Positions 1 to 64,000 of a stretch of 64,000 bases of DNA are shown here, piece by piece. The notes beneath the pieces were generated by a model. It ran no database searches, was not told where the DNA came from, and worked only from the letters and a program-made list of their open reading frames with translations. Origin of the DNA: Bacteroidia bacterium (GTDB taxonomy: Bacteria > Bacteroidota > Bacteroidia > J057). Numbering within the stretch: position 1 is the first letter of the stretch; every line of letters begins with the position of its first letter. The translations under genes were made by a program, and so were the position numbers. The stretch is from NCBI GenBank assembly GCA_030430205.1, contig JAUIGE010000015.1:62001-126000 (forward strand). Direction: 5' to 3'.

Positions 1-417
1 GGATTTAATGTTGATGAAAATCTCCGAAATCAATTAAACACTGCAAAAAACAAGATTGATCTTATCATAAATCTAGGGGATAACGAAATAATCGTCGTCG
101 AATGTAAAACAACGAAAGATCCAGAATTCAAGAAGTACGCAACAACTTCAAGGCAGATCAAATCCTATTATCAGTTGGCTGAAAGCAATGGTTTTAAGGT
201 CCAGAAAACATTGCTTGTTTCTCATGATTTCACGGATGAATTCATCAAAGGCTGTGAACTGGATTTTGAAATAAATCTCTCCTTATTAAAATCAGCGTCC
301 CTAATTTCAATTTTGGAAGGGTTCAAAGAATCGAAATTGGCAAAATTTCCCTACAAGTTATTATTCAGAGATGTTGTACTAGATGAAAAAAGAATCGTAA
401 GGTCTTTAAAAAAATAA
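1..417 (+). CDS. PD-(D/E)XK nuclease-like protein, C-terminal part (5' end outside window)
   Basis: The frame is open from base 1 with no start codon, so the gene begins left of the window; 138 codons remain before TAA at 415. A TTG at 175 is in frame but internal. The first 37 residues carry the core of a PD-(D/E)XK nuclease fold: Asp20 in KIDLII, then a hydrophobic strand ending in Glu34-Cys-Lys36 (VVECKT). This is the usual D-x(10-20)-ExK spacing of restriction-endonuclease-like and Holliday-resolvase-like enzymes. The remaining 100 residues look like an alpha/beta accessory part with no motif I recognise. The visible part fits a type IV/Mrr-like or DUF-type nuclease, but without the N-terminus the substrate is unknown. 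The AT-rich base use differs from the rest of the window, which suggests transfer. Confidence 0.6.
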   Translation, partial: GFNVDENLRNQLNTAKNKIDLIINLGDNEIIVVECKTTKDPEFKKYATTSRQIKSYYQLAESNGFKVQKTLLVSHDFTDEFIKGCELDFEINLSLLKSASLISILEGFKESKLAKFPYKLLFRDVVLDEKRIVRSLKK

Positions 418-459
418 TGAAGCATGACTTGGGATAATTCTTGAAAAAATTATTGGTAG

Positions 460-591
460 GCACCCCAAAAGAAACAAAGGATTGAACTGGTACTCACCAA
501 GTTACAAGAATTAACACCAAGAAATGGCCGATATAATGAAGAAATCTTAAGGAAAAGGGAAAAATTTGAAAAAGATTTTTTCAGCACCTAA
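460..591 (+). pseudogene. short AT-rich open frame without start, likely gene remnant
   Basis: An open frame of 43 codons ends in TAA at 589-591. It begins after stops at 442 and 457 and has no usable start codon. The translation is rich in Lys, Arg and Glu and looks protein-like (QRIELVLTKLQELT, then EEILRKREKFEKDF). An overlapping open stretch in another frame (about 432-512) also looks protein-like (IILEKIIGRHPKRNKG), consistent with a frameshifted remnant. Its base composition matches the nuclease-like gene upstream. No family is recognised. Confidence 0.3.
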
Positions 592-637
592 ACACAAAAA
601 CCCCCTCTCATCATTGAGAGGGGGTTTTCTTTTGTGT
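591..637. terminator. bidirectional intrinsic terminator
   Basis: A perfect 10-bp GC-rich stem (601-610 with 615-624) has a TCAT loop. It is flanked by an A-run on the left and a T-run on the right, so it can act on both strands. It lies between the end of the plus-strand nuclease region and the 3' end of the minus-strand tmRNA at 637, where it would terminate the tmRNA precursor. Confidence 0.85.
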
Positions 638-654
638 GGAGACGGAGGGGATCG

Positions 655-885
655 CTTGATAGCTAACAGTTTCCTGCGCCTTGGACTATCTCTTCATCTG
701 AAGACAGATGCTGGACGCTCTTGCTGGTTATTAAGGGCACTATAGCCCTCCAGTAGTCTCTGCACGTTCCTGAGGTGTACCTCAGGCTTCGCTCAGGATT
801 GCCATATCTGCTTGAGCAGACTTAGGTTTCCCTGAATTCATCCAGTTTATTACCTTGTCGTCACCGACAAGGAGGCCCGATCTTG
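655..885 (-). ncRNA. group I self-splicing intron inside the tmRNA T-loop (231 nt, no ORF)
   Basis: On the minus strand all four conserved group I elements occur in order: P-like GAATTCAGGGAAACCTAAG (839-821), Q-like GGCAATCCTGAGCGAAGC (803-786), R-like GTGCAGAGACTACTG (765-751) and S-like AAGAGATAGTCC (694-683). R and S can form P7 through GACTA/TAGTC. The 5' exon ends in U (886) and the intron ends in the omega-G (655), as required. The internal guide near the 5' end contains GGCCU, which pairs with exon GGGUU with a U-G at the splice site (P1). It also contains GAUCG, which is exactly complementary to the first five bases of the 3' exon, CGAUC (P10). The element resembles the small IC3-type introns of bacterial tRNA genes. 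No homing endonuclease is encoded. Confidence 0.93.
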
Positions 886-1106
886 AACCCTCGTCCGGAG
901 AAAGTAAACCGCGTGCCTTCTACATGCTTAGTCGCTCTTTGTTTTCAACCGGCTCCCGAGCGACAGGGAGATTCGATTGAGGTTGCTACTTATCTTAGGC
1001 TTTGGCTGTAGCGGTCCTCTGCAGCAAACTATCTTTGTGATGCGTCTCCTATATACTAGACCGGTAGTTAAAATCTAGCAGGCGACGTCTTTACTTCCTA
1101 ATCTAA

Positions 1107-1136
1107 TTAGGCCGCAAGAGCGAACTGATTGTTGCC
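1107..1136 (-). other. tmRNA proteolysis-tag reading frame (GNNQFALAA)
   Basis: The frame runs from resume codon GGC (1136-1134) through AAC AAT CAG TTC GCT CTT GCG GCC to TAA (1109-1107). The ALAA C-terminus is the hallmark degron read by ClpXP-type proteases. The tag is short, as in other Bacteroidota, and has Gln in place of the more usual Tyr or Asn before the ALAA block. The ATT just before GGC fits the A-rich region that sets the resume point. Confidence 0.85.
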
Positions 1137-1246
1137 AATTATGGTTTGTATACCTTGTTTAAAGTGGACAGCATACTTGCCACTGCATGCTTATACACGG
1201 GAATGCCGATCCCGTCGATGCCATGTCGTCCCCATTTCAAAAAACG

Positions 1247-1290
1247 TTTCGAGTTTCGAGTTTCGAGTTTCGGGTTTCGGGTTCCGCTTC
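1247..1290. repeat. 7-bp tandem repeat, unit GTTTCGA/GTTTCGG
   Basis: About six imperfect heptamer units lie directly upstream of the tmRNA 5' end and downstream of the DUF1573 gene. The same unit family occurs near 8.85, 32.2, 40.2, 40.3 and 49.7 kb. Confidence 0.85.
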
Positions 1291-1339
1291 CTTAACTCGG
1301 CCTAATGATACGAAACCGTATCAACTAAGTTGCTCTTCC

Positions 1340-1375
1340 ATCTGCGAATCTGCACATCTGCTAATCAGCTAATCC
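1340..1375. repeat. 8-bp tandem repeat, unit ATCTGCNN
   Basis: There are four units with 8-bp spacing (ATCTGCGA, ATCTGCAC, ATCTGCTA, ATCAGCTA) in the same spacer as the heptamer repeat. They are followed by CCTTCGACTTTGCTCAGGAC, a REP-like string similar to one inside the intron (Q element region). Confidence 0.6.
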
Positions 1376-1404
1376 TTCGACTTTGCTCAGGACAGGTCTA
1401 CTAA

Positions 1405-2541
1405 TCACCTCCCTCCATTCGGATTGGCCGCCGGGCCCAGGTCATCAGCGTGAAAAGGGTCACGCTCTACATCTGCTTCCAGACGCAAAATCACGGATCC
1501 GTTGACAGGGTCATTGGATTTTACAGTGATGGATTTGCGCTGCATGCCCATGCGACCGCGGGAATCAAAGGTGGCAGTGATTTCAGATGATGCGCCAGGA
1601 GCGATTACTTTATCTTTAGGAGAAGTGGCTGTACAGCCGCAGGAAGCACGAACATCCTCGATGATCAGGTCCTGCCCACCTGTATTTTTGAAGGTATACT
1701 TCACTGTCAACTTCTCTCCTTCTATAACAGTCTGTCCTTTAAACTCTGTTTGGTCAAACTCAATGCGTGCTGATTTGGCCAACTCTTCTTCAGAGAAGAC
1801 TTTATTCAACCTGCCACTCAACGTAAGCTCTTTCTTTTCGCCTAACTGGTCATCTGTCAGCAAAACAATTTTGGTATTGACAGCCTGGCTTTGCTCAAAG
1901 CTCGCGCCATCAAAATGGAGGTTGATAACTGTCTTTTCGCCTGGGTTCAGCGTTTTCATTGCTGGATTGACAGTGATATAGGCCTCTTTTTCATATTTTC
2001 CGGTGAAGGAAATAGGATGAGGACTGGTGTTTTTTACTTTAAACTCTATCTCACGGGGCTCATTGGAATTGATGGTTCCCAGGTTGAAAAGAACTTTATC
2101 AAAAGAAAGTCCTCCCTGAGAAACAGCATAAATTTCTTCATCACTCGGTGGTGGCATCTCTACCTCACCTTTGATGTATAGAATCATCGGCTTACTGACA
2201 GAATCATATTTTACGGTTACCGATTTGGTAAATCGGCCTGAACGATAGGAATCATATTTCACGGCAATGGTGCCGGTTCCGCCTGGAGCCACAGCTTCAC
2301 GCGTCCAACTGGGGGTGGTACATCCACAGGATGCCTTGACATAGTTCAAACTCACAGGCTCACCGGATACATTGGTAAAGGTAAAAGTGTGCTCTGCGGG
2401 GTCACCACGCTTCAATTTGCCAAAATCGTGGGTGGTTTCGTCAAATTGGATTTTGTCCTCAACGACTGGGATAGCTTGCTGGGCATAAGCAGCTGCGAAG
2501 CCGAGCATGACGAGCAAAAATAGGGTTACTTTTATTTTCAT
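1405..2541 (-). CDS. DUF1573 domain protein, exported
   Basis: This 378-residue protein starts at the ATG at 2541, chosen because a clear signal peptide (MKIKVTLFLLVMLGFAAAYA) follows; a longer open frame upstream runs into repeat DNA. It has three immunoglobulin-like modules of about 100 residues. The first and third carry the DUF1573 signature CGCT (Cys72/Cys74 and again near residue 310), with the pattern HDFG or FKG, strand, then fTNvsgepv. The second lacks the cysteines. Such proteins are common exported proteins of Bacteroidota with no settled biochemical role; the fold is ASPM/SPD-2/Hydin-like. The gene runs toward tmRNA on the same strand. Confidence 0.85.
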   Translation of the reverse strand: MKIKVTLFLLVMLGFAAAYAQQAIPVVEDKIQFDETTHDFGKLKRGDPAEHTFTFTNVSGEPVSLNYVKASCGCTTPSWTREAVAPGGTGTIAVKYDSYRSGRFTKSVTVKYDSVSKPMILYIKGEVEMPPPSDEEIYAVSQGGLSFDKVLFNLGTINSNEPREIEFKVKNTSPHPISFTGKYEKEAYITVNPAMKTLNPGEKTVINLHFDGASFEQSQAVNTKIVLLTDDQLGEKKELTLSGRLNKVFSEEELAKSARIEFDQTEFKGQTVIEGEKLTVKYTFKNTGGQDLIIEDVRASCGCTATSPKDKVIAPGASSEITATFDSRGRMGMQRKSITVKSNDPVNGSVILRLEADVERDPFHADDLGPAANPNGGR

Positions 2542-2581
2542 GATAGGTACATTTTGATTCTTTTCACAATATAGGAAAAAT

Positions 2582-2602
2582 CGTTTTTCGTTTTTCGTTT
2601 TT
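2582..2602. repeat. 7-bp tandem repeat, unit CGTTTTT
   Basis: Three exact tandem copies lie in the 105-bp spacer between the 3-hydroxyacyl-CoA dehydrogenase stop and the DUF1573 start. The period matches the other heptamer spacers but the unit differs. Confidence 0.75.
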
Positions 2603-2646
2603 CCTTCCAAACTGCCAATAATAGGCATTAAACGAAACAAGACAGC

Positions 2647-3507
2647 TTAAGTATATACGAAAAAGCCTTTTCCGCTTTTATCTCCCAGATGCCCGGCATC
2701 TACCATCTGCCGCAGCAGCGGGCAAGGGGCGTATTTGGGATTGCCAAATCCATGATACAGCACCTCCATGATGGCGAGACAAACATCCAGGCCGATAAAA
2801 TCGGCCAAACGAAGCGGCCCCATCGGATGGGCCATGCCCAATTTCATCACAGTATCTATCGCCTCAGCGGTAGCTACGCCTTCATACAGCGTATATATCG
2901 CCTCATTGATCATGGGCATAAGCACCCTGTTGGAGACAAAACCGGGGAAGTCATTCACTTCCGTCGGCACTTTGCCCAGGTCTTTGGACAAAGCCATGAT
3001 ATCAGCAGAAATTCCCTTGTCAGTATCATAGCCATTGATCACCTCCACCAATTTCATCACAGGGACAGGGTTAAAAAAGTGCATGCCGATCACCTGAGCT
3101 GGCCGCTGGGTTACAGCACCTAATTTGGTGATGGAAATGGAAGATGTATTGCTTGCCAATACCGCATCAGCGGGCGAAAATTCGTCCATTTGCTGAAAAA
3201 TTTTCTTCTTCAACTCTATATTTTCTGTCGCTGCTTCGACAACGATATTTCGGCCTTTAAGCCCTTCAGCCAAACTGGAAAAGGTGCTTATTCTGCCCAG
3301 GGTTGCTGTTTTATCAGCTTCTGTGATTTTTTCTTTAGAGACCATCCGCCCCAGGTTTTTGTCGATGGTCGCCAGGGCTTTTTCCAGGGCAGCCTCCGAG
3401 ATGTCAATCAAATTGACATCATAACCGCCCATCGCAAATAAATGGGCAATGCCATTGCCCATGGTTCCCGCGCCGATGACGGCGACTTGTTGGTATTTCG
3501 AAATCAT
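2647..3507 (-). CDS. hbd: 3-hydroxybutyryl-CoA / 3-hydroxyacyl-CoA dehydrogenase
   Basis: This 286-residue, single-domain-pair enzyme oxidises 3-hydroxyacyl-CoA with NAD(P), in fatty-acid or butanoate metabolism. The N-terminal Rossmann fold begins VAVIGAGTMGNGIA (GxGxxG, residues 9-17) with an acidic residue after the second strand (LIDIS). It is followed by ASNTSS and the catalytic-histidine block GMHFFNPVPVMKLVEV. The C-terminal helical dimerisation domain starts at DFPGFVSNRVLMP. The length is normal for the stand-alone (PaaH/Hbd) form, unlike fused FadB/FadJ. It is co-directional with the DUF1573 gene and divergent from the transporter at 3663. Confidence 0.93.
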   Translation of the reverse strand: MISKYQQVAVIGAGTMGNGIAHLFAMGGYDVNLIDISEAALEKALATIDKNLGRMVSKEKITEADKTATLGRISTFSSLAEGLKGRNIVVEAATENIELKKKIFQQMDEFSPADAVLASNTSSISITKLGAVTQRPAQVIGMHFFNPVPVMKLVEVINGYDTDKGISADIMALSKDLGKVPTEVNDFPGFVSNRVLMPMINEAIYTLYEGVATAEAIDTVMKLGMAHPMGPLRLADFIGLDVCLAIMEVLYHGFGNPKYAPCPLLRQMVDAGHLGDKSGKGFFVYT

Positions 3508-3662
3508 ATTTTTACAAAAATTATTTGTTGCATCTTCAAAGAGGCTGCAAAATTAGAAATTTGACGGCAAAGCCAAAATTTGTCCATCAACTCCAAATTG
3601 CTTAACTCGAAGGTTGAATGGAGGCAAATGTGTCCTTCTTTAGACGTTAATCGAACTCTCCT

Positions 3663-5147
3663 ATGTCAAATACGAATTTTAGCAGCCGCTGGGGCATCAT
3701 CTTCGCAGCACTGGGCATGGCCATTGGTGCGGGCAATTTGTGGCGGTTTCCCCGGTTTGCAGGCCAGTATGGCGGTACTTTTTTGATTTTGTGGCTATTG
3801 TTTTTGCTGGTGTGGTCTATCCCGATTTTGCTGGCAGAGTTTTCCATGGGAAAAGCCTATAAGCGTGGCGTTATTGGCTCTTTTTCCAAAGCCGCGGGCA
3901 AAAAATACAGCTGGATGGGCTTTTTCATCGCCATCTGTACACTGGGAATCGCTTTTTACTATTCGGTTGTTACGGCCTGGGGCATGCGGTATTTTGCATT
4001 TTCGGTGGAAAATATTTTTGCGGAACAAAGCTTAGGGCAAAAATTGGCGCAGGACCCTCAGTACCTGGAAAACTTTTGGCAGCATATCACCCATGGCAAC
4101 TGGGTGCTTGTGACCTTGCATGTAGCTTCGATTGCCCTGGCAGCGGTGGTCCTGATACGGGGTATTCAAAAGGGTTTTGAGCGGGCAAATAAAATCCTGA
4201 TTCCGACCCTCTTTTTTCTCCTGATCCTGATCGGCATCATTGCCCTGAGTATGGGAAATGGCCTGAAAGGCCTGGAGTATATGTTTGCCATCAAACCAGA
4301 ACTTTTCAAAGATCCCACCGTCTGGATACAGGCTCTTTCACAGTCGGCCTGGTCTACAGGTGCGGGTTGGGGTCTCATCATGACCATTTCAGCCTATTCA
4401 CGGCCCAAAGAGGATGTTTCTCTCAATATTTTTATCTCAGCTTTTGGCAATAATACCGCCTCCATCGTGGCTGGTATCGCCATCCTGGGATCGGTTTTCG
4501 CCCTGGCGCCCACCGAAGAGGCAGCCATTGCCTCCCTGGCAAGTGGAAATTTCGGATTGACTTTCAACGCCATACCCAGTCTCTTTTCGCAAATTAGCGG
4601 GGGTGCATACCTGAGTTTATTATTTTTTGGAGCCTTCTGCCTGGCAGCTTTTACCTCCTTTCTGGCTATGCTGGAGCTTTTGCTTAAAATGCTCAGTGAC
4701 CTGGGTTTCGACAGAAAAAAGGCAGTTCTATGGGGGGCAGCAATATGTACTGTTTTTGGCTTACCTTCTGCCCTTTCGCTGGAATTTTTGGAAAATCAGG
4801 ACTGGGTTTGGGGTCTGGGACTGATTATTTCAGGCTTGTTTATCATTTTTGCTGTTGCCAAACATGGCATCAAAGCCTACAAGGAAAAATATATAGATGC
4901 AGATTCGGACTTCAAGGTCAGTACGCCATATTTCCTTGTCTGCATGCTCGTGAATATCCCAATCGGCCTTTTCCTTATCTATTGGTGGATGTCGCAGGGC
5001 TATGCCGAATATCCATGGTTCGATGAAAAGGGAAGCTGGAATTTTGTCGATACCTACAGCAATGCTTCCATCGTGACCCAATGGGCCACAGTGATAGTGG
5101 GAGGTATTTTACTCAACCGTTTTTTATACAAAAAATTTACGAACTAA
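3663..5147 (+). CDS. sodium-dependent neurotransmitter:sodium symporter (NSS/SNF) family transporter
   Basis: A 494-residue inner-membrane protein with 11-12 hydrophobic segments. TM1 carries the NSS signature GNLWRFPRFAGQYGG (unwound Na+ site), preceded by GMAIGAGN. Family members import amino acids such as methionine, alanine or tryptophan with Na+, but the substrate cannot be read from the sequence. The gene for a very small membrane protein starts 5 bp after its stop. That arrangement matches MetP/MetS-type transporters, so a methionine/alanine-type carrier is the best guess. Confidence 0.92.
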   Translation: MSNTNFSSRWGIIFAALGMAIGAGNLWRFPRFAGQYGGTFLILWLLFLLVWSIPILLAEFSMGKAYKRGVIGSFSKAAGKKYSWMGFFIAICTLGIAFYYSVVTAWGMRYFAFSVENIFAEQSLGQKLAQDPQYLENFWQHITHGNWVLVTLHVASIALAAVVLIRGIQKGFERANKILIPTLFFLLILIGIIALSMGNGLKGLEYMFAIKPELFKDPTVWIQALSQSAWSTGAGWGLIMTISAYSRPKEDVSLNIFISAFGNNTASIVAGIAILGSVFALAPTEEAAIASLASGNFGLTFNAIPSLFSQISGGAYLSLLFFGAFCLAAFTSFLAMLELLLKMLSDLGFDRKKAVLWGAAICTVFGLPSALSLEFLENQDWVWGLGLIISGLFIIFAVAKHGIKAYKEKYIDADSDFKVSTPYFLVCMLVNIPIGLFLIYWWMSQGYAEYPWFDEKGSWNFVDTYSNASIVTQWATVIVGGILLNRFLYKKFTN

Positions 5148-5152
5148 TACTT

Positions 5153-5263
5153 ATGGCGACTTCAACGATATTGAGCATGGTGCTGATTGTGACGGTTGTG
5201 ATCGGGGGATTTGGGTACTTCCTTTCGGTGGCTATCAGGAAGGAGAAGCAGGCTAAACAATAA
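5153..5263 (+). CDS. MetS-like NSS transporter small subunit (36 aa)
   Basis: The peptide has 36 residues: one hydrophobic segment (ILSMVLIVTVVIGGFGYFLS) and a short Lys-rich cytoplasmic tail (RKEKQAKQ). The start is the ATG at 5153, 5 bp after the transporter stop; the longer open frame from 5081 only reflects overlap with the transporter. MetS proteins are single-span accessory subunits needed by MetP-type NSS carriers. Size, position and topology fit that family; function is inferred from context. Confidence 0.7.
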   Translation: MATSTILSMVLIVTVVIGGFGYFLSVAIRKEKQAKQ

Positions 5264-5335
5264 AGAATACAAGATTTTGTGCTATCTTAGCCTCACTGGC
5301 CGCGCGCAACCTCAAGATTTATCTCTGTTTCTTCT

Positions 5336-7516
5336 ATGGCCAGAATCATCATCGTATCCAATCGTCTTCCCATCACCCTTGACCGCAAGGATGGCGGTCT
5401 GATCTATCACCCCAGTGCCGGCGGTCTTGCCACCGGCCTCAGCAGCCTCGACGAGTCACTCGACAAGATTTGGCTCGGATGGCCGGGCCACTACCTCGAT
5501 CCCGGCTATGAGCGGGAATATGTCGAACATCAGTTCGAAAAAGACGGCCTCTCCCCTATTTTCCTCAGCCCGCATGAGGTCCGCTTCTTCTATGAAGGAT
5601 TTAGCAACAATACCATCTGGCCGCTTTTTCACTACTTCCCCGAATTCATCGAGTACAACGAAAGCTACTGGAAGGTCTACCAGGAGGTAAACCAGAAGTT
5701 TGCAGATAGAATCTGTGAGCTGATCCAGGAAGACGACATCGTCTGGGTGCATGACTACCAGCTTATGCTGGTGCCGGGCATGGTACGCAAGGCGAAGCCA
5801 CAGGCCACCATTGGCTTTTTTCTCCATATCCCCTTTCCCTCCTATGAGATCTTTCGGACCCTGCCCTGGCGGGAGGAAATCCTGCGCGGCATCCTGGGTG
5901 CCGACCTGGTGGGCTTTCATACCTTTGGCTATATGCGCCATTTTTTGAGCTCGGTATACCGCCTCACAGGCAAGGATCAAAACTTTGGCAAGGTGACCAT
6001 GGACAGCAACCGCACCGTGAATGTGGATGTATTTCCGATGGGCATCAACTATGAAAAATACGCCATCGGCGCGCCCAGCGATGAGCCATCGGCTGAAGTA
6101 CAATTCATTCAGGATTACGGCAAACGCCGCAAAATCGTCCTGTCCATTGATCGACTGGACTATTCCAAAGGCATTCCTCAGCGGATCGAGGCTTTTGGGA
6201 AGTTTTTAGAAAAAAACAGCAAATACCATGGCGAGGTAACCCTCATTCTCGTCGTGGTGCCCTCCCGCTCCAATGTCGGGCAATACATCAAACTCAAAGA
6301 CCGAATAGATAAAGCAGTAGGCAGGATAAATGGCCGTTTCGGTACATTCAACTGGATTCCCGTTCGTTATTACTACCGTTCCTTTCCCTTTGAAAGCCTT
6401 TCTGCCATGTACAAATCTTCCTTTATCGCGATGATCACGCCCGTTCGTGACGGCATGAACCTTGTCGCCAAGGAATTTGTGGCGAGCCGCGACGACAGCA
6501 AAACAGGTGTTTTGATTCTCTCAGAAATGGCCGGCGCAGCCGAGGAATTATTCGAAGCCCTATTGATCAACCCCAATAATACCAACGACATGGTCGAAGC
6601 CCTGGAAACGGCCATCGAAATGCCTCCGGAAGAGCAGGCGAAGCGCCTTTCTGATATGCAACTCCGACTCAAGGAGTATGGAATCAAAAAATGGGCGAGC
6701 AATTTTATTGACTTACTTATGGAAACGAAGACCTTTCAACATGATAGACGAACCAAATTGCTGAGTGAAGAAAGTCTGGATCTGCTGACTCAGTCTTATA
6801 AAAAGGCGAGCAAACGGCTCCTTTTGCTCGATTATGACGGCACTTTGGTCAACTTTCAGAATGAACCTTCAGAAGCCAAACCCGATCAGGCTTTGTATGA
6901 TGATCTCGATAAACTGATCAAACAGAAAGGAACCAAGGTGGTGATCATCAGCGGCCGGGATAAGCATACGCTGGGGGAATGGTTTGGGGGAAGAGGCATA
7001 GAGTTGGTGTCGGAGCATGGCGTCTGGTGGTGGAAAAACGGTGGCTGGAAGCTCAATGAGCGCGTTTCGGATGATTGGAAATCAGAGATACGACCGATTT
7101 TGGAAAATCTTGTGGCGCGCACACCGGGTTCATTCATTGAGGAAAAAGACTTTACCCTGGCCTGGCATTACCGCCGGATAGACAAAGAACTGGGCGCGAA
7201 GCGCGTGAGAGAGATCCGCGATGGCCTCATTTATCTCACCGCCAACCACAACCTGCAGGTGCTGGAGGGCAACAAAGTAGTAGAAATCCGCAATGCGGGC
7301 GTCAATAAGGGAAAATCTGCCGCCGCCTGGGTGCACAAAAGGGAGTGGGACTTCATGCTCGCCATAGGCGATGACCATACGGACGAGGACACATTCAAGG
7401 CCATGCCAGCGGATGCCTACACCATCAAAGTAGGACTTGCCCGTACACATGCACGATTCAAGGTATTGGGAACAGAAGATGCGCGTGGCCTGATTGCAAA
7501 ATTGGCAAATTTGTAA
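5336..7516 (+). CDS. bifunctional trehalose-6-phosphate synthase / trehalose-phosphatase
   Basis: This 726-residue cytoplasmic fusion makes trehalose from UDP-glucose and glucose-6-phosphate. The N-terminal GT20 (OtsA-like) domain, residues 1 to about 470, starts IIIVSNRLPITL and includes WVHDYQLMLVPGMVR, GFFLHIPFPSYEIFR, DRLDYSKGI and PVRDGMNLVAKE, which are UDP-glucose and acceptor-site motifs. The C-terminal HAD phosphatase (OtsB-like), from about 495, has LLLLDYDGTLV with its nucleophile Asp, VIISGRD, and IGDDHTDEDTF. All key residues are present. The fused arrangement is usual in Bacteroidota. Trehalose here is probably an osmo- or desiccation protectant. Confidence 0.95.
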   Translation: MARIIIVSNRLPITLDRKDGGLIYHPSAGGLATGLSSLDESLDKIWLGWPGHYLDPGYEREYVEHQFEKDGLSPIFLSPHEVRFFYEGFSNNTIWPLFHYFPEFIEYNESYWKVYQEVNQKFADRICELIQEDDIVWVHDYQLMLVPGMVRKAKPQATIGFFLHIPFPSYEIFRTLPWREEILRGILGADLVGFHTFGYMRHFLSSVYRLTGKDQNFGKVTMDSNRTVNVDVFPMGINYEKYAIGAPSDEPSAEVQFIQDYGKRRKIVLSIDRLDYSKGIPQRIEAFGKFLEKNSKYHGEVTLILVVVPSRSNVGQYIKLKDRIDKAVGRINGRFGTFNWIPVRYYYRSFPFESLSAMYKSSFIAMITPVRDGMNLVAKEFVASRDDSKTGVLILSEMAGAAEELFEALLINPNNTNDMVEALETAIEMPPEEQAKRLSDMQLRLKEYGIKKWASNFIDLLMETKTFQHDRRTKLLSEESLDLLTQSYKKASKRLLLLDYDGTLVNFQNEPSEAKPDQALYDDLDKLIKQKGTKVVIISGRDKHTLGEWFGGRGIELVSEHGVWWWKNGGWKLNERVSDDWKSEIRPILENLVARTPGSFIEEKDFTLAWHYRRIDKELGAKRVREIRDGLIYLTANHNLQVLEGNKVVEIRNAGVNKGKSAAAWVHKREWDFMLAIGDDHTDEDTFKAMPADAYTIKVGLARTHARFKVLGTEDARGLIAKLANL

Positions 7517-7530
7517 CTATCTTCGCGCCC

Positions 7531-8832
7531 ATGTTTCATACCATACTCACGCATGAAAGCCCGGACCTGGATGCCATCATGTCTGTCCTTTTGATGCGCA
7601 AATTTGGGGAAGAGAAATTTCCCGGCGTCAGCACCGCAAAAATTGATTTTGCTTCCGCAGGCAAATTGCCTGATGGCAAAAGCCCCGCAGAGCTGGAAGA
7701 GGAAGGCATCCTCTGTCTTGACATCGGCGGCGGCCGATTTGACACACACCCTGTCGCCAATCAGGTCGACAAAAACAAGCGGGAACGCTCCGCCTCCGAC
7801 CTTGTCGGAGAAGAACTCGGCCTGATTTACGATGAAAACTGGGCGCCACTCATTGAGTATGCCCGTTTGCAGGATACCCAGGGCTACAGCCTTTCCTCCA
7901 AAGAGTACATTCACCACCTGGTGTCTATCCATACCATGCTCCTGGGCCTGGACATCATCTACAGTGGTGATTCCGAAGGAAAATTGCAGGCCGGTATGAG
8001 CATACTGGAATGCATTCCTGTCTATGTCGAAAACAAAGCCAAGAACTTCAACTTCAAGGAGTTGCTTACGCAAATGATCGACCGCTACACCTTCGAATCC
8101 GAGCCGGATCCCGAGATACCTGACAGCGCTTACGACAATTTTAACAAATGGTACCAGCGACTCAACCTGAAGCCCAAGGAGGCTTTTGCCACAGAGGAAC
8201 TGGACGATATGGTTTCCTTGAAATCCATTGCCATAGGAGCTTTTTACCTCAATAATAAGGACCGGGAGAAGGTGTATGAGGTGATAAGTTTATGCCTGAA
8301 AGCAATTTTTACCCGCGAGGAACAATGGGCACTGGCTATAAAGGAATTTGCCGAAAAGGCGGTTTCCAAAAAGATCAACAAAGCCATGATCACGCATATT
8401 GCTTCTGAAAATGGCATGGTGATCAAAGCCTCCCGCTATAAAGGGAAAGGCGATCTCATCATCTACAGAGACCCCAAAACGGGTGCTACCAGCATCCTCC
8501 GTCGTCAAAAAGGGCCATTGGAAAACTTTCAATTGAAAGAACTGGCCGCCAAAATACGCCTGGCGGAATGTGTGGAGCAGGAGGAGGAAACGGATTTTGA
8601 AAAACTGGAAGCCGAAGGCACTGTACATGGCTGGTTTTTGCACCAATCAGGAAATCTCCTGATCAAGGGCTCACCCAAAGCCACGGACTTCGTGCCCAGC
8701 AAAATCCCTCTGGAGCAACTCGCCAAAATCACTTACTACCAACTCAGCGAAAACTTCAGTTTTCCCAGCAAATACGGCATCGCCTATATGAACTATCAGC
8801 GATGGATGCTTCAACAAAAGTTTAAGAAGTGA
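7531..8832 (+). CDS. MYG1/DHH-like predicted metal-dependent phosphoesterase
   Basis: This 433-residue soluble protein lies 14 bp after the trehalose gene. The N-terminus reads ILTHESPDLDAIMSVLLMR, and about 45 residues later comes LDIGGGRFDTHP. This layout recalls MYG1/UPF0160 and DHH-superfamily phosphoesterases, in which Asp/His motifs (THxxxxDxDA, then a D-x-G strand and DHH) bind metal. The usual DHH is DTH here. The C-terminal half includes an RxxGKGDLIIYRDPKTGATSILRR region resembling the substrate-binding end of MYG1 proteins. Family assignment is by motif only; no enzymatic activity can be stated. Confidence 0.5.
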   Translation: MFHTILTHESPDLDAIMSVLLMRKFGEEKFPGVSTAKIDFASAGKLPDGKSPAELEEEGILCLDIGGGRFDTHPVANQVDKNKRERSASDLVGEELGLIYDENWAPLIEYARLQDTQGYSLSSKEYIHHLVSIHTMLLGLDIIYSGDSEGKLQAGMSILECIPVYVENKAKNFNFKELLTQMIDRYTFESEPDPEIPDSAYDNFNKWYQRLNLKPKEAFATEELDDMVSLKSIAIGAFYLNNKDREKVYEVISLCLKAIFTREEQWALAIKEFAEKAVSKKINKAMITHIASENGMVIKASRYKGKGDLIIYRDPKTGATSILRRQKGPLENFQLKELAAKIRLAECVEQEEETDFEKLEAEGTVHGWFLHQSGNLLIKGSPKATDFVPSKIPLEQLAKITYYQLSENFSFPSKYGIAYMNYQRWMLQQKFKK

Positions 8833-8842
8833 GGTTAGGAAG

Positions 8843-8920
8843 GTTTCGTGTTCTGGGTTTCGGGTTTCGGGTAACGACTCGAAACCCAAAACTCGAAACC
8901 CGAAACCCGAAACCCGAAAC
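8843..8920. repeat. palindromic 7-bp tandem repeat, GTTTCGG then CCCGAAA
   Basis: About 11 heptamers in constant phase. The first four units read GTTTCGG-like, then after a GTAACGA centre the orientation flips to CTCGAAA/CCCGAAA. The array can therefore fold into a long hairpin. It fills the spacer between the MYG1-like gene and the prenyltransferase start at 8930. Confidence 0.85.
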
Positions 8921-8929
8921 TTTTCCCCT

Positions 8930-9799
8930 ATGAAAAACTACCTGTCTCTCGTCAAGTTTTCCCACACCATCTTTGCGATGCCCTTCGCATTGATAGGCTT
9001 GTTTTGGGGATTTCATGTGTTGAATATAGCGGGGGAAACGCCAGACAAGCCTTTGTGGCAGACCCTACTGCTGGTTACGCTCTGCATGATCACGGCCCGC
9101 AATGCGGCCATGGGCTTCAATCGCTATATTGACAGAGATATAGACGCGAAAAATGAGCGCACGACCCAGCGGGAGATTCCCGCGGGCATCATCTCGCCGC
9201 GCAATGCGCTGCTGTTCATCCTGATCAATGTTGCGATATTCATCGGTGCCACCGCTTTTATCAACCCGCTTTGTTTTTACCTGTCACCGGTCGCCTTATT
9301 GGTGGTTTTGGGGTATTCACTCACCAAACGCTTTACGGCGCTTTGTCACCTGATATTAGGCCTGGGCCTGTCCCTGGCTCCGGTAGGAGCATTTCTGGCC
9401 ATCACAGGGCATTTTGATTGGGAGCCCATCATATTGGGCATAGGGGTGCTTACCTGGGTAAGCGGATTTGACATCATATACGCCCTGCAGGACGAGCATT
9501 TCGACAAGGAAAACGACCTCAGCAGCATCCCCGCCTGGCTGGGAAAGAAACGCGCCCTCTTCGTTTCTACCGCCTTGCATATCATAACCGCGGGTATGAT
9601 CATTCTTTTTGGTGTCCTGATCCGGGAAGGATGGCTATACTGGCTGGGTGCCAGTGGTTTTATCAGCCTGCTGATCTATCAGCACCTCCTGGTCAAGCCT
9701 CATGACCTCAGCAAGGTCAACCTCGCCTTCTTCACGACCAATGGCATTGCCTCTGTGTTTTTTGCCGGATTTGTGATAATGGGATTGTTGGTGGGTTAA
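8930..9799 (+). CDS. UbiA-family polyprenyltransferase (quinone biosynthesis)
   Basis: A 289-residue membrane protein with 8-9 hydrophobic segments. The first prenyl-diphosphate/Mg site is NRYIDRDIDAKNERT (NxxxDxxxD), and the second is DIIYALQDEHFDKEND (DxxxxxxDxxxD). The sequence is closest in style to 4-hydroxybenzoate octaprenyltransferase-like enzymes, which in menaquinone-making Bacteroidota usually serve the futalosine pathway (MqnP) rather than ubiquinone synthesis. No other quinone gene lies nearby, so the aromatic acceptor is inferred. Confidence 0.88.
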   Translation: MKNYLSLVKFSHTIFAMPFALIGLFWGFHVLNIAGETPDKPLWQTLLLVTLCMITARNAAMGFNRYIDRDIDAKNERTTQREIPAGIISPRNALLFILINVAIFIGATAFINPLCFYLSPVALLVVLGYSLTKRFTALCHLILGLGLSLAPVGAFLAITGHFDWEPIILGIGVLTWVSGFDIIYALQDEHFDKENDLSSIPAWLGKKRALFVSTALHIITAGMIILFGVLIREGWLYWLGASGFISLLIYQHLLVKPHDLSKVNLAFFTTNGIASVFFAGFVIMGLLVG

Positions 9800-9814
9800 G
9801 CTAAAAACAGCTAT

Positions 9815-10258
9815 TCATCCCTCCTCCGGATTGAAGGGCAAAATATTCGAATTAAACCAAAACTGATCCAGCCTGCGGACCATTTCGACAAATTCGTCAA
9901 AGTCGAGGGGTTTAACCAGGTAGCTATTGGCGCCGAGGTCGTAGCATTTGCGGATTTCCCGGCGGTTGGAGGAAGTACTCAGGATGATAACCGGGAGGTG
10001 TTGGCTGCGTTTGTCGCCTTTTATTTCCTGGAGAACCTCTATTCCATTTTTTCGGGGAAGGTTGAGGTCCAGCAGGATCAATGATGGAAAAGGAATATCC
10101 TTGCCAGGCCCTCTTTCATCGAGGTAATCCATGGCAACCATGCCATCTTTCACCGCAAATAGTTCTACTTTGTCACCCAATGCCATTCTAAAAGCCTCTT
10201 TCGTCAACAACACATCTCCCGCGCTGTCTTCAACTAAAAGTATTTCGTATGGCTTCAT
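9815..10258 (-). CDS. CheY-like single-domain response regulator (Rcp1 type)
   Basis: A 147-residue receiver domain with no output domain. It has the acidic pair after the first strand (LLVEDSAGD), phospho-acceptor Asp in LILLDLNLPRKNGIEVL, the Thr/Ser switch in VIILSTSS, and the conserved Lys in YLVKPLDFDEF. The insertion-rich form with DVLLTKEAF near the N-terminus and a Trp-containing C-terminal helix is typical of Rcp1-type regulators that pair with hybrid or phytochrome-like histidine kinases. No kinase is adjacent. It is convergent with the prenyltransferase gene, with 15 bp between stops. Confidence 0.92.
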   Translation of the reverse strand: MKPYEILLVEDSAGDVLLTKEAFRMALGDKVELFAVKDGMVAMDYLDERGPGKDIPFPSLILLDLNLPRKNGIEVLQEIKGDKRSQHLPVIILSTSSNRREIRKCYDLGANSYLVKPLDFDEFVEMVRRLDQFWFNSNILPFNPEEG

Positions 10259-10459
10259 TACCCTCTTATAATAATTTGCTTATTAACAATAATAATGATT
10301 GTGATATTACTTAAAAATAATTTCTTAATGAATTTAGCTTTTACATGAAAATAAGTTTTTTTGAAATTTTTTCTTGATGGTGGTTACATCCCCCGGCCTT
10401 AGTTACACAGAAGAGCAAATACATCCCTTCAGGATTGTTAAAGCTCAATTGTAACGCAC

Positions 10460-13400
10460 ATGAAAAACGTAATCCCCATTTATCTGCCCCTGGTTTTGTG
10501 CCTGATACTGATCCGGCCATCTGCATTTGCTCAACAGAATACCAACCAATACAATGTAGAGGTTGCCTGGGGAGCTAAGGTGAACACTTTTTCGGGTAAT
10601 CTTTTATTCCGGGAAGTACTTTTTGACATCCCTTCCTCTACCACTCCCCTGGAGCTTTCCATCAGCTATAATAGCCTGTTAAAGGAAAATAACTGGGGCA
10701 TGGGACCAGGTTGGACCATGTCTGAAAACCTGTTTTACCAGGTTTTGGCGTCGGGAGATATCAGCCTCCGGCGTGCTGATGGTCGTTCCGACAAATTCAC
10801 CAAAAATGGCAGCACCTATGACAGCCCTGCGTCAAGCTATGAAGAGCTGGAGCTCTCCTCAGATACGGTGAGGATAAAACGCAGAAATAACACTGTCTAC
10901 GAATTTGCAGACAGCAGCCACAAAAAGATCACCAGCCTCAAAAGGCCCAATGGCAACCGTATCGATTACAGCTATGACTCCAATGGCAAACTTGCCTCTT
11001 TAACGGATCCCTATGGCAGAAGCATTTACTTTGGCTGGTCTGGCGGAAAATTGCGAACCATCAGGGAAGAAAATGGAAGTAAAAAGCGCTCCTGGTTTTT
11101 CTCCTACAATGGCGATTTGCTGGCAGCGATCAGTTTTCCGGCTAAAAAAAGATATGAATTTACTTATAATGAAGATAAACTGCTCCAGCAGATCATCAAT
11201 CCTCTGGGCCATAGCCTGGAGATAGGCTATTATCGAAATTGTGCTGTATCGCGTGTGCATTTAGGCGCTGTAGGGATGGAAATGAACTTTTCCTATGATG
11301 CGGGAAGCAGGATCTGTAGCCTGGAGGAACAAGTGGGTGCCGGTACTCAAAGCAGCACATTTAGCTATGATGCATCAGGTCGGCTGGCAAGTTATAGCGG
11401 CAGTTGTTGCGGAGCAGATGTCAGCTATGAGTATGATGCCATCGGCAATGTCAGCAGGAAGACTGATGCCAATGGAAATGACACCCGCTATGCCTATGAT
11501 ACAAGAGGCAATCTGTTAAAACAAAAAAATGCCTTTGGCGATTCAATCACCTGGATGTATGATCCTGTTATCAATTGCCCGATAACAAAAACCGACTACA
11601 ATGGAAATACGACCAGCTATACCTATGATTCAGAGGGAAATCTCACCTCTGTCATTCATCCTACAGCTGCGGTACAAAAATATGGCTACAATGCTGCTGG
11701 AAGGCAATTGTATTCGGTAAATGAAAAGGGTGATACAACCCATTATGCCTATAACGCCTCAAACTTTATGACGAGCCAGGTGTCTCCCCTGGGGATAACT
11801 GAAACTTTTACCTACGATAACCTGGGCCATAGAACATCCTATACCGATGGAAATGGCAATACGACCACTTATGATTATGATGATCTGGATAGGCTCATCA
11901 GGCTTACCCAACCCATTTCAGGAAGTCATACCTTCCAATATACTTATGATGCAGCAGGCAATAAAACGTCAGAAACCAATGAAGATGGGCTGAAAACCAC
12001 CTTTCAGTATGATGCGCTGGGAAGAATAGTCACAAGTACAGCCCCTCTTGGCAAAACATGGCTCTATTCCTATGATCAAAAAAATCTGTTAGGAGAAATA
12101 GATCCCAATGGCAATTCCACCACCTATGCCTATGACGCCAAAAACCGTCTGATTAGCCAGACAAATGCAGGCGGGACCAGAAGTTATACTTATGATGCGC
12201 AGAACAATCTGCTGAGCCGTACAGACGCCCTTGGGCGTACAACTTCCTATAGCTATGATGCGCTGAATCGCAAAATCAGCACTACCAATCCCCTCGGAGA
12301 TACGGAGAGCATCACATTTGATGCAAATGGTAACAAAACATCGGAAACCGATTTTGCAGGCAATACTTCTTCCCTTTTCTACAACTCCCGCGATTGGCAG
12401 ACAAAAATCATTTCAGCCAGCGGAGACAGTGTCTCCTTCACCTACGACGCAGCGGGCAATCAGGTCTCTATCATCAATCCGAGAGGAAACATGACCCTAT
12501 TTGGCTATGACAAAGACAAGCGTCGGACATTTACTGTAAATGCATTGGGAGATACCGTCAAATACGAGTATGATAATGTGGGAAATGTCATCAGAGAAGT
12601 GGACCCAAGCGGCCGAAGTACCCGCTATACCTATGATGCCGCTCATCGAATTCTGAGCGAATATCCCACCAGCAGCGAAATCACCCAGTATACCTATACC
12701 GGAAGCGGCAAGCTTTTGAGTACAACCTACCCCAATGGGAATGTGGAAACACAGGAATTTGACCTGCTCGGAAGGGTGACACGCAGTTCAGATAATCTCG
12801 GACAGATAGAGAAATATACCTATGATGCCAATGACAACATCCTGACCATCCATGTTGGCATAGGAGATTCCACAGTCTTTTATTACGACTTTGCCAACAG
12901 GAACATCCTGAATATCAACCCCAAAGGAGATAGCATAAGCTATACCTATGATGCTGAGGGAAATCGCCTCAGCATGAAAAATGCCGAAGGACAAATCACA
13001 AAATACCAGTATGACGGATTAAATCGTCTGACTGAAAAAATTGATCCTGCCTTAGATACCATCAGGTATACCTATGATGCCATGGACCGGATTGTCCAAT
13101 TGGAGAATCCCAAAGGAGGTACTACCACCTATGATTATGATGCTATCGGGCGATTGATTCGGGAGGAATACGACGACGGCTCGGAGACGAAATTTGCCTA
13201 CGATGCCGGAGGGAATATGATCCGCAGGATCGATCCGAATGGCGATACCCTGAAAATGACATACGATGCCCTGGATCGCCTGATCAAAAAGGACTATCCC
13301 GGCAGCAATGACGATTTTTATGCTTATGATAAAGCAAGTCGCCTGGACAGTGCCTGGAATACTTATGGAGTGGTTACTTTTTCCTATGATTCTGCCGGCA

Positions 13401-15238
13401 GGGTAATAGGCGATTATCGCGATGGCATAGGCAGCAGCAAGTCCCACGACATGGCGGGAGCTACGACTAGCTTTACTTTCCCCCAAAATTTTAGCATCCT
13501 GGAAAGCTATGATGCGCGGGGGCGGCTGACAAGCCTGAAAAAGGCCGCCAGTCTTTCAGATCAATTTGTAGCATATACCTATGACCTGAATGGCCAAAAA
13601 CTGAGTTCCACGCAGGGAAATGGCACCGAATCGGTATATGTCTATGATGAGTTGGGAAATATGACGAGCATCAGCCACCGCAATCCGGGAAGTTTTTGGG
13701 ATGTGGATTATACCTATGACAAAGACGGAAATCGGCTTACTACCCTAAAAAATCACCGCACGACACATTCAGAGCAGTATCTCTATGATGACATACAGCG
13801 CCTGACTGACTTCCGTGTAGGCACCCTCAGCGGTGGGAATATTCCTGCTCCTACCAGGGATGTGATATACAGCCTGGATGACAATGGCAATCTTACCCAA
13901 ATCAGCGATAACCTGGCCATCACTTCCTTCAGCACCAACTCCATGAACCAGTACCTCACCCTAGGTGCTGCAAGCCCTACCTATGACCCCGATGGAAATA
14001 TGACCTTTGATGGCAGCCAGTACTATTTCTATGATATGGAAAACAGGCTGATCAAATTGAGCAGCGATGCCGCAGGTCTTTTGCCAAAAGTTACCTATCA
14101 ATATGATGCCCTCGGACGCCTGATAAAACGGGATGATGGCGTGGATGCTACGCTCTTTTACTACGATGGAGACAGGATTGTAGAAAGCCGCAATAGCAGT
14201 GATACCACTATCTATATCTATGGAATATCCATGGATGAGCATGTCTGCGGAATCACCAATGGTGTTCGGATTTATTACCATCAGGACATTCTCAACTCAG
14301 TGGTTTCTCTGACTGATAATAGCGGGACGGTAGTAGAGCAGATAGAATTTGATGCCTATGGCGAACCCAGCTTCTTAAGCTCTGGTTTTGTCTCCAAACC
14401 TGCTTCCAGTTACGACAATAAATTCCTGTTTAGCAGTGCATTAAGGGATGATAGCAGCGGCCTATACTATATGCGTGCGCGCTGGTTCAAACCCGACATT
14501 GGCAGTTTTACAAGTCCTGACCCGGATGGGCTGGCTGATGATCCGCGCAATGTTTATACCTATTCCTTCAGAAACCCCATATCATGGACAGACCCATCAG
14601 GCAGGGGGCGTGTGGAAGCCAAGGCAACCGTGAATATGCAATACAATGCACATGAAAGGGCCGTATTGAAAGGAGGAAGAAATATTGTCACAAAAAATCA
14701 GGCAAGTTTCCCGCAAGCCGGAGGCGAGCTCTGGGGTGATTTCACCAATATTGGAAAGGTTTATTTCTTTACCAACGCCAAAGGCGATAATGATACAGAT
14801 CAAAATTTTACCACTTTGGGAAATGTATTTGACCGCTGGTATTTCACATCTTCCTTTGAAGGAGGGGATATCACAACCGTAAAATACATGGTAGGTGATC
14901 AATGCCATGAAAGAAAATTCTGGCCCGTTACGATGAATTTCAGGGTTACGGAAAGAGAACCCACAAAAACACTTGGGTTAGCCCATGGACCTGTCTCAGG
15001 AGGCATTAGCTGGGATGAGGCTGGAGTTCTTCTTATGAAAAGGAAAGTGCAGTTGGTTTACACGATTGATACACAGGGAAACAGCTCTGTCAAGATCACC
15101 CCCCAGGCGACCGAGTACTTTGGTCTTTCTCAAAAATACCATTACTACACCTACTTCAGTTGGGACAAAATCAATGGCAACAGAGCCATATTTGGTAGCT
15201 ATACCAGCAGTTCAGGAAACGGAAACATCGGCCGATAA
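10460..15238 (+). CDS. RHS/YD-repeat protein with unrecognised C-terminal domain
   Basis: A 1592-residue protein beginning with a signal peptide (MKNVIPIYLPLVLCLILIRPSAFA). After a DUF6531-like N-terminal region it contains dozens of YD repeats (YDxxGN and similar) that form the beta-cocoon shell of RHS proteins. The conserved core end reads SGLYYMRARWFKPDIGSF and then YSFRNPISWTDPSGRG at about residue 1378. The last ~210 residues are non-repetitive, with no toxin motif I recognise, and would be the variable tip. There is no VgrG/PAAR or T6SS gene nearby and no T9SS sorting domain at its end, so the export route beyond Sec is unclear. It could be a polymorphic toxin or a surface adhesin. Confidence 0.9.
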   Translation: MKNVIPIYLPLVLCLILIRPSAFAQQNTNQYNVEVAWGAKVNTFSGNLLFREVLFDIPSSTTPLELSISYNSLLKENNWGMGPGWTMSENLFYQVLASGDISLRRADGRSDKFTKNGSTYDSPASSYEELELSSDTVRIKRRNNTVYEFADSSHKKITSLKRPNGNRIDYSYDSNGKLASLTDPYGRSIYFGWSGGKLRTIREENGSKKRSWFFSYNGDLLAAISFPAKKRYEFTYNEDKLLQQIINPLGHSLEIGYYRNCAVSRVHLGAVGMEMNFSYDAGSRICSLEEQVGAGTQSSTFSYDASGRLASYSGSCCGADVSYEYDAIGNVSRKTDANGNDTRYAYDTRGNLLKQKNAFGDSITWMYDPVINCPITKTDYNGNTTSYTYDSEGNLTSVIHPTAAVQKYGYNAAGRQLYSVNEKGDTTHYAYNASNFMTSQVSPLGITETFTYDNLGHRTSYTDGNGNTTTYDYDDLDRLIRLTQPISGSHTFQYTYDAAGNKTSETNEDGLKTTFQYDALGRIVTSTAPLGKTWLYSYDQKNLLGEIDPNGNSTTYAYDAKNRLISQTNAGGTRSYTYDAQNNLLSRTDALGRTTSYSYDALNRKISTTNPLGDTESITFDANGNKTSETDFAGNTSSLFYNSRDWQTKIISASGDSVSFTYDAAGNQVSIINPRGNMTLFGYDKDKRRTFTVNALGDTVKYEYDNVGNVIREVDPSGRSTRYTYDAAHRILSEYPTSSEITQYTYTGSGKLLSTTYPNGNVETQEFDLLGRVTRSSDNLGQIEKYTYDANDNILTIHVGIGDSTVFYYDFANRNILNINPKGDSISYTYDAEGNRLSMKNAEGQITKYQYDGLNRLTEKIDPALDTIRYTYDAMDRIVQLENPKGGTTTYDYDAIGRLIREEYDDGSETKFAYDAGGNMIRRIDPNGDTLKMTYDALDRLIKKDYPGSNDDFYAYDKASRLDSAWNTYGVVTFSYDSAGRVIGDYRDGIGSSKSHDMAGATTSFTFPQNFSILESYDARGRLTSLKKAASLSDQFVAYTYDLNGQKLSSTQGNGTESVYVYDELGNMTSISHRNPGSFWDVDYTYDKDGNRLTTLKNHRTTHSEQYLYDDIQRLTDFRVGTLSGGNIPAPTRDVIYSLDDNGNLTQISDNLAITSFSTNSMNQYLTLGAASPTYDPDGNMTFDGSQYYFYDMENRLIKLSSDAAGLLPKVTYQYDALGRLIKRDDGVDATLFYYDGDRIVESRNSSDTTIYIYGISMDEHVCGITNGVRIYYHQDILNSVVSLTDNSGTVVEQIEFDAYGEPSFLSSGFVSKPASSYDNKFLFSSALRDDSSGLYYMRARWFKPDIGSFTSPDPDGLADDPRNVYTYSFRNPISWTDPSGRGRVEAKATVNMQYNAHERAVLKGGRNIVTKNQASFPQAGGELWGDFTNIGKVYFFTNAKGDNDTDQNFTTLGNVFDRWYFTSSFEGGDITTVKYMVGDQCHERKFWPVTMNFRVTEREPTKTLGLAHGPVSGGISWDEAGVLLMKRKVQLVYTIDTQGNSSVKITPQATEYFGLSQKYHYYTYFSWDKINGNRAIFGSYTSSSGNGNIGR

Positions 15239-15257
15239 GTCAAAAAATATCCATACA

Positions 15258-17072
15258 ATGAAAAAGAAATTAAATAATTCCTATATCCTTTTTATTCTCT
15301 TCCTCATTTGCGGAGGGATTATAAAAGCCCAGCAATTTGCCACAGTCAATGAATGCGATTGCTGTGACCCTAAAATGCCATTTGTTCATGGAGAGCAGAT
15401 AGACTGCCCGGGTGGGCTCCCCTTTGTGGAGTTTCCCGACACCATCTATATGGCTATCTCCAACCTGACGGTAGAGCTTTCTCCTACCTACTACCCTGCT
15501 GGCGGCGCAGCCAACTGGAGCAGTGGCCAAAACAGCCTGACAGTCTCTGTCAGCCCGGGAACTGTTTCGGTAAACTATACCACAGCCGCAAACTGCAGCC
15601 ACACAGATACCATCACTGTCATCGGACATACGAACCATATCTCGGGAAAAGTCTTCATGGACCTCGATGGAGATGGCGTCCAAAGCCCTCCTGAAACGAC
15701 GACCATTCCTGCCCTCAGGCTCAGTTTGTTTACGACAAAAGGAGAAATGGTCCAGGCCACCGTCACGGACGGTTCAGGTGATTATTTTTTTGAGGGCATG
15801 AAGCCCGAAGACTATGTCATCAGGATCGACTCCCCTATCAGTGGCACAGTGGTCAGTGCCCCGGGACCTGACAATAACTTTGAGCCTGTCAGCAGAGCGA
15901 CCTTCCCTATCACGGTGGGCCCGACGACCATCATCAATGGTATAGATGGCGGTCTTTTCCCGCAGATTCCGGGCAAGATCAGCGGCCGCGTCTTCGCCGA
16001 TCTCGATGGAGATGGCATCCGTGAGCCGGAGGACCATCCGATCCCTGACTTTCCTATTTTTATTTACCCCACATCAGGAGGAGCACCGGATATCTATATT
16101 ACAGAGGAAGATGGAACCTATGAATTCCCTTATTTGCCTCCAGGTGGCTATTATCTGGAGGGATTCCCGAGGCCTGATTTCCCTCTCGTCACAACCCCCA
16201 ACCAGGGGCCTCCCAATACCAATTCAGATTTTGTTTATGTACCCGGAACCCTCGTAACCCCTCCTTCTGCCCAGACACAGTCTCCGTTATTTATCAATCC
16301 TCCTGGACAGATTCAGATTCCCAATATTGACCTGGGATTGAAGAAGGATACGGTCGTGCGAGTCAAAATTATAGGAATCATCTCAGGGGCAGATCGCGGC
16401 AATGGCGATATGGGTACAGAGTTGGAAACAGGTGGCTTACTCCCGGGAACGGAGCCCTACTCTGGCCTCGGTTATGGCCTTACAGAAGGTGCTGGGCTGG
16501 TATTGAATGCTTCAAAAGTCGCCGATGTGGTGGATTATGTTGTGGTCGAATTGCGGGACAAAAACGACTCCACTGCGGTCGTAGCCTCCAAGCCAGGCTT
16601 GATGCTGAAAGATGGCACAGTGGTGGATGAATGTGGAAAGACCATGACCTTTGCCGTCCCTTCAGGCAGCTATTATATAGCCCTTCGCCACAGAAATCAT
16701 CTGGATATCCGCACCAAATTCCCTATCTTTTTGGATGACCAGGATTTTACCCTTGACTTCACCGACCCCAACCAGCCAACCGCGGGCCTAGATCCGCAAA
16801 AAACACTCGATGATGGCCGTTTGGGCCTTTGGGGTGGAGACGCCAATGGCGATAATGAACTCAAATACAGCGGCCCCAATAACGACCGGCAAAGTATCCT
16901 GATAGATATTGGTGGTACAGATATCACCAACTCCACCAACGGTTATAAACTGGAAGACATCAACCTGGATGGCATCATCAAATATTCCGGCCCCGACAAT
17001 GACCGCCAGCCTTTGCTGGAAAACATCGGCGGAACAGATGTTACCAATACAAAAAAGAGCGGTGATAATTAG
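15258..17072 (+). CDS. SdrD B-domain / dockerin-like repeat surface protein
   Basis: 604 residues from the ATG at 15258, 19 bp after the RHS stop; the start is set by the signal peptide (KLNNSYILFILFLICGGIIKA). Two SdrD/Cna-B-like calcium-binding modules follow: SGKVFMDLDGDGVQSPPE and SGRVFADLDGDGIREPED, each with a DGxYxF and pG-Y hairpin. The C-terminus has two dockerin-like calcium loops, GGDANGDNELKYSGP and EDINLDGIIKYSGP. This ending is common in Bacteroidota secreted proteins. Its position behind the RHS gene suggests co-expression; it does not look like a typical immunity protein. Confidence 0.8.
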   Translation: MKKKLNNSYILFILFLICGGIIKAQQFATVNECDCCDPKMPFVHGEQIDCPGGLPFVEFPDTIYMAISNLTVELSPTYYPAGGAANWSSGQNSLTVSVSPGTVSVNYTTAANCSHTDTITVIGHTNHISGKVFMDLDGDGVQSPPETTTIPALRLSLFTTKGEMVQATVTDGSGDYFFEGMKPEDYVIRIDSPISGTVVSAPGPDNNFEPVSRATFPITVGPTTIINGIDGGLFPQIPGKISGRVFADLDGDGIREPEDHPIPDFPIFIYPTSGGAPDIYITEEDGTYEFPYLPPGGYYLEGFPRPDFPLVTTPNQGPPNTNSDFVYVPGTLVTPPSAQTQSPLFINPPGQIQIPNIDLGLKKDTVVRVKIIGIISGADRGNGDMGTELETGGLLPGTEPYSGLGYGLTEGAGLVLNASKVADVVDYVVVELRDKNDSTAVVASKPGLMLKDGTVVDECGKTMTFAVPSGSYYIALRHRNHLDIRTKFPIFLDDQDFTLDFTDPNQPTAGLDPQKTLDDGRLGLWGGDANGDNELKYSGPNNDRQSILIDIGGTDITNSTNGYKLEDINLDGIIKYSGPDNDRQPLLENIGGTDVTNTKKSGDN

Positions 17073-17077
17073 TAGGC

Positions 17078-17119
17078 TACTCTCTACTCTCTACTCTCTA
17101 CTCTCTACTCTCTACTCTC
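17078..17119. repeat. 7-bp tandem repeat, unit TACTCTC
   Basis: Six near-perfect tandem heptamers begin 5 bp after the stop of the SdrD-like gene and fill the spacer up to the next gene. Confidence 0.9.
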
Positions 17120-17135
17120 CTAATCCTAAAAAAAA

Positions 17136-18158
17136 ATGAAAACAAACATATATAAAACCGCCATTCTCCTCCTCTTCTCAGGTCTCTTTTTCAGCCTGAC
17201 GGCACAACCCACCGTGGATGTATGCCTACGCAAGACTGCGACCAATCTCGAAGTCGTCATTACTTCCAATGGAAGTTTCACCGGCCTTGTCTCCAACATT
17301 CAGTTGACGATCAAGTGCAGCGACCCCACTGTAACTTATGGCTCCCCTGGTGATTTACAGCTATTTTGTACCATGGCCAGAGGAGGAGATGAAGTAGTCT
17401 CAGGAGGCGTTTCGTACCAAAAATTTGGAGGAATTGGTTTCCTGACGCTCACTACCCTGGGCATCAGCTGGGCTACAGGCACAGAGACAGTCTTATTTAC
17501 CATTGTGCCTTCGAGCCTCACCCCTACCTTCGAAATCGTAGATGACAGCTGGACTGCCTCCAACAATGGCGCCTATTATACAGAGCTTAACGCCCTGGAC
17601 AAGACCGGCGACATCATCATCTGCGGAGCTACGCTTCCTATTGAAGGCCTGCAATTGCAGGTAGAGAAGCGATCAGGACAGGATGTCCTGCTTCAGTGGG
17701 CTACCGAAAAGGAGGAAGTGGGAAGCACTTTTTTGGTGGAAAAGAGAGGACCCAATGGCGGATTTTCTCCCCTGGCAGAGTTGCAGGCAAATGGCTCTGA
17801 TAGCTACGAATTTGTAGACAGCAGCCCCCTGCATGCCGTCAATTACTACCAGATCCGCCAGATCAATCCCAATGGAAATGAGCTCCTGAGCAATCTGGTT
17901 GAAATTTTCAGCGAAGGAAAAACGGGTTTTTTGCTCTACCCCAACCCCGCCCGGGATGAGACCCTGATCCAACTGGGAGAAATCAACTCCGCGGAAAAAC
18001 AGGTGTTTTTACATAATAGCCTCGGACAGCTTGTATATTCATTTAAAACAACTGAGTCCCAAATTCGCCTCAAATTGAAAGGCCTCACGGAAGGCATATA
18101 CCATGTCAAGGTTGAAATGTTGGGAGAGGTTTGGGAAAGAAAATTGGTAAAATTGTAG
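17136..18158 (+). CDS. T9SS-exported protein, cohesin/anchor-like, with C-terminal sorting domain
   Basis: 340 residues: signal peptide (MKTNIYKTAILLLFSGLFFSLTAQ), a beta-rich N-terminal half (residues 25-165) resembling the anchor domains found in many T9SS cargos, a fibronectin-like stretch (LQLQVEKRSGQDVLLQWATE) and a C-terminal type A sorting domain. The sorting domain runs from LLYPNPARDETLIQL through LGQLVYS, LTEGIYHVKV and ends ERKLVKL. The protein should cross the outer membrane by T9SS and be released or attached to the surface. An interaction with the preceding dockerin-like protein is possible but unproven. Confidence 0.85.
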   Translation: MKTNIYKTAILLLFSGLFFSLTAQPTVDVCLRKTATNLEVVITSNGSFTGLVSNIQLTIKCSDPTVTYGSPGDLQLFCTMARGGDEVVSGGVSYQKFGGIGFLTLTTLGISWATGTETVLFTIVPSSLTPTFEIVDDSWTASNNGAYYTELNALDKTGDIIICGATLPIEGLQLQVEKRSGQDVLLQWATEKEEVGSTFLVEKRGPNGGFSPLAELQANGSDSYEFVDSSPLHAVNYYQIRQINPNGNELLSNLVEIFSEGKTGFLLYPNPARDETLIQLGEINSAEKQVFLHNSLGQLVYSFKTTESQIRLKLKGLTEGIYHVKVEMLGEVWERKLVKL

Positions 18159-18493
18159 GAAGAGGGAGGAAGTGAAATCCCAATCATACTACTTGACAAA
18201 GTAGTCATACCTCCTTTTTTGACAGGATGACAGGATTTACAGGATTAACAGGATGCCATTTGTTTTTCTTGTAAATCCTGAAAATCATGTTTGTCCTGTC
18301 TAATTCTTCTCTTCAGTTTGGCTAAGCAGGCAATATGTCTGGCAGGATGAATCCCAATAGTCTTCACTTCTAAAATCCTTATTCCTTGTTCCTTGTTCGA
18401 CATTCTTAAACCTCTCTAAGACAAGAAGGCAATGCACTTCCAGATTGTTCACAACCGACAAAATGAAATACACCCCACAGTTTGTTATCAGCG
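18159..18493. repeat. gene-free spacer with ACAGGATT-type interspersed repeat
   Basis: This 335-bp stretch lies between convergent genes and holds no credible gene. It contains a 7-bp hairpin with a GACA loop (18188-18205) followed by a T-run near 18214, which may be a weak terminator. From about 18220 comes a run of GACAGGATGACAGGATT-like units, mirrored by AATCCTGAAAATCATG and TTTGTCCTGTC up to about 18300, giving an imperfect inverted repeat. The rest is unremarkable. Confidence 0.6.
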
Positions 18494-20068
18494 TCAATTC
18501 TTCCCTCCTTTCCGCAAAAAATCAATTACCACCAAGCGAACATCCTTATAAGGGTCATCAGCTCCTTCAGGGCGTAGGATATGTTTTATCCCTGGATTTC
18601 CTTCTGTAAGAAACTCCAGGTTTTTTTCCAGGCCCTTGAGGAGAAAAGCAGGCATGGCGATGCGGTAGGTTTTGTTCACATCAAGGACTTCATCACCGAT
18701 TTTGAAGGTTTTTCCTTCCCAGCTGATGTTGTAAACCTGGAGGTAGCCTCCGCTGCCTTTGTTGATCCCGAGGCCGGGATCGAGGATCTCGGCCAACAAT
18801 TTGCCGGTCATTTCCACCACAAATACTTCTCCCCCAAAAGGCAACATGCGCAGCACATCATACTCGGTAATGGTGCCGGAAAGTACATCGTCTATGCGGA
18901 TGGAACCGCTATTTACCAGGCCTGCATCGGCAGAATCTGACTTGCCGGTATAAAAAGCCTCCGCGACCATGATGCCCATATTGGTAGGGCGAAAGCGGTT
19001 GTTGCTTTCTCTTCCATCGAGTGGTGTCTTCAGTTTGGTGACGACTTTTTTGATGTCAAAACCTTCTTTTTTGAAGCCTTCGGCCGCGATTTTCTCCCAT
19101 TTATCTACAACAGCATTCAAGCTGCTGTCCATAGGGATGCTTTCATTCAGTTGAATGAGTTCCGATCCCACCGACACCCTGGCGCGCGCGCCATCATATA
19201 CCAGCTTATGCACATAAGCTGATTTGGCGTTGGCATCTGCTTTTGCGATGACCACATTTCCCACTTTTTCTATATGATTTTCATGCTCATGGCCGCCCAT
19301 GATGAGGGCCAGTTGCGGAATCTTTTTTGCCAAAATACGGTCTTCCTCTATAGACAAATGGGTGAGCCCCACCACAAAATCCGTTTTGTCACGGATATAT
19401 TCGTAGGTCATTTGGGCATCTTCATAGATGTCGTGGTATTTCACATAGGCCTGCTTATTGGCAGGGAGGCAGACACTGATGATGCCCATGCGAATCGCAG
19501 GGCCGGAAGTGGCAGGAATTTGAATGATTTTATAGGGTTGGATAGGCTTTATTTCAAAGTCTTTTTCCTTGTTAAAAGGAGCTATCCACTTCGTGCCATG
19601 CTGGAAGGTATTGCTGCTGATCCACTCAAATTCAGACTCATTGATCCTTTTCTGCAAATCTTCCACATCCAGGTCAAACTCATGGTTGCCAAAACCCACA
19701 TAGTCCACACCTGCCTGGTTCATGGCATCCACCATTTGAGCCCCCATGATCCTATTTCCTTTGATCTTGACGGTGCCCAGCACAGAGGGATTCAAAAAAT
19801 CCCCCGCCATGACGGTCAGCACCGGATTTCCTCTTGTGAGTAAATCTTTCCGCAGACTTGCCACCCGGGCCATGCCTCCTACGGTGCCGTCTTCCAATGC
19901 GCCGATCTCATACACATCATTGATGTGCAGGAAGGTGAGCTCTGCTTTGGGCGGAGCCTCCATGGAAAATCCCGTCATCGGGACCGTATTCTCCGTACTT
20001 TCGGTGCTCTTACAGGCGAAGATGCTGATACATACAAAAAGGATTATAACATAGCGGGTATTTTTCAT
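18494..20068 (-). CDS. 5'-nucleotidase / UshA-like metallophosphoesterase lipoprotein
   Basis: 524 residues from the ATG at 20068; this start places a lipobox (SIFAC-K) 18 residues in. The N-terminal calcineurin-like domain has the dinuclear-metal motifs LHINDVYE (D-x-H variant), MAGDFLN, GFGNHEFD, and GGHEHENH. The C-terminal 5'-nucleotidase domain has NSGSIRID and YDVLRMLPFGGEVFVVEMTG. It probably dephosphorylates nucleotides or related esters at the periplasmic face or cell surface. The first metal motif reads HINDVYE rather than the commoner HTND-H, which is a recognised variation. It is divergent from the gene at 20129, with 60 bp between starts. Confidence 0.9.
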   Translation of the reverse strand: MKNTRYVIILFVCISIFACKSTESTENTVPMTGFSMEAPPKAELTFLHINDVYEIGALEDGTVGGMARVASLRKDLLTRGNPVLTVMAGDFLNPSVLGTVKIKGNRIMGAQMVDAMNQAGVDYVGFGNHEFDLDVEDLQKRINESEFEWISSNTFQHGTKWIAPFNKEKDFEIKPIQPYKIIQIPATSGPAIRMGIISVCLPANKQAYVKYHDIYEDAQMTYEYIRDKTDFVVGLTHLSIEEDRILAKKIPQLALIMGGHEHENHIEKVGNVVIAKADANAKSAYVHKLVYDGARARVSVGSELIQLNESIPMDSSLNAVVDKWEKIAAEGFKKEGFDIKKVVTKLKTPLDGRESNNRFRPTNMGIMVAEAFYTGKSDSADAGLVNSGSIRIDDVLSGTITEYDVLRMLPFGGEVFVVEMTGKLLAEILDPGLGINKGSGGYLQVYNISWEGKTFKIGDEVLDVNKTYRIAMPAFLLKGLEKNLEFLTEGNPGIKHILRPEGADDPYKDVRLVVIDFLRKGGKN

Positions 20069-20128
20069 GATTTTGCAGGTTTTAGTGTTTCTCAATTTAA
20101 TTCGAAATAAATTTATCACAAAAATACG

Positions 20129-20836
20129 ATGAAATCCTTCCTATTCCCCCTTTTCCTCTTCCTCCACTGCTCTCTCTTTGGGCAAATGAACGGAGCGGAA
20201 CTTCTCCAAAAAAGCATTCAATACCATGATCCTCAGGGAGAATGGGCTGAGTTTCAGGGCATGTTTTTCTTTGAATTTGAAAATACAGAAGGCCTTCGAA
20301 AACCTTCAACGGTGTTGATAGACCTGCCCAATCATATTTTCCGTCAGGTAGATGGGCGTAAGGAAAAGGAGATCGTTCGCTTTGAAGGCAGGGACACCTG
20401 CTATGCCACGATGGGAGGAAGAGCCGATTTTTCGGCTGAAGATGCGGAAAAATTTCGTTTACGCTGCGCCGATGTGCAGATGTACAGGGATTATTATACC
20501 TACCTCTATGGCTTGCCCATGAAACTGACCGATCCGGGTGCGATCATTCAGGAAAAGGTAATTGACACCACTTTTTTTCAGGAAAAATACCTGGCTATCA
20601 AAGTTATGTATGAGCCGGAAGTGGGGGATGAAATATGGTTTTTTTATTTTGACCCTACCACTTATGCCTTGAAAGCCTACCAGTTTTACCGGGATGAGGA
20701 AAGCAAAAAAGGAGAGGTCATCCTGCTTTCTGCCGAATATCGCTACCGCAACCTGCGTATTCCGCGGCACCGCAGCTGGTATGTTTTCCCGGATATCAAA
20801 TTTCTGGGGACAGATAGGCTGGAGAAAATCGAGTAG
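20129..20836 (+). CDS. exported protein of a Bacteroidota family (DUF6503-like)
   Basis: 235 residues with a signal peptide (MKSFLFPLFLFLHCSLFG). The mature part is beta-rich and fits the LolA-like/DUF6503 pattern: helix NGAELLQKSIQYHDPQGEW, then a strand-rich sheet, a YRDYYTYLYGLPMKL block and a YFDPTTYALKAYQFYRDE strand pair. Family assignment is by resemblance only. Such proteins may bind lipids or hydrophobic ligands in the periplasm; no catalytic residues are evident. It is followed 30 bp later by the SGNH/PKD gene. Confidence 0.6.
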   Translation: MKSFLFPLFLFLHCSLFGQMNGAELLQKSIQYHDPQGEWAEFQGMFFFEFENTEGLRKPSTVLIDLPNHIFRQVDGRKEKEIVRFEGRDTCYATMGGRADFSAEDAEKFRLRCADVQMYRDYYTYLYGLPMKLTDPGAIIQEKVIDTTFFQEKYLAIKVMYEPEVGDEIWFFYFDPTTYALKAYQFYRDEESKKGEVILLSAEYRYRNLRIPRHRSWYVFPDIKFLGTDRLEKIE

Positions 20837-20866
20837 TGTCAGGAATCAACCCCAACCATAAAAATC

Positions 20867-22123
20867 ATGAAAAATATCCTTTTTTCCCTTGTTTTTTGCC
20901 TTGCTCCATTGAGCCTATTTACCCAAAACAAACAGGTTTTATTTCTTGGCAATAGCTATACAGGCGTCAACAACCTGCCTCAGATCATCCAGGATCTGGC
21001 CCTTTCTGCTGGCGACAGCATGACTTATGAAGCCCATACTCCAGGCGGTCGCCGCCTGATGCAGCACGCCGGCGATGCTGTCGTACATACCAAAATCCGG
21101 TCTCAAAATTGGGATTTTGTGAGCATACAGGCACAAAGTCAGGAGCCATCATTTCCCCTGGGACAGGTACAGGCAGAGGTTTTCCCCTTTGCCAAAGCCC
21201 TCTGTGACTCCATCCGTGCCAATGATGCATGCAGCATGCCTGTGTTTTATATGACCTGGGGCAGAAAAAATGGCGATGCCCTCAATTGCGGCTTTTGGCC
21301 ACCCGTATGCACCTATGCAGGAATGGATAGCCTGCTGAATTTGCGCTACCGCTTTATGGCAGATGAAAACGATGCGCTCGTATCACCAGCCGGAGCTGTC
21401 TGGCATTACATACGGGACAATTATCCGCACATTGAGTTGTATACAGCCGATGAGTCACACCCCTCTGTGGCGGGTTCTTATGCTGCCGCATGTGCCTTTT
21501 ACAGCATCATCTTTCGAAAAAGCCCCAGGCTTATCACGAACCGGCTTTCCCTGGTTGACAGTATAGCTGTCCAGATCAGAGATGCTGCGCATCTGGTTGT
21601 ATTTGATAGCCTGTCTCAATGGAATGTAGGAAAATACGATCCCGTGGCAGCCTTTGACTTCGTGCATACAGATTCTGTTTTCAGCTTTTCCAACCAATCT
21701 AGCTGGGCAGACAGCTATTTCTGGGACTTCGGAGATGGTCAAACATCTACTGATCCCCAAGCTGTACACCATTATGCCATGGGCGGAAGTTATCAGGTAA
21801 CATTAATAGCAGAAAAATGTGGAAGGCAGGATAGCCTGGTCAAAACTGTTAGTTTTTCCGGTACAGGAATCGAGCAAGAGGCAGTTGCCACTGCGCTGCA
21901 TTTTTCTCCCAATCCTGCAGATAGTTTCCTTTTTTTGGAAGAAATTTGGCTGGGAAATGTGAAAGAAATTATTATTTTAAACCTAACAGGTTCGCAAGTA
22001 GCTGATTATCAGCTTAGAAGCGATAACAGGATTGACATTTCCCGCCTTCAGGCGGGTGTTTATCTGCTAAAAATTCGGGACCTCAAGGGTCACTGGTATG
22101 TAGCAAAATTCATCAAAAAATAA
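20867..22123 (+). CDS. secreted SGNH-hydrolase-like protein with PKD and T9SS sorting domains
   Basis: 418 residues: signal peptide to about residue 19, then an SGNH/GDSL-like domain opening VLFLGNSYTG (nucleophile Ser in GNSYT). It carries DESHPSVAGSYAAACAFY, where Asp/His of the catalytic dyad are expected. A PKD domain follows (SYFWDFGDGQTS, then HHYAMGGSYQVTL) at about residues 255-330, and then a type A T9SS sorting domain (LHFSPNPADSFLFL, ending YVAKFIKK). Likely a secreted esterase or carbohydrate deacetylase-like enzyme; the substrate is unknown. Confidence 0.82.
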   Translation: MKNILFSLVFCLAPLSLFTQNKQVLFLGNSYTGVNNLPQIIQDLALSAGDSMTYEAHTPGGRRLMQHAGDAVVHTKIRSQNWDFVSIQAQSQEPSFPLGQVQAEVFPFAKALCDSIRANDACSMPVFYMTWGRKNGDALNCGFWPPVCTYAGMDSLLNLRYRFMADENDALVSPAGAVWHYIRDNYPHIELYTADESHPSVAGSYAAACAFYSIIFRKSPRLITNRLSLVDSIAVQIRDAAHLVVFDSLSQWNVGKYDPVAAFDFVHTDSVFSFSNQSSWADSYFWDFGDGQTSTDPQAVHHYAMGGSYQVTLIAEKCGRQDSLVKTVSFSGTGIEQEAVATALHFSPNPADSFLFLEEIWLGNVKEIIILNLTGSQVADYQLRSDNRIDISRLQAGVYLLKIRDLKGHWYVAKFIKK

Positions 22124-22220
22124 TTTTTTCATCTCCTACCCAACCAGAGAACAGATCAGAGCGTGTGTTGATTTGAATGGCCTTCAAACAAAATTATTCT
22201 TAATTTTAAATCGACACAAA

Positions 22221-24251
22221 ATGAAACGAATTAGTCTTTTACTCTTTCTCTCTCTGGCACTTCTGGCCGGACTCCAGGCTCAGGTAGTAGTCGTTTATGG
22301 ATATGTGACAGCCAATGGCGTTGGCGTCAACAACTACCCTGTAACCATCACAGGTGCTGGCCCAATTAGCTACACCAACACCGTCATGACAGGTAGCAAT
22401 GGCTATTACTCAGACTCTGTTACAGTAAACACCACCCAAGGCAGCTTTACCGCCTCCCTCGTAGATTGCCATGGCAATATCCAGGCTGATTCTGGCTTTT
22501 TCAGCCCTCCCAATTACAGTATGCCCGCCCTGAACCTGGACGCATGTCCCCGCACAGGAGGTGGCGGCTGCCAGGCTGCTTTTACCTACACAAACACAGG
22601 TGGCGCACTCAACGTTTTTCAGTTTACTGATCAGTCAAGCAGTGGCAATCCCGGAAGCCCAATCAGCAGCTGGTCCTGGGACTTTGGAGATGGCGGTACC
22701 AGTACTGCCCAAAACCCTGTCCATACCTATACCAGCTCAGCAAATTCTTTTACTATTTGCCTCATCGTATCAGATATGTCAGGCTGCTCAGATACAACTT
22801 GCCAGACTGTGAGCATTGTCTCACCCAACCCCTGCTCCGCTGCTTTTGGCTACCAGAGAGGTTCAGGAAATCAAGTAAGTTTCTTCAATAATTCAAGCGG
22901 TGGAATTCCTCCTTATGTTGTATCATGGAATTTTGGAGATGGCAATACTGCTTTTGGTAGCAACCCTAGCCATACCTACGCATCAGCGGGAACCTATACG
23001 GTTTGTATGGTTATTACTGATGGAGGTGGATGTGTAGACTCCACTTGCCAGTTGGTTACCCTAAGCAGTAACCCTTCTTGCAGCGCAAACTTCAGCTTTC
23101 AGCCAAGTGGTCTCGGCGTTCAATTTATAGATCGCTCACAGGGCGTTTCGGTTTTCGCCACAAACAGCTACAGCTGGAACTTTGGAGATGGAGGGACAAG
23201 TAACGTTCAAAACCCTTCGCATACCTATGCTGCCAGCGGCACCTATACCGTATGTCTGTATTTCACCTCTGTTGGAGGGGGCGTGACTTGCACAGACACT
23301 ATGTGCCAGGTGATTACCCTGACCAATACAACCAATAATGGCGTGATCCTCGGCCAGGTATTTAAAGCCAATTCAGGCGCTGACAGCGTGATGGTATGGC
23401 TGATTGAGCATGATGCTACAGCGGGCACGCTAACAGCGATTGACTCAACCATCACTCACGGAACGCCCATCAGCGGCGCTGGGTTTTATACATTCTCTAA
23501 CCTCCCCGCCGGCAACTACCGCACCAAAGCGGCCCTTATACCTGGTGATGCCGATTATGCCAACTACCTTCCGACCTACCATGACAATGACCTTATGTGG
23601 AACAATGCCACAGTCATTGGCCTGGCTGCCAATGGCACAGCTACTGCCAACATCAATTTGGTTGCAGGAAACAATCCTGGAGGACCTGGCTTTATCGGTG
23701 GCCTGATTTCTCAGGGAGCCAACAAGCGCGATCCAGGCGATCCTCTTGAAAATGTATATGTTTATCTGCTTGACAACAATGATGCAGCGGTAGCATATAC
23801 CCAGACAGATGCTCAGGGAGAATATGGATTCAGCAACCTCGCTTATGGCACCTATCGTGTACATGTAGAGATTTTAGGCAAAAACTATACAGATCAATAC
23901 ATCACCCTTTCCAGCGCCTCCAGCGCTGTCACCAATGTCAACTACGCCGTTAACTCTACGGATGTGGAAGTGACCACCGCACTTGAGCTGCCAACATTTG
24001 GCAGGGTGATGAAACTGTATCCGAATCCGACTTCCGGCGAATTGTACATCGAGCTTTCCCTCGATCAGGCCATAGAGCTGGAAATCCAGCTGATAGATAT
24101 GCTGGGTCGCAGCCAGCTAAGCCAGCAAAACCAACTGGCAGCAGGAGATCAAAAGCTTCAGCTTAATTTGAATAATTTGAGCAGAGGCGTATATTTCCTA
24201 AACCTTAAGGCTGATAATCAGATCATTAGCCAAAAGGTTGTGGTTGAATAG
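22221..24251 (+). CDS. multi-PKD secreted protein with T9SS sorting domain
   Basis: 676 residues from the ATG at 22221 (signal peptide MKRISLLLFLSLALLAGLQA). An N-terminal transthyretin-like module is followed by three PKD domains, each with the WxFGDG core (WSWDFGDGGTS, SWNFGDGNTA, SYSWNFGDGGTS) and a Y-x-C/V strand. Two carboxypeptidase-regulatory/SdrD-like modules come next (GVILGQVFKANSGADS and FIGGLISQGANKRDPGDPLE). A type A sorting domain begins at LYPNPTSGELYIELSL. Non-enzymatic: probably adhesion or matrix material. A strong AT-rich inverted repeat follows its stop. Confidence 0.88.
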   Translation: MKRISLLLFLSLALLAGLQAQVVVVYGYVTANGVGVNNYPVTITGAGPISYTNTVMTGSNGYYSDSVTVNTTQGSFTASLVDCHGNIQADSGFFSPPNYSMPALNLDACPRTGGGGCQAAFTYTNTGGALNVFQFTDQSSSGNPGSPISSWSWDFGDGGTSTAQNPVHTYTSSANSFTICLIVSDMSGCSDTTCQTVSIVSPNPCSAAFGYQRGSGNQVSFFNNSSGGIPPYVVSWNFGDGNTAFGSNPSHTYASAGTYTVCMVITDGGGCVDSTCQLVTLSSNPSCSANFSFQPSGLGVQFIDRSQGVSVFATNSYSWNFGDGGTSNVQNPSHTYAASGTYTVCLYFTSVGGGVTCTDTMCQVITLTNTTNNGVILGQVFKANSGADSVMVWLIEHDATAGTLTAIDSTITHGTPISGAGFYTFSNLPAGNYRTKAALIPGDADYANYLPTYHDNDLMWNNATVIGLAANGTATANINLVAGNNPGGPGFIGGLISQGANKRDPGDPLENVYVYLLDNNDAAVAYTQTDAQGEYGFSNLAYGTYRVHVEILGKNYTDQYITLSSASSAVTNVNYAVNSTDVEVTTALELPTFGRVMKLYPNPTSGELYIELSLDQAIELEIQLIDMLGRSQLSQQNQLAAGDQKLQLNLNNLSRGVYFLNLKADNQIISQKVVVE

Positions 24252-24255
24252 GATA

Positions 24256-24310
24256 TTTATTTTAATGGATTTACTAAACTTTGAAAGTTTAGTAAATCCA
24301 TTAAAATAAA
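24256..24310. terminator. long perfect inverted repeat / terminator
   Basis: 25-bp perfect stem (24256-24280 with 24286-24310); two further T-A pairs extend into the centre. It sits 5 bp after the PKD-protein stop and 14 bp before the sigma-factor start. It is AT-rich, so termination relies on stem length rather than GC. On the plus strand it is followed by an A-run, not a T-run, so it may instead be an operator or an RNA-processing hairpin in the leader of the sigma gene. Confidence 0.6.
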
Positions 24311-24323
24311 AAAACAAACTCTC

Positions 24324-24893
24324 TTGAACATTACCCCATCCATCCTCAAGGCATGTAAAAAAGGTGACAGACTGGCTCAATCCCAGCTGTACAGAGAATG
24401 CTTTAGCCTGATGAAGGGGGTTTGTATAAGATATGTAAAAAATGATGAGGAAGCCCGCGCATTGATGAATGCCGGCTTCCTCAAAATTTTGACCAAACTG
24501 GATACCTACAAAAGCCATGTTCCTTTTGAAGCATGGGCCCGGCGCATCATGATCAATACGATTATCGATCAGTACCGCAGGGACAAAAAATACAAGGAAA
24601 ACATCCGGGTGACCGACCTGGAAGAAGGCATCGACCTGGGGCGATCAGTAGACTACAACCATGCAGAGCAGCATTTTGATGCGGAAGAATTGATGGAATT
24701 GGTGAGGCGTCTGCCTCAGATGAGCCAGCAGGTTTTTAACCTCTTCGCTATTGACGGCTACAGCCATCAGGAAATCAGCGAAATGCTGGGCATGTCTACA
24801 GGCACATCCAAATGGCATGTGTCATTTGCCAGAAAAACGATCATCGAACAGTTGCAAAAAAAAATGAAACCTGAAACGAAGCTATGGCTATGA
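24324..24893 (+). CDS. ECF-type RNA polymerase sigma factor
   Basis: 189 residues with a TTG start at 24324; the first in-frame ATG would remove part of region 2, so TTG is preferred. Region 2 is LYRECFSLMKGVCIRYVKNDEEARALMNAGFLKILTKLDTYK and PFEAWARRIMINTIIDQYRR. Region 4 is LVRRLPQMSQQVFNLFAIDGYSHQEISEMLGMSTGTSKWHVSFARKTI, a complete helix-turn-helix. The gene overlaps the next one by 10 bp (shared ATGGCTATGA), so the two are translationally coupled. Regulon and signal are unknown. Confidence 0.92.
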   Translation: MNITPSILKACKKGDRLAQSQLYRECFSLMKGVCIRYVKNDEEARALMNAGFLKILTKLDTYKSHVPFEAWARRIMINTIIDQYRRDKKYKENIRVTDLEEGIDLGRSVDYNHAEQHFDAEELMELVRRLPQMSQQVFNLFAIDGYSHQEISEMLGMSTGTSKWHVSFARKTIIEQLQKKMKPETKLWL

Positions 24894-26161
24894 AAGAACA
24901 GCACGAATTGGATCGCTTGCTGAAGGAAAAATTCGAAGGACGCGAATTTGACTTCCAGGAGGCCTATTGGGAGGAAGCTTCCGCGATGATCGCGGCGGCA
25001 GGCCTGCAGCAAAATAAGCCCTCAGGCTTATGGTGGCGTTGGCTGGCTGTCGACAGCTTATTGCTGTTGGTGATTGTAGCAAGCATCTTTTGGTTTCAGC
25101 CTTCAACCACGCTCCATGACATGGTCAATGATTCGTCCTTATCTATTGACAGTCAAGCTTCTACAGAAAATTCAAGCCTATTTTTTTCTGATCCTTCTTC
25201 AGCAGATATTTCACAGAAATCAGATAATAACAGGCTGAATAATACTTCAGATAAGCTTTCAGAAAACACTTTGGACAGCTCTTCGGATAATTCTTCGGAT
25301 AATTCTTCGGATAATTCTTCGGATAACTCTTTGGAAAAATCTTCGAAAAATGCTTCCACTCAAAAAGTGCTATCAGCCCATGAAGTTTCGAACAGCCTAG
25401 AGCTAAACAATGCAATAACATTAACATCTGAGCTTTCCGCAGAAAACCAACTGACACTTTCCCCACTTCAGTACCTGCTCTCACAAATCCAGACAACAGA
25501 CCAGCAACCCCATCAAGAACTTTCCCCTATCCTTTCTCTTTCGAAGAAAATAAAAAGGCACAATTGGGGCATCGCCTTCGGCCTGCAAAGTGCGCGCAGC
25601 TTCAACCCCATTGAGCAGGCTCAATGGAGCCACTGGCCGACCCTCGGCCTGACTTATAGCTATGCGCCTACTGCCCGATTCCGCCTGCTCAGCGGCCTGA
25701 TGCTGGAAAACCGCGCAGCTTTGTTCCAAAGTAAATCCTTCAACTCTACCCAACTGGGTTTTGGCAGAAATGAAGAAATCAGCCTGCTTTTACCCCAAAG
25801 CATGCACTACGCGGCTGTCCCACTTCAGCTTTCTTACCGCATCCAGGCTCGTCATAGCCTCGCTTTGGGTCTGCAGGCCGCCTACCTGCTCGATGTGCGC
25901 AGCACAATGGAAACACAGACCACCGATCCCTTTGGAAACATTTCCAGCCAAAGCGAAAAAGCCTGGGGCTATCGGCAGGGATTTCAACGCCTGGATGGCG
26001 GACTTTTGCTGAGTTATCAGTATCAGTTTTTGCCGCGCAGCATGCTCGTTTTGGAAGCCTACCAGGGCTTGCGGGATGTTACAAAAGATGACTTTTGGGA
26101 AAAAATGGATCAGGATCGCCAGACGCAATTGCGGGTGAAAGTGAAATGGAATTTATTTTAA
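24884..26161 (+). CDS. anti-sigma-like membrane protein fused to outer-membrane beta-barrel-like domain
   Basis: 425 residues from 24884 (an ATG at 24890 is an alternative). Residues 1-45 form an acidic amphipathic region (LDRLLKEKFEGREFDFQEAYWEEASAMI) like the cytoplasmic part of Bacteroidota anti-sigma proteins. One membrane segment follows (WLAVDSLLLLVIVASIFWF), then a Ser/Asp/Asn-rich linker with four SSDN repeats. The C-terminal ~200 residues alternate in beta-strand pattern (WGIAFGLQSARSF, LGLTYSYAP, PLQLSYRI, HSLALGLQAAYLL), as in outer-membrane porin-like domains. It could span the envelope and link an outer-membrane signal to the sigma factor it overlaps. Confidence 0.7.
   Translation: MAMKEQHELDRLLKEKFEGREFDFQEAYWEEASAMIAAAGLQQNKPSGLWWRWLAVDSLLLLVIVASIFWFQPSTTLHDMVNDSSLSIDSQASTENSSLFFSDPSSADISQKSDNNRLNNTSDKLSENTLDSSSDNSSDNSSDNSSDNSLEKSSKNASTQKVLSAHEVSNSLELNNAITLTSELSAENQLTLSPLQYLLSQIQTTDQQPHQELSPILSLSKKIKRHNWGIAFGLQSARSFNPIEQAQWSHWPTLGLTYSYAPTARFRLLSGLMLENRAALFQSKSFNSTQLGFGRNEEISLLLPQSMHYAAVPLQLSYRIQARHSLALGLQAAYLLDVRSTMETQTTDPFGNISSQSEKAWGYRQGFQRLDGGLLLSYQYQFLPRSMLVLEAYQGLRDVTKDDFWEKMDQDRQTQLRVKVKWNLF
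25280..25327 (+). repeat. in-frame 12-bp coding repeat (SSDN x4)
   Basis: Four tandem copies of TCTTCGGATAAT encode SSDN in the linker of the anti-sigma-like protein. Being a multiple of three, copy-number change would alter linker length without a frameshift. Confidence 0.85.
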
Positions 26162-26164
26162 GCC

Positions 26165-27271
26165 ATGAATACAAAAATACTATCGTCTCTGCTGCTGTTA
26201 CTTATTCTTGCATCCTGCAAGGAGCCGGTGCTGCCAGGCATCAAGGCAGGAGATCCCTTTTTTTCCAATCTCGCCATCGCTGATGGGCAGGAGCACGAAC
26301 TGGAAGCAGGAGTAAATGACTATTACCTTTATTCCAGCTTTATGCAGGATAACCAGGGCGTTTACAGCCTGCAAGGCAATCTCCGGCCACGGGATTGCAG
26401 CGATTGCGGTCCGCAATTGCGGATTGTTTTCAGAGATGTGAAAGTGAGAAACACGACAGAAAAACCTGATCCCAGGGAAATCGTCCGTCCCGGAGTCTAT
26501 GATTTTTGGGGAAATCAGCAGGATACCGTGGCTTATGAAACGCATTTTCAGGCAGAGATAAATCAGGCCAACAGCTATACCTACAATTGGGACCTGGGGG
26601 ATGGAAGCACTCAAAACCAGCAACAATTTTCGCATAGATATCCCACTTTTCCGACAAGCTATGGGGTAAGCCTCCAAATTGAAGGCAACAACTGCAGCAG
26701 CAGACTTTTCCAAACAATAGATGTGCCCAAAGCAGGCTGTTTCCCCAGTTTTAAGGCCCAAAGCCTGGGCAGCGAAACCGAATTCAACTTCAGTACCCAG
26801 CCGCTCAGCGGCCACACTTACGCCTGGGATTTCGGCGATGGGATGGGCGCCAGTGGCGCGCTCACCAACCACAACTTCCCGGCGCGAGGCGCCTATACCG
26901 TCTGCCTTTTGGCGACCGGAAGTGACTGCCAGGCAAGCATCTGCCGCAACCTCTATGTAGGTGCTGTGACAGGCTGCGCCGTCAACTTCAGCTACCAGAC
27001 GCAGCCCATCATAGAGCGCGACAGCCTGGGTCTAGGGCAGATAGAGGTCTATTGGTTGGACGAAAACGGACGCGAGTTCGGGGCTTCCGCCCTGCCACAG
27101 CCCGCATCGAGCTTCTTCGAAGTCCATGCAGTCGAAGACTATGTGGCCAATGAAAAAGGCGAGCCTAGCCTCGCCTATAGTTTTTCCCTCAAATGCCTGC
27201 TCTTTGCAGGCGTGGATGAAATGGAATTGGAGATTGCCGGAGGCAAGATGGCCGTGGCCTTTCCGGAATAA
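26165..27271 (+). CDS. PKD-domain lipoprotein
   Basis: 368 residues, 3 bp after the barrel-like gene, so part of the sigma-factor operon. Lipoprotein signal peptide with lipobox ILASC-K. The middle contains two PKD domains (YTYNWDLGDGSTQ and YAWDFGDGMGASG) with Cys-containing strands (YTVCLLATGSDCQASICRNLYVG). The N-terminal region (PRDCSDCGPQLRIVF) and the C-terminal ~100 residues are not recognised. It is probably anchored to the cell envelope, possibly as sensor or structural partner of the upstream membrane protein. Confidence 0.75.
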   Translation: MNTKILSSLLLLLILASCKEPVLPGIKAGDPFFSNLAIADGQEHELEAGVNDYYLYSSFMQDNQGVYSLQGNLRPRDCSDCGPQLRIVFRDVKVRNTTEKPDPREIVRPGVYDFWGNQQDTVAYETHFQAEINQANSYTYNWDLGDGSTQNQQQFSHRYPTFPTSYGVSLQIEGNNCSSRLFQTIDVPKAGCFPSFKAQSLGSETEFNFSTQPLSGHTYAWDFGDGMGASGALTNHNFPARGAYTVCLLATGSDCQASICRNLYVGAVTGCAVNFSYQTQPIIERDSLGLGQIEVYWLDENGREFGASALPQPASSFFEVHAVEDYVANEKGEPSLAYSFSLKCLLFAGVDEMELEIAGGKMAVAFPE

Positions 27272-27276
27272 AAGAC

Positions 27277-27328
27277 CTACTGCCCACTACCCACTACCCA
27301 CTACCCACTGCCAACTGCCAACTGCACA
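27277..27328. repeat. 7-bp tandem repeat, unit CCCACTA/CCAACTG
   Basis: About seven heptamers (CCCACTA, then CCCACTG, CCAACTG) in the convergent gap after the PKD lipoprotein. They extend into the 3' end of the minus-strand DUF3137 gene, whose last codons are written in this repeat. Confidence 0.88.
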
Positions 27329-28326
27329 CTCCCAACCGCCCCCTCCCCACGCCCCGGTCTTTTTGACCAAATTCGGGTATTCAAGTTCAATGCATCGACC
27401 AGATCGAAGCAAAAGTTCAAATCGTTATAATAACCCTTGACCAGTTCCTGGCTTCTAATGGATTTTGTCCAGGATTTGGCTAAAAGGCCTTTGTTCCAAT
27501 CGATGGCGAGGTACATATTGCCTTTATAAAAGGAAGCATAAATCTTACAATTCAGCCGCTTTCTCAGCTCATTCAAATCGCGCATCATCCGCATGCTCAG
27601 GATGTAGCGCGCCTCCACCTGATCTGTACTGTAAACCGTGAAATTGTTTTCGAACTCAAGGTCCTCCATCACGACTTCCTCTGCCCCCATATCTTCCAGG
27701 GGGTTGATCTTACTTCTGAATAAACCTCCCGATTCTTTGGGTTTGATGATGGTTCTTCCCTCAAAATGCTTGTGAAAGTCCGCTTCAAAGAAAAGGCCTT
27801 TAAAGGCTGAAAAAGCCCCATTTTCCTTTTCGTCGTGAACCTTAATTTCGCAAAACCGAAAATCAGTATCTCCGCGTTTTCCCATGATCAGGTTTTTTCC
27901 TTCATACTGTCCAATAGAAGTGTGAGGGAAAAAATTCGCCCGCAAAAAGGTGATTTTCTCAATGAATGAATTGGGTTTTGTCCTAAAGCTGGGATCAATT
28001 GTGTTCACCAATGAGTTCATCAACTGATCCTTGTAAAAATCTTTGTTATCGAGCATCCGGCTCACGCGCTCTCTCAATCCTACCACAATCGTCAATAAAC
28101 CGACAAATATCAGGACAAGCATGCCATAATCTGGTGTATTGGTTTTAGGCTCCACCTTAAAAAAGGCCAATCCCAAAATGACCATGATCGCACCTGCAAT
28201 GGGGAAAATACTCAGGGATTTTTCCTTCTCCCGCCAGGAACTGCGCATATCATCCAATTCCTGGAACCTGGGCTTTAAGCCGTCAAATACCTCCGAAAAA
28301 GGCAAAGTCGTTTTTTTATCTTTCAT
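27301..28326 (-). CDS. DUF3137 membrane protein
   Basis: 341 residues. Two adjacent transmembrane segments near residues 38-80 (IFPIAGAIMVILGLAFF and YGMLVLIFVGLLTIVVGL) are followed by a ~240-residue cytoplasmic domain typical of DUF3137 (FCEIKVHDEKENGAFSAFKGLFFEADFHKHFEGRT region; FTVYSTDQVEARYILS). The last ~15 residues (GEGAVGSVQLAVGSG) are encoded by intergenic tandem repeat, so the ancestral stop was probably near 27345. It lies 11 bp behind lemA, a frequent pairing. Role unknown. Confidence 0.85.
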   Translation of the reverse strand: MKDKKTTLPFSEVFDGLKPRFQELDDMRSSWREKEKSLSIFPIAGAIMVILGLAFFKVEPKTNTPDYGMLVLIFVGLLTIVVGLRERVSRMLDNKDFYKDQLMNSLVNTIDPSFRTKPNSFIEKITFLRANFFPHTSIGQYEGKNLIMGKRGDTDFRFCEIKVHDEKENGAFSAFKGLFFEADFHKHFEGRTIIKPKESGGLFRSKINPLEDMGAEEVVMEDLEFENNFTVYSTDQVEARYILSMRMMRDLNELRKRLNCKIYASFYKGNMYLAIDWNKGLLAKSWTKSIRSQELVKGYYNDLNFCFDLVDALNLNTRIWSKRPGRGEGAVGSVQLAVGSG

Positions 28327-28337
28327 GATTCCCCTTT

Positions 28338-28892
28338 TTATACGTTGACAAAATTTGTTTCACGGGCTGTATCAGCCAATTCAAACATGGCTAAGGGCTC
28401 ATGCCCAAGTGCTTTTGCCAAAATATTGGCAGGGAATCGTTCAATGGAGGTATTGTAGGCAAATACGGTCCCATTGTAGGCTCGTCGGGCAGCTGAAAGT
28501 TGTTCTTCTGCCTCGTTGAGGGAAGCCTGTAGCTGTAGGAAATTTTCCGTGCTTCTGAATGCGGGGTACTTCCTTGCAACAGCCCGCCATTGATTCAATT
28601 GATGTGACAATTGATTTTCAAATTCAATTTTTTGGCGAACAGGGCCCATTTCCTGATCCGTTTGAGATCCCAACTCCATAAGCTTGTCAGCCAGGTTATT
28701 CTCATGTTGGAGGTGTAATTGGACCACTTTTACCAAAGCAGGTAAAAGATCATGTCGCTTTTTCAGCATAACATCGATGCTGCCATAGGCATAATCAACC
28801 CGGTTTCGTTTTGAGATAAAGGAATTGTAATTTCTGGTAATCCAGATGGAAGGGATGAGGCCTAAAACAAGAACGCTAATAAAGATTGTCAT
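28338..28892 (-). CDS. lemA: LemA family protein
   Basis: 184 residues with an N-terminal membrane anchor (ISVLVLGLIPSIWI) and a long alpha-helical bundle. It carries the LemA hallmarks YNSFISKRNRVDYAYGSIDVMLKKRHDLLPALVKVVQ near the N-terminus and ARRAYNGTVFAYNTSIERFPANILAKALG at the C-terminus. It is the first gene of a lemA-DUF3137 operon on the minus strand. LemA proteins are envelope proteins of unclear function. Confidence 0.92.
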   Translation of the reverse strand: MTIFISVLVLGLIPSIWITRNYNSFISKRNRVDYAYGSIDVMLKKRHDLLPALVKVVQLHLQHENNLADKLMELGSQTDQEMGPVRQKIEFENQLSHQLNQWRAVARKYPAFRSTENFLQLQASLNEAEEQLSAARRAYNGTVFAYNTSIERFPANILAKALGHEPLAMFELADTARETNFVNV

Positions 28893-29130
28893 AAGGCTAG
28901 AAAGGGTTTAGTGTAAAAAATACAATTGCAGGCACCTATGATACGGGCGAAACACAAAATAGATTTGAAGTACAGGAAGATATAAAAGGGAAAAACCTTT
29001 TCCAGCCATTCAAGTTTAACAATGCCAACTACAAATCAGCCTGGGAATTGAGAAATATCATTACATTCGCTGTGATTTTGTCCCTTTTTCGCTGATCTTT
29101 TATAAATACACCAAAATAGAAATCCCTCCC

Positions 29131-30981
29131 ATGACGCCAACTCAAAATAAGCCATCTGCTACCCTGGAAAAAGTGGTGATACGCTTTGCCGGAGACTCCG
29201 GAGATGGCATGCAGTTTACGGGTTCGCAGTTTGCCTTTACTTCTGCCCTTGTGGGCAACGATTTGGCTACTTTCCCTGATTTTCCTGCCGAAATCCGTGC
29301 CCCCAAAGGAACCACTGGCGGTGTTTCGGGCTTTCAAATCCAGATCGGAACGGTTGAAATATACACCCCCGGCGATGCCGCCGATGTGCTGGTGGCGATG
29401 AATCCCGCCGCCCTCAAATCCAACCTGAAGTTTGTGAAGCCAGGTGCAAACCTGATTATTGACATAGATGCTTTTGATAAAAGGGGAGCCAAGAAAGCAG
29501 GATATGAAGGCGATCCGCTGGAAAACCCTAAAATGGAGGCTTACCACATCATCCAGGCTCCTATCACTTCCCTGACCAAAAAAGCCGTCGCTGACAGCGG
29601 TCTGGATACCAAAAGCCAGATGCAATGCCGCAATATGTTTGCGCTGGGTCTCGTCTACTGGCTCTTTGAGCGTTCGGTGGACCAAACAATCAAAGAGCTG
29701 AATCAAAAATTTGGCAAAAAAGCCCCTGCTGTGGCACAGGCCAACACCGACGCCTTGATGGCGGGCTATAATTTTGGGCTGACTGTAGAGGCCTTGCCTT
29801 CTACTTATAAGGTGCCTCCTGCCAAAAAAGCCAGCGGTACCTACCGCCATATATCCGGCAATGTCGCCACAGCCTGGGGCCTGATGGCTGCCCGTGAAAA
29901 AATAGGCAACATCCTTTTTTATGGCTCTTACCCCATCACTCCGGCCTCTGATATTTTGCACGAATTATCAAAGCATAAACACCTGGATGTCATCACTTTG
30001 CAGGCAGAGGATGAAATCGCTGCTGTATGCAGCGCCATAGGCGCCAGCTATGCCGGTCAAATAGGCGTGACCGCCTCTTCAGGCCCGGGCATCGCCCTGA
30101 AAGGAGAGGCCATAGGCCTGGCCATGATGGCAGAATTACCCCTGGTAATCCTCAATGTGCAAAGAGGTGGGCCTTCTACAGGCCTTCCTACCAAGACCGA
30201 GCAATCTGATCTCAACCTCGCCATCAAAGGACGCAATGGCGAAAGCCCCATCATTGTGCTTTCGGCTTCGACGCCCAGCCAATGTTTTGAAATGGCTTAT
30301 AGAGCTGTCAAGCTCGCTGTAGAACACATGACACCTGTCATGCTGCTGACCGATGGCTACCTCGCAAATGGCTCTGAGCCATGGAAAATTCCTGACCTGG
30401 GGGCTTTGCCACCGATTCAGCAACCCCTGGCGGTGGCCAAAGAAGGGGAAACTTTTCTCCCTTATCTGCGCGATCCCGAAAAGCTATCCCGCTTTATGGC
30501 TGTTCCCGGCACGCCGGGTTTGGAGCACCGCATCGGTGGTCTCGAAAAGCAGGACCAGACAGGCAATGTCTCCTATGACCCCGCCAACCATGAATTCATG
30601 GTAAAAATTCGTGCAGAAAAGATCGCCCGTGTAGCGAATTATGTGCCTGAGCAGGCCATTTTTGGCCCCAAAGAAGGGGAATTGCTGGTCGTAGGCTGGG
30701 GTGGCACCTTTGGCGCTTTGCGCACCGCTGTAAAAGAATTGCGGGATGAAGGGCATAATGTGAGCCTCGCTCAATTCAATTACCTCAGCCCTTTGCCTAA
30801 AAATACCGCTGAAGTTCTTGGTAATTTTAAGCACCGCCTGGTTTGCGAATTGAACCTCGGGCAGTTTGCCAATTACCTGCGGGAGCAATTTCCACAATAC
30901 ACCTACGAGCAATACAACAAAGTACAAGGCTTACCTTTTACCATACAGGAAATTAAGGAAGAGATTTTGAAGCATGTTTAG
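29131..30981 (+). CDS. korA: 2-oxoacid:ferredoxin oxidoreductase, alpha (fused gamma-alpha) subunit
   Basis: 616 residues. The N-terminal gamma domain (residues ~10-200) begins VVIRFAGDSGDGMQFTGSQF and includes DFPAEIRAPKGTTGGVSGFQI. The alpha domain (from ~230) has GNILFYGSYPITPASDILHELSK, QAEDEIAAVCSAIGASYAG, TASSGPGIALKGEAIGLA and QRGGPSTGLPTKTEQSD, all pyrimidine-binding/transketolase-like signatures of KorA. With KorB it catalyses ferredoxin-dependent oxidative decarboxylation of a 2-oxoacid, most likely 2-oxoglutarate to succinyl-CoA. korB follows after an unusually long repeat-filled spacer. Confidence 0.95.
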   Translation: MTPTQNKPSATLEKVVIRFAGDSGDGMQFTGSQFAFTSALVGNDLATFPDFPAEIRAPKGTTGGVSGFQIQIGTVEIYTPGDAADVLVAMNPAALKSNLKFVKPGANLIIDIDAFDKRGAKKAGYEGDPLENPKMEAYHIIQAPITSLTKKAVADSGLDTKSQMQCRNMFALGLVYWLFERSVDQTIKELNQKFGKKAPAVAQANTDALMAGYNFGLTVEALPSTYKVPPAKKASGTYRHISGNVATAWGLMAAREKIGNILFYGSYPITPASDILHELSKHKHLDVITLQAEDEIAAVCSAIGASYAGQIGVTASSGPGIALKGEAIGLAMMAELPLVILNVQRGGPSTGLPTKTEQSDLNLAIKGRNGESPIIVLSASTPSQCFEMAYRAVKLAVEHMTPVMLLTDGYLANGSEPWKIPDLGALPPIQQPLAVAKEGETFLPYLRDPEKLSRFMAVPGTPGLEHRIGGLEKQDQTGNVSYDPANHEFMVKIRAEKIARVANYVPEQAIFGPKEGELLVVGWGGTFGALRTAVKELRDEGHNVSLAQFNYLSPLPKNTAEVLGNFKHRLVCELNLGQFANYLREQFPQYTYEQYNKVQGLPFTIQEIKEEILKHV

Positions 30982-30990
30982 GAGAGGCGG

Positions 30991-31049
30991 GAGCAGAGAG
31001 CAGAGAGCAGAGAGCAGAGAGCAGAGAGCAGAGAGCAGAGAGCAGAGAA
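30991..31049. repeat. 7-bp tandem repeat, unit GCAGAGA
   Basis: About eight near-perfect heptamers begin 10 bp after the korA stop. They are immediately followed by a second array with a different heptamer. Confidence 0.92.
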
Positions 31050-31053
31050 GCGA

Positions 31054-31178
31054 GACTGAAGACTGAAGACTGAAAACTGAAGACTGAAAACTGAAGACTG
31101 AAAACTGAAGACTGAAAACTGAAGACTGAAAACTGAAGACTGAAAACTGAAGACTGAAAACTGAAGACTGAAGACTGA
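31054..31178. repeat. 7-bp tandem repeat, unit ACTGAAG/ACTGAAA
   Basis: About 18 heptamers alternating G and A at the last position, ending 14 bp before the korB start. Together with the preceding GCAGAGA array it fills nearly the whole 210-bp gap between two genes of one enzyme. Confidence 0.93.
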
Positions 31179-31191
31179 TAAACGAATACCT

Positions 31192-32211
31192 ATGTCCAGC
31201 AATTCCAATCCACCGCTAACGCGGAAAGATTTTACAAGCGACCAGACGGTTCGCTGGTGTCCGGGCTGTGGAGATTACGCCATTTTGGCGGCTATACAAG
31301 GCGCCATGCCCCAATTGGGGCTGAAGAAGGAAGACATTGTCTTCATTTCGGGTATTGGCTGCTCCTCCCGCTTTCCCTATTATATGGATACCTATGGTTT
31401 TCATACCATCCACGGACGGGCGCCTGCACTTGCCACAGGCACCAAGCTTTCCAATCCGGAGCTGGATGTCTGGGTGGTGACCGGTGATGGCGATGCCCTG
31501 GCCATTGGTGGCAATCACTTTATCCACTTGCTCAGGCGCAATGTGGACCTGAATGTATTGTTATTTAACAATGAGATCTACGGCTTGACCAAAGGTCAAA
31601 GTTCGCCGACTTCCCAGCCGGGGCTGGTAACCAAATCCACGCCTTTGGGCGTGATAGATCGCCCTTTCTCTCCTGGCCAATTGGCCATGGGAGCCGGAGG
31701 GACCTTTTTTGCCCGCACCATCGACACCAATCCCAAATTGATGACCCAGATCTTTGTGGAATCTTCCAGGCACAGAGGCACCTCTCTCATTGAGATTTTG
31801 CAAAACTGTGTGATCTTCAACGACAAAGTATTTGAAGATGTCACCCAAAAAGAAACCCAGGACGATCATCAGATCCATCTCGAACATGGGAAACCCATGC
31901 TCTTTGGAAAAGACAAAGAAAAAGGACTCATCCTCAAGGGATTCAAACTGGAAGTAGTTACTTTAGGTGAAAACGGTGTGGAAGAAAAGGACATTCTGGT
32001 TCATGATGCTCATGAGCAAGACCCCAGCCTTCATACCCTTTTAATCAATATGACCCTCCCCACTCATCCTGTTGCCCTGGGCATCATCCGGGATGTGGAA
32101 GCACCCACTTATGGCGACCTTGTAAAGGCCCAAAAGGCTGATAGCCAGCGAAAAGCAAAGGTAAAATCCATGCAGGAGCTGATTGAGAGCGGACATACCT
32201 GGATTGTATAA
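31192..32211 (+). CDS. korB: 2-oxoacid:ferredoxin oxidoreductase, beta subunit
   Basis: 339 residues; thiamine-diphosphate subunit. WCPGCGDYAILAAIQ near residue 22, GIGCSSRFPYYMDTYGFHTIHGRAPALATG, then the TPP/Mg motif VVTGDGDALAIGGNHFIHLLRRN and LLFNNEIYGLTKGQ(S)SPTS. These are diagnostic for KorB-type beta subunits. It partners with KorA upstream. No ferredoxin gene is adjacent, but an FAD oxidoreductase follows at 32311. Confidence 0.95.
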   Translation: MSSNSNPPLTRKDFTSDQTVRWCPGCGDYAILAAIQGAMPQLGLKKEDIVFISGIGCSSRFPYYMDTYGFHTIHGRAPALATGTKLSNPELDVWVVTGDGDALAIGGNHFIHLLRRNVDLNVLLFNNEIYGLTKGQSSPTSQPGLVTKSTPLGVIDRPFSPGQLAMGAGGTFFARTIDTNPKLMTQIFVESSRHRGTSLIEILQNCVIFNDKVFEDVTQKETQDDHQIHLEHGKPMLFGKDKEKGLILKGFKLEVVTLGENGVEEKDILVHDAHEQDPSLHTLLINMTLPTHPVALGIIRDVEAPTYGDLVKAQKADSQRKAKVKSMQELIESGHTWIV

Positions 32212-32214
32212 GAG

Positions 32215-32284
32215 GTTTCGGGTTTGGGGTTTCGGGTTCCGAGTTTCGGGTTCCGAGTTAAACCCGAAACCCGAAACCCGAAAC
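32215..32284. repeat. palindromic 7-bp tandem repeat, GTTTCGG then CCGAAAC
   Basis: Seven heptamers in GTTTCGG/GTTCCGA orientation, a GTTAAAC centre, then three CCGAAAC units. Same organisation as the array at 8843, and able to form a hairpin between korB and the FAD oxidoreductase gene. Confidence 0.9.
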
Positions 32285-32310
32285 AAAAAAACCCAAAACC
32301 TCCCCAACTT

Positions 32311-33672
32311 ATGGCACACCCCGGTCAATTTGTAGCAATTTTTGGCGGCGCAGTCTCAGGCGCTGAAGCCGCCGCCCAATTATCCCGAAGAGGCATCCAC
32401 TCGGTGGTCTTTGACCAAAATGCCTTGCCCTATGGCAAGATCGAAGATGGCCTCCCCAAATGGCATGTCCGCCTCCGCAATCGCGAGATCGCGAGGATAG
32501 ATGAAAAGCTGAGCAGTCCACTGGTTCATTTTGTCCCAGGCTTGCGACTGGGAAGGGATATTCCTTTTAGTGAAATAGTTGACAACTGGGGTTTTAGCGC
32601 CATCCTGCTGGCCATAGGAGCATGGAAGGATCGTCCCCTTCCGGTGGCAGGAATTGATGCATTTGTGGGCAAAAACTTTCATTACCAAAATCCCTTTATG
32701 TATTGGTTTAACCATAAACATGAAGCGAATTACAGCGGCCCTCAATTTGAAATCAGAGACAATGCCATCGTCATTGGTGGTGGCCTGGCCTCCCTTGATG
32801 TCGTCAAGGTCTTGATGATTGAATCTGTGCAGAAGGCTTTGGCTGCCCGGGGCATTTCTGCCAATATGTTTGAATTGGATCGAAGCATCGCCAGGGTTTT
32901 GGAAAAACATAAGCTGAGCCTGAAAGAATTGGGCATACAAGGCCCCACTTTATACTACAGAAGAAGGGTCAAAGACATGCCGCTTTCGCCTTTTCCGCCT
33001 GATACACCCCAAAAATTGGAAAAAGCGGAAATGGTCAGGGAAAAAATAATTGACAATTTCCAAAAGAAGTACCTTTTCAACATTAAACCCCTGCATGCCG
33101 CAACGGATATGATAGTAGAAAATGGCGAATTGAAAGGCCTGGTATTTCAACAAACAGAACTTAAAAACGGAAAAGCAGTGCTCATTCCCGGAACGGATCA
33201 TGTGCATCGCTCCGAAATGATCATTTCATCCATAGGGAGCATCCCTGAGCATATTGATGGTATTCCTTTAGAAGGCCAGGTTCTAAAAATTGAAAACAAA
33301 GAAACCTGCCAGTTGGAAGGCTACCCTCACGTCTTTGCCATAGGCAATGCTGTCACGGGTCGCGGGAATATAGAAGAGTCTGCCAGACACGGAAGAGACA
33401 TCTCCCAGGCCGTGGTGCATGAGTACCTCACCAATCGGGAAGAGATGTATGAGGAAAGTTTTCGCACCACCGAAAATGGCGTTCAAAAGAGAATAGCTTC
33501 TCTTGCGGATAAGCTCCAAACACACCCCAAATTGCCGGCGGAAAAAATGACCTTATTGATGGACCGCATCAAAATGCTGCAGCGCCAGGCGGGCTATGAC
33601 GGCAATTATGCCAAATGGGTGAAAAATCATTTACCCCAACGCCTGGAAGATATGATCGGATACGGCCATTAA
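32311..33672 (+). CDS. FAD-dependent pyridine-nucleotide oxidoreductase (adrenodoxin-reductase/GltD-like)
   Basis: 453 residues from the ATG at 32311; the open frame extends upstream only through repeat DNA. N-terminal FAD-binding motif FVAIFGGAVSGAEAAAQLSRRG (GxGxxG variant), then PYGKIEDGLPKWHVRLRNREIARID as in ferredoxin/adrenodoxin reductases. An NAD(P)-binding motif follows (NAIVIGGGLASLDVVKVL), and a C-terminal FAD-closing stretch (YPHVFAIGNAVTGRGNIEESARHG). Position directly after korAB suggests electron transfer between reduced ferredoxin and NAD(P). This is inference; the partner is not shown by the sequence. Confidence 0.8.
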   Translation: MAHPGQFVAIFGGAVSGAEAAAQLSRRGIHSVVFDQNALPYGKIEDGLPKWHVRLRNREIARIDEKLSSPLVHFVPGLRLGRDIPFSEIVDNWGFSAILLAIGAWKDRPLPVAGIDAFVGKNFHYQNPFMYWFNHKHEANYSGPQFEIRDNAIVIGGGLASLDVVKVLMIESVQKALAARGISANMFELDRSIARVLEKHKLSLKELGIQGPTLYYRRRVKDMPLSPFPPDTPQKLEKAEMVREKIIDNFQKKYLFNIKPLHAATDMIVENGELKGLVFQQTELKNGKAVLIPGTDHVHRSEMIISSIGSIPEHIDGIPLEGQVLKIENKETCQLEGYPHVFAIGNAVTGRGNIEESARHGRDISQAVVHEYLTNREEMYEESFRTTENGVQKRIASLADKLQTHPKLPAEKMTLLMDRIKMLQRQAGYDGNYAKWVKNHLPQRLEDMIGYGH

Positions 33673-33682
33673 TTCTTTGTTT

Positions 33683-34579
33683 ATGTCATCCCTTATTTTT
33701 CGGATAAGCTTTTTTATTCTGCTTTTTTGCCTCATTTCCTGCAATTCTTCCACACAGGCAGATCAGGACAAAAAACCTCCGCTTCCTGTCCAGGATTTCA
33801 TCACCCTGGAAGATGGGAACAGGATGTTTTACCGCAAACAGGGCACAGGCCAGATCAGCCTTGTTTTTGTACATGGTTGGTGCATTGACGGAAACTATTT
33901 CCAAAGCCAGATGGGCCACCTGGATAAGCAATACCAGCTTGTTTCTGTGGACCTCATAGGTCATGGCAAGTCCGATGCAGATCGGCAAAAGTGGACTATG
34001 CAGCAATATGGGAAGGACATAGCACAGCTCGTAGAAAGCCTTCAACTGCAGGAAGTCATCCTTATTGGTCACTCCATGAGTGAAGTCATAGTGGCTGAGG
34101 CCGCCGCCCTTTTGGGCGATAAAGTGAAAGCCATCATAGGCATTGATACCTATATCAATCCCATTGAGCAGGTCAAAGCGGAAGACTCACTCAATATCGT
34201 GAGTTCTATGCGTGCCGATTTTAGCGGCACCCTGCACGCCTGGATGGGAAGTTATTTTCCGGAAAATACGGATAGCAGTGTGAAGAATTTTATTCTTCAG
34301 GATATGGCCGAAGGCCCCGCCGATATATGCGTCAGCATCATGGAGGAGCTTATTCATTACCAAAACCAGGGAAAATTTCCGGCCCTTTTGGCCTCTCTGA
34401 CCATTCCCATAAGAACCATCAATGTGATTCCCCCTGATTCCGCTGCATGGGCAGAAATTAAGGCTGATTTTGATTGGATTCCTCTGCAAAATACGGGACA
34501 CTACCCCATGGTTGAGGTTGCCGGGCAGTTGAATGCTGCGCTGAGTCAAACGCTAACTGCAGTTCTCAGTCGGCAGTAG
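33683..34579 (+). CDS. alpha/beta-hydrolase lipoprotein
   Basis: 298 residues from the ATG at 33683 (a TTG 6 bp upstream is possible). The lipobox CLISC-N marks an outer- or inner-membrane lipoprotein. Alpha/beta-hydrolase landmarks: oxyanion strand LVFVHGWCIDGNYF, VDLIGHGKSDA, nucleophile elbow LIGHSMSEVI (Ser in GHSMS, with Ser instead of the usual Gly after Met) and the final His in NTGHYPMVEV. Substrate unknown. The last codons (AVLSRQ) lie in a heptamer repeat that continues past the stop. Confidence 0.88.
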   Translation: MSSLIFRISFFILLFCLISCNSSTQADQDKKPPLPVQDFITLEDGNRMFYRKQGTGQISLVFVHGWCIDGNYFQSQMGHLDKQYQLVSVDLIGHGKSDADRQKWTMQQYGKDIAQLVESLQLQEVILIGHSMSEVIVAEAAALLGDKVKAIIGIDTYINPIEQVKAEDSLNIVSSMRADFSGTLHAWMGSYFPENTDSSVKNFILQDMAEGPADICVSIMEELIHYQNQGKFPALLASLTIPIRTINVIPPDSAAWAEIKADFDWIPLQNTGHYPMVEVAGQLNAALSQTLTAVLSRQ

Positions 34580-34608
34580 CTAGTTGGCAGTTCTCAGTTG
34601 GCAGTCAT
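34556..34608. repeat. 7-bp tandem repeat, unit AGTTGGC/AGTTCTC
   Basis: About seven heptamers (AGTTCTC, AGTCGGC, AGTAGCT, AGTTGGC, AGTTCTC, AGTTGGC, AGTCATG) start inside the 3' end of the hydrolase gene and cross its stop codon at 34577-34579. Confidence 0.82.
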
Positions 34609-34669
34609 GAGCTTGTAGATACTCCTTTTGTCTCTTTTTTTTCTGCGCAAATAAGAAGAGATTTGGGGC

Positions 34670-36190
34670 ATGTATGTAAGACTTATTTTCATTATCGCTG
34701 TCATAGTTTTCGCCTGCGCTCCAGCCTGTGAAAAACCACGGATTTTTGTAGAAGAAGGAATGCTTGAATTTGACCAGGACACGGTCAAATTTGACTCTAT
34801 ATTTACTACTTTTCAGGCACCCACTGAGCGCCTGATCGTTTACAACAATACCGATAAAAACATCAATGTTTCCCGCGTCTGGCTCGCTGCTGGCAACAGC
34901 TCTGAGTTTCAATTGATTGTAGATGGCATTTTGTCAGATGATGTGGGAGATACGCCTCTGGCCAAAGGCGATAGCATGCACGTATTTGTGACCTTTCGAT
35001 CAGCGCTCAAGGATATGTATGTGGAAGAATATATCAACTTCCAGATAGGCGATACCAAACAGCAGGTATTGATTCGGGCTAAGGTGATTGATGCTTATTT
35101 GATTAAAACTTTGGGAAGAGATACTCTGGGAAATCAGGTGATTTTGGGCAACACTGTTATTACCAAAGACACCACTTTTGCCACCGATAAATTCATCGTG
35201 ATTGATGGGCCACTTATCGTGGATGAAGGTGCTACCCTTACCCTGGCAGCAGGGACATCTATCTATTTCACTCCCAGTAAGTTAGATGATAATTCTGCGG
35301 GTTCATTTGAATTCGAAGCACGGCTTTTTTCCATGATTTATGTGGGAAATGGCAGCCTCAAAATCCAGGGCACAGCCATGGACCCCGTCGTGATGCAAGG
35401 CTCACGCTTTGACTCGCTCTACATGGAAAACCCCGCCCAATGGCGGGGATTGTGGTTTAGCAAGGAAAGCCATGACAACGAAATAACGCATGCGCTCATC
35501 AAGAATGGCCTGATCGGCCTGCGGGTTGATTCGACCGCTTTCAACGGTCAGCCCAAGCTGAAGATGCGCTTCACAGAAATTCGCAATATGGGTGCCTACG
35601 GCATCTGGGGATTGGGATTTGATCCCAATGGCCTGGGCAATGCCCCCCTGATCGAGGCAGAAAACTGCCTGATTCATAATTGCGGGGAGCGTACCGCGCT
35701 CCTGAGCGGTGGCGGCCATTACGAATTTTACAATTGCACTTTTGGCAATTACTTCGGTCGCACTCCCACTCTTTTTGCCCAAAACTACCTCTATGATCCT
35801 GTGCAGGATGCCATCATTGCTCAATACGACCTGAAAGCACATTTTTTCAATTCTGTCTTTTGGGGCAGCAATGAAGAGGAGTTATCTCTTGAAGACTATG
35901 GATTGAGCTTTGATGTGCGTTTTGATCACTGTCTGGTGAGGACAAGTACCGATCCCGATCGCGTGTATGATTATAGTCCCTACTTTTTTGACACCAACCA
36001 AAACGCAGATCCGCTCTTCAACGAGCCACGCGCTTTTGACTATCGCCCACAGGAAAACAGCCCTGTGATCGACAAAGGGCTGGACTTCAGCGGAAGATAT
36101 GATGTGGATATACGCGACAATTTCGGAGAATTTCCCCGGGATGGCATATTTGACCTGGGCGCCTATGAGTACTATCCGATACCGGAATAA
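34670..36190 (+). CDS. surface lipoprotein with choice-of-anchor Q / beta-helix domain
   Basis: 506 residues with a short hydrophobic leader and Cys (FACAPAC-E), so probably a lipoprotein. Residues ~20-140 form an Ig-like domain (LEFDQDTVKFDSIFTTFQAPTERLIVYNNTDKNI) resembling DUF1573-type folds. The remainder is a right-handed parallel beta-helix (LIVDEGATLTLAAGTSIYF, HALIKNGLIGLRVDS, AENCLIHNCGERTALL) ending in the typical SPVIDKGLDFSGRYDVDIRDNFGEFPRDGIFDLGAYEY. Such ends are seen in choice-of-anchor Q surface proteins. Binding role likely; no catalytic motif. Confidence 0.8.
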   Translation: MYVRLIFIIAVIVFACAPACEKPRIFVEEGMLEFDQDTVKFDSIFTTFQAPTERLIVYNNTDKNINVSRVWLAAGNSSEFQLIVDGILSDDVGDTPLAKGDSMHVFVTFRSALKDMYVEEYINFQIGDTKQQVLIRAKVIDAYLIKTLGRDTLGNQVILGNTVITKDTTFATDKFIVIDGPLIVDEGATLTLAAGTSIYFTPSKLDDNSAGSFEFEARLFSMIYVGNGSLKIQGTAMDPVVMQGSRFDSLYMENPAQWRGLWFSKESHDNEITHALIKNGLIGLRVDSTAFNGQPKLKMRFTEIRNMGAYGIWGLGFDPNGLGNAPLIEAENCLIHNCGERTALLSGGGHYEFYNCTFGNYFGRTPTLFAQNYLYDPVQDAIIAQYDLKAHFFNSVFWGSNEEELSLEDYGLSFDVRFDHCLVRTSTDPDRVYDYSPYFFDTNQNADPLFNEPRAFDYRPQENSPVIDKGLDFSGRYDVDIRDNFGEFPRDGIFDLGAYEYYPIPE

Positions 36191-36202
36191 GGGGATGAGT
36201 CC

Positions 36203-36844
36203 TTACTCATAGGAATATCTGTACAACTTGCTGATTTTCTTTTTAGGCATTTTTTTGACCGTCATGGTCATATAAACGGGCTCCAGCGGCCTGTCTCCCG
36301 GACGGGAAGTCTTGACTGCGGCGATGGCATCCACCACATCCAGCCCCTGAATCACCATGCCAAATACGGTATAACCGCCATCCAAATGTGGGGTTCCATT
36401 GGCATTATGCACGATATAAAATTGTGACGGAGAGGAGCGTTTTTGGGGATTGATGCGGTCACCCAGACGGGCGGCAGCAACTGCACCTTTTTTGTGCGTA
36501 AACTGCGGAAGGATTTCCGCCTCCAGGCTATTGGATTCATTGGGTGCGGCAGGCTGATCTGGATCCGGCTTCGCATGAGGGCGGGTATTGGGATCGCCAC
36601 CCTGGATCATGAAATTGTTGATCACCCGATGAAAAGTCGTGCTGTCGTAGAAGCCTTCTTCGGTCAACTTTAAAAAATTCTCCTTATGGATGGGTGTCTC
36701 ATCGTATAAGACGAAATGAATGTCTCCCAGGCGAGTGGACAGCGTAAAAACATAATCTTTTTTACTTTTCTTTTTTTGCTGGGCTGTGGCATTTTGTAAA
36801 GCGAAAGGAAGCAACAGAAATAAAAGGAGCAGAATTTTTTTCAT
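36203..36844 (-). CDS. cyclophilin-type peptidyl-prolyl cis-trans isomerase, exported
   Basis: 213 residues from the ATG at 36844, chosen for the signal peptide (MKKILLLLFLLLPFALQNATAQ). The cyclophilin domain contains TTFHRVINNFMIQGGDPN (active-site FHR...QGGD), SSPSQFYIV and HLDGGYTVFGMVIQGLDVVD. The tail is Lys-rich (KKMPKKKISKLYRY). It assists folding of exported proteins. It is divergent from the VLRF1-like gene, 62 bp apart. Confidence 0.93.
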   Translation of the reverse strand: MKKILLLLFLLLPFALQNATAQQKKKSKKDYVFTLSTRLGDIHFVLYDETPIHKENFLKLTEEGFYDSTTFHRVINNFMIQGGDPNTRPHAKPDPDQPAAPNESNSLEAEILPQFTHKKGAVAAARLGDRINPQKRSSPSQFYIVHNANGTPHLDGGYTVFGMVIQGLDVVDAIAAVKTSRPGDRPLEPVYMTMTVKKMPKKKISKLYRYSYE

Positions 36845-36906
36845 GGTAAAATAAGAATAGGGTGTTTTGTGCGGCAAATAGCTATTTTCAACCAAGAATC
36901 ACAAAT

Positions 36907-37587
36907 ATGGATACCATTGCCTATAGCTTCGATCAATGCAAAGATCAACTTCTGGAAATCAACGAGCAAAAAGACTTTTTTCATATATGGCTGGATGTAA
37001 AACGGCAACTCGTGCTGATAGAGGATGATTTGGGAGAAAAAGTGGCGGAATTTCGGCCGCCTCTCCCCTGCCCTGCCATGCGGCAGGGCGAAACCCTGGG
37101 CGATTATATCGCCCGCTTTCCCGAAGAAATCCCCAGCTATACGCTGGTCCTCATGCAGGCGGGCGCAGCCGCCCTGGGATACTTCGAAGAGGGTGAAGTC
37201 CAGCTTCACAAAGCCATCAAAAAATACATGATACGCCGCAAGCAGGGCAAAGCCCAATTCAATTACCTCAACACCCGAGGCAAGTCCAAGGCGGGCTCCC
37301 GCGTACGCCTCAACAATACCCAGCATTTCTTCGAAGAAATCAATGAATACCTGACACATTGGGAAGCCTACGAACCCGCAGAAAAGATCATTTACAGCTG
37401 CACCGCGCGCCTGTGGGGCATGCTTTTCCAAAGCAAAGTAGAAACGCCCTTTGACAAAAAGGATGAGCGCCTGATCAAGGTTCCCAGGGATGTAGGCATC
37501 CCCGACTTTGAAGAGCTATTGCGCATCAACCGCTTTGTGAAGCAAGGCTGGCTGATGGTGTATCAGGAGGGCGTTTTCCCTCAATAA
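36907..37587 (+). CDS. VLRF1-like (Vms1/ANKZF1-type) ribosome-rescue release factor candidate
   Basis: 226 residues from the ATG at 36907, no signal peptide. After an RNase-H-like N-terminal strand pattern (LVLMQAGAAALGYFEEGEVQLHKAIKKYMIRRKQGKAQ, roughly residues 80-116) comes NTRGKSKAGSRVRLNNTQHFFEEINEYL. The YxxRRKQGxxQ block followed by a Gly/Ser/Arg-rich loop and an asparagine-containing helix resembles the VLRF1 domain of Vms1/ANKZF1 and its bacterial relatives (bVLRF1). Those cleave peptidyl-tRNA on split 50S subunits. Assignment is from motif memory and needs a profile search. It overlaps the convergent GNAT-like gene by 7 bp. Confidence 0.55.
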   Translation: MDTIAYSFDQCKDQLLEINEQKDFFHIWLDVKRQLVLIEDDLGEKVAEFRPPLPCPAMRQGETLGDYIARFPEEIPSYTLVLMQAGAAALGYFEEGEVQLHKAIKKYMIRRKQGKAQFNYLNTRGKSKAGSRVRLNNTQHFFEEINEYLTHWEAYEPAEKIIYSCTARLWGMLFQSKVETPFDKKDERLIKVPRDVGIPDFEELLRINRFVKQGWLMVYQEGVFPQ

Positions 37588-38762
37588 GACAAAATCGGAT
37601 GCCTTTTAAACTCTTTTTCCCTATCAAATAAATAGCGAAAGGTCGCCAGCCTCCTGCGCTCCACAGAGCCCAGATTTTCGCAGATTGCCAGAATTTTAGG
37701 GTTAAAATCTCCTTGCCAGAGCATTTCGACATCCGTATATCGTCCTTTTTTCTTGATGACTTTTTCTGCCTCCACGATCATATAGTAATCGATCCCTGAT
37801 CCCTGAAATTCAGGCACTACCCCAAAGAGAACACTCACCATGCGGGTGATGCCTCCCCGCCAGCGCAGATAAGCGAATTTAAGTTTATGGAACAGGTCAA
37901 ATTTCCCGTTGAGGTGTCTCATCACCTGGTTGATATCAGGGATATTCATCCACATGGCGACAGGCTCGCCTTTGTAATAGGTAAACCAGCCGATGTCTTC
38001 ATCCATGATCGGTTTCATGGCATGATAAATACGCAGGGCCTGTTTGGTCTCCATATTCTTATTGCCTTCATGCTTGGCCCAGGCTTGATTGTAGATCGCG
38101 CAGAAGTTTTTCGCAAATAATTCAGCTTCGCCTTTTTTGAGGTGCCTTGCCTCAAAATCGGGATTGGCGGCAAATTTGTCATGTGCCTCATAAAATTTAG
38201 GCTGCAACTGCTCGTTTTTTGCCCCGACCACAGGCAAGGTCCAACAGATCTGGTTGTAAAAAAGCTGGAAACCGTAGGTTTCAAATAGCTTTTGGTAGTA
38301 GGGTGGATTATAATTCATCCCATACAGGGGAGGCTCAAAGCCATCTATCAAAAGGCCCCACCATTTGTCCCGTTCACCAAAATTGATAGGGCCATCCATG
38401 GCTTCCATGCCTCTCTCTGCAAGCCAGTTTTTGGCTGTATCAAATAGCAGATTGGCAGAAGGCTGGTCATTTACACATTCGAAAAATCCCATACCACCCA
38501 CCGGAACATCATCCCCTTTATTGGTATATTTTTCATTGGTAAAAGCTGCAATCCGCCCCACGGCTTCGCCGGTATCATCAAACAAAAGCCAGCGAATGAC
38601 CTCGCCAAAACGAAAGCTCTTGTTTTTCTGCGGATCAAAAATATCCTGAACGTCCTTGTCCAGGGGGCGGATAAAATGAGGGTTTCCCTGATTACAAGTA
38701 ATATGCACCTGCAGGAAAAGCTTCTCCAGCTTGCGGGAATTAACTATCTGTATTTCTGCCAT
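37581..38762 (-). CDS. GNAT-like N-acyltransferase family protein
   Basis: 393 residues from the ATG at 38762. The N-terminal part has a beta-strand followed by FDDTGEAVGRIAAFTNEKYTNKGDDVPVGGMGFFECVNDQ, the acetyl-CoA-fold core, then NWLAERGMEAMDGPINFGERDKWWGLLIDGFEPP. A second GNAT-like half runs through IGWFTYYKGEPVAMWMNIPDINQ and LFGVVPEFQGSGIDYYMIVEAEKVIKKKGRYTDVEMLWQGDFNPKILAICENLG. This double architecture is widespread in Bacteroidota and is usually left as hypothetical. Substrate unknown. Confidence 0.7.
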   Translation of the reverse strand: MAEIQIVNSRKLEKLFLQVHITCNQGNPHFIRPLDKDVQDIFDPQKNKSFRFGEVIRWLLFDDTGEAVGRIAAFTNEKYTNKGDDVPVGGMGFFECVNDQPSANLLFDTAKNWLAERGMEAMDGPINFGERDKWWGLLIDGFEPPLYGMNYNPPYYQKLFETYGFQLFYNQICWTLPVVGAKNEQLQPKFYEAHDKFAANPDFEARHLKKGEAELFAKNFCAIYNQAWAKHEGNKNMETKQALRIYHAMKPIMDEDIGWFTYYKGEPVAMWMNIPDINQVMRHLNGKFDLFHKLKFAYLRWRGGITRMVSVLFGVVPEFQGSGIDYYMIVEAEKVIKKKGRYTDVEMLWQGDFNPKILAICENLGSVERRRLATFRYLFDREKEFKRHPILSY

Positions 38763-38830
38763 TCTTTTTATTTTTCCCAAAGTAAAGCCCTTTTTCCCAA
38801 CAAAAACACAAGCTTTTGGTTATCCTTCTC

Positions 38831-39577
38831 ATGAAAAAAATCCTTTTTTTTGTCCTAATTCTTTTCCACTTTTCCGGCCTTTTAAGTCAAATCAATAGTG
38901 TGAATAATTTAAGGAAAATTTACGAAAGTTATCTGACAGATAATCGGCAATTATGGAGGGCAAGTATTCAGGAATTAAAAATTGCCTTTCGTAACAGTGG
39001 CTATACTGATGGGCGAATCCTCTACGAAATCACCCTGGCCCAATATGGACTTATGGGGGCAGTGTATGATGATAAACCCCGCAACAATGAAGAATTGTAC
39101 AAAGTCCTGAAGCAGTCGGAAATTAATGCTGAGAAATTATTGCGGTTCCCGGAGTATGAATCTCATGCGCATGCATTTTTGGCTTCTATCATGGCAATGA
39201 GAGTAGGGCTCAATCCCATGCAGGCCCTCCTGCTGGGACCTCAAAGCGACAGCCATCTCAAAGATGCCACCAAGCTCAATCCCAACAATCCCATCCTTTG
39301 GGTGGAAAAAGGAAATCTGCGATTTCATTCTCCTGCGATTTTTGGCGGCAGCAACACTGAGGCTATCAGCTGTTTTGAAAAAGCGATAGCGCTTTTTGAT
39401 CAGCAAACGGACCTCCGCGAAAACAATTGGCTGTATCTGCATGCGCTTGCATGGCTGGGTCAGGCTTACGTCAAGGCGGGCGAAAAAGAAAAGGCTATTG
39501 CTGTTTATGAAAAAGCAATAGCCTATGAAAATCGTTTTTACTGGGTGAAAGAGGTACTGCTGCCAGCGATCAAATAA
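38831..39577 (+). CDS. exported tetratricopeptide-like protein
   Basis: 248 residues from the ATG at 38831 (signal peptide MKKILFFVLILFHFSGLLSQ). The mature part is all-alpha, with TPR-like pairs: LDPN-type turn KLNPNNPILWVEKGNLRFHSPAIFGGSNTEAISCFEKAIALF and LHALAWLGQAYVKAGEKEKAIAVYEKAIAYE. It is likely a periplasmic scaffold; the partner is unknown. It ends 1 bp from the convergent nfu gene. Confidence 0.8.
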   Translation: MKKILFFVLILFHFSGLLSQINSVNNLRKIYESYLTDNRQLWRASIQELKIAFRNSGYTDGRILYEITLAQYGLMGAVYDDKPRNNEELYKVLKQSEINAEKLLRFPEYESHAHAFLASIMAMRVGLNPMQALLLGPQSDSHLKDATKLNPNNPILWVEKGNLRFHSPAIFGGSNTEAISCFEKAIALFDQQTDLRENNWLYLHALAWLGQAYVKAGEKEKAIAVYEKAIAYENRFYWVKEVLLPAIK

Positions 39578-39578
39578 G

Positions 39579-40145
39579 CTAGACAGCTTCTACCAGATTC
39601 ACCTCTGGAATCATGCGGGTAAGCAGCCCTTCAATGCCGCTTTTCAAGGTCAGGCTGGCAGAAGGACAACCTGAACAGCTTCCCTGAAGCAGGAGTTTTA
39701 CCGTGCCGCTGGCATGATCAAAATCCTGATATATGATGTCGCCGCCATCCATGGCAACTGCAGGCCGTACATGGCTCTCGATCAATTCTTTGATCCTGAC
39801 GACGGTAGGGTCATCTTCTGTTTCCGCTACCTCAATGGCAGCTATGGATTGGGCGAGTTGGCCTGTAAAAATGGGCTGCTCACTTGCCAGATATGCCTTC
39901 AAAAAGTCTTTCACAACCGGGATGACTTCTTCCCACTGGAAATCATCACCTTTGGTGATGGTGACAAAGTTTTTTCCGAAAAAAACACGCTCCACAAAGC
40001 GAAAATTGAACAATTTGCCTGCAAGTGGTGAATCTTCAGCAGCATTTTCATCGGGAAAATCCACGGAGCCCTGAGGTACCAGGATATTGCCTCCTGTCAC
40101 AAACTTCAGGGATGCCGGATTGGGTGTTATTTCTGTATAGATCAT
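39579..40145 (-). CDS. NifU-like Fe-S scaffold protein (Nfu)
   Basis: 188 residues. The N-terminal Nfu-N domain (MIYTEITPNPASLKFVTGG, FVERVFFGKNFVTITKGDDFQW) is joined to a C-terminal NifU domain (RVKELIESHVRPAVAMDGGDIIYQDFD style) with the CxxC cluster ligand in GSCSGCPSASLTLKSGIE. It delivers 4Fe-4S clusters to apoproteins. Upstream is a long heptamer-repeat spacer. Confidence 0.94.
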   Translation of the reverse strand: MIYTEITPNPASLKFVTGGNILVPQGSVDFPDENAAEDSPLAGKLFNFRFVERVFFGKNFVTITKGDDFQWEEVIPVVKDFLKAYLASEQPIFTGQLAQSIAAIEVAETEDDPTVVRIKELIESHVRPAVAMDGGDIIYQDFDHASGTVKLLLQGSCSGCPSASLTLKSGIEGLLTRMIPEVNLVEAV

Positions 40146-40148
40146 TTT

Positions 40149-40252
40149 GGGTTTCGAGTTTTGGGTTTCGAGTTTTGAGTTTCGTGTTTTGAGTTTCGTG
40201 TTTCGTGTTTCGTGTTTTGAGTTTCGTGTTTCGCGTTTTGAGTTTCGCGTTG
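40149..40252. repeat. 7-bp tandem repeat, unit GTTTCGN/GTTTTGN
   Basis: About 15 heptamers (GTTTCGA, GTTTTGG, GTTTCGT, GTTTTGA, GTTTCGC) immediately upstream of the nfu start codon at 40145, so nfu has almost no unique leader. Confidence 0.92.
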
Positions 40253-40298
40253 AATTTTTGCAAATTTAAGGATTAACGATCCTTTAACCTAAATTGTT

Positions 40299-40388
40299 CC
40301 CCGAAACCCGAAACCCTGAACCCGAAACCCAAAACCCTGAACCCGAAACCCAAAACCCTGAACCCGAAACCCAAAACCCTGAACCCTC
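40299..40388. repeat. 7-bp tandem repeat arranged as a 21-bp higher-order unit (CCTGAAC CCGAAAC CCAAAAC)
   Basis: About 13 heptamers; three consecutive types form a 21-bp unit repeated about four times. The orientation is inverted relative to the GTTTCG array at 40149, so the two arrays can pair. The array ends at the stop codon of the amidase gene. Confidence 0.92.
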
Positions 40389-41291
40389 CTAAATCCCATC
40401 CCGCTCGATCTCCATGATCGCCTTGAGGTGTGCCACAGCAATTTTCTGCCGATATTCATTGGAAAGCAGCATTCGGGTCTGCTCTTCATCGGTGTAAAAG
40501 CCATTTTCTGTCAGGACAGATGGCATGCTGGTGTGCTTGAGGACATAAAAAGGATGTTCCTTAACCCCTCTATCCCGCCAGCCGACTTCGGCTATGAGTC
40601 GTCTCTGAAAGGCTGTCGCCAGCCTTTTGCCGCTTTGGCTATTGGGGAAACAGAATGTTTCTATTCCGCCTATGCCATTGGCGAACTGGCCGGGAGCGGG
40701 CAGCTGGGCTGCATTGGCATGAATGGAAACATAGACAGCCTGGAGGCTGGAAGAAGCGGCTTTGGCATTGGCACGTGCGATCCGCTCCGGCAAAAAGGAA
40801 CCCACCTGGGTTTCTGGAACGACATTGAAATAGGCAACGCCTTGTCGGTCCAGCCCTTCCATAATCCGCCGGACGATGTCACGGTTAAATTCCCATTCTT
40901 CGAAAAGCTTTCCATCTACAGGGGCCGGTGCCCTTTTGCCTTCCTGCAATTCGCCATGACCATTGTCAAGGCACCACAAATAGCGTTGTGTATGCACCGC
41001 AGCCTGATCTACAACTCCCACTTCTTCGATTTCCCCTATTTCAAGCAAAGTAACTTCTTCTATTTCGCCGATTTCAATGAGTTTAGGCGGATTGCCATCG
41101 GAGATTCCCCGTGTAGTTACGGTGACCAATTCACCGGCAATTTCCTCTGTTAATTCAGCGGCATCTTCTATTTCGTCTATTTCCGGATCTGAATGCGTCT
41201 TAGCCTTGGGTTGGGGCTGTGCCTTTGTTTGCTCCACCGGTGGCAATTTTGAATAACCTCCAAAAATCCAGTCAAAGAATTTTTTCAACAT
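40389..41291 (-). CDS. N-acetylmuramoyl-L-alanine amidase (Amidase_3)
   Basis: 300 residues, no clear signal peptide but a hydrophobic start (MLKKFFDWIFGG). An acidic linker with repeated EIGEIEEV precedes the catalytic domain (from ~105). Zinc-binding and catalytic residues appear as LDNGHGELQEG (His), LFEEWEFNRDI (Glu), VYVSIHANA (His) and SVLTENGFYTDEEQ (Glu). It cleaves the amide bond between MurNAc and L-Ala in peptidoglycan. Insertions around GIGGIETFCFPNS fit the family. Confidence 0.92.
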   Translation of the reverse strand: MLKKFFDWIFGGYSKLPPVEQTKAQPQPKAKTHSDPEIDEIEDAAELTEEIAGELVTVTTRGISDGNPPKLIEIGEIEEVTLLEIGEIEEVGVVDQAAVHTQRYLWCLDNGHGELQEGKRAPAPVDGKLFEEWEFNRDIVRRIMEGLDRQGVAYFNVVPETQVGSFLPERIARANAKAASSSLQAVYVSIHANAAQLPAPGQFANGIGGIETFCFPNSQSGKRLATAFQRRLIAEVGWRDRGVKEHPFYVLKHTSMPSVLTENGFYTDEEQTRMLLSNEYRQKIAVAHLKAIMEIERDGI

Positions 41292-41375
41292 GAGAAATGA
41301 GTAATTAAGGGTGATTTAAAAATCTTAATTACCAATATTTTTACTCAGTTCAAAATATCAAAATTGTTTCATTCC

Positions 41376-43799
41376 TTATTCATCCTTGAGAGCCATCGCC
41401 GGATTAATAGAACCCGCCTTATAGGCTTGAAAGCCTACTGTCAGCAATGCCAGCAAACCCACCAGCACAGCTGAGGCCAGGTAAATCCACCAGGGCATAT
41501 CCATGTGAAAGGCAAAGCCCTGCAGCCAGTCATATAAAAAGAAAGCCGCCAGACCGAAAGCCAGCACACTGCCAATCAGCACAAGTTTGATGAAGTCCCA
41601 GGCCAGCATGCCAAATATCTGACCGATGCTGGCCCCCATGACCTTGCGTACGCCAATCTCCTTGGTGCGTTGCTCCGTGCTGAAGGAGGCAAGGGCAAAC
41701 AGCCCCGAGCAGGCGATCAGGACCGCCAGGACAGAAAAATAGCCAATCAATTTGGCCAGGCGATTTTGATCAGCATAGAGCTTATCTATCTGTTCATTGA
41801 GGAAAGAATACTCAAAGGGATGATTGGGAGCGACTTTATTCCAGGCTTCCTCGCAATGTGCGAGGGTTTGCCGGAGGTTGGCCGGGCGGATACGGAGCAC
41901 GTAGTTTTTGGTAAAAAAGGCCCCAGCTCCTGTTTTGATCATATCCAAAACAAAGGGTCGGATGGGATCCAACAGAGAAACAGCATGAAAGTCTTTCACC
42001 ACGCCAATCACCCGCTCATGGCCGCGAGGTGTGTAAAATTGGCGGTTGAGAGCATCTGCGGGCCCATCCCATCCTCTTTCCCGAACCATGGTTTCATTGA
42101 TGATCACGCCCAGTGTATCGTCTGTAGGATTGCTTTTATCAAAATCCCTTCCGGCGATAATTTCCAGCCCCATGGTTTTTACAAAATCCTCATCCACGAT
42201 CAGAGAAGGGAAATAAATCCATTCCCCATCCTTCATACCTGCAAAATTGTATTCATGCACATTGTGGTGCACGCCGATGATTTCATTCATTTTGGAAACT
42301 TCCAATACATGTGCATCACGCTTGAGGTCTTCTTTGAAAAGTTCATACTTGGGTATGGTAGGCCGGGCTGCTGGAATGATCATTACATGATCCTTGTGAA
42401 AGCCCGGATCGGCAGCCTGCATATATTTGTATTGGAGGTAGATAACGCCAGTAGCGATGATCAGGCCCAGCGAAATGGCAAACTGAATAACGACCAAACC
42501 TTTTCTGAAAATCCGATTGAAGCGGTCAGCAGACATTTTCCCTTTCATCACCTTGACGGGTTGGAAGGAGGAAAGGAAAAAGGCTGGATACAAGCCTGCT
42601 ACCAGGCCTACAAGGGTTATAATCCCGACAAGCATCATCATAAACTCCCATGACCAAAGGTCTCCCATCACGAGGCTTTTGCCAGCGAGCTGGTTAAAAA
42701 CTGGCATCAACAGGTTTACAAAAAGCAGGGACAAAGCGCCCGCAATCAGGCTTATCATCACAGACTCTCCCAAAAATTGGGTGATGAGCTGTCCCCGCCT
42801 GGCGCCCAGGACTTTGCGGACGCCCACCTCCTGCGCCCTGCGGGCGGATCGGGCAGTAGCCAGGTTCATGAAATTGACACAGGCAATCAGCAGGATAAAA
42901 ATGCCAATGATGGTGAAAACAAAGATGTTTGACTTTTTGCTGTTGGGCTCTATTTCGTAGTCCAGGGCAGAGGTCAGGTGAATATCTTTCAAAGGTTGCA
43001 GATAATGGGTGATCATCCCTTTCATGAATTCGGGCGCATACTTTTGGACAAAAGCTGGGAACTGATCCTCCAATTCCTGAGGGTCTACGCCCTCCTTCAG
43101 CAGCAAATAGGTCCAGTTGGGGTTCCAAACCCAATTATTGGTCAGTCCTCCTCCCATCATCTGCCGCAGGGTGGCAAAAGAAATCAGGCCCCTGATCTGG
43201 AAATGTGACTGAGCGGGAATTTCGCCTAAAATGCCGGAAATTTCCAGCGGCAGGCCGCCATCGTATAGCACGGTTTTACCGATGGGATCTTCCCCCGGGA
43301 AGAACTTATCAGCCAGTTCCTGGCTCAGGATCATCTTATTGGGCCCATTGAGGGCCTCAGCGGGATTGCCTTTGGCAAGGGGAAAATCGAATACATCGAA
43401 AGTGGTCGAATCGGCAAAGAAGACATCTTCTTCTCTGAATTTTTTGTCCTCGCCTTCATTGCCGGAGGCGATGCGGAAGGACAGTTTATCTTCCTGAAAA
43501 TTGAAAAAGCGGACTTGCTTTTCGATAAGATGCGGATAATCATTCAGCATGGCCGGGCCTGTAGGGAAAGGGTTCGAACTGGAATTTTCACCCTGCCCTT
43601 CCAAGTCTATTTTTTCACATACGCGAAAAATCCGATCTGATTTTGTATGATAGAGATCATAGCTTAATTCATCGCGGACAAAAAGCAAAATCAGGATAAA
43701 GCAGGTAAGGCCTACAGCCAGTCCCAGCACATTGATGCTGGCGTAAAAGCGATTTCTATCCAGGCTGCGCCAGGCGGTTTTTATGTAATTTTTAAACAT
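41376..43799 (-). CDS. ABC transporter permease, MacB/FtsX family
   Basis: 807 residues: an N-terminal TM segment (SINVLGLAVGLTCFILILLFV), a MacB-type periplasmic domain, three TM segments (~290-430) with FMNLATARSARRAQEVGVRKVLGARRGQLITQFLGES, a second periplasmic domain, and three C-terminal TMs with FSTEQRTKEIGVRKVMGAS. The duplicated ARRxEVGVRKVLGA coupling motifs are typical of the large Bacteroidota permeases. No ATPase gene is adjacent, so it presumably uses one encoded elsewhere. Substrate (peptide, lipid or antibiotic) unknown. Confidence 0.93.
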   Translation of the reverse strand: MFKNYIKTAWRSLDRNRFYASINVLGLAVGLTCFILILLFVRDELSYDLYHTKSDRIFRVCEKIDLEGQGENSSSNPFPTGPAMLNDYPHLIEKQVRFFNFQEDKLSFRIASGNEGEDKKFREEDVFFADSTTFDVFDFPLAKGNPAEALNGPNKMILSQELADKFFPGEDPIGKTVLYDGGLPLEISGILGEIPAQSHFQIRGLISFATLRQMMGGGLTNNWVWNPNWTYLLLKEGVDPQELEDQFPAFVQKYAPEFMKGMITHYLQPLKDIHLTSALDYEIEPNSKKSNIFVFTIIGIFILLIACVNFMNLATARSARRAQEVGVRKVLGARRGQLITQFLGESVMISLIAGALSLLFVNLLMPVFNQLAGKSLVMGDLWSWEFMMMLVGIITLVGLVAGLYPAFFLSSFQPVKVMKGKMSADRFNRIFRKGLVVIQFAISLGLIIATGVIYLQYKYMQAADPGFHKDHVMIIPAARPTIPKYELFKEDLKRDAHVLEVSKMNEIIGVHHNVHEYNFAGMKDGEWIYFPSLIVDEDFVKTMGLEIIAGRDFDKSNPTDDTLGVIINETMVRERGWDGPADALNRQFYTPRGHERVIGVVKDFHAVSLLDPIRPFVLDMIKTGAGAFFTKNYVLRIRPANLRQTLAHCEEAWNKVAPNHPFEYSFLNEQIDKLYADQNRLAKLIGYFSVLAVLIACSGLFALASFSTEQRTKEIGVRKVMGASIGQIFGMLAWDFIKLVLIGSVLAFGLAAFFLYDWLQGFAFHMDMPWWIYLASAVLVGLLALLTVGFQAYKAGSINPAMALKDE

Positions 43800-43989
43800 A
43801 GGAAGCGAATTTTGGAACGGAAAAAATACACAATTCCCGAATCTAGCATCTATTTAAGCCGCGAAAAACCCATGTTTGTGTAGAAAAAGGCAATTCTCAC
43901 CAGAAGCTAAACAGAATAGCTTTTCAAAAACCCAAATTGTATTATCTTTAGCCTTCTTTTAAAAATAAGCCACTTATTTATTCAAATTT

Positions 43990-44298
43990 ATGGAAGCTTT
44001 ATTTTCCTTTTTGTACACCAACATCGATGCGATATTTATTCTCATTCTTTCCATCTTTTTAGGTATTGAGGTCATTTCCAATGTCCCCGCTGTGCTTCAC
44101 ACACCTTTGATGTCCGGTGCCAATGCCATCCATGGCGTGGTGATCATCGGAGCCATCATCGTGATGGGACATACCAGTCCAGACAACTATCCTGCGCTCA
44201 TTTTGGGCTTTCTGGCCGTCGTGCTGGGAACACTCAATGTGGTCGGCGGATTTGTGGTGACCAACCGCATGCTGGAAATGTTTAGAAAAAAGAAATAG
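43990..44298 (+). CDS. pntAB: NAD(P) transhydrogenase, alpha-2 (membrane) subunit
   Basis: 102 residues, three membrane segments (IDAIFILILSIFLGIEVISNVP, GVVIIGAIIVMGH, LILGFLAVVLGTLNVVGGFVV) and a GFxVTNRML end, as in the short PntA2 subunits of split transhydrogenases. It works with PntB and a soluble NAD-binding alpha-1 subunit to drive NADPH formation with the proton gradient. It precedes pntB by 52 bp. The alpha-1 gene that normally comes first is absent. A TATCTTTA string at 43943 might be a promoter -7 element. Confidence 0.92.
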   Translation: MEALFSFLYTNIDAIFILILSIFLGIEVISNVPAVLHTPLMSGANAIHGVVIIGAIIVMGHTSPDNYPALILGFLAVVLGTLNVVGGFVVTNRMLEMFRKKK

Positions 44299-44350
44299 GC
44301 ACTTCTCTTGAACTAAAACTCAAACTTAACCTCAAACTTAATTTCTCCAC

Positions 44351-45733
44351 ATGGGAACTTATATACTCGAAATCTCCTATATCATCGCTTCAGTCCTCTT
44401 TATCCTGGGCCTAAAAATGCTAAGTAGCCCCGATACGGCGCGCAAAGGAAACCTTTGGGCGGCCTTTGGGATGACGCTGGCGATCGCAACGACAATTATT
44501 TTTCACACCAAAAACGGAGAGCCCATCCAAAACCATATTTGGATTTTTGCTGCCCTCGCAGTGGGCACAGTGGTTGGATGGCTACTGGCTGTCAAAGTCA
44601 AAATGACAGATATGCCCCAGATGGTATCGCTCTTTAATGGAATGGGAGGCGCATGTGCGGCCCTGATCTCCATCGGAGAATTTCCCCATGCTGAGGATCC
44701 GATGACTGGAGAGATGCTCAGCATCCTCGCTGGTCTGCTGATCGGTACCGTCTCTTTTGCCGGTTCTATGATTGCCTTCGGCAAACTCAACGGCAACATC
44801 AAGGATTGGCGCACCAAGTGGCTGACCTATTTGAATATGGCATTTCTTGTTTCCCTGATCGCCATTGGCGCTTATATCATGATGCAGCCAGAGCCCAATA
44901 TGAGCCTGATGATTGTGATGGCCGTTGTCGCGGCGATCTATGGCGTGACATTTGTTATGCCGATAGGCGGAGCGGATATGCCCGTTGTGATCTCTTTGCT
45001 CAACTCCTTTACGGGAGTTGCAGCAGCCTGTGGCGGTTTTCTGTATGATAACCAGGCCATGCTTACCGGTGGTATCCTCGTAGGATCGGCAGGTACGATC
45101 CTGACGGTGCTGATGTGCAAAGCGATGAATCGCTCCCTGGGCAATGTGATCCTCGGCGCCTTTGGCGGCGGCTCAGGTGGCGGAGCCAGCAAGGAGTATG
45201 GCGATTATACCGAAAATACCCCTACAGATGCAGCGATCATTCTTTCTTACTCAGAAAATGTCGTGATCATCCCAGGCTACGGCCTGGCCGTAGCACAAGC
45301 GCAGCACGCCTGTCATGAACTTGAAAAAGCCCTCACCGCCAAAGGCGTGAACGTGGTTTACGGTATCCACCCCGTAGCGGGCCGTATGCCCGGCCACATG
45401 AACGTACTCATGGCCGAGGCGGATGTCGCCTACGAAAAACTCCTCGACCTCGAGGATATCAACGACCAGATCGCACAGGCAGACGCCGTGCTGGTAGTCG
45501 GTGCCAATGACGTAGTAAACCCCGCCGCAGAGACGGATCCAGGCAGCCCGATTTATGGCATGCCGATCATCCAGGCACATAAAGCGAAGTCTGTCTTTAT
45601 CCTCAAGAGAAGCATGAAGCCGGGCTATGCCGGCATCGAAAATGAGCTGTTTTTTGCCTCCAATGCCAGGATGGTGTTTGGGGATGCTAAAGATACGATT
45701 CAGAAGCTGTCGGCGGAGGTGAAGGCTTTGTAG
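44351..45733 (+). CDS. pntB: NAD(P) transhydrogenase, beta subunit
   Basis: 460 residues. Membrane part with about nine segments, including MVSLFNGMGGACAALIS and ADMPVVISLLNSFTGVAAACGGF. The C-terminal NADPH-binding domain III begins near residue 285 (VIIPGYGLAVAQAQHACHELEKALTAKG), with GIHPVAGRMPGHMNVLMAEADV, LVVGANDVVNPAAE and MPIIQAHKAKSVFILKRSMKPGYAGIEN. All typical domain-III motifs are intact. Confidence 0.95.
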   Translation: MGTYILEISYIIASVLFILGLKMLSSPDTARKGNLWAAFGMTLAIATTIIFHTKNGEPIQNHIWIFAALAVGTVVGWLLAVKVKMTDMPQMVSLFNGMGGACAALISIGEFPHAEDPMTGEMLSILAGLLIGTVSFAGSMIAFGKLNGNIKDWRTKWLTYLNMAFLVSLIAIGAYIMMQPEPNMSLMIVMAVVAAIYGVTFVMPIGGADMPVVISLLNSFTGVAAACGGFLYDNQAMLTGGILVGSAGTILTVLMCKAMNRSLGNVILGAFGGGSGGGASKEYGDYTENTPTDAAIILSYSENVVIIPGYGLAVAQAQHACHELEKALTAKGVNVVYGIHPVAGRMPGHMNVLMAEADVAYEKLLDLEDINDQIAQADAVLVVGANDVVNPAAETDPGSPIYGMPIIQAHKAKSVFILKRSMKPGYAGIENELFFASNARMVFGDAKDTIQKLSAEVKAL

Positions 45734-45755
45734 TCTAACCCAATCTCCCCCCAAA

Positions 45756-46328
45756 ATGCAATTCTACCTCGAAAGTACCCTCAAGCAATACCAGTACTAC
45801 AAATCCCTGGGGGAAAAGGCCATGCGCCAAATCCCCGAAGACAAACTCTTCTACATGCACAATGAAGACAGCAATAGCATCGCTGTGATTGTAAAGCACC
45901 TATGGGGCAATATGCTGTCGAGATTCACTGACTTTATGACCGCCGATGGCGAGAAGGCGTGGCGAAAGCGGGATGCTGAGTTTGAAAATGATATTCAGTC
46001 TGTGGCAGAAATGTGGGAGAAATGGGAAGCTGGCTGGAAGGTAGTTTTTGAGGCTTTGCAGCCTCTGGAGACGGACGATTTGGAAAAAATCGTCTACATC
46101 CGCAACCAGGGCCACACCGTGGTTGAAGCTGTTAATCGCCAATTGGCGCATTATGCCTACCATGTGGGCCAGATTGTCTTTTTGGCGAAGATACTGACTG
46201 AAGGCTCCTGGCAGAGCCTGAGTATCCCGCGTGGCGGATCAACTGCTTTCAATCAGGAAAAGTTTTCTCAGGAGAAAGCAAAGGGGCATTTTACGGATGA
46301 GTTCTTGGGACAAGAGGAAAAAAAATAA
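45756..46328 (+). CDS. DinB-like / DUF1572 protein
   Basis: 190 residues, soluble, all-helical. HLWGNMLSRFTDFMTADGEKAWRKRDAEFE and QLAHYAYHVGQIVFLAKIL give the three metal-binding histidines expected of the DinB/YfiT four-helix bundle. The C-terminus has the LSIPRGGSTAFNQEKF stretch characteristic of DUF1572. Thought to include thiol-dependent transferases; actual activity unknown. It starts 22 bp after pntB. Confidence 0.85.
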   Translation: MQFYLESTLKQYQYYKSLGEKAMRQIPEDKLFYMHNEDSNSIAVIVKHLWGNMLSRFTDFMTADGEKAWRKRDAEFENDIQSVAEMWEKWEAGWKVVFEALQPLETDDLEKIVYIRNQGHTVVEAVNRQLAHYAYHVGQIVFLAKILTEGSWQSLSIPRGGSTAFNQEKFSQEKAKGHFTDEFLGQEEKK

Positions 46329-46332
46329 GGAT

Positions 46333-46360
46333 ATGCCTACTGCCTACTAACCCCTGCCAA
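46333..46360. repeat. 7-bp tandem repeat, unit TGCCTAC
   Basis: Four heptamers (TGCCTAC, TGCCTAC, TAACCCC, TGCCAAC) fill the 37-bp convergent gap between the DinB-like gene and nspC. Confidence 0.7.
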
Positions 46361-46365
46361 CTATC

Positions 46366-47505
46366 TCACCCCATCCGCCCCTTATAATCCTCATACACAA
46401 ATTCCCGCATCACCTTGGGTTCGCCCTCTTCCGTCCAAAGGACGATATCCGGGTGATGCAAGCCATTAAACATGGTTGTTTTCACCAGGGTATAATGGAT
46501 CATATCCAAAAAGATCAGCCTATCTCCTACTGAAAGGGCATGGTCGAAACTGTATTCGCCCATAAAATCCCCTGCCAGGCAGCTCATGCCGCCAAGGCGG
46601 TAGGTCGGATTGCCTTCCACAGGATCGCTTGCACCGATGATTTTGGGCCTGTATGGCATCTCCAGGGTATCAGGCATGTGGTTGGTAAAGGAAACGTCCA
46701 AAATGGCCGTTTTCACCCCTCCCCTTTCTACTATATCCAATACAGTGGCCACCAACTCACCTGTCTCCCAGGCGATGGCGCCGCCGGGCTCGAGGATGAC
46801 TTGCAGCTCATATTTCTCCCGGAAATTCTTCAGGATTTTTACCAGCAAATCTATGTTGTAGCCCTTTCGGGTCATGAGGTGACCGCCGCCCATATTCACC
46901 CATTTCAATTGGTGGAGTAAATGGCCAAATTTTGCTTCGAAAGAAGCGATGACTTTCTCCAGGCTTTCGGCGCTGGACTCACACAAAGCATGAAAATGAA
47001 GGCCTTCTATGCCTTCGGGCAATCCTTCTGACAAGGATTCGGCATCTATGCCCAGGCGTGAAGTCGGTGAAGTCGGATTGTACAAATCCGTCTCCACATC
47101 GGACCAGCCCGGATTGACCCGCAATCCCATGGAAATAGGATTTTCAAATCCCTGGACCCGATCCTTAAAGCGCCGGTACTGACTCAGCGAATTGAAGGTC
47201 AGGTGGCTGCTGTAGCCCATCATCTCATCGAACTCGCTGTCACGGTAGGCCACACAATAGGTGTGTGCTTTGCTTTTCATCTCTTCGAAGCAAAGCTTCG
47301 CCTCATGCAGCGAACTGGCCGTAGCGCCTTTCAGAAAGGCCCGCACCATGGGGAAGGCAGGCCAGCAGGCAAAGCCTTTGAAAGCCAGGATAATATCTAC
47401 GCCAGCCCTGTCCTGTACATCAGCTATCAGTTCCAGGTTTTTAAGTAGCCTTTCTTCATCTATAACAAAGGCAGGGGAGGAAATTTTCGAATAATCAATG
47501 GCCAT
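46366..47505 (-). CDS. nspC: carboxynorspermidine decarboxylase
   Basis: 379 residues from the ATG at 47505 (a TTG two codons earlier is less likely). PLP-dependent alanine-racemase-fold decarboxylase: PLP lysine in ILAFKGFACW (Lys43), HFHALCESSAE, WVNMGGGHLMTRKGY and the C-terminal catalytic LGGMSCLAGDFMGEYSF. It makes norspermidine or spermidine from the carboxylated precursor. It is 10 bp downstream of the GNAT-nitrilase gene. The partner dehydrogenase gene is not in the window. Confidence 0.93.
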   Translation of the reverse strand: MAIDYSKISSPAFVIDEERLLKNLELIADVQDRAGVDIILAFKGFACWPAFPMVRAFLKGATASSLHEAKLCFEEMKSKAHTYCVAYRDSEFDEMMGYSSHLTFNSLSQYRRFKDRVQGFENPISMGLRVNPGWSDVETDLYNPTSPTSRLGIDAESLSEGLPEGIEGLHFHALCESSAESLEKVIASFEAKFGHLLHQLKWVNMGGGHLMTRKGYNIDLLVKILKNFREKYELQVILEPGGAIAWETGELVATVLDIVERGGVKTAILDVSFTNHMPDTLEMPYRPKIIGASDPVEGNPTYRLGGMSCLAGDFMGEYSFDHALSVGDRLIFLDMIHYTLVKTTMFNGLHHPDIVLWTEEGEPKVMREFVYEDYKGRMG

Positions 47506-47515
47506 TTTCAATATC

Positions 47516-49039
47516 TTATTTCAATCTTAACTCATACAAATCTTTTCGCCTATCGCGCAAATTTCGCACCGCGCCAAAGCGGTTTAGCTCCCGCAACATA
47601 TCCAGGTCCACATCAACAACCAGAATCATTTCTGTATTGGGGGTGGCTTCGGCCTTGATGCCGTTGGCGGGGAAAGCGAAATCGCAGGGCGTGAAGACCA
47701 TGGACTGCGCATATTGGATGTCCATATTATGGACGCGGGGCAGGTTGCCGACGCTCCCTGTTATGGCAACATAACATTCGTTTTCGATGGCGCGGGCCTG
47801 TGCGCAGTTGCGCACGCGGGAGTAGCCATTTTGGGTATCTGTCAGAAATGGGACAAAGAGAATGTCCATGCCCTGGTCTGCAAGGATACGGCCCAACTCA
47901 GGGAATTCCACATCATAACAAATCAAAACACCGATTTTTCCACAGTCTGTATCGAAAGTCTTAAGCTTGCGCCCTCCACGCATCCCCCAATCCCGGGCCT
48001 CGTCAGGCGTGACGTGTATTTTTTCAAACTCTTCAACACTCCCGTCCCTTCTACATAAGTAGCCTACATTATACAGGATACCATCATCTTTCACCAGAGG
48101 CATGCTGCCCGTGATGATGTTGATGTTATAAGAAATGGATAGTTCTGAAAATTTATCGCGGATCGCTTCAGTATAATTGGCCAGTTCGCGGATGGAGTTG
48201 GGGAGAGAAAGATGGTTGTAGGGCTCCATCAAAGGTGCATTGAAAAACTCCGGAAATATCGCAAAGTCAACCCTGTAGCCCGAAACAGCATCCACAAAGT
48301 ATTCCACCTGCTGCATCAAATCTTCAAAGCTATTGTATTTGCGCATTTGCCATTGCACAAGGCCCAGGCGGACGACAGTCTTGGTTGCTCTTGGCTTTTT
48401 GCTGGGACGCTCATAATAAATGTTATCCCATTTCAACAAAACCGCATACTCTTTGGAGGCAGCATCTCCTTCCAGGTAATTTTTGATGATTTTGGTGGGA
48501 TGAAAATCATTGGAAAGCTGAAAATTCAGAACGGGGTCGTTGATCTCTTTCAATCGAACTTTTTCGATGTATTGCTTGGGGCTTAGCTCCTCCTCGTATT
48601 TGTGATAATTGGGAATGCGACCTCCGAACATAATGCTCTTGAGGTTCATTTTTTCACAAATTTCCTTGCGGAAATCATATAAACGCCTGCCCAGGCGCAG
48701 CCCACGAAATTCGGGTTTGATAAAAATATCAATCCCATATAAAACATCCCCCTCAGCATCATGGGTATTAAAGGTGTAGTCTGCTGTTATATCATTATAG
48801 GTATGCTGATCTTCAAAGGAATTATAATCCACGATGATAGACAAAGCACAACCGGCCAGTACACCATTAGCTTTGATTACGACCTGACCTTCAGGAAAAA
48901 TGCTGATCAACTTTTCTAAATGATATTTTTCCCAATAAGGCTCATCCAAATTAGCATAAGCCAAAATCATGGCTTCTTTCAACTCCTCATAGTCCTGCAT
49001 GGTCAAAAACTCCAGTTCAATCGCATCAATTTTTGTCAT
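47516..49039 (-). CDS. bifunctional GNAT N-acetyltransferase / carbon-nitrogen hydrolase (nitrilase fold)
   Basis: 507 residues. The N-terminal GNAT domain (1 to ~215) has YGIDIFIKPEFRGLRLGRRLYDFRKE, the acetyl-CoA pyrophosphate loop. The nitrilase-superfamily domain (from ~222) has the catalytic triad Glu264 (FAIFPEFFNAPL), Lys340 (FEKIHVTPDEARDWG) and Cys374 (VLICYDVEFPELG). The fusion is widespread in bacteria and sits beside polyamine genes here, so an amide substrate related to polyamine or arginine metabolism is possible. That link is inference. Confidence 0.93.
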   Translation of the reverse strand: MTKIDAIELEFLTMQDYEELKEAMILAYANLDEPYWEKYHLEKLISIFPEGQVVIKANGVLAGCALSIIVDYNSFEDQHTYNDITADYTFNTHDAEGDVLYGIDIFIKPEFRGLRLGRRLYDFRKEICEKMNLKSIMFGGRIPNYHKYEEELSPKQYIEKVRLKEINDPVLNFQLSNDFHPTKIIKNYLEGDAASKEYAVLLKWDNIYYERPSKKPRATKTVVRLGLVQWQMRKYNSFEDLMQQVEYFVDAVSGYRVDFAIFPEFFNAPLMEPYNHLSLPNSIRELANYTEAIRDKFSELSISYNINIITGSMPLVKDDGILYNVGYLCRRDGSVEEFEKIHVTPDEARDWGMRGGRKLKTFDTDCGKIGVLICYDVEFPELGRILADQGMDILFVPFLTDTQNGYSRVRNCAQARAIENECYVAITGSVGNLPRVHNMDIQYAQSMVFTPCDFAFPANGIKAEATPNTEMILVVDVDLDMLRELNRFGAVRNLRDRRKDLYELRLK

Positions 49040-49172
49040 ACTTTTTTTTTTAAGTCAGACTTATGCCTGAGGGCGCAAATATAGAATAATGTCTTATTAT
49101 AAAGTCAGGATTATTGCAAAACGCCTTTCCAAATATTCTGTAAATTGCTCCCTTATTCATAATTAAATTAAC

Positions 49173-49682
49173 ATGAGAACTTCCTCATTCCCAGCATTTC
49201 TGCGTTTTAACATTTCAAATTCCATTCCTATCATCTTTTTCATTTCTATACTTTTTACTCTTTCGCCAGCTTGTCGCCAACCACAAAAAGGCACGCTCAG
49301 TGTAGCTTCTCAGACTGAACTCGAAATCCTCGCAGCCAGGGATTGGGAAACAGAAGATAAGTTCCAAAAACTGGCAGAGATCATCGCACGGGTACTTGAA
49401 GAAGCTTTGGAAAAAAAGGATGATGCAGCCATGATCAATCACCTCAAGGAATTCAATTCTCAAAACCAGGATGTACTGAATCAGCTTCAGGCAGAAATTG
49501 ATTTTTGGTTTAAATTTGTGGATAAAGAGGAAAAAAATGAATTTTTGATGCGTTTTTGGCCCAAAAAATATGCTAAAAGCCTTCGCAATAGCGAGGCGAA
49601 GTTTTTCCGCCGAACCAAAGACAAACCCGAATACAGAAAACACTTTCTCCAACTTATGCGACCGATTGAAATGCGGAAGTAG
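49173..49682 (+). CDS. small helical lipoprotein, unknown function
   Basis: 169 residues with an N-terminal hydrophobic segment and Cys (LSPAC-R), suggesting a lipoprotein. The mature region is charged and mostly helical (EIIARVLEEALEKKDDAAMINHLKEFNSQNQDVLNQLQAEIDFWFKFVDKEEKNEFLMRFW), with a basic C-terminus. No family recognised. Followed by a short heptamer repeat and the ABC exporter. Confidence 0.6.
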   Translation: MRTSSFPAFLRFNISNSIPIIFFISILFTLSPACRQPQKGTLSVASQTELEILAARDWETEDKFQKLAEIIARVLEEALEKKDDAAMINHLKEFNSQNQDVLNQLQAEIDFWFKFVDKEEKNEFLMRFWPKKYAKSLRNSEAKFFRRTKDKPEYRKHFLQLMRPIEMRK

Positions 49683-49686
49683 GGAA

Positions 49687-49716
49687 GTTTTGAGTTTCGG
49701 GTTTTGAGTAACGGGT
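49687..49716. repeat. 7-bp tandem repeat, unit GTTTTGA/GTTTCGG
   Basis: About four heptamers directly after the lipoprotein stop, same unit family as the arrays at 1.25, 8.85, 32.2 and 40.2 kb. Confidence 0.75.
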
Positions 49717-49752
49717 ATATTATCAAAGTTTTATTTTAGCAAATTCTTCTTC

Positions 49753-51501
49753 ATGTTCCGTCTCTTCCGTTATCTTACAAATTACCGCGCATCTTTCAGC
49801 TGGAATATTTTCCACGCTATTATCAATAAGATTTTTGACCTCATGCCGCCGATCATGGTCGGCAGTTGGCTTGTCAATAGCCTCGAAGGCGATCCGCCTT
49901 CCTGGTTGCCAGGTGATGACACCTGGGAGCAGGTACTGCTGATCTGCGGGCTGATAGCCCTCGTTTTTCTGCTCGAAAGTTTTTTCGAGTGGCGCTTTCA
50001 GCTGGGATTTCGCCGGTTGGCGCAGCGGGTGCAGCATGACCTGCGCATAGACGCCTACGATCACCTGCAAAGGCGCGAGATCGCCTATTTCGAAAAAAGC
50101 CGCACAGGCAACCTCATGGCCATGCTCAATGACGACATCAATCAGCTGGAGCGCTTCCTGAACAGCGGCTTTGTAGAATTGCTGCACATGTTTGTGCTGG
50201 TCGTAGTCGCATCTCTCACCCTTTTTGATGCGAATTGGCAAATGGGATTGATCGCTGTCGGGGTCATACCCCTCATCATTGTTGGCAGCATTTTTTACCA
50301 AAGATGGATTACCCCTCACTATACCAACATCCGCGAATGGGTAGGCGCCTTGAGCAGCAGGTTGGAAAATAATTTGTCCGGTATTTTGGTGATCAAAAGT
50401 TTTGCAACGGAAGACTATGAGAAAAAGCGGGTGGAAGAGGCTTCCAATGGCTATATGGCGGCCAATTTTGGCGCTATACGGCTGAATTCAGCTTATATCC
50501 CTATTATCCGGATTTTTGTTACCATCGGCTTTGCGGGGAGTTTGCTGCTGGGTGCATATTGGTATGTGGAAGGCACGCACGGCATCAGCCTGGGAGACAT
50601 CACGCTTTTTGCCATGATGACCCAGCGCCTGCTCTGGCCCATCACCGGCCTGGGCCGGATACTGGATGATTATGAGCGCGCGCGCGCCAGTGCAAGGCGG
50701 GTTTTTGGCTTGATGGAAAGCCCCAGTGAGCTAGCTTTAGCAGCTGATCCTCAGGACCCCATGCCTTTTTCTGCTCAAATTGATTTTGAGCATGTTGATT
50801 TTTTCTATGATAAAAAAAGACCCATCCTCACTGATATCAACTTTAGCCTGAAGCCTGGAGAAACTATGGGCATCGCCGGGCCTACCGGAGAGGGCAAAAC
50901 CACCCTGATAAAGCTGCTTCTCAGGCTTTACGACATCAATAAGGGAAGCATCCAGATAAGCGGAACGGATCTGCGGGATTGGGACCTGAAAGCGCTCAGG
51001 CATAAAATCGCCCTGGTGTCACAAGACACCTATCTCTTCCACGGAAACATCCGTGAAAACATCGCCTACGCCCGCGAAGCGGCCACAGAGGCCGAAATCA
51101 TCGCTGCTTCACAGCAGGCGCAGTTGCACGATTTCGTGCTGTCGCTGCCAGAGGGCTACGATACCATCGTAGGCGAGCGCGGCATCAAGCTGTCCGGCGG
51201 ACAGCGCCAACGCCTGAGCATCGCCCGGGCGATCCTGAAAGATGCGCCCATCCTGATCCTGGACGAAGCGACTTCCTCGGTGGACTCGGAGACCGAGCGT
51301 GCCATTCAAGAGAATCTTGATAAGTTGGTACAGGGCCGTACGGCCATTATCATCGCGCATCGCCTGTCAACCCTCCGCAATGCGGATCGGATTCTCGTGT
51401 TGCAGGATGGGCGCGTAGCGGAGGAAGGCCATCATGAGGAGTTGGTGGGAGGAAACGGCGTTTACGCCGAGCTGTGGCGGGTGCAGGTAGGAGAGGAATA
51501 A
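49753..51501 (+). CDS. ABC exporter (fused permease and ATPase)
   Basis: 582 residues. N-terminal type-1 exporter membrane domain (six TMs, residues 1 to ~330) with DLRIDAYDHLQRREIAYFEKSRTGNLMAMLNDD. The ATPase domain (from ~345) has Walker A GPTGEGKTT (Glu replaces the second Gly/Ser of the common GxSGSGKST), Q-loop SQDTYLF, signature LSGGQRQRLSIARA and Walker B ILILDEATSSVDSETE, then the H-loop IIAHRLSTL. Lipid or drug efflux is plausible; it probably works as a homodimer. Confidence 0.95.
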   Translation: MFRLFRYLTNYRASFSWNIFHAIINKIFDLMPPIMVGSWLVNSLEGDPPSWLPGDDTWEQVLLICGLIALVFLLESFFEWRFQLGFRRLAQRVQHDLRIDAYDHLQRREIAYFEKSRTGNLMAMLNDDINQLERFLNSGFVELLHMFVLVVVASLTLFDANWQMGLIAVGVIPLIIVGSIFYQRWITPHYTNIREWVGALSSRLENNLSGILVIKSFATEDYEKKRVEEASNGYMAANFGAIRLNSAYIPIIRIFVTIGFAGSLLLGAYWYVEGTHGISLGDITLFAMMTQRLLWPITGLGRILDDYERARASARRVFGLMESPSELALAADPQDPMPFSAQIDFEHVDFFYDKKRPILTDINFSLKPGETMGIAGPTGEGKTTLIKLLLRLYDINKGSIQISGTDLRDWDLKALRHKIALVSQDTYLFHGNIRENIAYAREAATEAEIIAASQQAQLHDFVLSLPEGYDTIVGERGIKLSGGQRQRLSIARAILKDAPILILDEATSSVDSETERAIQENLDKLVQGRTAIIIAHRLSTLRNADRILVLQDGRVAEEGHHEELVGGNGVYAELWRVQVGEE

Positions 51502-51520
51502 AAAATAACGAAAAAAGAAA

Positions 51521-53005
51521 TTGAGAGGTCTCTCCTGGCATATTGCTTCCTGGAAATGGCTGATCCCCATTCTCCTCCTAAAAGGTCTCCTTTTCACCTA
51601 CTTCGCATGGGAACTCCATCGCCTCGAAGGCGATAAGCTGATAGCGGGCATTTTTCGCGTTTACGACGATACCAGGTCCTATTATGACCCCATTGAAAAT
51701 CTGGTAGATGGAAAAGGCTATAGCCGTTACGGCTATGCTGAATATGGCGAGCAGGAGCTCGTTCCCTTTGCCGGGCGTCTGCCGGGCTTATTGCCCGTTT
51801 ATGGGCCGCTGTATGCGGTTTTGGGGCAGAAAGCTGCCCGTGCTGTGATGGTCCTTCTGCAATTTTTGATGGGCTGCCTGGGCGTTTGGCTTATGGGCCA
51901 AATAGCTTTTCGCCTGCTGAAATCGCAGACGATGGCCTTTATCGTTATGTTTCTCTACCTGATTTATTATCCTTTACATATCTATGAGCATGCAGGTGCT
52001 TCTGAGAGCCTCAGCATGTTTTTTTGCTTATTGAGCTTTGGGTTTTTGCTGAAATATGCAGAAAAAGATGCGTGGAAATGGCTGGTTTGGGCAGGGATAT
52101 TTTTTGCCTGGGCGGTGTTTTTGCGACCTGTTTTTGGGAGTTTGCTTGTTGCTTTTGCGCTTGTATTGATCGGAACGGAGAGGCGGAGTGCCGGAGAGAA
52201 AAAAGGGCTTTATTGGAATTTGAAAATTATTTCCATCTTTTTCCTGCCGCTACTCATTGCCCTCAGCGTCTGGTCGACAAGAAATTCCCTCACGATGAAT
52301 CGATTCATCCCCCTCGAAGATGCATGGCATCTTTCCTACCCCCATGAGCCCGAATACCGCCCTGGCGGTATGGCCATCCGCAAACTCATCCGCGCCTGGG
52401 GCGGGGATATGCTCTACTGGACCCATGGGTCCATGGGCAATATGCTGATGAATCCGAAAACGGATGGAGATATAGCTAAAGATTTACCCAAAAGGGTATA
52501 TACGCCTGATTATCAGGCTGATTCCATCCAATTGCTGCGTGATTTTTACCTGGAGGGAAAGCAGGAAAAAGCCGCTTCCATGGCTGTCCGCTTTTTGGCT
52601 TCCTACCAACAACACAAACCTTTGGAAGCCTATTTTTTCTCCCGCATCCGCCTTACAGTAAAGTTCTTCTTTCGCCTCATACGACATGACCTGCCCTTTC
52701 CCTCCAGGGAAAATATCCAGCCATATCAACTGTTGATCAAAGGATTTTATATCCTGTATTATTATTTCTGGGCTGTGCTCGGGCTATTGGGAGGGATATA
52801 TGCTTGGGGTAAAAAAAATACTTCCCAGTTAAAAAAATGGCTTCTTTTCCCCCTTAGTATGACGTTCGTTCTGACCTTTGTCCTGGGAATGATAGAAGAA
52901 CGCTATCTCCTGCCCCTTTTTCCCTTTATGCTGATATATGGCGTTTACCTCCTTTTTCAATGGCCCTTCATGCGAAAAATCATCCCACTCAGTGTGAATT
53001 CATAG
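51521..53005 (+). CDS. polytopic membrane glycosyltransferase-like protein (GT39/ArnT-like)
   Basis: 494 residues starting at TTG 51521, because the next in-frame Met lies past the first membrane segments. About ten hydrophobic segments. A DDTRSYYDPIENLVDGKGY region after TM1 fits the luminal acidic loop of PMT/ArnT-like transferases (catalytic Asp pair), and RLPGLLPVYGPLYAVLG resembles the arrangement in lipid-linked sugar transferases. The gene starts 19 bp after the ABC exporter stop, likely one operon. Substrate unknown. Confidence 0.75.
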   Translation: MRGLSWHIASWKWLIPILLLKGLLFTYFAWELHRLEGDKLIAGIFRVYDDTRSYYDPIENLVDGKGYSRYGYAEYGEQELVPFAGRLPGLLPVYGPLYAVLGQKAARAVMVLLQFLMGCLGVWLMGQIAFRLLKSQTMAFIVMFLYLIYYPLHIYEHAGASESLSMFFCLLSFGFLLKYAEKDAWKWLVWAGIFFAWAVFLRPVFGSLLVAFALVLIGTERRSAGEKKGLYWNLKIISIFFLPLLIALSVWSTRNSLTMNRFIPLEDAWHLSYPHEPEYRPGGMAIRKLIRAWGGDMLYWTHGSMGNMLMNPKTDGDIAKDLPKRVYTPDYQADSIQLLRDFYLEGKQEKAASMAVRFLASYQQHKPLEAYFFSRIRLTVKFFFRLIRHDLPFPSRENIQPYQLLIKGFYILYYYFWAVLGLLGGIYAWGKKNTSQLKKWLLFPLSMTFVLTFVLGMIEERYLLPLFPFMLIYGVYLLFQWPFMRKIIPLSVNS

Positions 53006-53070
53006 CTGTTTGGGTAAAAGCCGTTGGTACCTTTATGGAGTTTAAGTAACTAGCTGTAGATAAAGCATAT

Positions 53071-53457
53071 ATGAAACAGATTAGTGGCATATTTTTATTG
53101 ATTCTGTATATGGTGGGCATGCTCAGGCCAGTCCTGCCCTATTTGGAATATGCCATCAATCAAAAGCATATCGCAACAGAACTCTGTATCAACCATGACA
53201 AACCGGAACTGAAGTGTAACGGTCATTGTTACCTGATGCAGCAGTTGAAAGCCATGGCGGTAGAACAAGGCAGCGAGCTGCCTTCCGAAGTTCCGCCGGT
53301 GCTATCTGTTGAAGAAGTCCTCTCTGTCCATATAGTGGACCCTTACGCACTTTTTACAGCCCTTCCTCAGCAATTATTCTCTTTCCCTCCTGAGGCTGAT
53401 CCTCTCACCGAGGCAATATACCTGGGCACAGTCGAGCCACCGCCAAAGTTTTCATGA
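53071..53457 (+). CDS. small membrane-associated protein with Cys-x9-Cys-x3-Cys motif
   Basis: 128 residues: hydrophobic N-terminus (IFLLILYMVGML) and the block ELCINHDKPELKCNGHCYLMQQL with Cys39, Cys49 and Cys53. The CNGxCYL motif recurs in unannotated Bacteroidota proteins that sit near metal-handling genes. The rest has no recognised domain. Position before the MbnP/MbnH-like genes suggests a metal (copper or iron) related role; inference only. Confidence 0.6.
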   Translation: MKQISGIFLLILYMVGMLRPVLPYLEYAINQKHIATELCINHDKPELKCNGHCYLMQQLKAMAVEQGSELPSEVPPVLSVEEVLSVHIVDPYALFTALPQQLFSFPPEADPLTEAIYLGTVEPPPKFS

Positions 53458-53520
53458 AATTTTCTTTTTTCGCTTTAGCAAATACCTGATCCGGTTTTTG
53501 CGCTAAAGCTTATTTCATGA
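53452..53520. promoter_or_regulatory. nested inverted repeats between Cys-motif gene and barrel gene
   Basis: Outer arms TCATGAAAT (53452-53460) and ATTTCATGA (53512-53520) enclose inner arms GCTTTAGC (53472-53479) and GCTAAAGC (53502-53509). Both arm pairs are exact. It overlaps the stop of the first gene. It may be an RNA hairpin or a protein-binding site controlling the downstream cassette. Confidence 0.45.
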
Positions 53521-53540
53521 ATCTTTAACCTTTCATCCAG

Positions 53541-54446
53541 ATGAAAAAAGTAGGCTTTTTACAAGTCATACTCATTTTCCTGAGTATGCCTCTTTGGGCT
53601 TGTGATGTGTGTGGCTGTGCCTCATCCATGGGTACAGGCTCCTTTGGGATCAACAATCGAGTCAATCTTATCAGCCTGAGAAGTCAGTACGCAGGCTTTT
53701 ATGCCTATGACCATATGGGGCTTCGGGCCAATGATCAATATATGCAGGCTGAAATCTATGGACAGTATAACTTCCTGAAAAGATTTCAGCTTAAAGTAGA
53801 TGTGCCCTATGGCTTCCGTTTTAGAGAGTATCTCGATGCTTCTCGTCAACTTTCAGGAGTTGGAGATCCCTGGGCGCGCCTGGACTTTTACCCTTTGGCC
53901 ATTCAAGCCGATGAGAAGCGTAAATCCAGCCATGAGCTGGCTGTCGGTATGGGCATTAAAGCCCCATTGGGACAGTTTCAGCCCGAAAGGAGCCTGGATG
54001 GGCTGACGCCTTTACCTGCCAATTTCCAATTGGGAACAGGCAGCTGGGACAAGCTTTTCAGCATCAGCTACCGCTGGCAACGCAACAAATGGGGCATACA
54101 GGCACAGGCCAACAGCCGCATCAATGGCGCCAACCAGCGCCAGTACGAATTTGGAAACCAGACTTCTGCTCAGCTGATTGGCTACCGATGGGTAGAGCAA
54201 AAGCAGCATAGCTTCAGGCTGCTCGGTGGTGCCTATGCAGAGCATATCCAGGAAGACCGACAATTTTCCGCAAAGCGGCCCGGAACAGGCGGCAAAGGCT
54301 TGTTCGCCACCGCAGGTGCAGAATATGTCCAAAAAAAGTATGCTGTTAACCTGCAAATGACGCAGCCTCTATTCCAAAATTACGCTTCTAACGGAGTGGA
54401 GACCCGGACCAGACTGGGCGCTTCTGTCAGCTATTTTTTCAATTAA
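53541..54446 (+). CDS. outer-membrane beta-barrel-like protein with CDVCGC N-terminus
   Basis: 301 residues; signal peptide followed directly by ACDVCGCASSMGTGSFG, three cysteines in a short metal-binding-like loop. The remainder shows alternating beta strands (RFQLKVDVPYGFRF, HELAVGMGIKAPLG, WGIQAQANSRI, RLLGGAYAEHI) ending in Phe-Phe-Asn (SYFFN), a typical outer-membrane barrel terminus. It is probably a transporter or anchor for metal uptake, next to the MbnP-like protein. Confidence 0.65.
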   Translation: MKKVGFLQVILIFLSMPLWACDVCGCASSMGTGSFGINNRVNLISLRSQYAGFYAYDHMGLRANDQYMQAEIYGQYNFLKRFQLKVDVPYGFRFREYLDASRQLSGVGDPWARLDFYPLAIQADEKRKSSHELAVGMGIKAPLGQFQPERSLDGLTPLPANFQLGTGSWDKLFSISYRWQRNKWGIQAQANSRINGANQRQYEFGNQTSAQLIGYRWVEQKQHSFRLLGGAYAEHIQEDRQFSAKRPGTGGKGLFATAGAEYVQKKYAVNLQMTQPLFQNYASNGVETRTRLGASVSYFFN

Positions 54447-54501
54447 GAACAACCCCTTTTTTACAAAAAATCGTTTCAACTCAAGAAATCAATTAATAAC
54501 A

Positions 54502-55302
54502 ATGAAAACTATCTTAAAATTTCTCTTTATCGGATTGGCACTATCTGCCATGGTTATGAGCGGCTGTAACACTGACGGCTGTACAGACATCTATTCCCTG
54601 AACTATGATGCAGAAGCCAAAGAAGATGACGGTAGCTGCGAGTATCCTACAGTGATGGTAGGATTTGATTATGTAGTAGGCGATTCCGAATTTTCCTATG
54701 GCACCACCTACATCGTAGATGGCGTAGCCGTTAGCTTCAGCCTGGCTCAGTTTTATGTTTCTTCTGTAAAATTATTGGCAGAGGATGGTACGCAGCTTTC
54801 CGAATATCCCGATACCTATATGCTGGTCACTCCAGACGGTGGCATGTATTCTCTAGGGGAAGCCAAAAAAGAGCATACACACACCATGACTTTTGACATC
54901 GGGATAGATGAAGTCACCAACAGTCAGTCTGAGACTGATTTTGCGTCCTGGCCTGCAAACCACCCGCTGGCGGCTCAATCTCCCAGTATGCACTGGAACT
55001 GGCTTTCAGGCTATATTTTCCTCAAACTGGAAGGGCTGGTAGATACCGATGATGATGGCACACCTGATGCGCCTCTGGTTGCCCATACAGGCACCAACAA
55101 CCTAAGGCAAAATATCACCTTGACCATTCACCAGGAAGTAGACGAGGCCATGAACCACGTCATGCTGGAATTTGACCTGGCCAAACTTCTGGATGGCATC
55201 GACATCGTCAACGACAATGTCACCCATACAGGCGATAATATCGGCCTGGCGACGGATATCATGAATAATTTTCAGGATGCATTTGCGGTAAGTCATCACT
55301 AG
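54502..55302 (+). CDS. MbnP-like copper-binding-family lipoprotein
   Basis: 266 residues with lipobox MSGC-N. An N-terminal CTDIYSLNYDAEAKEDDGSC unit (a Cys-bounded NYNPxAxxDDGSC-type repeat) precedes the MbnP domain. That domain is recognised by FYVSSVKLLAEDG, the tryptophan-rich SPSMHWNWLSGYIFLKLEG block (~160-178) and the FDLAKLLDGIDI ending. MbnP proteins bind Cu(I), with the site formed by Trp oxidation via the MbnH peroxidase. The peroxidase gene follows 3 bp later. Confidence 0.85.
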   Translation: MKTILKFLFIGLALSAMVMSGCNTDGCTDIYSLNYDAEAKEDDGSCEYPTVMVGFDYVVGDSEFSYGTTYIVDGVAVSFSLAQFYVSSVKLLAEDGTQLSEYPDTYMLVTPDGGMYSLGEAKKEHTHTMTFDIGIDEVTNSQSETDFASWPANHPLAAQSPSMHWNWLSGYIFLKLEGLVDTDDDGTPDAPLVAHTGTNNLRQNITLTIHQEVDEAMNHVMLEFDLAKLLDGIDIVNDNVTHTGDNIGLATDIMNNFQDAFAVSHH

Positions 55303-55305
55303 AAA

Positions 55306-56328
55306 TTGAAAAAGTACTTTTTCACATATCTCCTCTTCTTTTCGATTCTGATAGGCTTTCATGCCTGCCAGGAGGATGAGCCTGTGGGAAAAGTAGATTT
55401 TGAGTTAAAGCTTCCTCCCCATTTTCCAGAGCCGGCGATTCCCGTCGGCAATGAGCTGACGCAGGCTCGTGTGGATTTGGGCAGGAAGCTTTTTTATGAA
55501 AAAGCCCTTTCTATCGACTCGACGATTTCCTGCGGAACCTGTCACCCCCAAAGCAGGGCTTTTGCGGACGCAGAGGCCATCAGCCTGGGCGTACAGATGC
55601 GCATAGGCATGCGCAATGTGCCCGTACTGGGCAATGTCGCCTACCATCCCTACTTCTTCCGCGAAGGCGGAAGCCCGACCCTCGAAGCCCAGGTACTGGG
55701 CCCTATCTGCAATTTTGATGAGATGGGCTTCAACGCCCGTGAGTTGGCCGATCGGCTGGCTGTCGATTCTGCCTATCAGGCACTGGCCCGGGACGCTTAT
55801 GAGCGTCCGATGGATCTTTGGGTGATCACGCGGGCTTTGGCCGCCTTTGAACGAACGATGATCACGGGCGATGCGCCCTGGGACCGCTATATCCTGGGCG
55901 ATAGCAGCGCGCTGAATGCTTCGGAGAAGCGGGGCTGGGCATTGTTTCAAAGCGAAAAAACGAGCTGTTCGAATTGCCATAGTGGCATTGATTTCAGTGA
56001 TTACAGCTTCCAGAACAATGGATTATATGATGAATATGCCGATCCGGGCCGTTTTCGGGCCACGCTGGATAGCGGCGATATCGGAAAATTCAAGATTTTC
56101 AGCTTGCGAAATGTTGAATTAAGTGGACCTTATATGCACGATGGGAGCTTGCAGACACTGGAAGAAGTGATTGAACACTACAACCAGGGCGGCAGCAATC
56201 ACCCGAATAAGTCGGTCTATATCAGGCCTTTAGGATTAAGTGAAGGGGAAAAAACGGACTTGCTTCATTTCCTGAAAGCTTTGACCGATGAGGCTTTTAT
56301 TCATGACCCGGCCTTCGGACCGGACTAG
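55306..56328 (+). CDS. di-heme cytochrome c peroxidase (MbnH-like)
   Basis: 340 residues with a TTG start 3 bp after the MbnP-like gene. Lipobox FHAC-Q. Two c-type heme sites: CGTCH (~76-80) and CSNCH (~222-226), with the C-terminal PYMHDGSLQTLEEVIEHYNQGG block carrying a Met/His ligand region. Family members reduce peroxide or, as MbnH, oxidise a Trp in the partner MbnP to make a copper site. The gene pair here matches that arrangement. Confidence 0.9.
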   Translation: MKKYFFTYLLFFSILIGFHACQEDEPVGKVDFELKLPPHFPEPAIPVGNELTQARVDLGRKLFYEKALSIDSTISCGTCHPQSRAFADAEAISLGVQMRIGMRNVPVLGNVAYHPYFFREGGSPTLEAQVLGPICNFDEMGFNARELADRLAVDSAYQALARDAYERPMDLWVITRALAAFERTMITGDAPWDRYILGDSSALNASEKRGWALFQSEKTSCSNCHSGIDFSDYSFQNNGLYDEYADPGRFRATLDSGDIGKFKIFSLRNVELSGPYMHDGSLQTLEEVIEHYNQGGSNHPNKSVYIRPLGLSEGEKTDLLHFLKALTDEAFIHDPAFGPD

Positions 56329-56363
56329 GTTCAATTTATTTTCTATTTTGCACAAAAAAAGCA

Positions 56364-57293
56364 TTGAACCCTCTCAACGATTGGCACATCATCCTCAACC
56401 CTATCTCAGGCAAGCAGAAAGGCCCTAAGCAACTTGCCAGGATCACCCCTCTTCTTACAGAAGCAAAACTCGGTTTTGCAGTCAACAAATGTGAGCGGGC
56501 GCTGCATGAGCAGCAACTGCTGACAGAAGGCATCGCAGCAGGCTACCGCAACTTCATCCTTATCGGTGGAGATGGCACCTTTCATGGCGCGATCAATAGC
56601 TTTATGCAACAGCCGGAGGCCATTCGCAAGGAGGTCACTTTGTGCATGATTCCCGCAGGAACGGGCAATGATTGGAGCAGGACCTTTCAGGATTCCGCCA
56701 AAGCGGAGAAGATTATTTCCTGGTTGATCGAGGGTAAAAGCCTGATTCAGGACATTGGCTGGGCATCCTATCAGGAAAATGGGAAAGAGGAAAAACGCTT
56801 TTTTCTCAATGTGGCGGGGATGGGTTTTGATGCCTTTGTGGCAAAAAATTATTTGAGTAACAATCCCTCCAACAGCCTGGTTTACCTGAAAGGTTTGCTG
56901 AAAGGCTTATTGAAATTTCAGGCACCCAAGGTGCATATACAGTTTGACGAGGAGCAGGTCACTGACACGGCTTTTATCCTCGCAGCGGGCAATGGCCGCT
57001 TTTTTGGAGGCGGCATGAAGATCACCCCGCTCTCAGATCCGCAGGATGGCCTGCTGGACCTGACGCTGGTGCGTGGCATCAGTAAGTTGCGGGTAGTCAG
57101 CCTGTTACCTGCACTTTATGCAGGCACTTTTTATACAAAAACCAATCGAATCACCCACCACCGCAGCAAAGAAGTTGCTGTCACATCTGAAAGCCCTGTC
57201 TTTCTGCAATTGGACGGAGAGTTGGTCGGCCAAACGCCTGCGCGTTTTGGGATCCTGCCACAAGCCGTCCGGATTGTGGGAGAATTGAGTTAA
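56364..57293 (+). CDS. diacylglycerol/lipid kinase (DAGK_cat family)
   Basis: 309 residues, TTG start at 56364. Begins WHIILNPISGKQKGPKQ, then the nucleotide loop YRNFILIGGDGTFHGAINSFM, LCMIPAGTGNDWSRTF, FFLNVAGMGFDAFVAKN and the metal/lipid region IAPLSDPQDGLLDLTLVRGIS-like stretch (KITPLSDPQDGLLD). It phosphorylates a lipid (YegS/DgkB type). Upstream AT-rich sequence lacks a clear SD. Confidence 0.92.
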   Translation: MNPLNDWHIILNPISGKQKGPKQLARITPLLTEAKLGFAVNKCERALHEQQLLTEGIAAGYRNFILIGGDGTFHGAINSFMQQPEAIRKEVTLCMIPAGTGNDWSRTFQDSAKAEKIISWLIEGKSLIQDIGWASYQENGKEEKRFFLNVAGMGFDAFVAKNYLSNNPSNSLVYLKGLLKGLLKFQAPKVHIQFDEEQVTDTAFILAAGNGRFFGGGMKITPLSDPQDGLLDLTLVRGISKLRVVSLLPALYAGTFYTKTNRITHHRSKEVAVTSESPVFLQLDGELVGQTPARFGILPQAVRIVGELS

Positions 57294-57322
57294 TATTATT
57301 GGAAACACATTTATCGAGTTAC

Positions 57323-57961
57323 ATGACTGGTCCATCTTCTTTTTATCCTTCTATCCAAACATATATTGCTTCTCTGAGAGATGATTTTGCAAACATTCCA
57401 GCAGAAAGAAAAGCCCGCCTTGCAGAAATTGCTGACTACATCCGGGCCAAAAAGCAGGAAGGCAAAAAAGCCGAGTTGATTTTTATTTGTACCCATAATT
57501 CACGCAGGAGCCATTTTGGGCAAATATGGGGACAGCTTTGGGCACAGTACCATGGGCTAAGCTATGTCTCCTGCCACTCCGGCGGTACCGAAAGCACAGC
57601 TTTCCATCCCCATGCCATAGAGGCATTTCAGGAAATCGGTTTTGACATATCTTCCAAAGGAAGAGAAAACAATCCCCGCTACCATCTGCGCTTTTCCGGG
57701 GAGCTAAAGCCACTTATCGTCTGGTCAAAAATGTATACTGACCCTTCCAATCCACGCAAGCGCTTTGGCGCCGTGATGGTTTGTGATGATGCGGACCAAA
57801 ATTGTCCCATTGTCTTTGGAGCTCAGAAGCGATTTTCGCTTCCTTACAAAGACCCCAAAGAGGCCGATGATACGCCCGAGCAGGCGCAGGTCTATGCCGA
57901 AAGGTGTCGGCAGATTGCCGTTGAATTGGGCTATTTGTTTAGCCTTTTATCGCAGCGATAG
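57323..57961 (+). CDS. low-molecular-weight phosphotyrosine phosphatase / arsenate-reductase-like
   Basis: 212 residues from the ATG at 57323. P-loop LIFICTHNSRRSHFGQIW contains the CxxxxxR(S) active site (Cys-Thr-His-Asn-Ser-Arg-Arg-Ser). A later Asp in DPSNPRKRFGAVMVCDDADQNCP probably acts as general acid. The N-terminal ~55 residues are an extra helical region. Closest in kind to Bacteroidota LMW-PTP/ArsC-like proteins; substrate uncertain. Confidence 0.85.
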   Translation: MTGPSSFYPSIQTYIASLRDDFANIPAERKARLAEIADYIRAKKQEGKKAELIFICTHNSRRSHFGQIWGQLWAQYHGLSYVSCHSGGTESTAFHPHAIEAFQEIGFDISSKGRENNPRYHLRFSGELKPLIVWSKMYTDPSNPRKRFGAVMVCDDADQNCPIVFGAQKRFSLPYKDPKEADDTPEQAQVYAERCRQIAVELGYLFSLLSQR

Positions 57962-57985
57962 ACGGATTTTTACTTCCTTTGCCTT

Positions 57986-59008
57986 ATGCCAGCATTGCAA
58001 AAAAACTTTTCCCTCCTCCCTTACAATACCTTTGGTATAGATGCAAAAGCCGAATGGTTTTTCCCTGTCTCTTCTGCTGAAAAATTAATCGAATTTTTGG
58101 CTGATAATGCCTTTTTGAAGCATCAAAAACGGCTTATCCTGGGCGGTGGGAGCAATGTGCTTTTCACTTCAGATGTGGAAGGGGTGGTGCTTTACAATCA
58201 GATTAAAGGCATCAGGGTCGTGGCTGAGGATGAAAAAAGCGTTTTTGTTCAGGCTGGCGCGGGAGAAGTTTGGCATGAGTTGGTTTTGCATTGTTTGGAA
58301 AAAAATTGGGGGGGGATCGAAAATCTTTCGCTGATTCCGGGCTCTGTGGGAGCCTCTCCCATCCAAAACATCGGCGCCTACGGCGTGGAGCTGAAAGATA
58401 TCTTTCACTCGCTGGAAGCCATACAATTGGAAACAGGAAAAAGGGAAACTTTTTCCCATGCAGCATGCCGGTTTGGCTACCGGGACAGCATCTTTAAGCG
58501 GGAGGCCAAAGGCAAATATTTCATTTGCTCTGTCACCCTCCAGCTGAGCAAAATCCATCAGCTAAACACCAGCTATGGCGCAATACAGTCAGAACTGACC
58601 GAAATGGGCATCCAAAAACCTTCCATTCAGGACATCAGCCGGGCTGTCATCAATATCCGCCAGAGCAAACTGCCTGATCCGGCAGTGATTGGAAATGGGG
58701 GTAGTTTTTTCAAAAATCCCGTTGTAGAAAGCGCTCATTTACAGCAACTCCAGCAGGAATTTCCCAACATCCCACATTACCCCCAGCCTGATGGGCGGCA
58801 GAAGCTCGCCGCAGGCTGGCTCATCGAGCAGGCGGGCTGGAAAGGCAAACGCCTCGGAAATCATGGCGTGCATGATCGCCAGGCCCTTGTCCTGGTAAAT
58901 TATGGCGGAGCAACAGGCTCCGAAATACTGGATCTGGCACAAAAAATACAGGCCGCTGTATCAGCGGCCTTTGATGTTCAGTTGGAAACTGAAGTGAATA
59001 TCGTTTGA
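57986..59008 (+). CDS. murB: UDP-N-acetylenolpyruvoylglucosamine reductase
   Basis: 340 residues (type I/MurB of the E. coli kind). FAD domain with ILGGGSNVLFTSDVEGVV and LSLIPGSVGASPIQNIGAYGVELKD; catalytic Ser in GNGGSFFKNPVV; C-terminal AGWLIEQAGWKGKRLGNHGVHDRQALVLVNYGGATG and the final Glu (ETEVNIV). It makes UDP-MurNAc for peptidoglycan. It ends 2 bp from the convergent accD. Confidence 0.96.
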   Translation: MPALQKNFSLLPYNTFGIDAKAEWFFPVSSAEKLIEFLADNAFLKHQKRLILGGGSNVLFTSDVEGVVLYNQIKGIRVVAEDEKSVFVQAGAGEVWHELVLHCLEKNWGGIENLSLIPGSVGASPIQNIGAYGVELKDIFHSLEAIQLETGKRETFSHAACRFGYRDSIFKREAKGKYFICSVTLQLSKIHQLNTSYGAIQSELTEMGIQKPSIQDISRAVINIRQSKLPDPAVIGNGGSFFKNPVVESAHLQQLQQEFPNIPHYPQPDGRQKLAAGWLIEQAGWKGKRLGNHGVHDRQALVLVNYGGATGSEILDLAQKIQAAVSAAFDVQLETEVNIV

Positions 59009-59010
59009 GT

Positions 59011-59877
59011 TTATTCCTCCTTCGCGACGATCTGATTCATCAGCATCCGGAAAGAAAGCACGACTTTGCTTTTCAGGTCCTTTCGGTGCACGATATAATC
59101 CAGGAAGCCATGCTCCTGGAGAAACTCTGAGCGCTGAAAGCCTTCAGGCAAATCCTGACCGATGGTCTCTTTGATGACGCGGGGGCCTGCAAATCCGATA
59201 AGTGCCTCAGGCTCAGCGATATTGAGGTCGCCGAGCATGGCAAAACTAGCCGTGACACCGCCGGTGGTAGGATCGGTGAGCAGGGAGATATAAGGAAGCC
59301 CTTCCTTGCCAAGCTGCGCGACGCGCGCGCTGATCTTCGCCATTTGCATCAGGCTCAATGCGCCTTCCATCATCCTTGCGCCACCACTTTTGGAAATAAC
59401 CAAAAGAGGCATTTTATGGGCACGGGCATGCTCGACAGCGCGAGCGATTTTTTCTCCTACCACACTTCCCATACTTCCTCCGATAAACCGGAAATCCATA
59501 CAGGCAACCACCATATCAAGGCCTTCCACTTTTCCAACACCCGTACGCGCAGCGTCGTTTAGGCCGGTTTTGGAAACAGAGCTGGCGATTCTTTTGGGAT
59601 AAGGTTTGGTATCAACAAACTCCAGGGGGTCGCCTGATATCATATCAGCATCCAACTCCGTGAATTCATTGTTGTCAAACAAAATCTCAAAATACTCCTC
59701 GCTCCCTATGCGAAGGTGATGGTCACAATAGCCACAGACATATTGGCTTTTCTTCAGCGCTTTAGACTGGAGCGCTTTTTTGCAGTTGGGACATTTTATC
59801 CAAAGACCATCCGGAGTTTCGTTTTTGTCCTCTGTACGGGTCTGTATGTTATCTTTTTCTCTTTTAAACCAAGGCAT
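59011..59877 (-). CDS. accD: acetyl-CoA carboxylase carboxyltransferase, beta subunit
   Basis: 288 residues. N-terminal zinc ribbon [30 protein letters not shown] (four Cys). Carboxyltransferase core: [73 protein letters not shown] and [30 protein letters not shown]. First step of fatty-acid synthesis; needs AccA, encoded elsewhere. Confidence 0.97.
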
Positions 59878-59902
59878 AAGCCAAAATTATTAATTCGTTT
59901 AT

Positions 59903-60013
59903 CTCAGTTCTCTATTCTCTGCTCTCTATTCTCAATTCTCTGCTCTCTATTCTCAATTCTCTGCTCTCTAATTCTCAATTCTCTGCTCTCTAATTCTCAA
60001 TTCTCTCCTCTCT
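59903..60013. repeat. 7-bp tandem repeat, units TTCTCTA/TTCTCAA/TTCTCTG
   Basis: About 15 units, three heptamer types in a recurring 21-bp order, with 1-bp slips in the later copies. It lies upstream of accD (minus) and of the SusC gene (plus), the only divergent spacer in the window that carries such an array. The 412-bp gap 59878-60289 contains this array, unremarkable sequence to ~60195, then the promoter listed next. Confidence 0.88.
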
Positions 60014-60200
60014 TCCAACCCAAAGATAGAAGATTCTCCATTCAATAAAAAAGAGGAACAAATTAACCAAAGAACTTCTCAGCCAGGGCATTCTTAAAGT
60101 CTTTGAAAATAAAAATAAAAGGGAAGCCTGATACGCGAAAATTTATTTCTACCCCTCAAAACTTTCATACTGCGATTATAATCCCCTTCAATTTAAATTT

Positions 60201-60231
60201 TTTGCCAATGTCACCAATTCTGCTACCTTTG
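60201..60231 (+). promoter_or_regulatory. Bacteroidota-type promoter of the SusC gene
   Basis: A -33 TTTG at 60201-60204 is separated by exactly 19 bp from TACCTTTG (60224-60231), matching the TTTG-N19-TAnnTTTG consensus of the primary sigma factor in this phylum. Transcription would begin near 60238, leaving a ~50-nt leader before the ATG at 60290. Confidence 0.75.
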
Positions 60232-60289
60232 AATTAAGTTCTTTGCCGTACCAAAGCATTTTTTTTTAATTACCAAAAGCTTTTTTTAC

Positions 60290-63200
60290 ATGAAAAAACT
60301 GTTATTATTAGCCGCATTCGTGCTGGCTTGCGGGCTTATGTCTGCACAGTCAGTCAAAGGGACAGTCACCGACGCAAATACAGGTGAAGGTCTCGAAGGA
60401 GCAGCCGTTGTAGTAAAAGGTACTACTATCGGTGCGCTTACAGACAATGATGGTAACTATAGCCTCCGACTGCCGGACGGGGCTACAGAGTTGATTTTCA
60501 ATTTTGTGGGATACAAAACCATCGAAGAGTCAATCAACGGCCGTTCTACCATCAATGTTTCCATGTCAGAAGATTTCCTCCAGATTGATGAAGTAGTCGT
60601 TACGGCTATCGGTCTGGAAGCCAACAAAAAGGCTGTGGGATATTCTGTCCAAAATGTCAACGCTCAGGATATCGTTGATGCCCGGGAAACCAACATCGTT
60701 AATGCCCTTAGCTCCAAAGTAGCAGGTGTTACTGTTGTTAGTTCTTCTGGTTCTCCAGGAGCTTCCTCAAACATCCGTATCCGTGGTAGCGTTTCCATCA
60801 ACGGTAGCAACAGCCCACTTTTTGTGATTGATGGTGTGCCTATCGACAACTCAGAAAGTGGCAATGATGTAGACGGTGTTGACCAGTCAAACCGTGCTAT
60901 CGACATCAACCCCAATGACATCGAGTCATTGACAGTTTTGAAAGGCCCTGCTGCCACAGCGCTTTATGGTCTTCGTGCAGCGAATGGCGCTGTGATTATC
61001 ACCACCAAATCAGGACAAAAAGGTGCTCCAAAGGTGACCTTCTCTGCCAGCTATACAGCTGACCAGTACAACAAAATGCCTGAGCGCCAGAATACCTATG
61101 CTCAGGGCCAGCCTATAGGTGGTGTGCCTACCTACAGAAGCCCTTACACCTATGAAGGTTTCAGCTGGGGTCCAGCTCTAGCTAACCTGGAATTCGATGG
61201 TGCTGATGACAACATATTTGACCAGAATGGCAACCTCGTTCCTAAAGGAACAGGAAATGGCAAGGCTGGTATTGGGTATGATGCTTATGATTTCTTTGTT
61301 ACAGGTAATACCGTTGACCTGAACGCTTCTGTTTCTGGTGGAACTGACAACATGACTTATTATGTTTCTGCCGGAAAATTGAGTTCAAATGGTATTGTTC
61401 CTAACTCTACTTTTGACAGAAATTCTTTCCGTACCAGAATCCAGGCTCAGCTTACCTCTAAGCTGTCTATGGGTGTTGCAGCTAACTATATCAACTCAGG
61501 TGGTAGCCGTATCCAGAGAGGTTCTAACCTCCAGGGCGTTATGCTCGGTCTGATGCGTAATACTCCTTCATTTGATCTTGGAAATGGCAAAATCGGTCAG
61601 GAAGGTGCTGATGACGTGAACACCTATGTCAATCCTGATGGAACACAGCGCTCCTATCGTTGGGGTGTGTATGACAACCCATACTGGACCGTCAACAAAA
61701 ACCCATTCCATGATGATGTAAACCGTCTTATCGGTTATATGTCAGCTCGTTACGATTTTACTGACTGGTTATCTCTTTCCTACAAATTAGGTGTTGACCA
61801 GTATACAGATGAGCGTAATGGTGCATTTGATATCAACCCAGGCTGGAGCACAGGTAGTGTTTATTTTTCTACCAGGACATCCAGGGACCTAAACTCTGAC
61901 CTTTTGTTGCAGATCAACAAGAACATCACAGAGGACCTGAACTTCAATGCTACCTTTGGCCAAAACTACTACGGTTATGTAGTGACTACCAAGTCAACCA
62001 CAGGTAATACATTGGCTGCACCTGACTTTTACCACATCAGTAATGCTGTTGACGTAACAAGTGCAGAAACTATTTCCCGTAAGGAAATTGTCGGCCTTTT
62101 GGGTTCCGTTAACCTGAGCTACAAAGATTATCTCTTCCTGAACGTATCAGCTCGTAATGACTGGTCTTCTGCACTCCCTGCTGAGAACAACAGCTTCTTC
62201 GCTCCTGCTTTCAGTCTGGGATTTGTATTCACAGAAGCATTGGGTATGCAAGACAACAAAATCCTTCCTTATGGTAAGCTCCGTGCTTCCTGGGGTCAGG
62301 TGGGTCTTGATGCGCCTATCTATGTTACTTCCAGCTACTACAATGGGGCATTTAACGGCGGTGACGGCTTCATCAACGGTCTGACATACCCAGCTTTCGG
62401 AACAGCTGCTTTTGAGCGTTCTACACAGCTGGGCAATGCAAACCTTGTAGCAGAGCTTACAACCACAACTGAGTTTGGTGCAGAATTGAAATTCCTCAAC
62501 AACCGTGTAGGAATTGATGTTACTTACTATAGCTCCAGCTCAGCCAACCAGATTATTGCGTTGCAGTTGCCTCCATCTACCGGCTTTAGCAGCTTTGTAG
62601 ACAATGCAGGAACCATCACCAACAAAGGTTGGGAAGTTATCCTGAACCTGTCTCCTGTTCGTTCAAGAGATTTCCGTTGGGATATCGATGTTAACTTCAC
62701 CAAGTATACCAATACAGTTGAAGAATTGGCTCCTGGTATTGAGAACATCTTCCTTGCAGGATTTACCTCTACTTCTTCTCGCGTTATCGCTGGTCAGCCT
62801 TATGGCGCGATCTATGGCAACAAATTCCTGGAAGACGAGGATGGCAATACCATCATCGGAGCTAATGGATGGCCTGTACAGGATCCTTCTGTAGGTTTCC
62901 TGGGTGATCCTAATCCAGATTGGTTGGCAGGTATCCGCAACAGCTTCACATTCAAAGGCTTCCGCCTTTCTGCTTTGCTTGACATCCGTCAGGGTGGTGA
63001 GATGTGGTGTGGTACTTGTGGTATCATCGACTACTTCGGTACTTCACAGGTTTCTGTAGATGAAAGAGAGAATCCTATGTATACTTTCCCAGGTGTATTG
63101 GCTGATGGAACAACGAATACCCAGGAAGTAAACCTTGCTGACCCAGCTGCCGGTCTTGGTTCTTACTACCGTGTACGTTATGGCTTTGGTGGAATCGGTG

Positions 63201-63460
63201 GAATGAGCATTTACGAGACCTCATGGGTTCGTTTACGCGAATTGACATTGAACTATACAATTCCAAGCAGCGCATTGGAAAGCCTTCCATTCTCTGCTGC
63301 AAGCATCACTTTGAGTGGTCGCAATCTATGGTTGAGCACGAAATATCCAGGTATTGATCCAGAGACTAACCTGACAGGTTCTTCCAATGGTATCGGATTG
63401 GATTATTTCAACATGCCTAACACCAAGAGCTATGGTGCATCTATTAATTTAACCTTCTAA
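60290..63460 (+). CDS. SusC/RagA-family TonB-linked outer-membrane receptor
   Basis: 1056 residues. Signal peptide (MKKLLLLAAFVLACGLMSAQ), a carboxypeptidase-like regulatory domain (VKGTVTDANTGEGLEGAAVVVKGT, 20-100), then the plug (DEVVVTAIGLEANKKAVGYSVQNV, VSSSGSPGASSNIRIRG, NSPLFVIDGVPIDNS, VLKGPAATALYGLRAANGAVIITTKSG) and a beta-barrel ending in Phe. It imports oligomers (glycan or peptide) with the SusD lipoprotein that follows. The substrate is not indicated, since no hydrolase genes are in view. Confidence 0.96.
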   Translation: MKKLLLLAAFVLACGLMSAQSVKGTVTDANTGEGLEGAAVVVKGTTIGALTDNDGNYSLRLPDGATELIFNFVGYKTIEESINGRSTINVSMSEDFLQIDEVVVTAIGLEANKKAVGYSVQNVNAQDIVDARETNIVNALSSKVAGVTVVSSSGSPGASSNIRIRGSVSINGSNSPLFVIDGVPIDNSESGNDVDGVDQSNRAIDINPNDIESLTVLKGPAATALYGLRAANGAVIITTKSGQKGAPKVTFSASYTADQYNKMPERQNTYAQGQPIGGVPTYRSPYTYEGFSWGPALANLEFDGADDNIFDQNGNLVPKGTGNGKAGIGYDAYDFFVTGNTVDLNASVSGGTDNMTYYVSAGKLSSNGIVPNSTFDRNSFRTRIQAQLTSKLSMGVAANYINSGGSRIQRGSNLQGVMLGLMRNTPSFDLGNGKIGQEGADDVNTYVNPDGTQRSYRWGVYDNPYWTVNKNPFHDDVNRLIGYMSARYDFTDWLSLSYKLGVDQYTDERNGAFDINPGWSTGSVYFSTRTSRDLNSDLLLQINKNITEDLNFNATFGQNYYGYVVTTKSTTGNTLAAPDFYHISNAVDVTSAETISRKEIVGLLGSVNLSYKDYLFLNVSARNDWSSALPAENNSFFAPAFSLGFVFTEALGMQDNKILPYGKLRASWGQVGLDAPIYVTSSYYNGAFNGGDGFINGLTYPAFGTAAFERSTQLGNANLVAELTTTTEFGAELKFLNNRVGIDVTYYSSSSANQIIALQLPPSTGFSSFVDNAGTITNKGWEVILNLSPVRSRDFRWDIDVNFTKYTNTVEELAPGIENIFLAGFTSTSSRVIAGQPYGAIYGNKFLEDEDGNTIIGANGWPVQDPSVGFLGDPNPDWLAGIRNSFTFKGFRLSALLDIRQGGEMWCGTCGIIDYFGTSQVSVDERENPMYTFPGVLADGTTNTQEVNLADPAAGLGSYYRVRYGFGGIGGMSIYETSWVRLRELTLNYTIPSSALESLPFSAASITLSGRNLWLSTKYPGIDPETNLTGSSNGIGLDYFNMPNTKSYGASINLTF

Positions 63461-63476
63461 GTCAATAAAATATATT

Positions 63477-64000
63477 ATGAAACGCTTAATATATGTTGCG
63501 TTGGGGGCATTGATGCTCACCTTTACGCTCAACTCCTGCGATATCGCAGACACCAACATTGACCCAACGAGGCTCAATGATACCCAGCTTAACCTGATCC
63601 TGCCTACTGCTATTTCGCAGTCTGCATACAACCAGTCTTCTAACCCGGCTCGTGTTGCAGGTATCATCATGCAGCAGTTTTTGGGACGTGATGCCCAGCA
63701 GGAGCAGTATAACCGCTATGTAATTGACCGTAATACCTTTGATAACTACTGGAATACAGGTCTGTATGTAGGTGCTTTGAAAGATTGTGCTATCATGATC
63801 GAAAAAGCAGCAGCAGAAGGCCAGCCTCATTATGAAGGTATGGCAAAAATCCTGATGGCCTATAATTATGGTATGGCTACTTCTTACTTCGGAGACATTC
63901 CTTTTACCGAAGCTTTGAAAGGCCTTGATGACCTGAAGCCTGCTTATGACAAGCAAAGTGATGTATATGCAGGTGTCCAGCAATTGCTTGACCAGGCTAT
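63477..64000 (+). CDS. SusD/RagB-family lipoprotein, 3' end outside window
   Basis: The frame is open from the ATG at 63477 to the window edge (174 complete codons). Lipobox FTLNSC-D after a short leader. DPTRLNDTQLNLILPTAISQSAYN and NRYVIDRNTFDNYWNTGLYVGALKDCAIMIEKAAAEG, then the TPR-like MAKILMAYNYGMATSYFGDIPFTEALKG, are diagnostic of the SusD-like_2 family. It binds ligand at the surface on top of the SusC channel, 16 bp downstream of susC. Confidence 0.92.
   Translation, partial: MKRLIYVALGALMLTFTLNSCDIADTNIDPTRLNDTQLNLILPTAISQSAYNQSSNPARVAGIIMQQFLGRDAQQEQYNRYVIDRNTFDNYWNTGLYVGALKDCAIMIEKAAAEGQPHYEGMAKILMAYNYGMATSYFGDIPFTEALKGLDDLKPAYDKQSDVYAGVQQLLDQA

Follow-up and report, generated by a model that had tools for sequence, protein, structure and literature searches.

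Four genes lie in one direction at positions 53071-56328 of the window, the whole 64,000-nucleotide stretch of Bacteroidia DNA analysed here. A preliminary description had read them as a C-x9-C-x3-C protein, a CDVCGC barrel, an MbnP and a di-heme enzyme, and all four open reading frames (ORFs) are confirmed on one strand. The genes and the elements discussed below are as follows.

53071..53457, + strand: gene A, proposed leader protein; 128-aa ORF with no Pfam/NCBIfam match at E<=0.1
53185..53229, + strand: proposed metal-binding motif of gene A, codons C39 to C53; C39, N41, C49, G51 and C53 invariant in 35 aligned sequences
53437..53445, + strand: Pro-Pro-Pro codons of gene A, proposed ribosome pause site; P124 and P125 invariant in 35 aligned sequences
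53451..53521, + strand: stop-to-start stem; outer arms 53451-53460 and 53512-53521, inner stem 53472-53509
53541..54446, + strand: gene B, CDVCGC protein and predicted outer-membrane beta-barrel; 301 aa, with about 12 main strands in the model
53601..53618, + strand: CDVCGC codons, gene B residues 21-26, directly behind a hydrophobic N-terminal stretch
54502..55302, + strand: MbnP-family lipoprotein; 266 aa, Cys22 in a lipobox-like context, WxW motif W165-N-W167
55306..56328, + strand: MbnH/MauG-like di-heme enzyme; 340 aa, TTG start, lipoprotein-like N-terminus

The genes, the motifs with their spacing, the linkage, and the stem with its position were established by computation. The two downstream genes form a genuine MbnP-MbnH pair outside a methanobactin producer, as had been suggested. 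The lipoprotein matches PF20243 at 107.8 bits (cut-off 27; E 8.3e-31) and scores 38 bits against the equivalog TIGR04052, below its 140; the WxW motif recurs in 51 of 69 linked MbnP proteins. As a lone query the window MbnP matched no MbnP structure, and with a four-row profile the hit to 7l6g was weak (E 0.0014 over 57 positions). The di-heme enzyme matches PF03150 (CCP_MauG) at E 2.2e-45, carries two haem sites (CGTCH and CSNCH), and finds its best PDB match in 6e1c (E 2.8e-53); its 269.4 bits against the equivalog TIGR04039 lie under the cut-off of 362.85, although this is still its best family in NCBIfam. A methanobactin operon was considered and rejected, the genome having 0 matches to PF05114 (MbnB family). 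MbnH is known to oxidise a Trp of MbnP to kynurenine. The pair is described far beyond methanobactin producers (PMC3621798), and the likeness here consists of a PF20243 protein with WxW adjoining a MauG-like di-heme enzyme (TIGR04052/TIGR04039; PMC3621798); the window differs in that both proteins fall under the equivalog cut-offs, stand behind the proposed leader gene, and are accompanied by a CDxCGC barrel.

Gene B has no Pfam/NCBIfam match (E<=0.1) and no PDB sequence match (E<=1). Its AlphaFold2 model (pLDDT 83.4, pTM 0.79) is predicted to be a barrel whose nearest solved fold, among those ranked by Foldseek, is the COG4313 outer-membrane channel 4rl8 (Foldseek E 1.6e-10; VIA-align Z 24.7, rmsd 2.8 over 247 residues), with only 15% identity and with the CDVCGC segment as a feature of B. 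Residues 15-34 have pLDDT under 50, and the CDVCGC segment is not confidently placed; it is conserved in the barrel cluster, with C21 and C24 each in 47 of 53 members, G25 in 45/53, D22 in 41/53, and C26 in 37/53.

Gene A consists of a hydrophobic N-terminus, the motif C39-x9-C49-N-G-H-C53, and the C-terminal EPPPKFS. Its relatives were sampled as 100 among the matches listed and 40 from another search, with genes called at their loci by a simple longest-ORF rule; the 35-sequence alignment, and the model of A, were built from members chosen by the C..CxGxC pattern. That pattern is present in 145/145 A ORFs, and 143/145 have PP within the last 12 residues, mostly as F-[HR]-PP, at a distance of 63-74 residues from the last Cys to PP (sd 2.2, n=143). 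A replicate in named genomes gave the motif in 119/120, PP in 120/120, and a distance of 65-74. The linker is 10.7% identical (6.4% expected by composition), compared with 48.8% for the motif and 66.6% for the last four residues from PP. A hydrophobic stretch precedes the Cys motif in 142/142 proteins, as judged by hydropathy rather than by a signal-peptide predictor. The next gene lies 600 bases or less away for 134/142 A genes, the 90th percentile of the gap being 231. No A was found in 235 of the 395 phylum genomes searched, and neither A nor B matches the anti-phage families.

The preliminary description had proposed the four-gene order as a check and a lack of its conservation as a refuting observation, which applies only in part: the gene set is conserved, but most often the retrieved loci read A-MbnP-MbnH-B, and the rarer window order A-B-MbnP-MbnH occurs exactly in 6/142. 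Its inclusion of the two additional genes in the cassette is borne out. At the loci of the best 80 of 371 B relatives, mostly Flavobacteriia and located by Cys-motif patterns, A is found in 78, MbnP in 79, MbnH in 77, and all four in 75. Seen from MbnP, A lies upstream in 19 of 30 loci drawn from a longer table and is missing from 11. Across the A loci, 130 of the 142 copies of A stand before a gene for MbnP, MbnH, a barrel or a TonB receptor, and the other neighbours are of copper type (TonB receptor, SCO1/SenC, PCuAC, PepSY_TM), each cluster being named from a single representative. The best match of the TonB-receptor neighbour is TIGR01778 (TonB-copper), below its cut-off. Superoxide dismutase is occasionally encoded near A.

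The nested palindrome reported at 53452-53520 is real. Its outer arms, 53451-53467 and 53505-53521, are 82% complementary and enclose inner arms, 53472-53479 and 53502-53509, that are 100% complementary. The outer 5' arm includes the A stop codon (53455-53457), and the stem ends 20 bases upstream of the B start codon. The segment 53440-53540 has a folding energy of -22.6 kcal/mol (z -4.9; 0/200 shuffles equally good), and a slightly shifted 100-base window around the palindrome gives z -3.8 (60 shuffles). Masking the stop arm raises start accessibility only slightly, from 0.42 to 0.49, the start codon then being free to pair with other bases. A terminator scan found no terminator-like site at the A-B hairpin, and Rfam gave no match at the gathering score.

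The palindrome belongs to a type of stem, recurring across the phylum, that links the A stop region to the start region of the next gene. Because plain hairpin scoring around the stop separated A loci poorly from ordinary intergenic regions (mean z -1.47 vs -1.20; z<-3 in 13.5% vs 24.3%), arm-specific tests were made. Pairing between the stop and next-start regions amounts to 7.75 expected pairs in A loci vs 3.80 in shuffles (n=112), while control gene pairs in the same loci gave 4.05 and 4.03 (n=164; p 8e-7). When each of the 80 groups of A at 45% identity contributes a single value, in a test that leaves some relatedness after swaps and shuffles, p is 1.2e-6. In a partner-swap test the arm at -13..+8 gave -9.07 vs -6.15 kcal/mol, with 37.5% of loci in the best 5%, compared with 6.7-16.9% for arms elsewhere and 14% for controls; the signal peaks at the position expected for a ribosome paused on Pro-Pro. 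A further set of named A-MbnP loci, with 55 distinct arms, replicated the result (p 3e-7). The next start region is freed by +0.060 when the stop arm is masked in A loci (n=110), vs +0.019 in controls (n=135; p 5e-4), and in inspected folds the 3' arm extends into the region upstream of the next start codon.

Among the three large classes of loci, the barrel-first one, to which the window belongs, gives the weakest signal (26% at p<=0.05 vs 45% and 43%). Where MbnH directly follows the leader, the stem is not significant (n=30, p 0.065). In 10 Allomuricauda-like loci, a helix picked by eye from the same sequences has 8 cells altered on both sides (0/500 shuffles). Of five covariation measures, two were non-significant (pairs changed on both sides, 62/500; additional types of pair, 216/500), and sliding the helix by +1 yields 4 pairs changed on both sides.

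Leaders of this kind have been described before, among them CruR leaders that precede MbnPH-like genes (PMC9426467), and many CutF-like proteins have been counted in Bacteroidota (PMC9973294). By the criteria of PMC9973294, A agrees with a CutF-like protein in its length below 150 aa and its N-terminal export signal (128 aa; hydropathy basis), in its Cys/His motif (C-x9-C-NGH-C, a candidate metal site), in PP within the last 15 residues, and in a same-strand next gene within 1000 bases (an 83-base gap). CutF of Rhodobacter capsulatus cutFOG is likewise described as small and exported, with CxxxC, a proline-rich C-terminus, a stem-loop before the next gene, and copper-homeostasis neighbours (PMC9973294). 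Relative to that account, A has a third Cys (C-x9-CxGxC), a motif-to-proline distance of 63-74 rather than about 45 residues, a stem with the stop codon at the middle of its 5' arm, MbnP, MbnH, a CDxCGC barrel or a TonB receptor as followers, and probably the opposite copper polarity. As described for Bordetella bfrG, CruR (DUF2946) shares with A a Cys motif and a C-terminal PP at fixed spacing, and like A heads operons with TonB receptors, PepSY_TM, SCO, PCuAC and MbnPH-like genes; it differs in CxxC and RAPP, where A has CxGxC and mostly F-[HR]-PP, in 45 residues between the motifs rather than the roughly 60-71 of A, and in being Rho-dependent (PMC9426467).

Membership of A in DUF2946 / CruR (PF11162) was rejected. 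No Pfam family matches A at E<=0.1, its CxGxC, mostly F-[HR]-PP and 63-74-residue spacing differ from CxxC and RAPP about 45 apart, and PF11162 is above cut-off in 0/40 genomes, the A site of its own genome not being among the matches at E<=1. The literature searches made here found no description of a phylum-wide stop-to-start stem in the A family.

We propose that the locus is probably a copper-handling operon headed by A as a regulatory leader, a nascent-chain copper sensor whose output is the stop-to-start stem. Pausing, copper binding, polarity, Trp oxidation and the role of B are inferred. A would be inserted into the inner membrane co-translationally, so that C-x9-CxGxC would lie outside the cytoplasm while the last residues of A remain in the ribosome; general values are used here for ribosome footprint and tunnel lengths. 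Pro-Pro near the C-terminus may slow or stop the ribosome a few codons upstream of the stop codon, where it would cover the 5' arm, the 3' arm lying just upstream of the next gene. Bacteroidota genes seldom depend on Shine-Dalgarno pairing. An open stem would permit more translation of the next gene, and copper on the Cys motif would alter the pause. In the likelier polarity, low copper would give a long pause, an open stem and production of B, MbnP and MbnH, whereas bound copper would release the pause, close the stem and lower expression; this would be the polarity of CruR combined with the stem-type output of CutF. MbnH would then oxidise the MbnP Trp, building the copper site, and B may pass copper or the ligand of its MbnP partner across the outer membrane.

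Could A instead be a translated leader that acts through transcription, its pause shielding the message from Rho, with the stem incidental or an aid to RNA polymerase pausing? CruR works in this way, with MbnPH-like genes among those of its operons (PMC9426467), and at some A loci the gap to the next gene is long (90th percentile 231) and there is no strong stop-start stem. Nevertheless, the stem keeps to the stop codon and the start of the next gene rather than to an unstructured C-rich stretch, DUF2946 is not above cut-off for A in the 40 genomes, and we regard this reading as unlikely. That the hairpin is an intrinsic terminator or attenuator with no copper link is very improbable: a stable hairpin does sit between genes, but the scan placed no terminator there and the 3' arm reaches into the upstream start region of the next gene in the inspected folds.

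The preliminary description had tentatively assigned uptake and control to the palindrome and the extra genes. The palindrome together with the Cys-motif gene does look like control; A itself is most likely a regulatory leader peptide of the CutF/CruR kind rather than a part with a structural or uptake function. If A instead served MbnP/MbnH as a functional copper chaperone in the periplasm or as their membrane anchor, with the stem merely coupling translation of neighbours, this would account for a conserved Cys motif outside the cytoplasm, and CutF was initially interpreted as a chaperone (PMC8456105). We set this role aside as quite unlikely because the linker is poorly conserved in sequence but nearly fixed in length, PP a few codons from the stop is unexpected in a chaperone, TonB receptors also follow A, and ordinary gene pairs in the same loci have no such stem. 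Several metals bind Cys motifs and superoxide dismutase sometimes adjoins, as would suit the same leader type under another extracytoplasmic signal (zinc, thiol redox or oxidative stress); the neighbours are mostly copper-type families, however, and such a signal seems distinctly improbable.

Returning to A as a copper-sensing leader, we suggest more tentatively, at somewhat short of an even chance, that Bacteroidota possess their own leader family, not derived from DUF2946, which senses copper outside the cytoplasm during its export and combines CruR-type release with SecM/CutF-type stem opening to switch MbnP-MbnH-barrel and TonB-receptor operons. The stem would have been rebuilt with new sequence lineage after lineage, and therefore may represent a general stop-to-start switch in the phylum.

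In summary, an uncharacterised family, with no Pfam/NCBIfam match for the window A, gains a testable role, and MbnP-MbnH outside methanobactin producers is linked to a putative copper sensor with defined motifs, spacing and stem, each open to mutation. If true, nascent-chain copper sensing would reach many Bacteroidota, and a second geometry (63-74 vs about 45 residues) would be available for asking how metal binding reaches the ribosome.

Inspection of open reading frames and folds recovered the four genes and the palindrome of the preliminary description, which are arranged as follows:

53071-53457 (+), gene A, 128 aa with C39-x9-C49-x3-C53, ending EPPPKFS
53451-53521, stop-to-start stem; its outer 5' arm contains the stop codon of A (53455-53457) and its 3' arm ends 20 bases upstream of the start codon of B
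53541-54446 (+), gene B, barrel protein with CDVCGC
54502-55302 (+), MbnP lipoprotein
55306-56328 (+), MbnH-like di-heme enzyme

Pfam searches bore out both family assignments: the MbnP-like protein is a clear PF20243 member and the presumed di-heme peroxidase is a PF03150 di-heme protein, for which the nearest NCBIfam model is MbnH and the nearest PDB structure 6e1c. Neither reached NCBIfam equivalog cut-offs; for A and B, no match at E<=0.1 came from Pfam or NCBIfam. The window MbnP carries an additional N-terminal GCTD...DDGSC segment (54577-54645) ahead of its PF20243 domain. Its genome encodes six MbnP genes, and no MbnB-family gene was found there. The other five reside on contigs C13 (three clustered, one further) and C70 (one) and have long C-terminal extensions that by eye resemble type IX secretion sorting domains; MbnH follows two of the five, and A had no match within their 3.5-kb loci (L002-L006). 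Near the cluster, by eye only, are an acetyltransferase-nitrilase fusion (47516-49039) and a low-molecular-weight phosphatase or arsenate-reductase-like protein (57299-57961).

A model of A built from 35 relatives and applied to the window and 140 fetched stretches (141 in all) identified 145 A ORFs. All contain C..CxGxC, and 143/145 feature a Pro-Pro (PP) within the final 12 residues; the last Cys precedes PP by 63-74 residues (sd 2.2), and most often the protein finishes as F-[HR]-PP plus another two to four residues. A repeat count in named loci recovered the motif in 119/120, PP in 120/120, and a spacing of 65-74. Between random pairs, the Cys segment is 48.8% identical and the linker 10.7%, versus 6.4% expected by composition. 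Because the linker varies at constant length and A closes with a pause-type motif at the stop codon, A is probably a nascent-chain sensor, a leader like CutF and CruR. Members were found in 160 of 395 Bacteroidota genomes searched, with no match in the remaining 235.

Three anchors (A, B and MbnP) concur on linkage. Within four same-strand genes of 142 distinct A genes are MbnP (64), MbnH (55), the barrel (53) and a TonB receptor (61), at least one of which accompanies 130/142; B, MbnP and MbnH occur together beside 28. The best match of a representative receptor is TonB-copper TIGR01778, with a score under the cut-off, and further neighbors include SCO1/SenC, PCuAC and PepSY_TM. Among 80 named loci (the best 80 of 371 relatives of B, mostly Flavobacteriia), A is present in 78, MbnP in 79 and MbnH in 77; in the two without A (L270, L300), the sequence stops close upstream. 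Conservation of gene order, proposed earlier as a check, applies to the gene set, with all four kept in 75/80, and not to the order itself, which varies among loci; A-MbnP-MbnH-B is more frequent than the window's A-B-MbnP-MbnH. From MbnP, in 30 of a longer list, A lies upstream in 19 and is absent from 11. Two leader genes (A-MbnH-A-MbnP-MbnH-barrel) occur in 36/80 named loci (L229-L308, mostly Chryseobacterium), where the leader facing MbnH has no significant stop-to-start stem.

We assessed how far the stop arm (-6..+15) pairs with the next start region (-45..+12), using dinucleotide shuffles as reference. Across 112 A loci, expected base pairs were 7.75 versus 3.80 in shuffles; ordinary same-strand gene pairs taken from these loci (n=164) gave 4.05 and 4.03 (p 8e-7). 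The signal persists when each of the 80 groups of A, formed at 45% identity, contributes a single mean (p 1.2e-6). For the arm -13..+8, duplexes with the locus's own 3' partner reach -9.07 kcal/mol and those with partners swapped between loci -6.15 kcal/mol; the own partner ranked in the best 5% for 37.5%, compared with 6.7-16.9% for arms elsewhere and 14% for controls; the stem signal therefore sits at the stop codon. Given the size of a ribosome footprint, a ribosome paused at PP, a few codons earlier, would sit over this stretch of RNA. The stem was replicated in named A-MbnP loci (p 3e-7 over 55 arms); in named A-MbnH loci it was not significant (n=30, p 0.065). A plain fold z-score did not convincingly set A loci apart. 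In the helix of ten Allomuricauda-like loci, 85.5% of cells are paired and 8 cells are altered on both sides (0/500 shuffles, the helix having been picked from the same sequences); two of five covariation measures there were non-significant.

When the stop arm was barred from pairing, the next start region gained 0.060 in openness in A loci (n=110) versus 0.019 in controls (n=135; p 5e-4); 35% of A loci gained more than 0.1 and 4% lost as much. This gain favors, for the family, a pause that turns the next gene on. In the window alone, openness changed little (0.42 to 0.49), which favors neither direction. Stems are weakest among barrel-first loci, the class to which the window belongs, and several of these have none. 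The B start codon can also enter a small local hairpin (TTTCAT-CCAG-ATGAAA, 53534-53550) or pair with 53464-53471 or 53509-53518, and given these alternatives the window possibly has more than one switch state.

In the proposed mechanism, a pause on PP would hold the stem open, with the next gene switched on; copper bound to the Cys motif outside the cytoplasm would release the pause. If the leader model is right, we favor this copper-off direction only moderately, since CutF has the opposite sign; we favor it because the controlled genes are uptake receptors and MbnP-MbnH, and by analogy with CruR and with CorA/CorB, analogous genes that a passage in PMC3621798 describes as down in copper; the same passage finds MbnP not markedly similar to CorA.

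The AlphaFold2 model of B (input alignment of 31 sequences; pLDDT 83.4, pTM 0.79) folds as a barrel with about 12 main strands by manual count. Among solved structures, the closest in fold are outer-membrane channels: 4rl8 (rmsd 2.8 over 247 residues, Z 24.7) and FapF (Z 23.4). CDVCGC immediately follows the hydrophobic N-terminus, inside a low-confidence part of the model, and C21 and C24 are conserved in 47/53 of a looser barrel cluster. We infer that B is a predicted outer-membrane channel with its Cys-rich N-terminus facing the periplasm. Barrel relatives behind A in four loci (L099, L105, L177, L184) lack CDxCGC and have a His/Met-rich N-terminus (GRPDGHAPI.VMGDH.H), which may be a further metal site.

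Leaders of this kind are already established by CutF and CruR. The main text of PMC9973294 reports CutF-like proteins as common in Bacteroidota and makes no mention of MbnP, MauG or Flavobacteria; passages of PMC9426467 report CruR operons that include MbnPH-like genes and a motif spacing of 45 that was shown to matter. The A family differs from CruR in its longer spacing. Not found in the literature searched, including the main text on CutF, and added here are the A family signature, the linkage of four genes that include the CDxCGC barrel, and the stop-to-start stem, present phylum-wide, together with its position.
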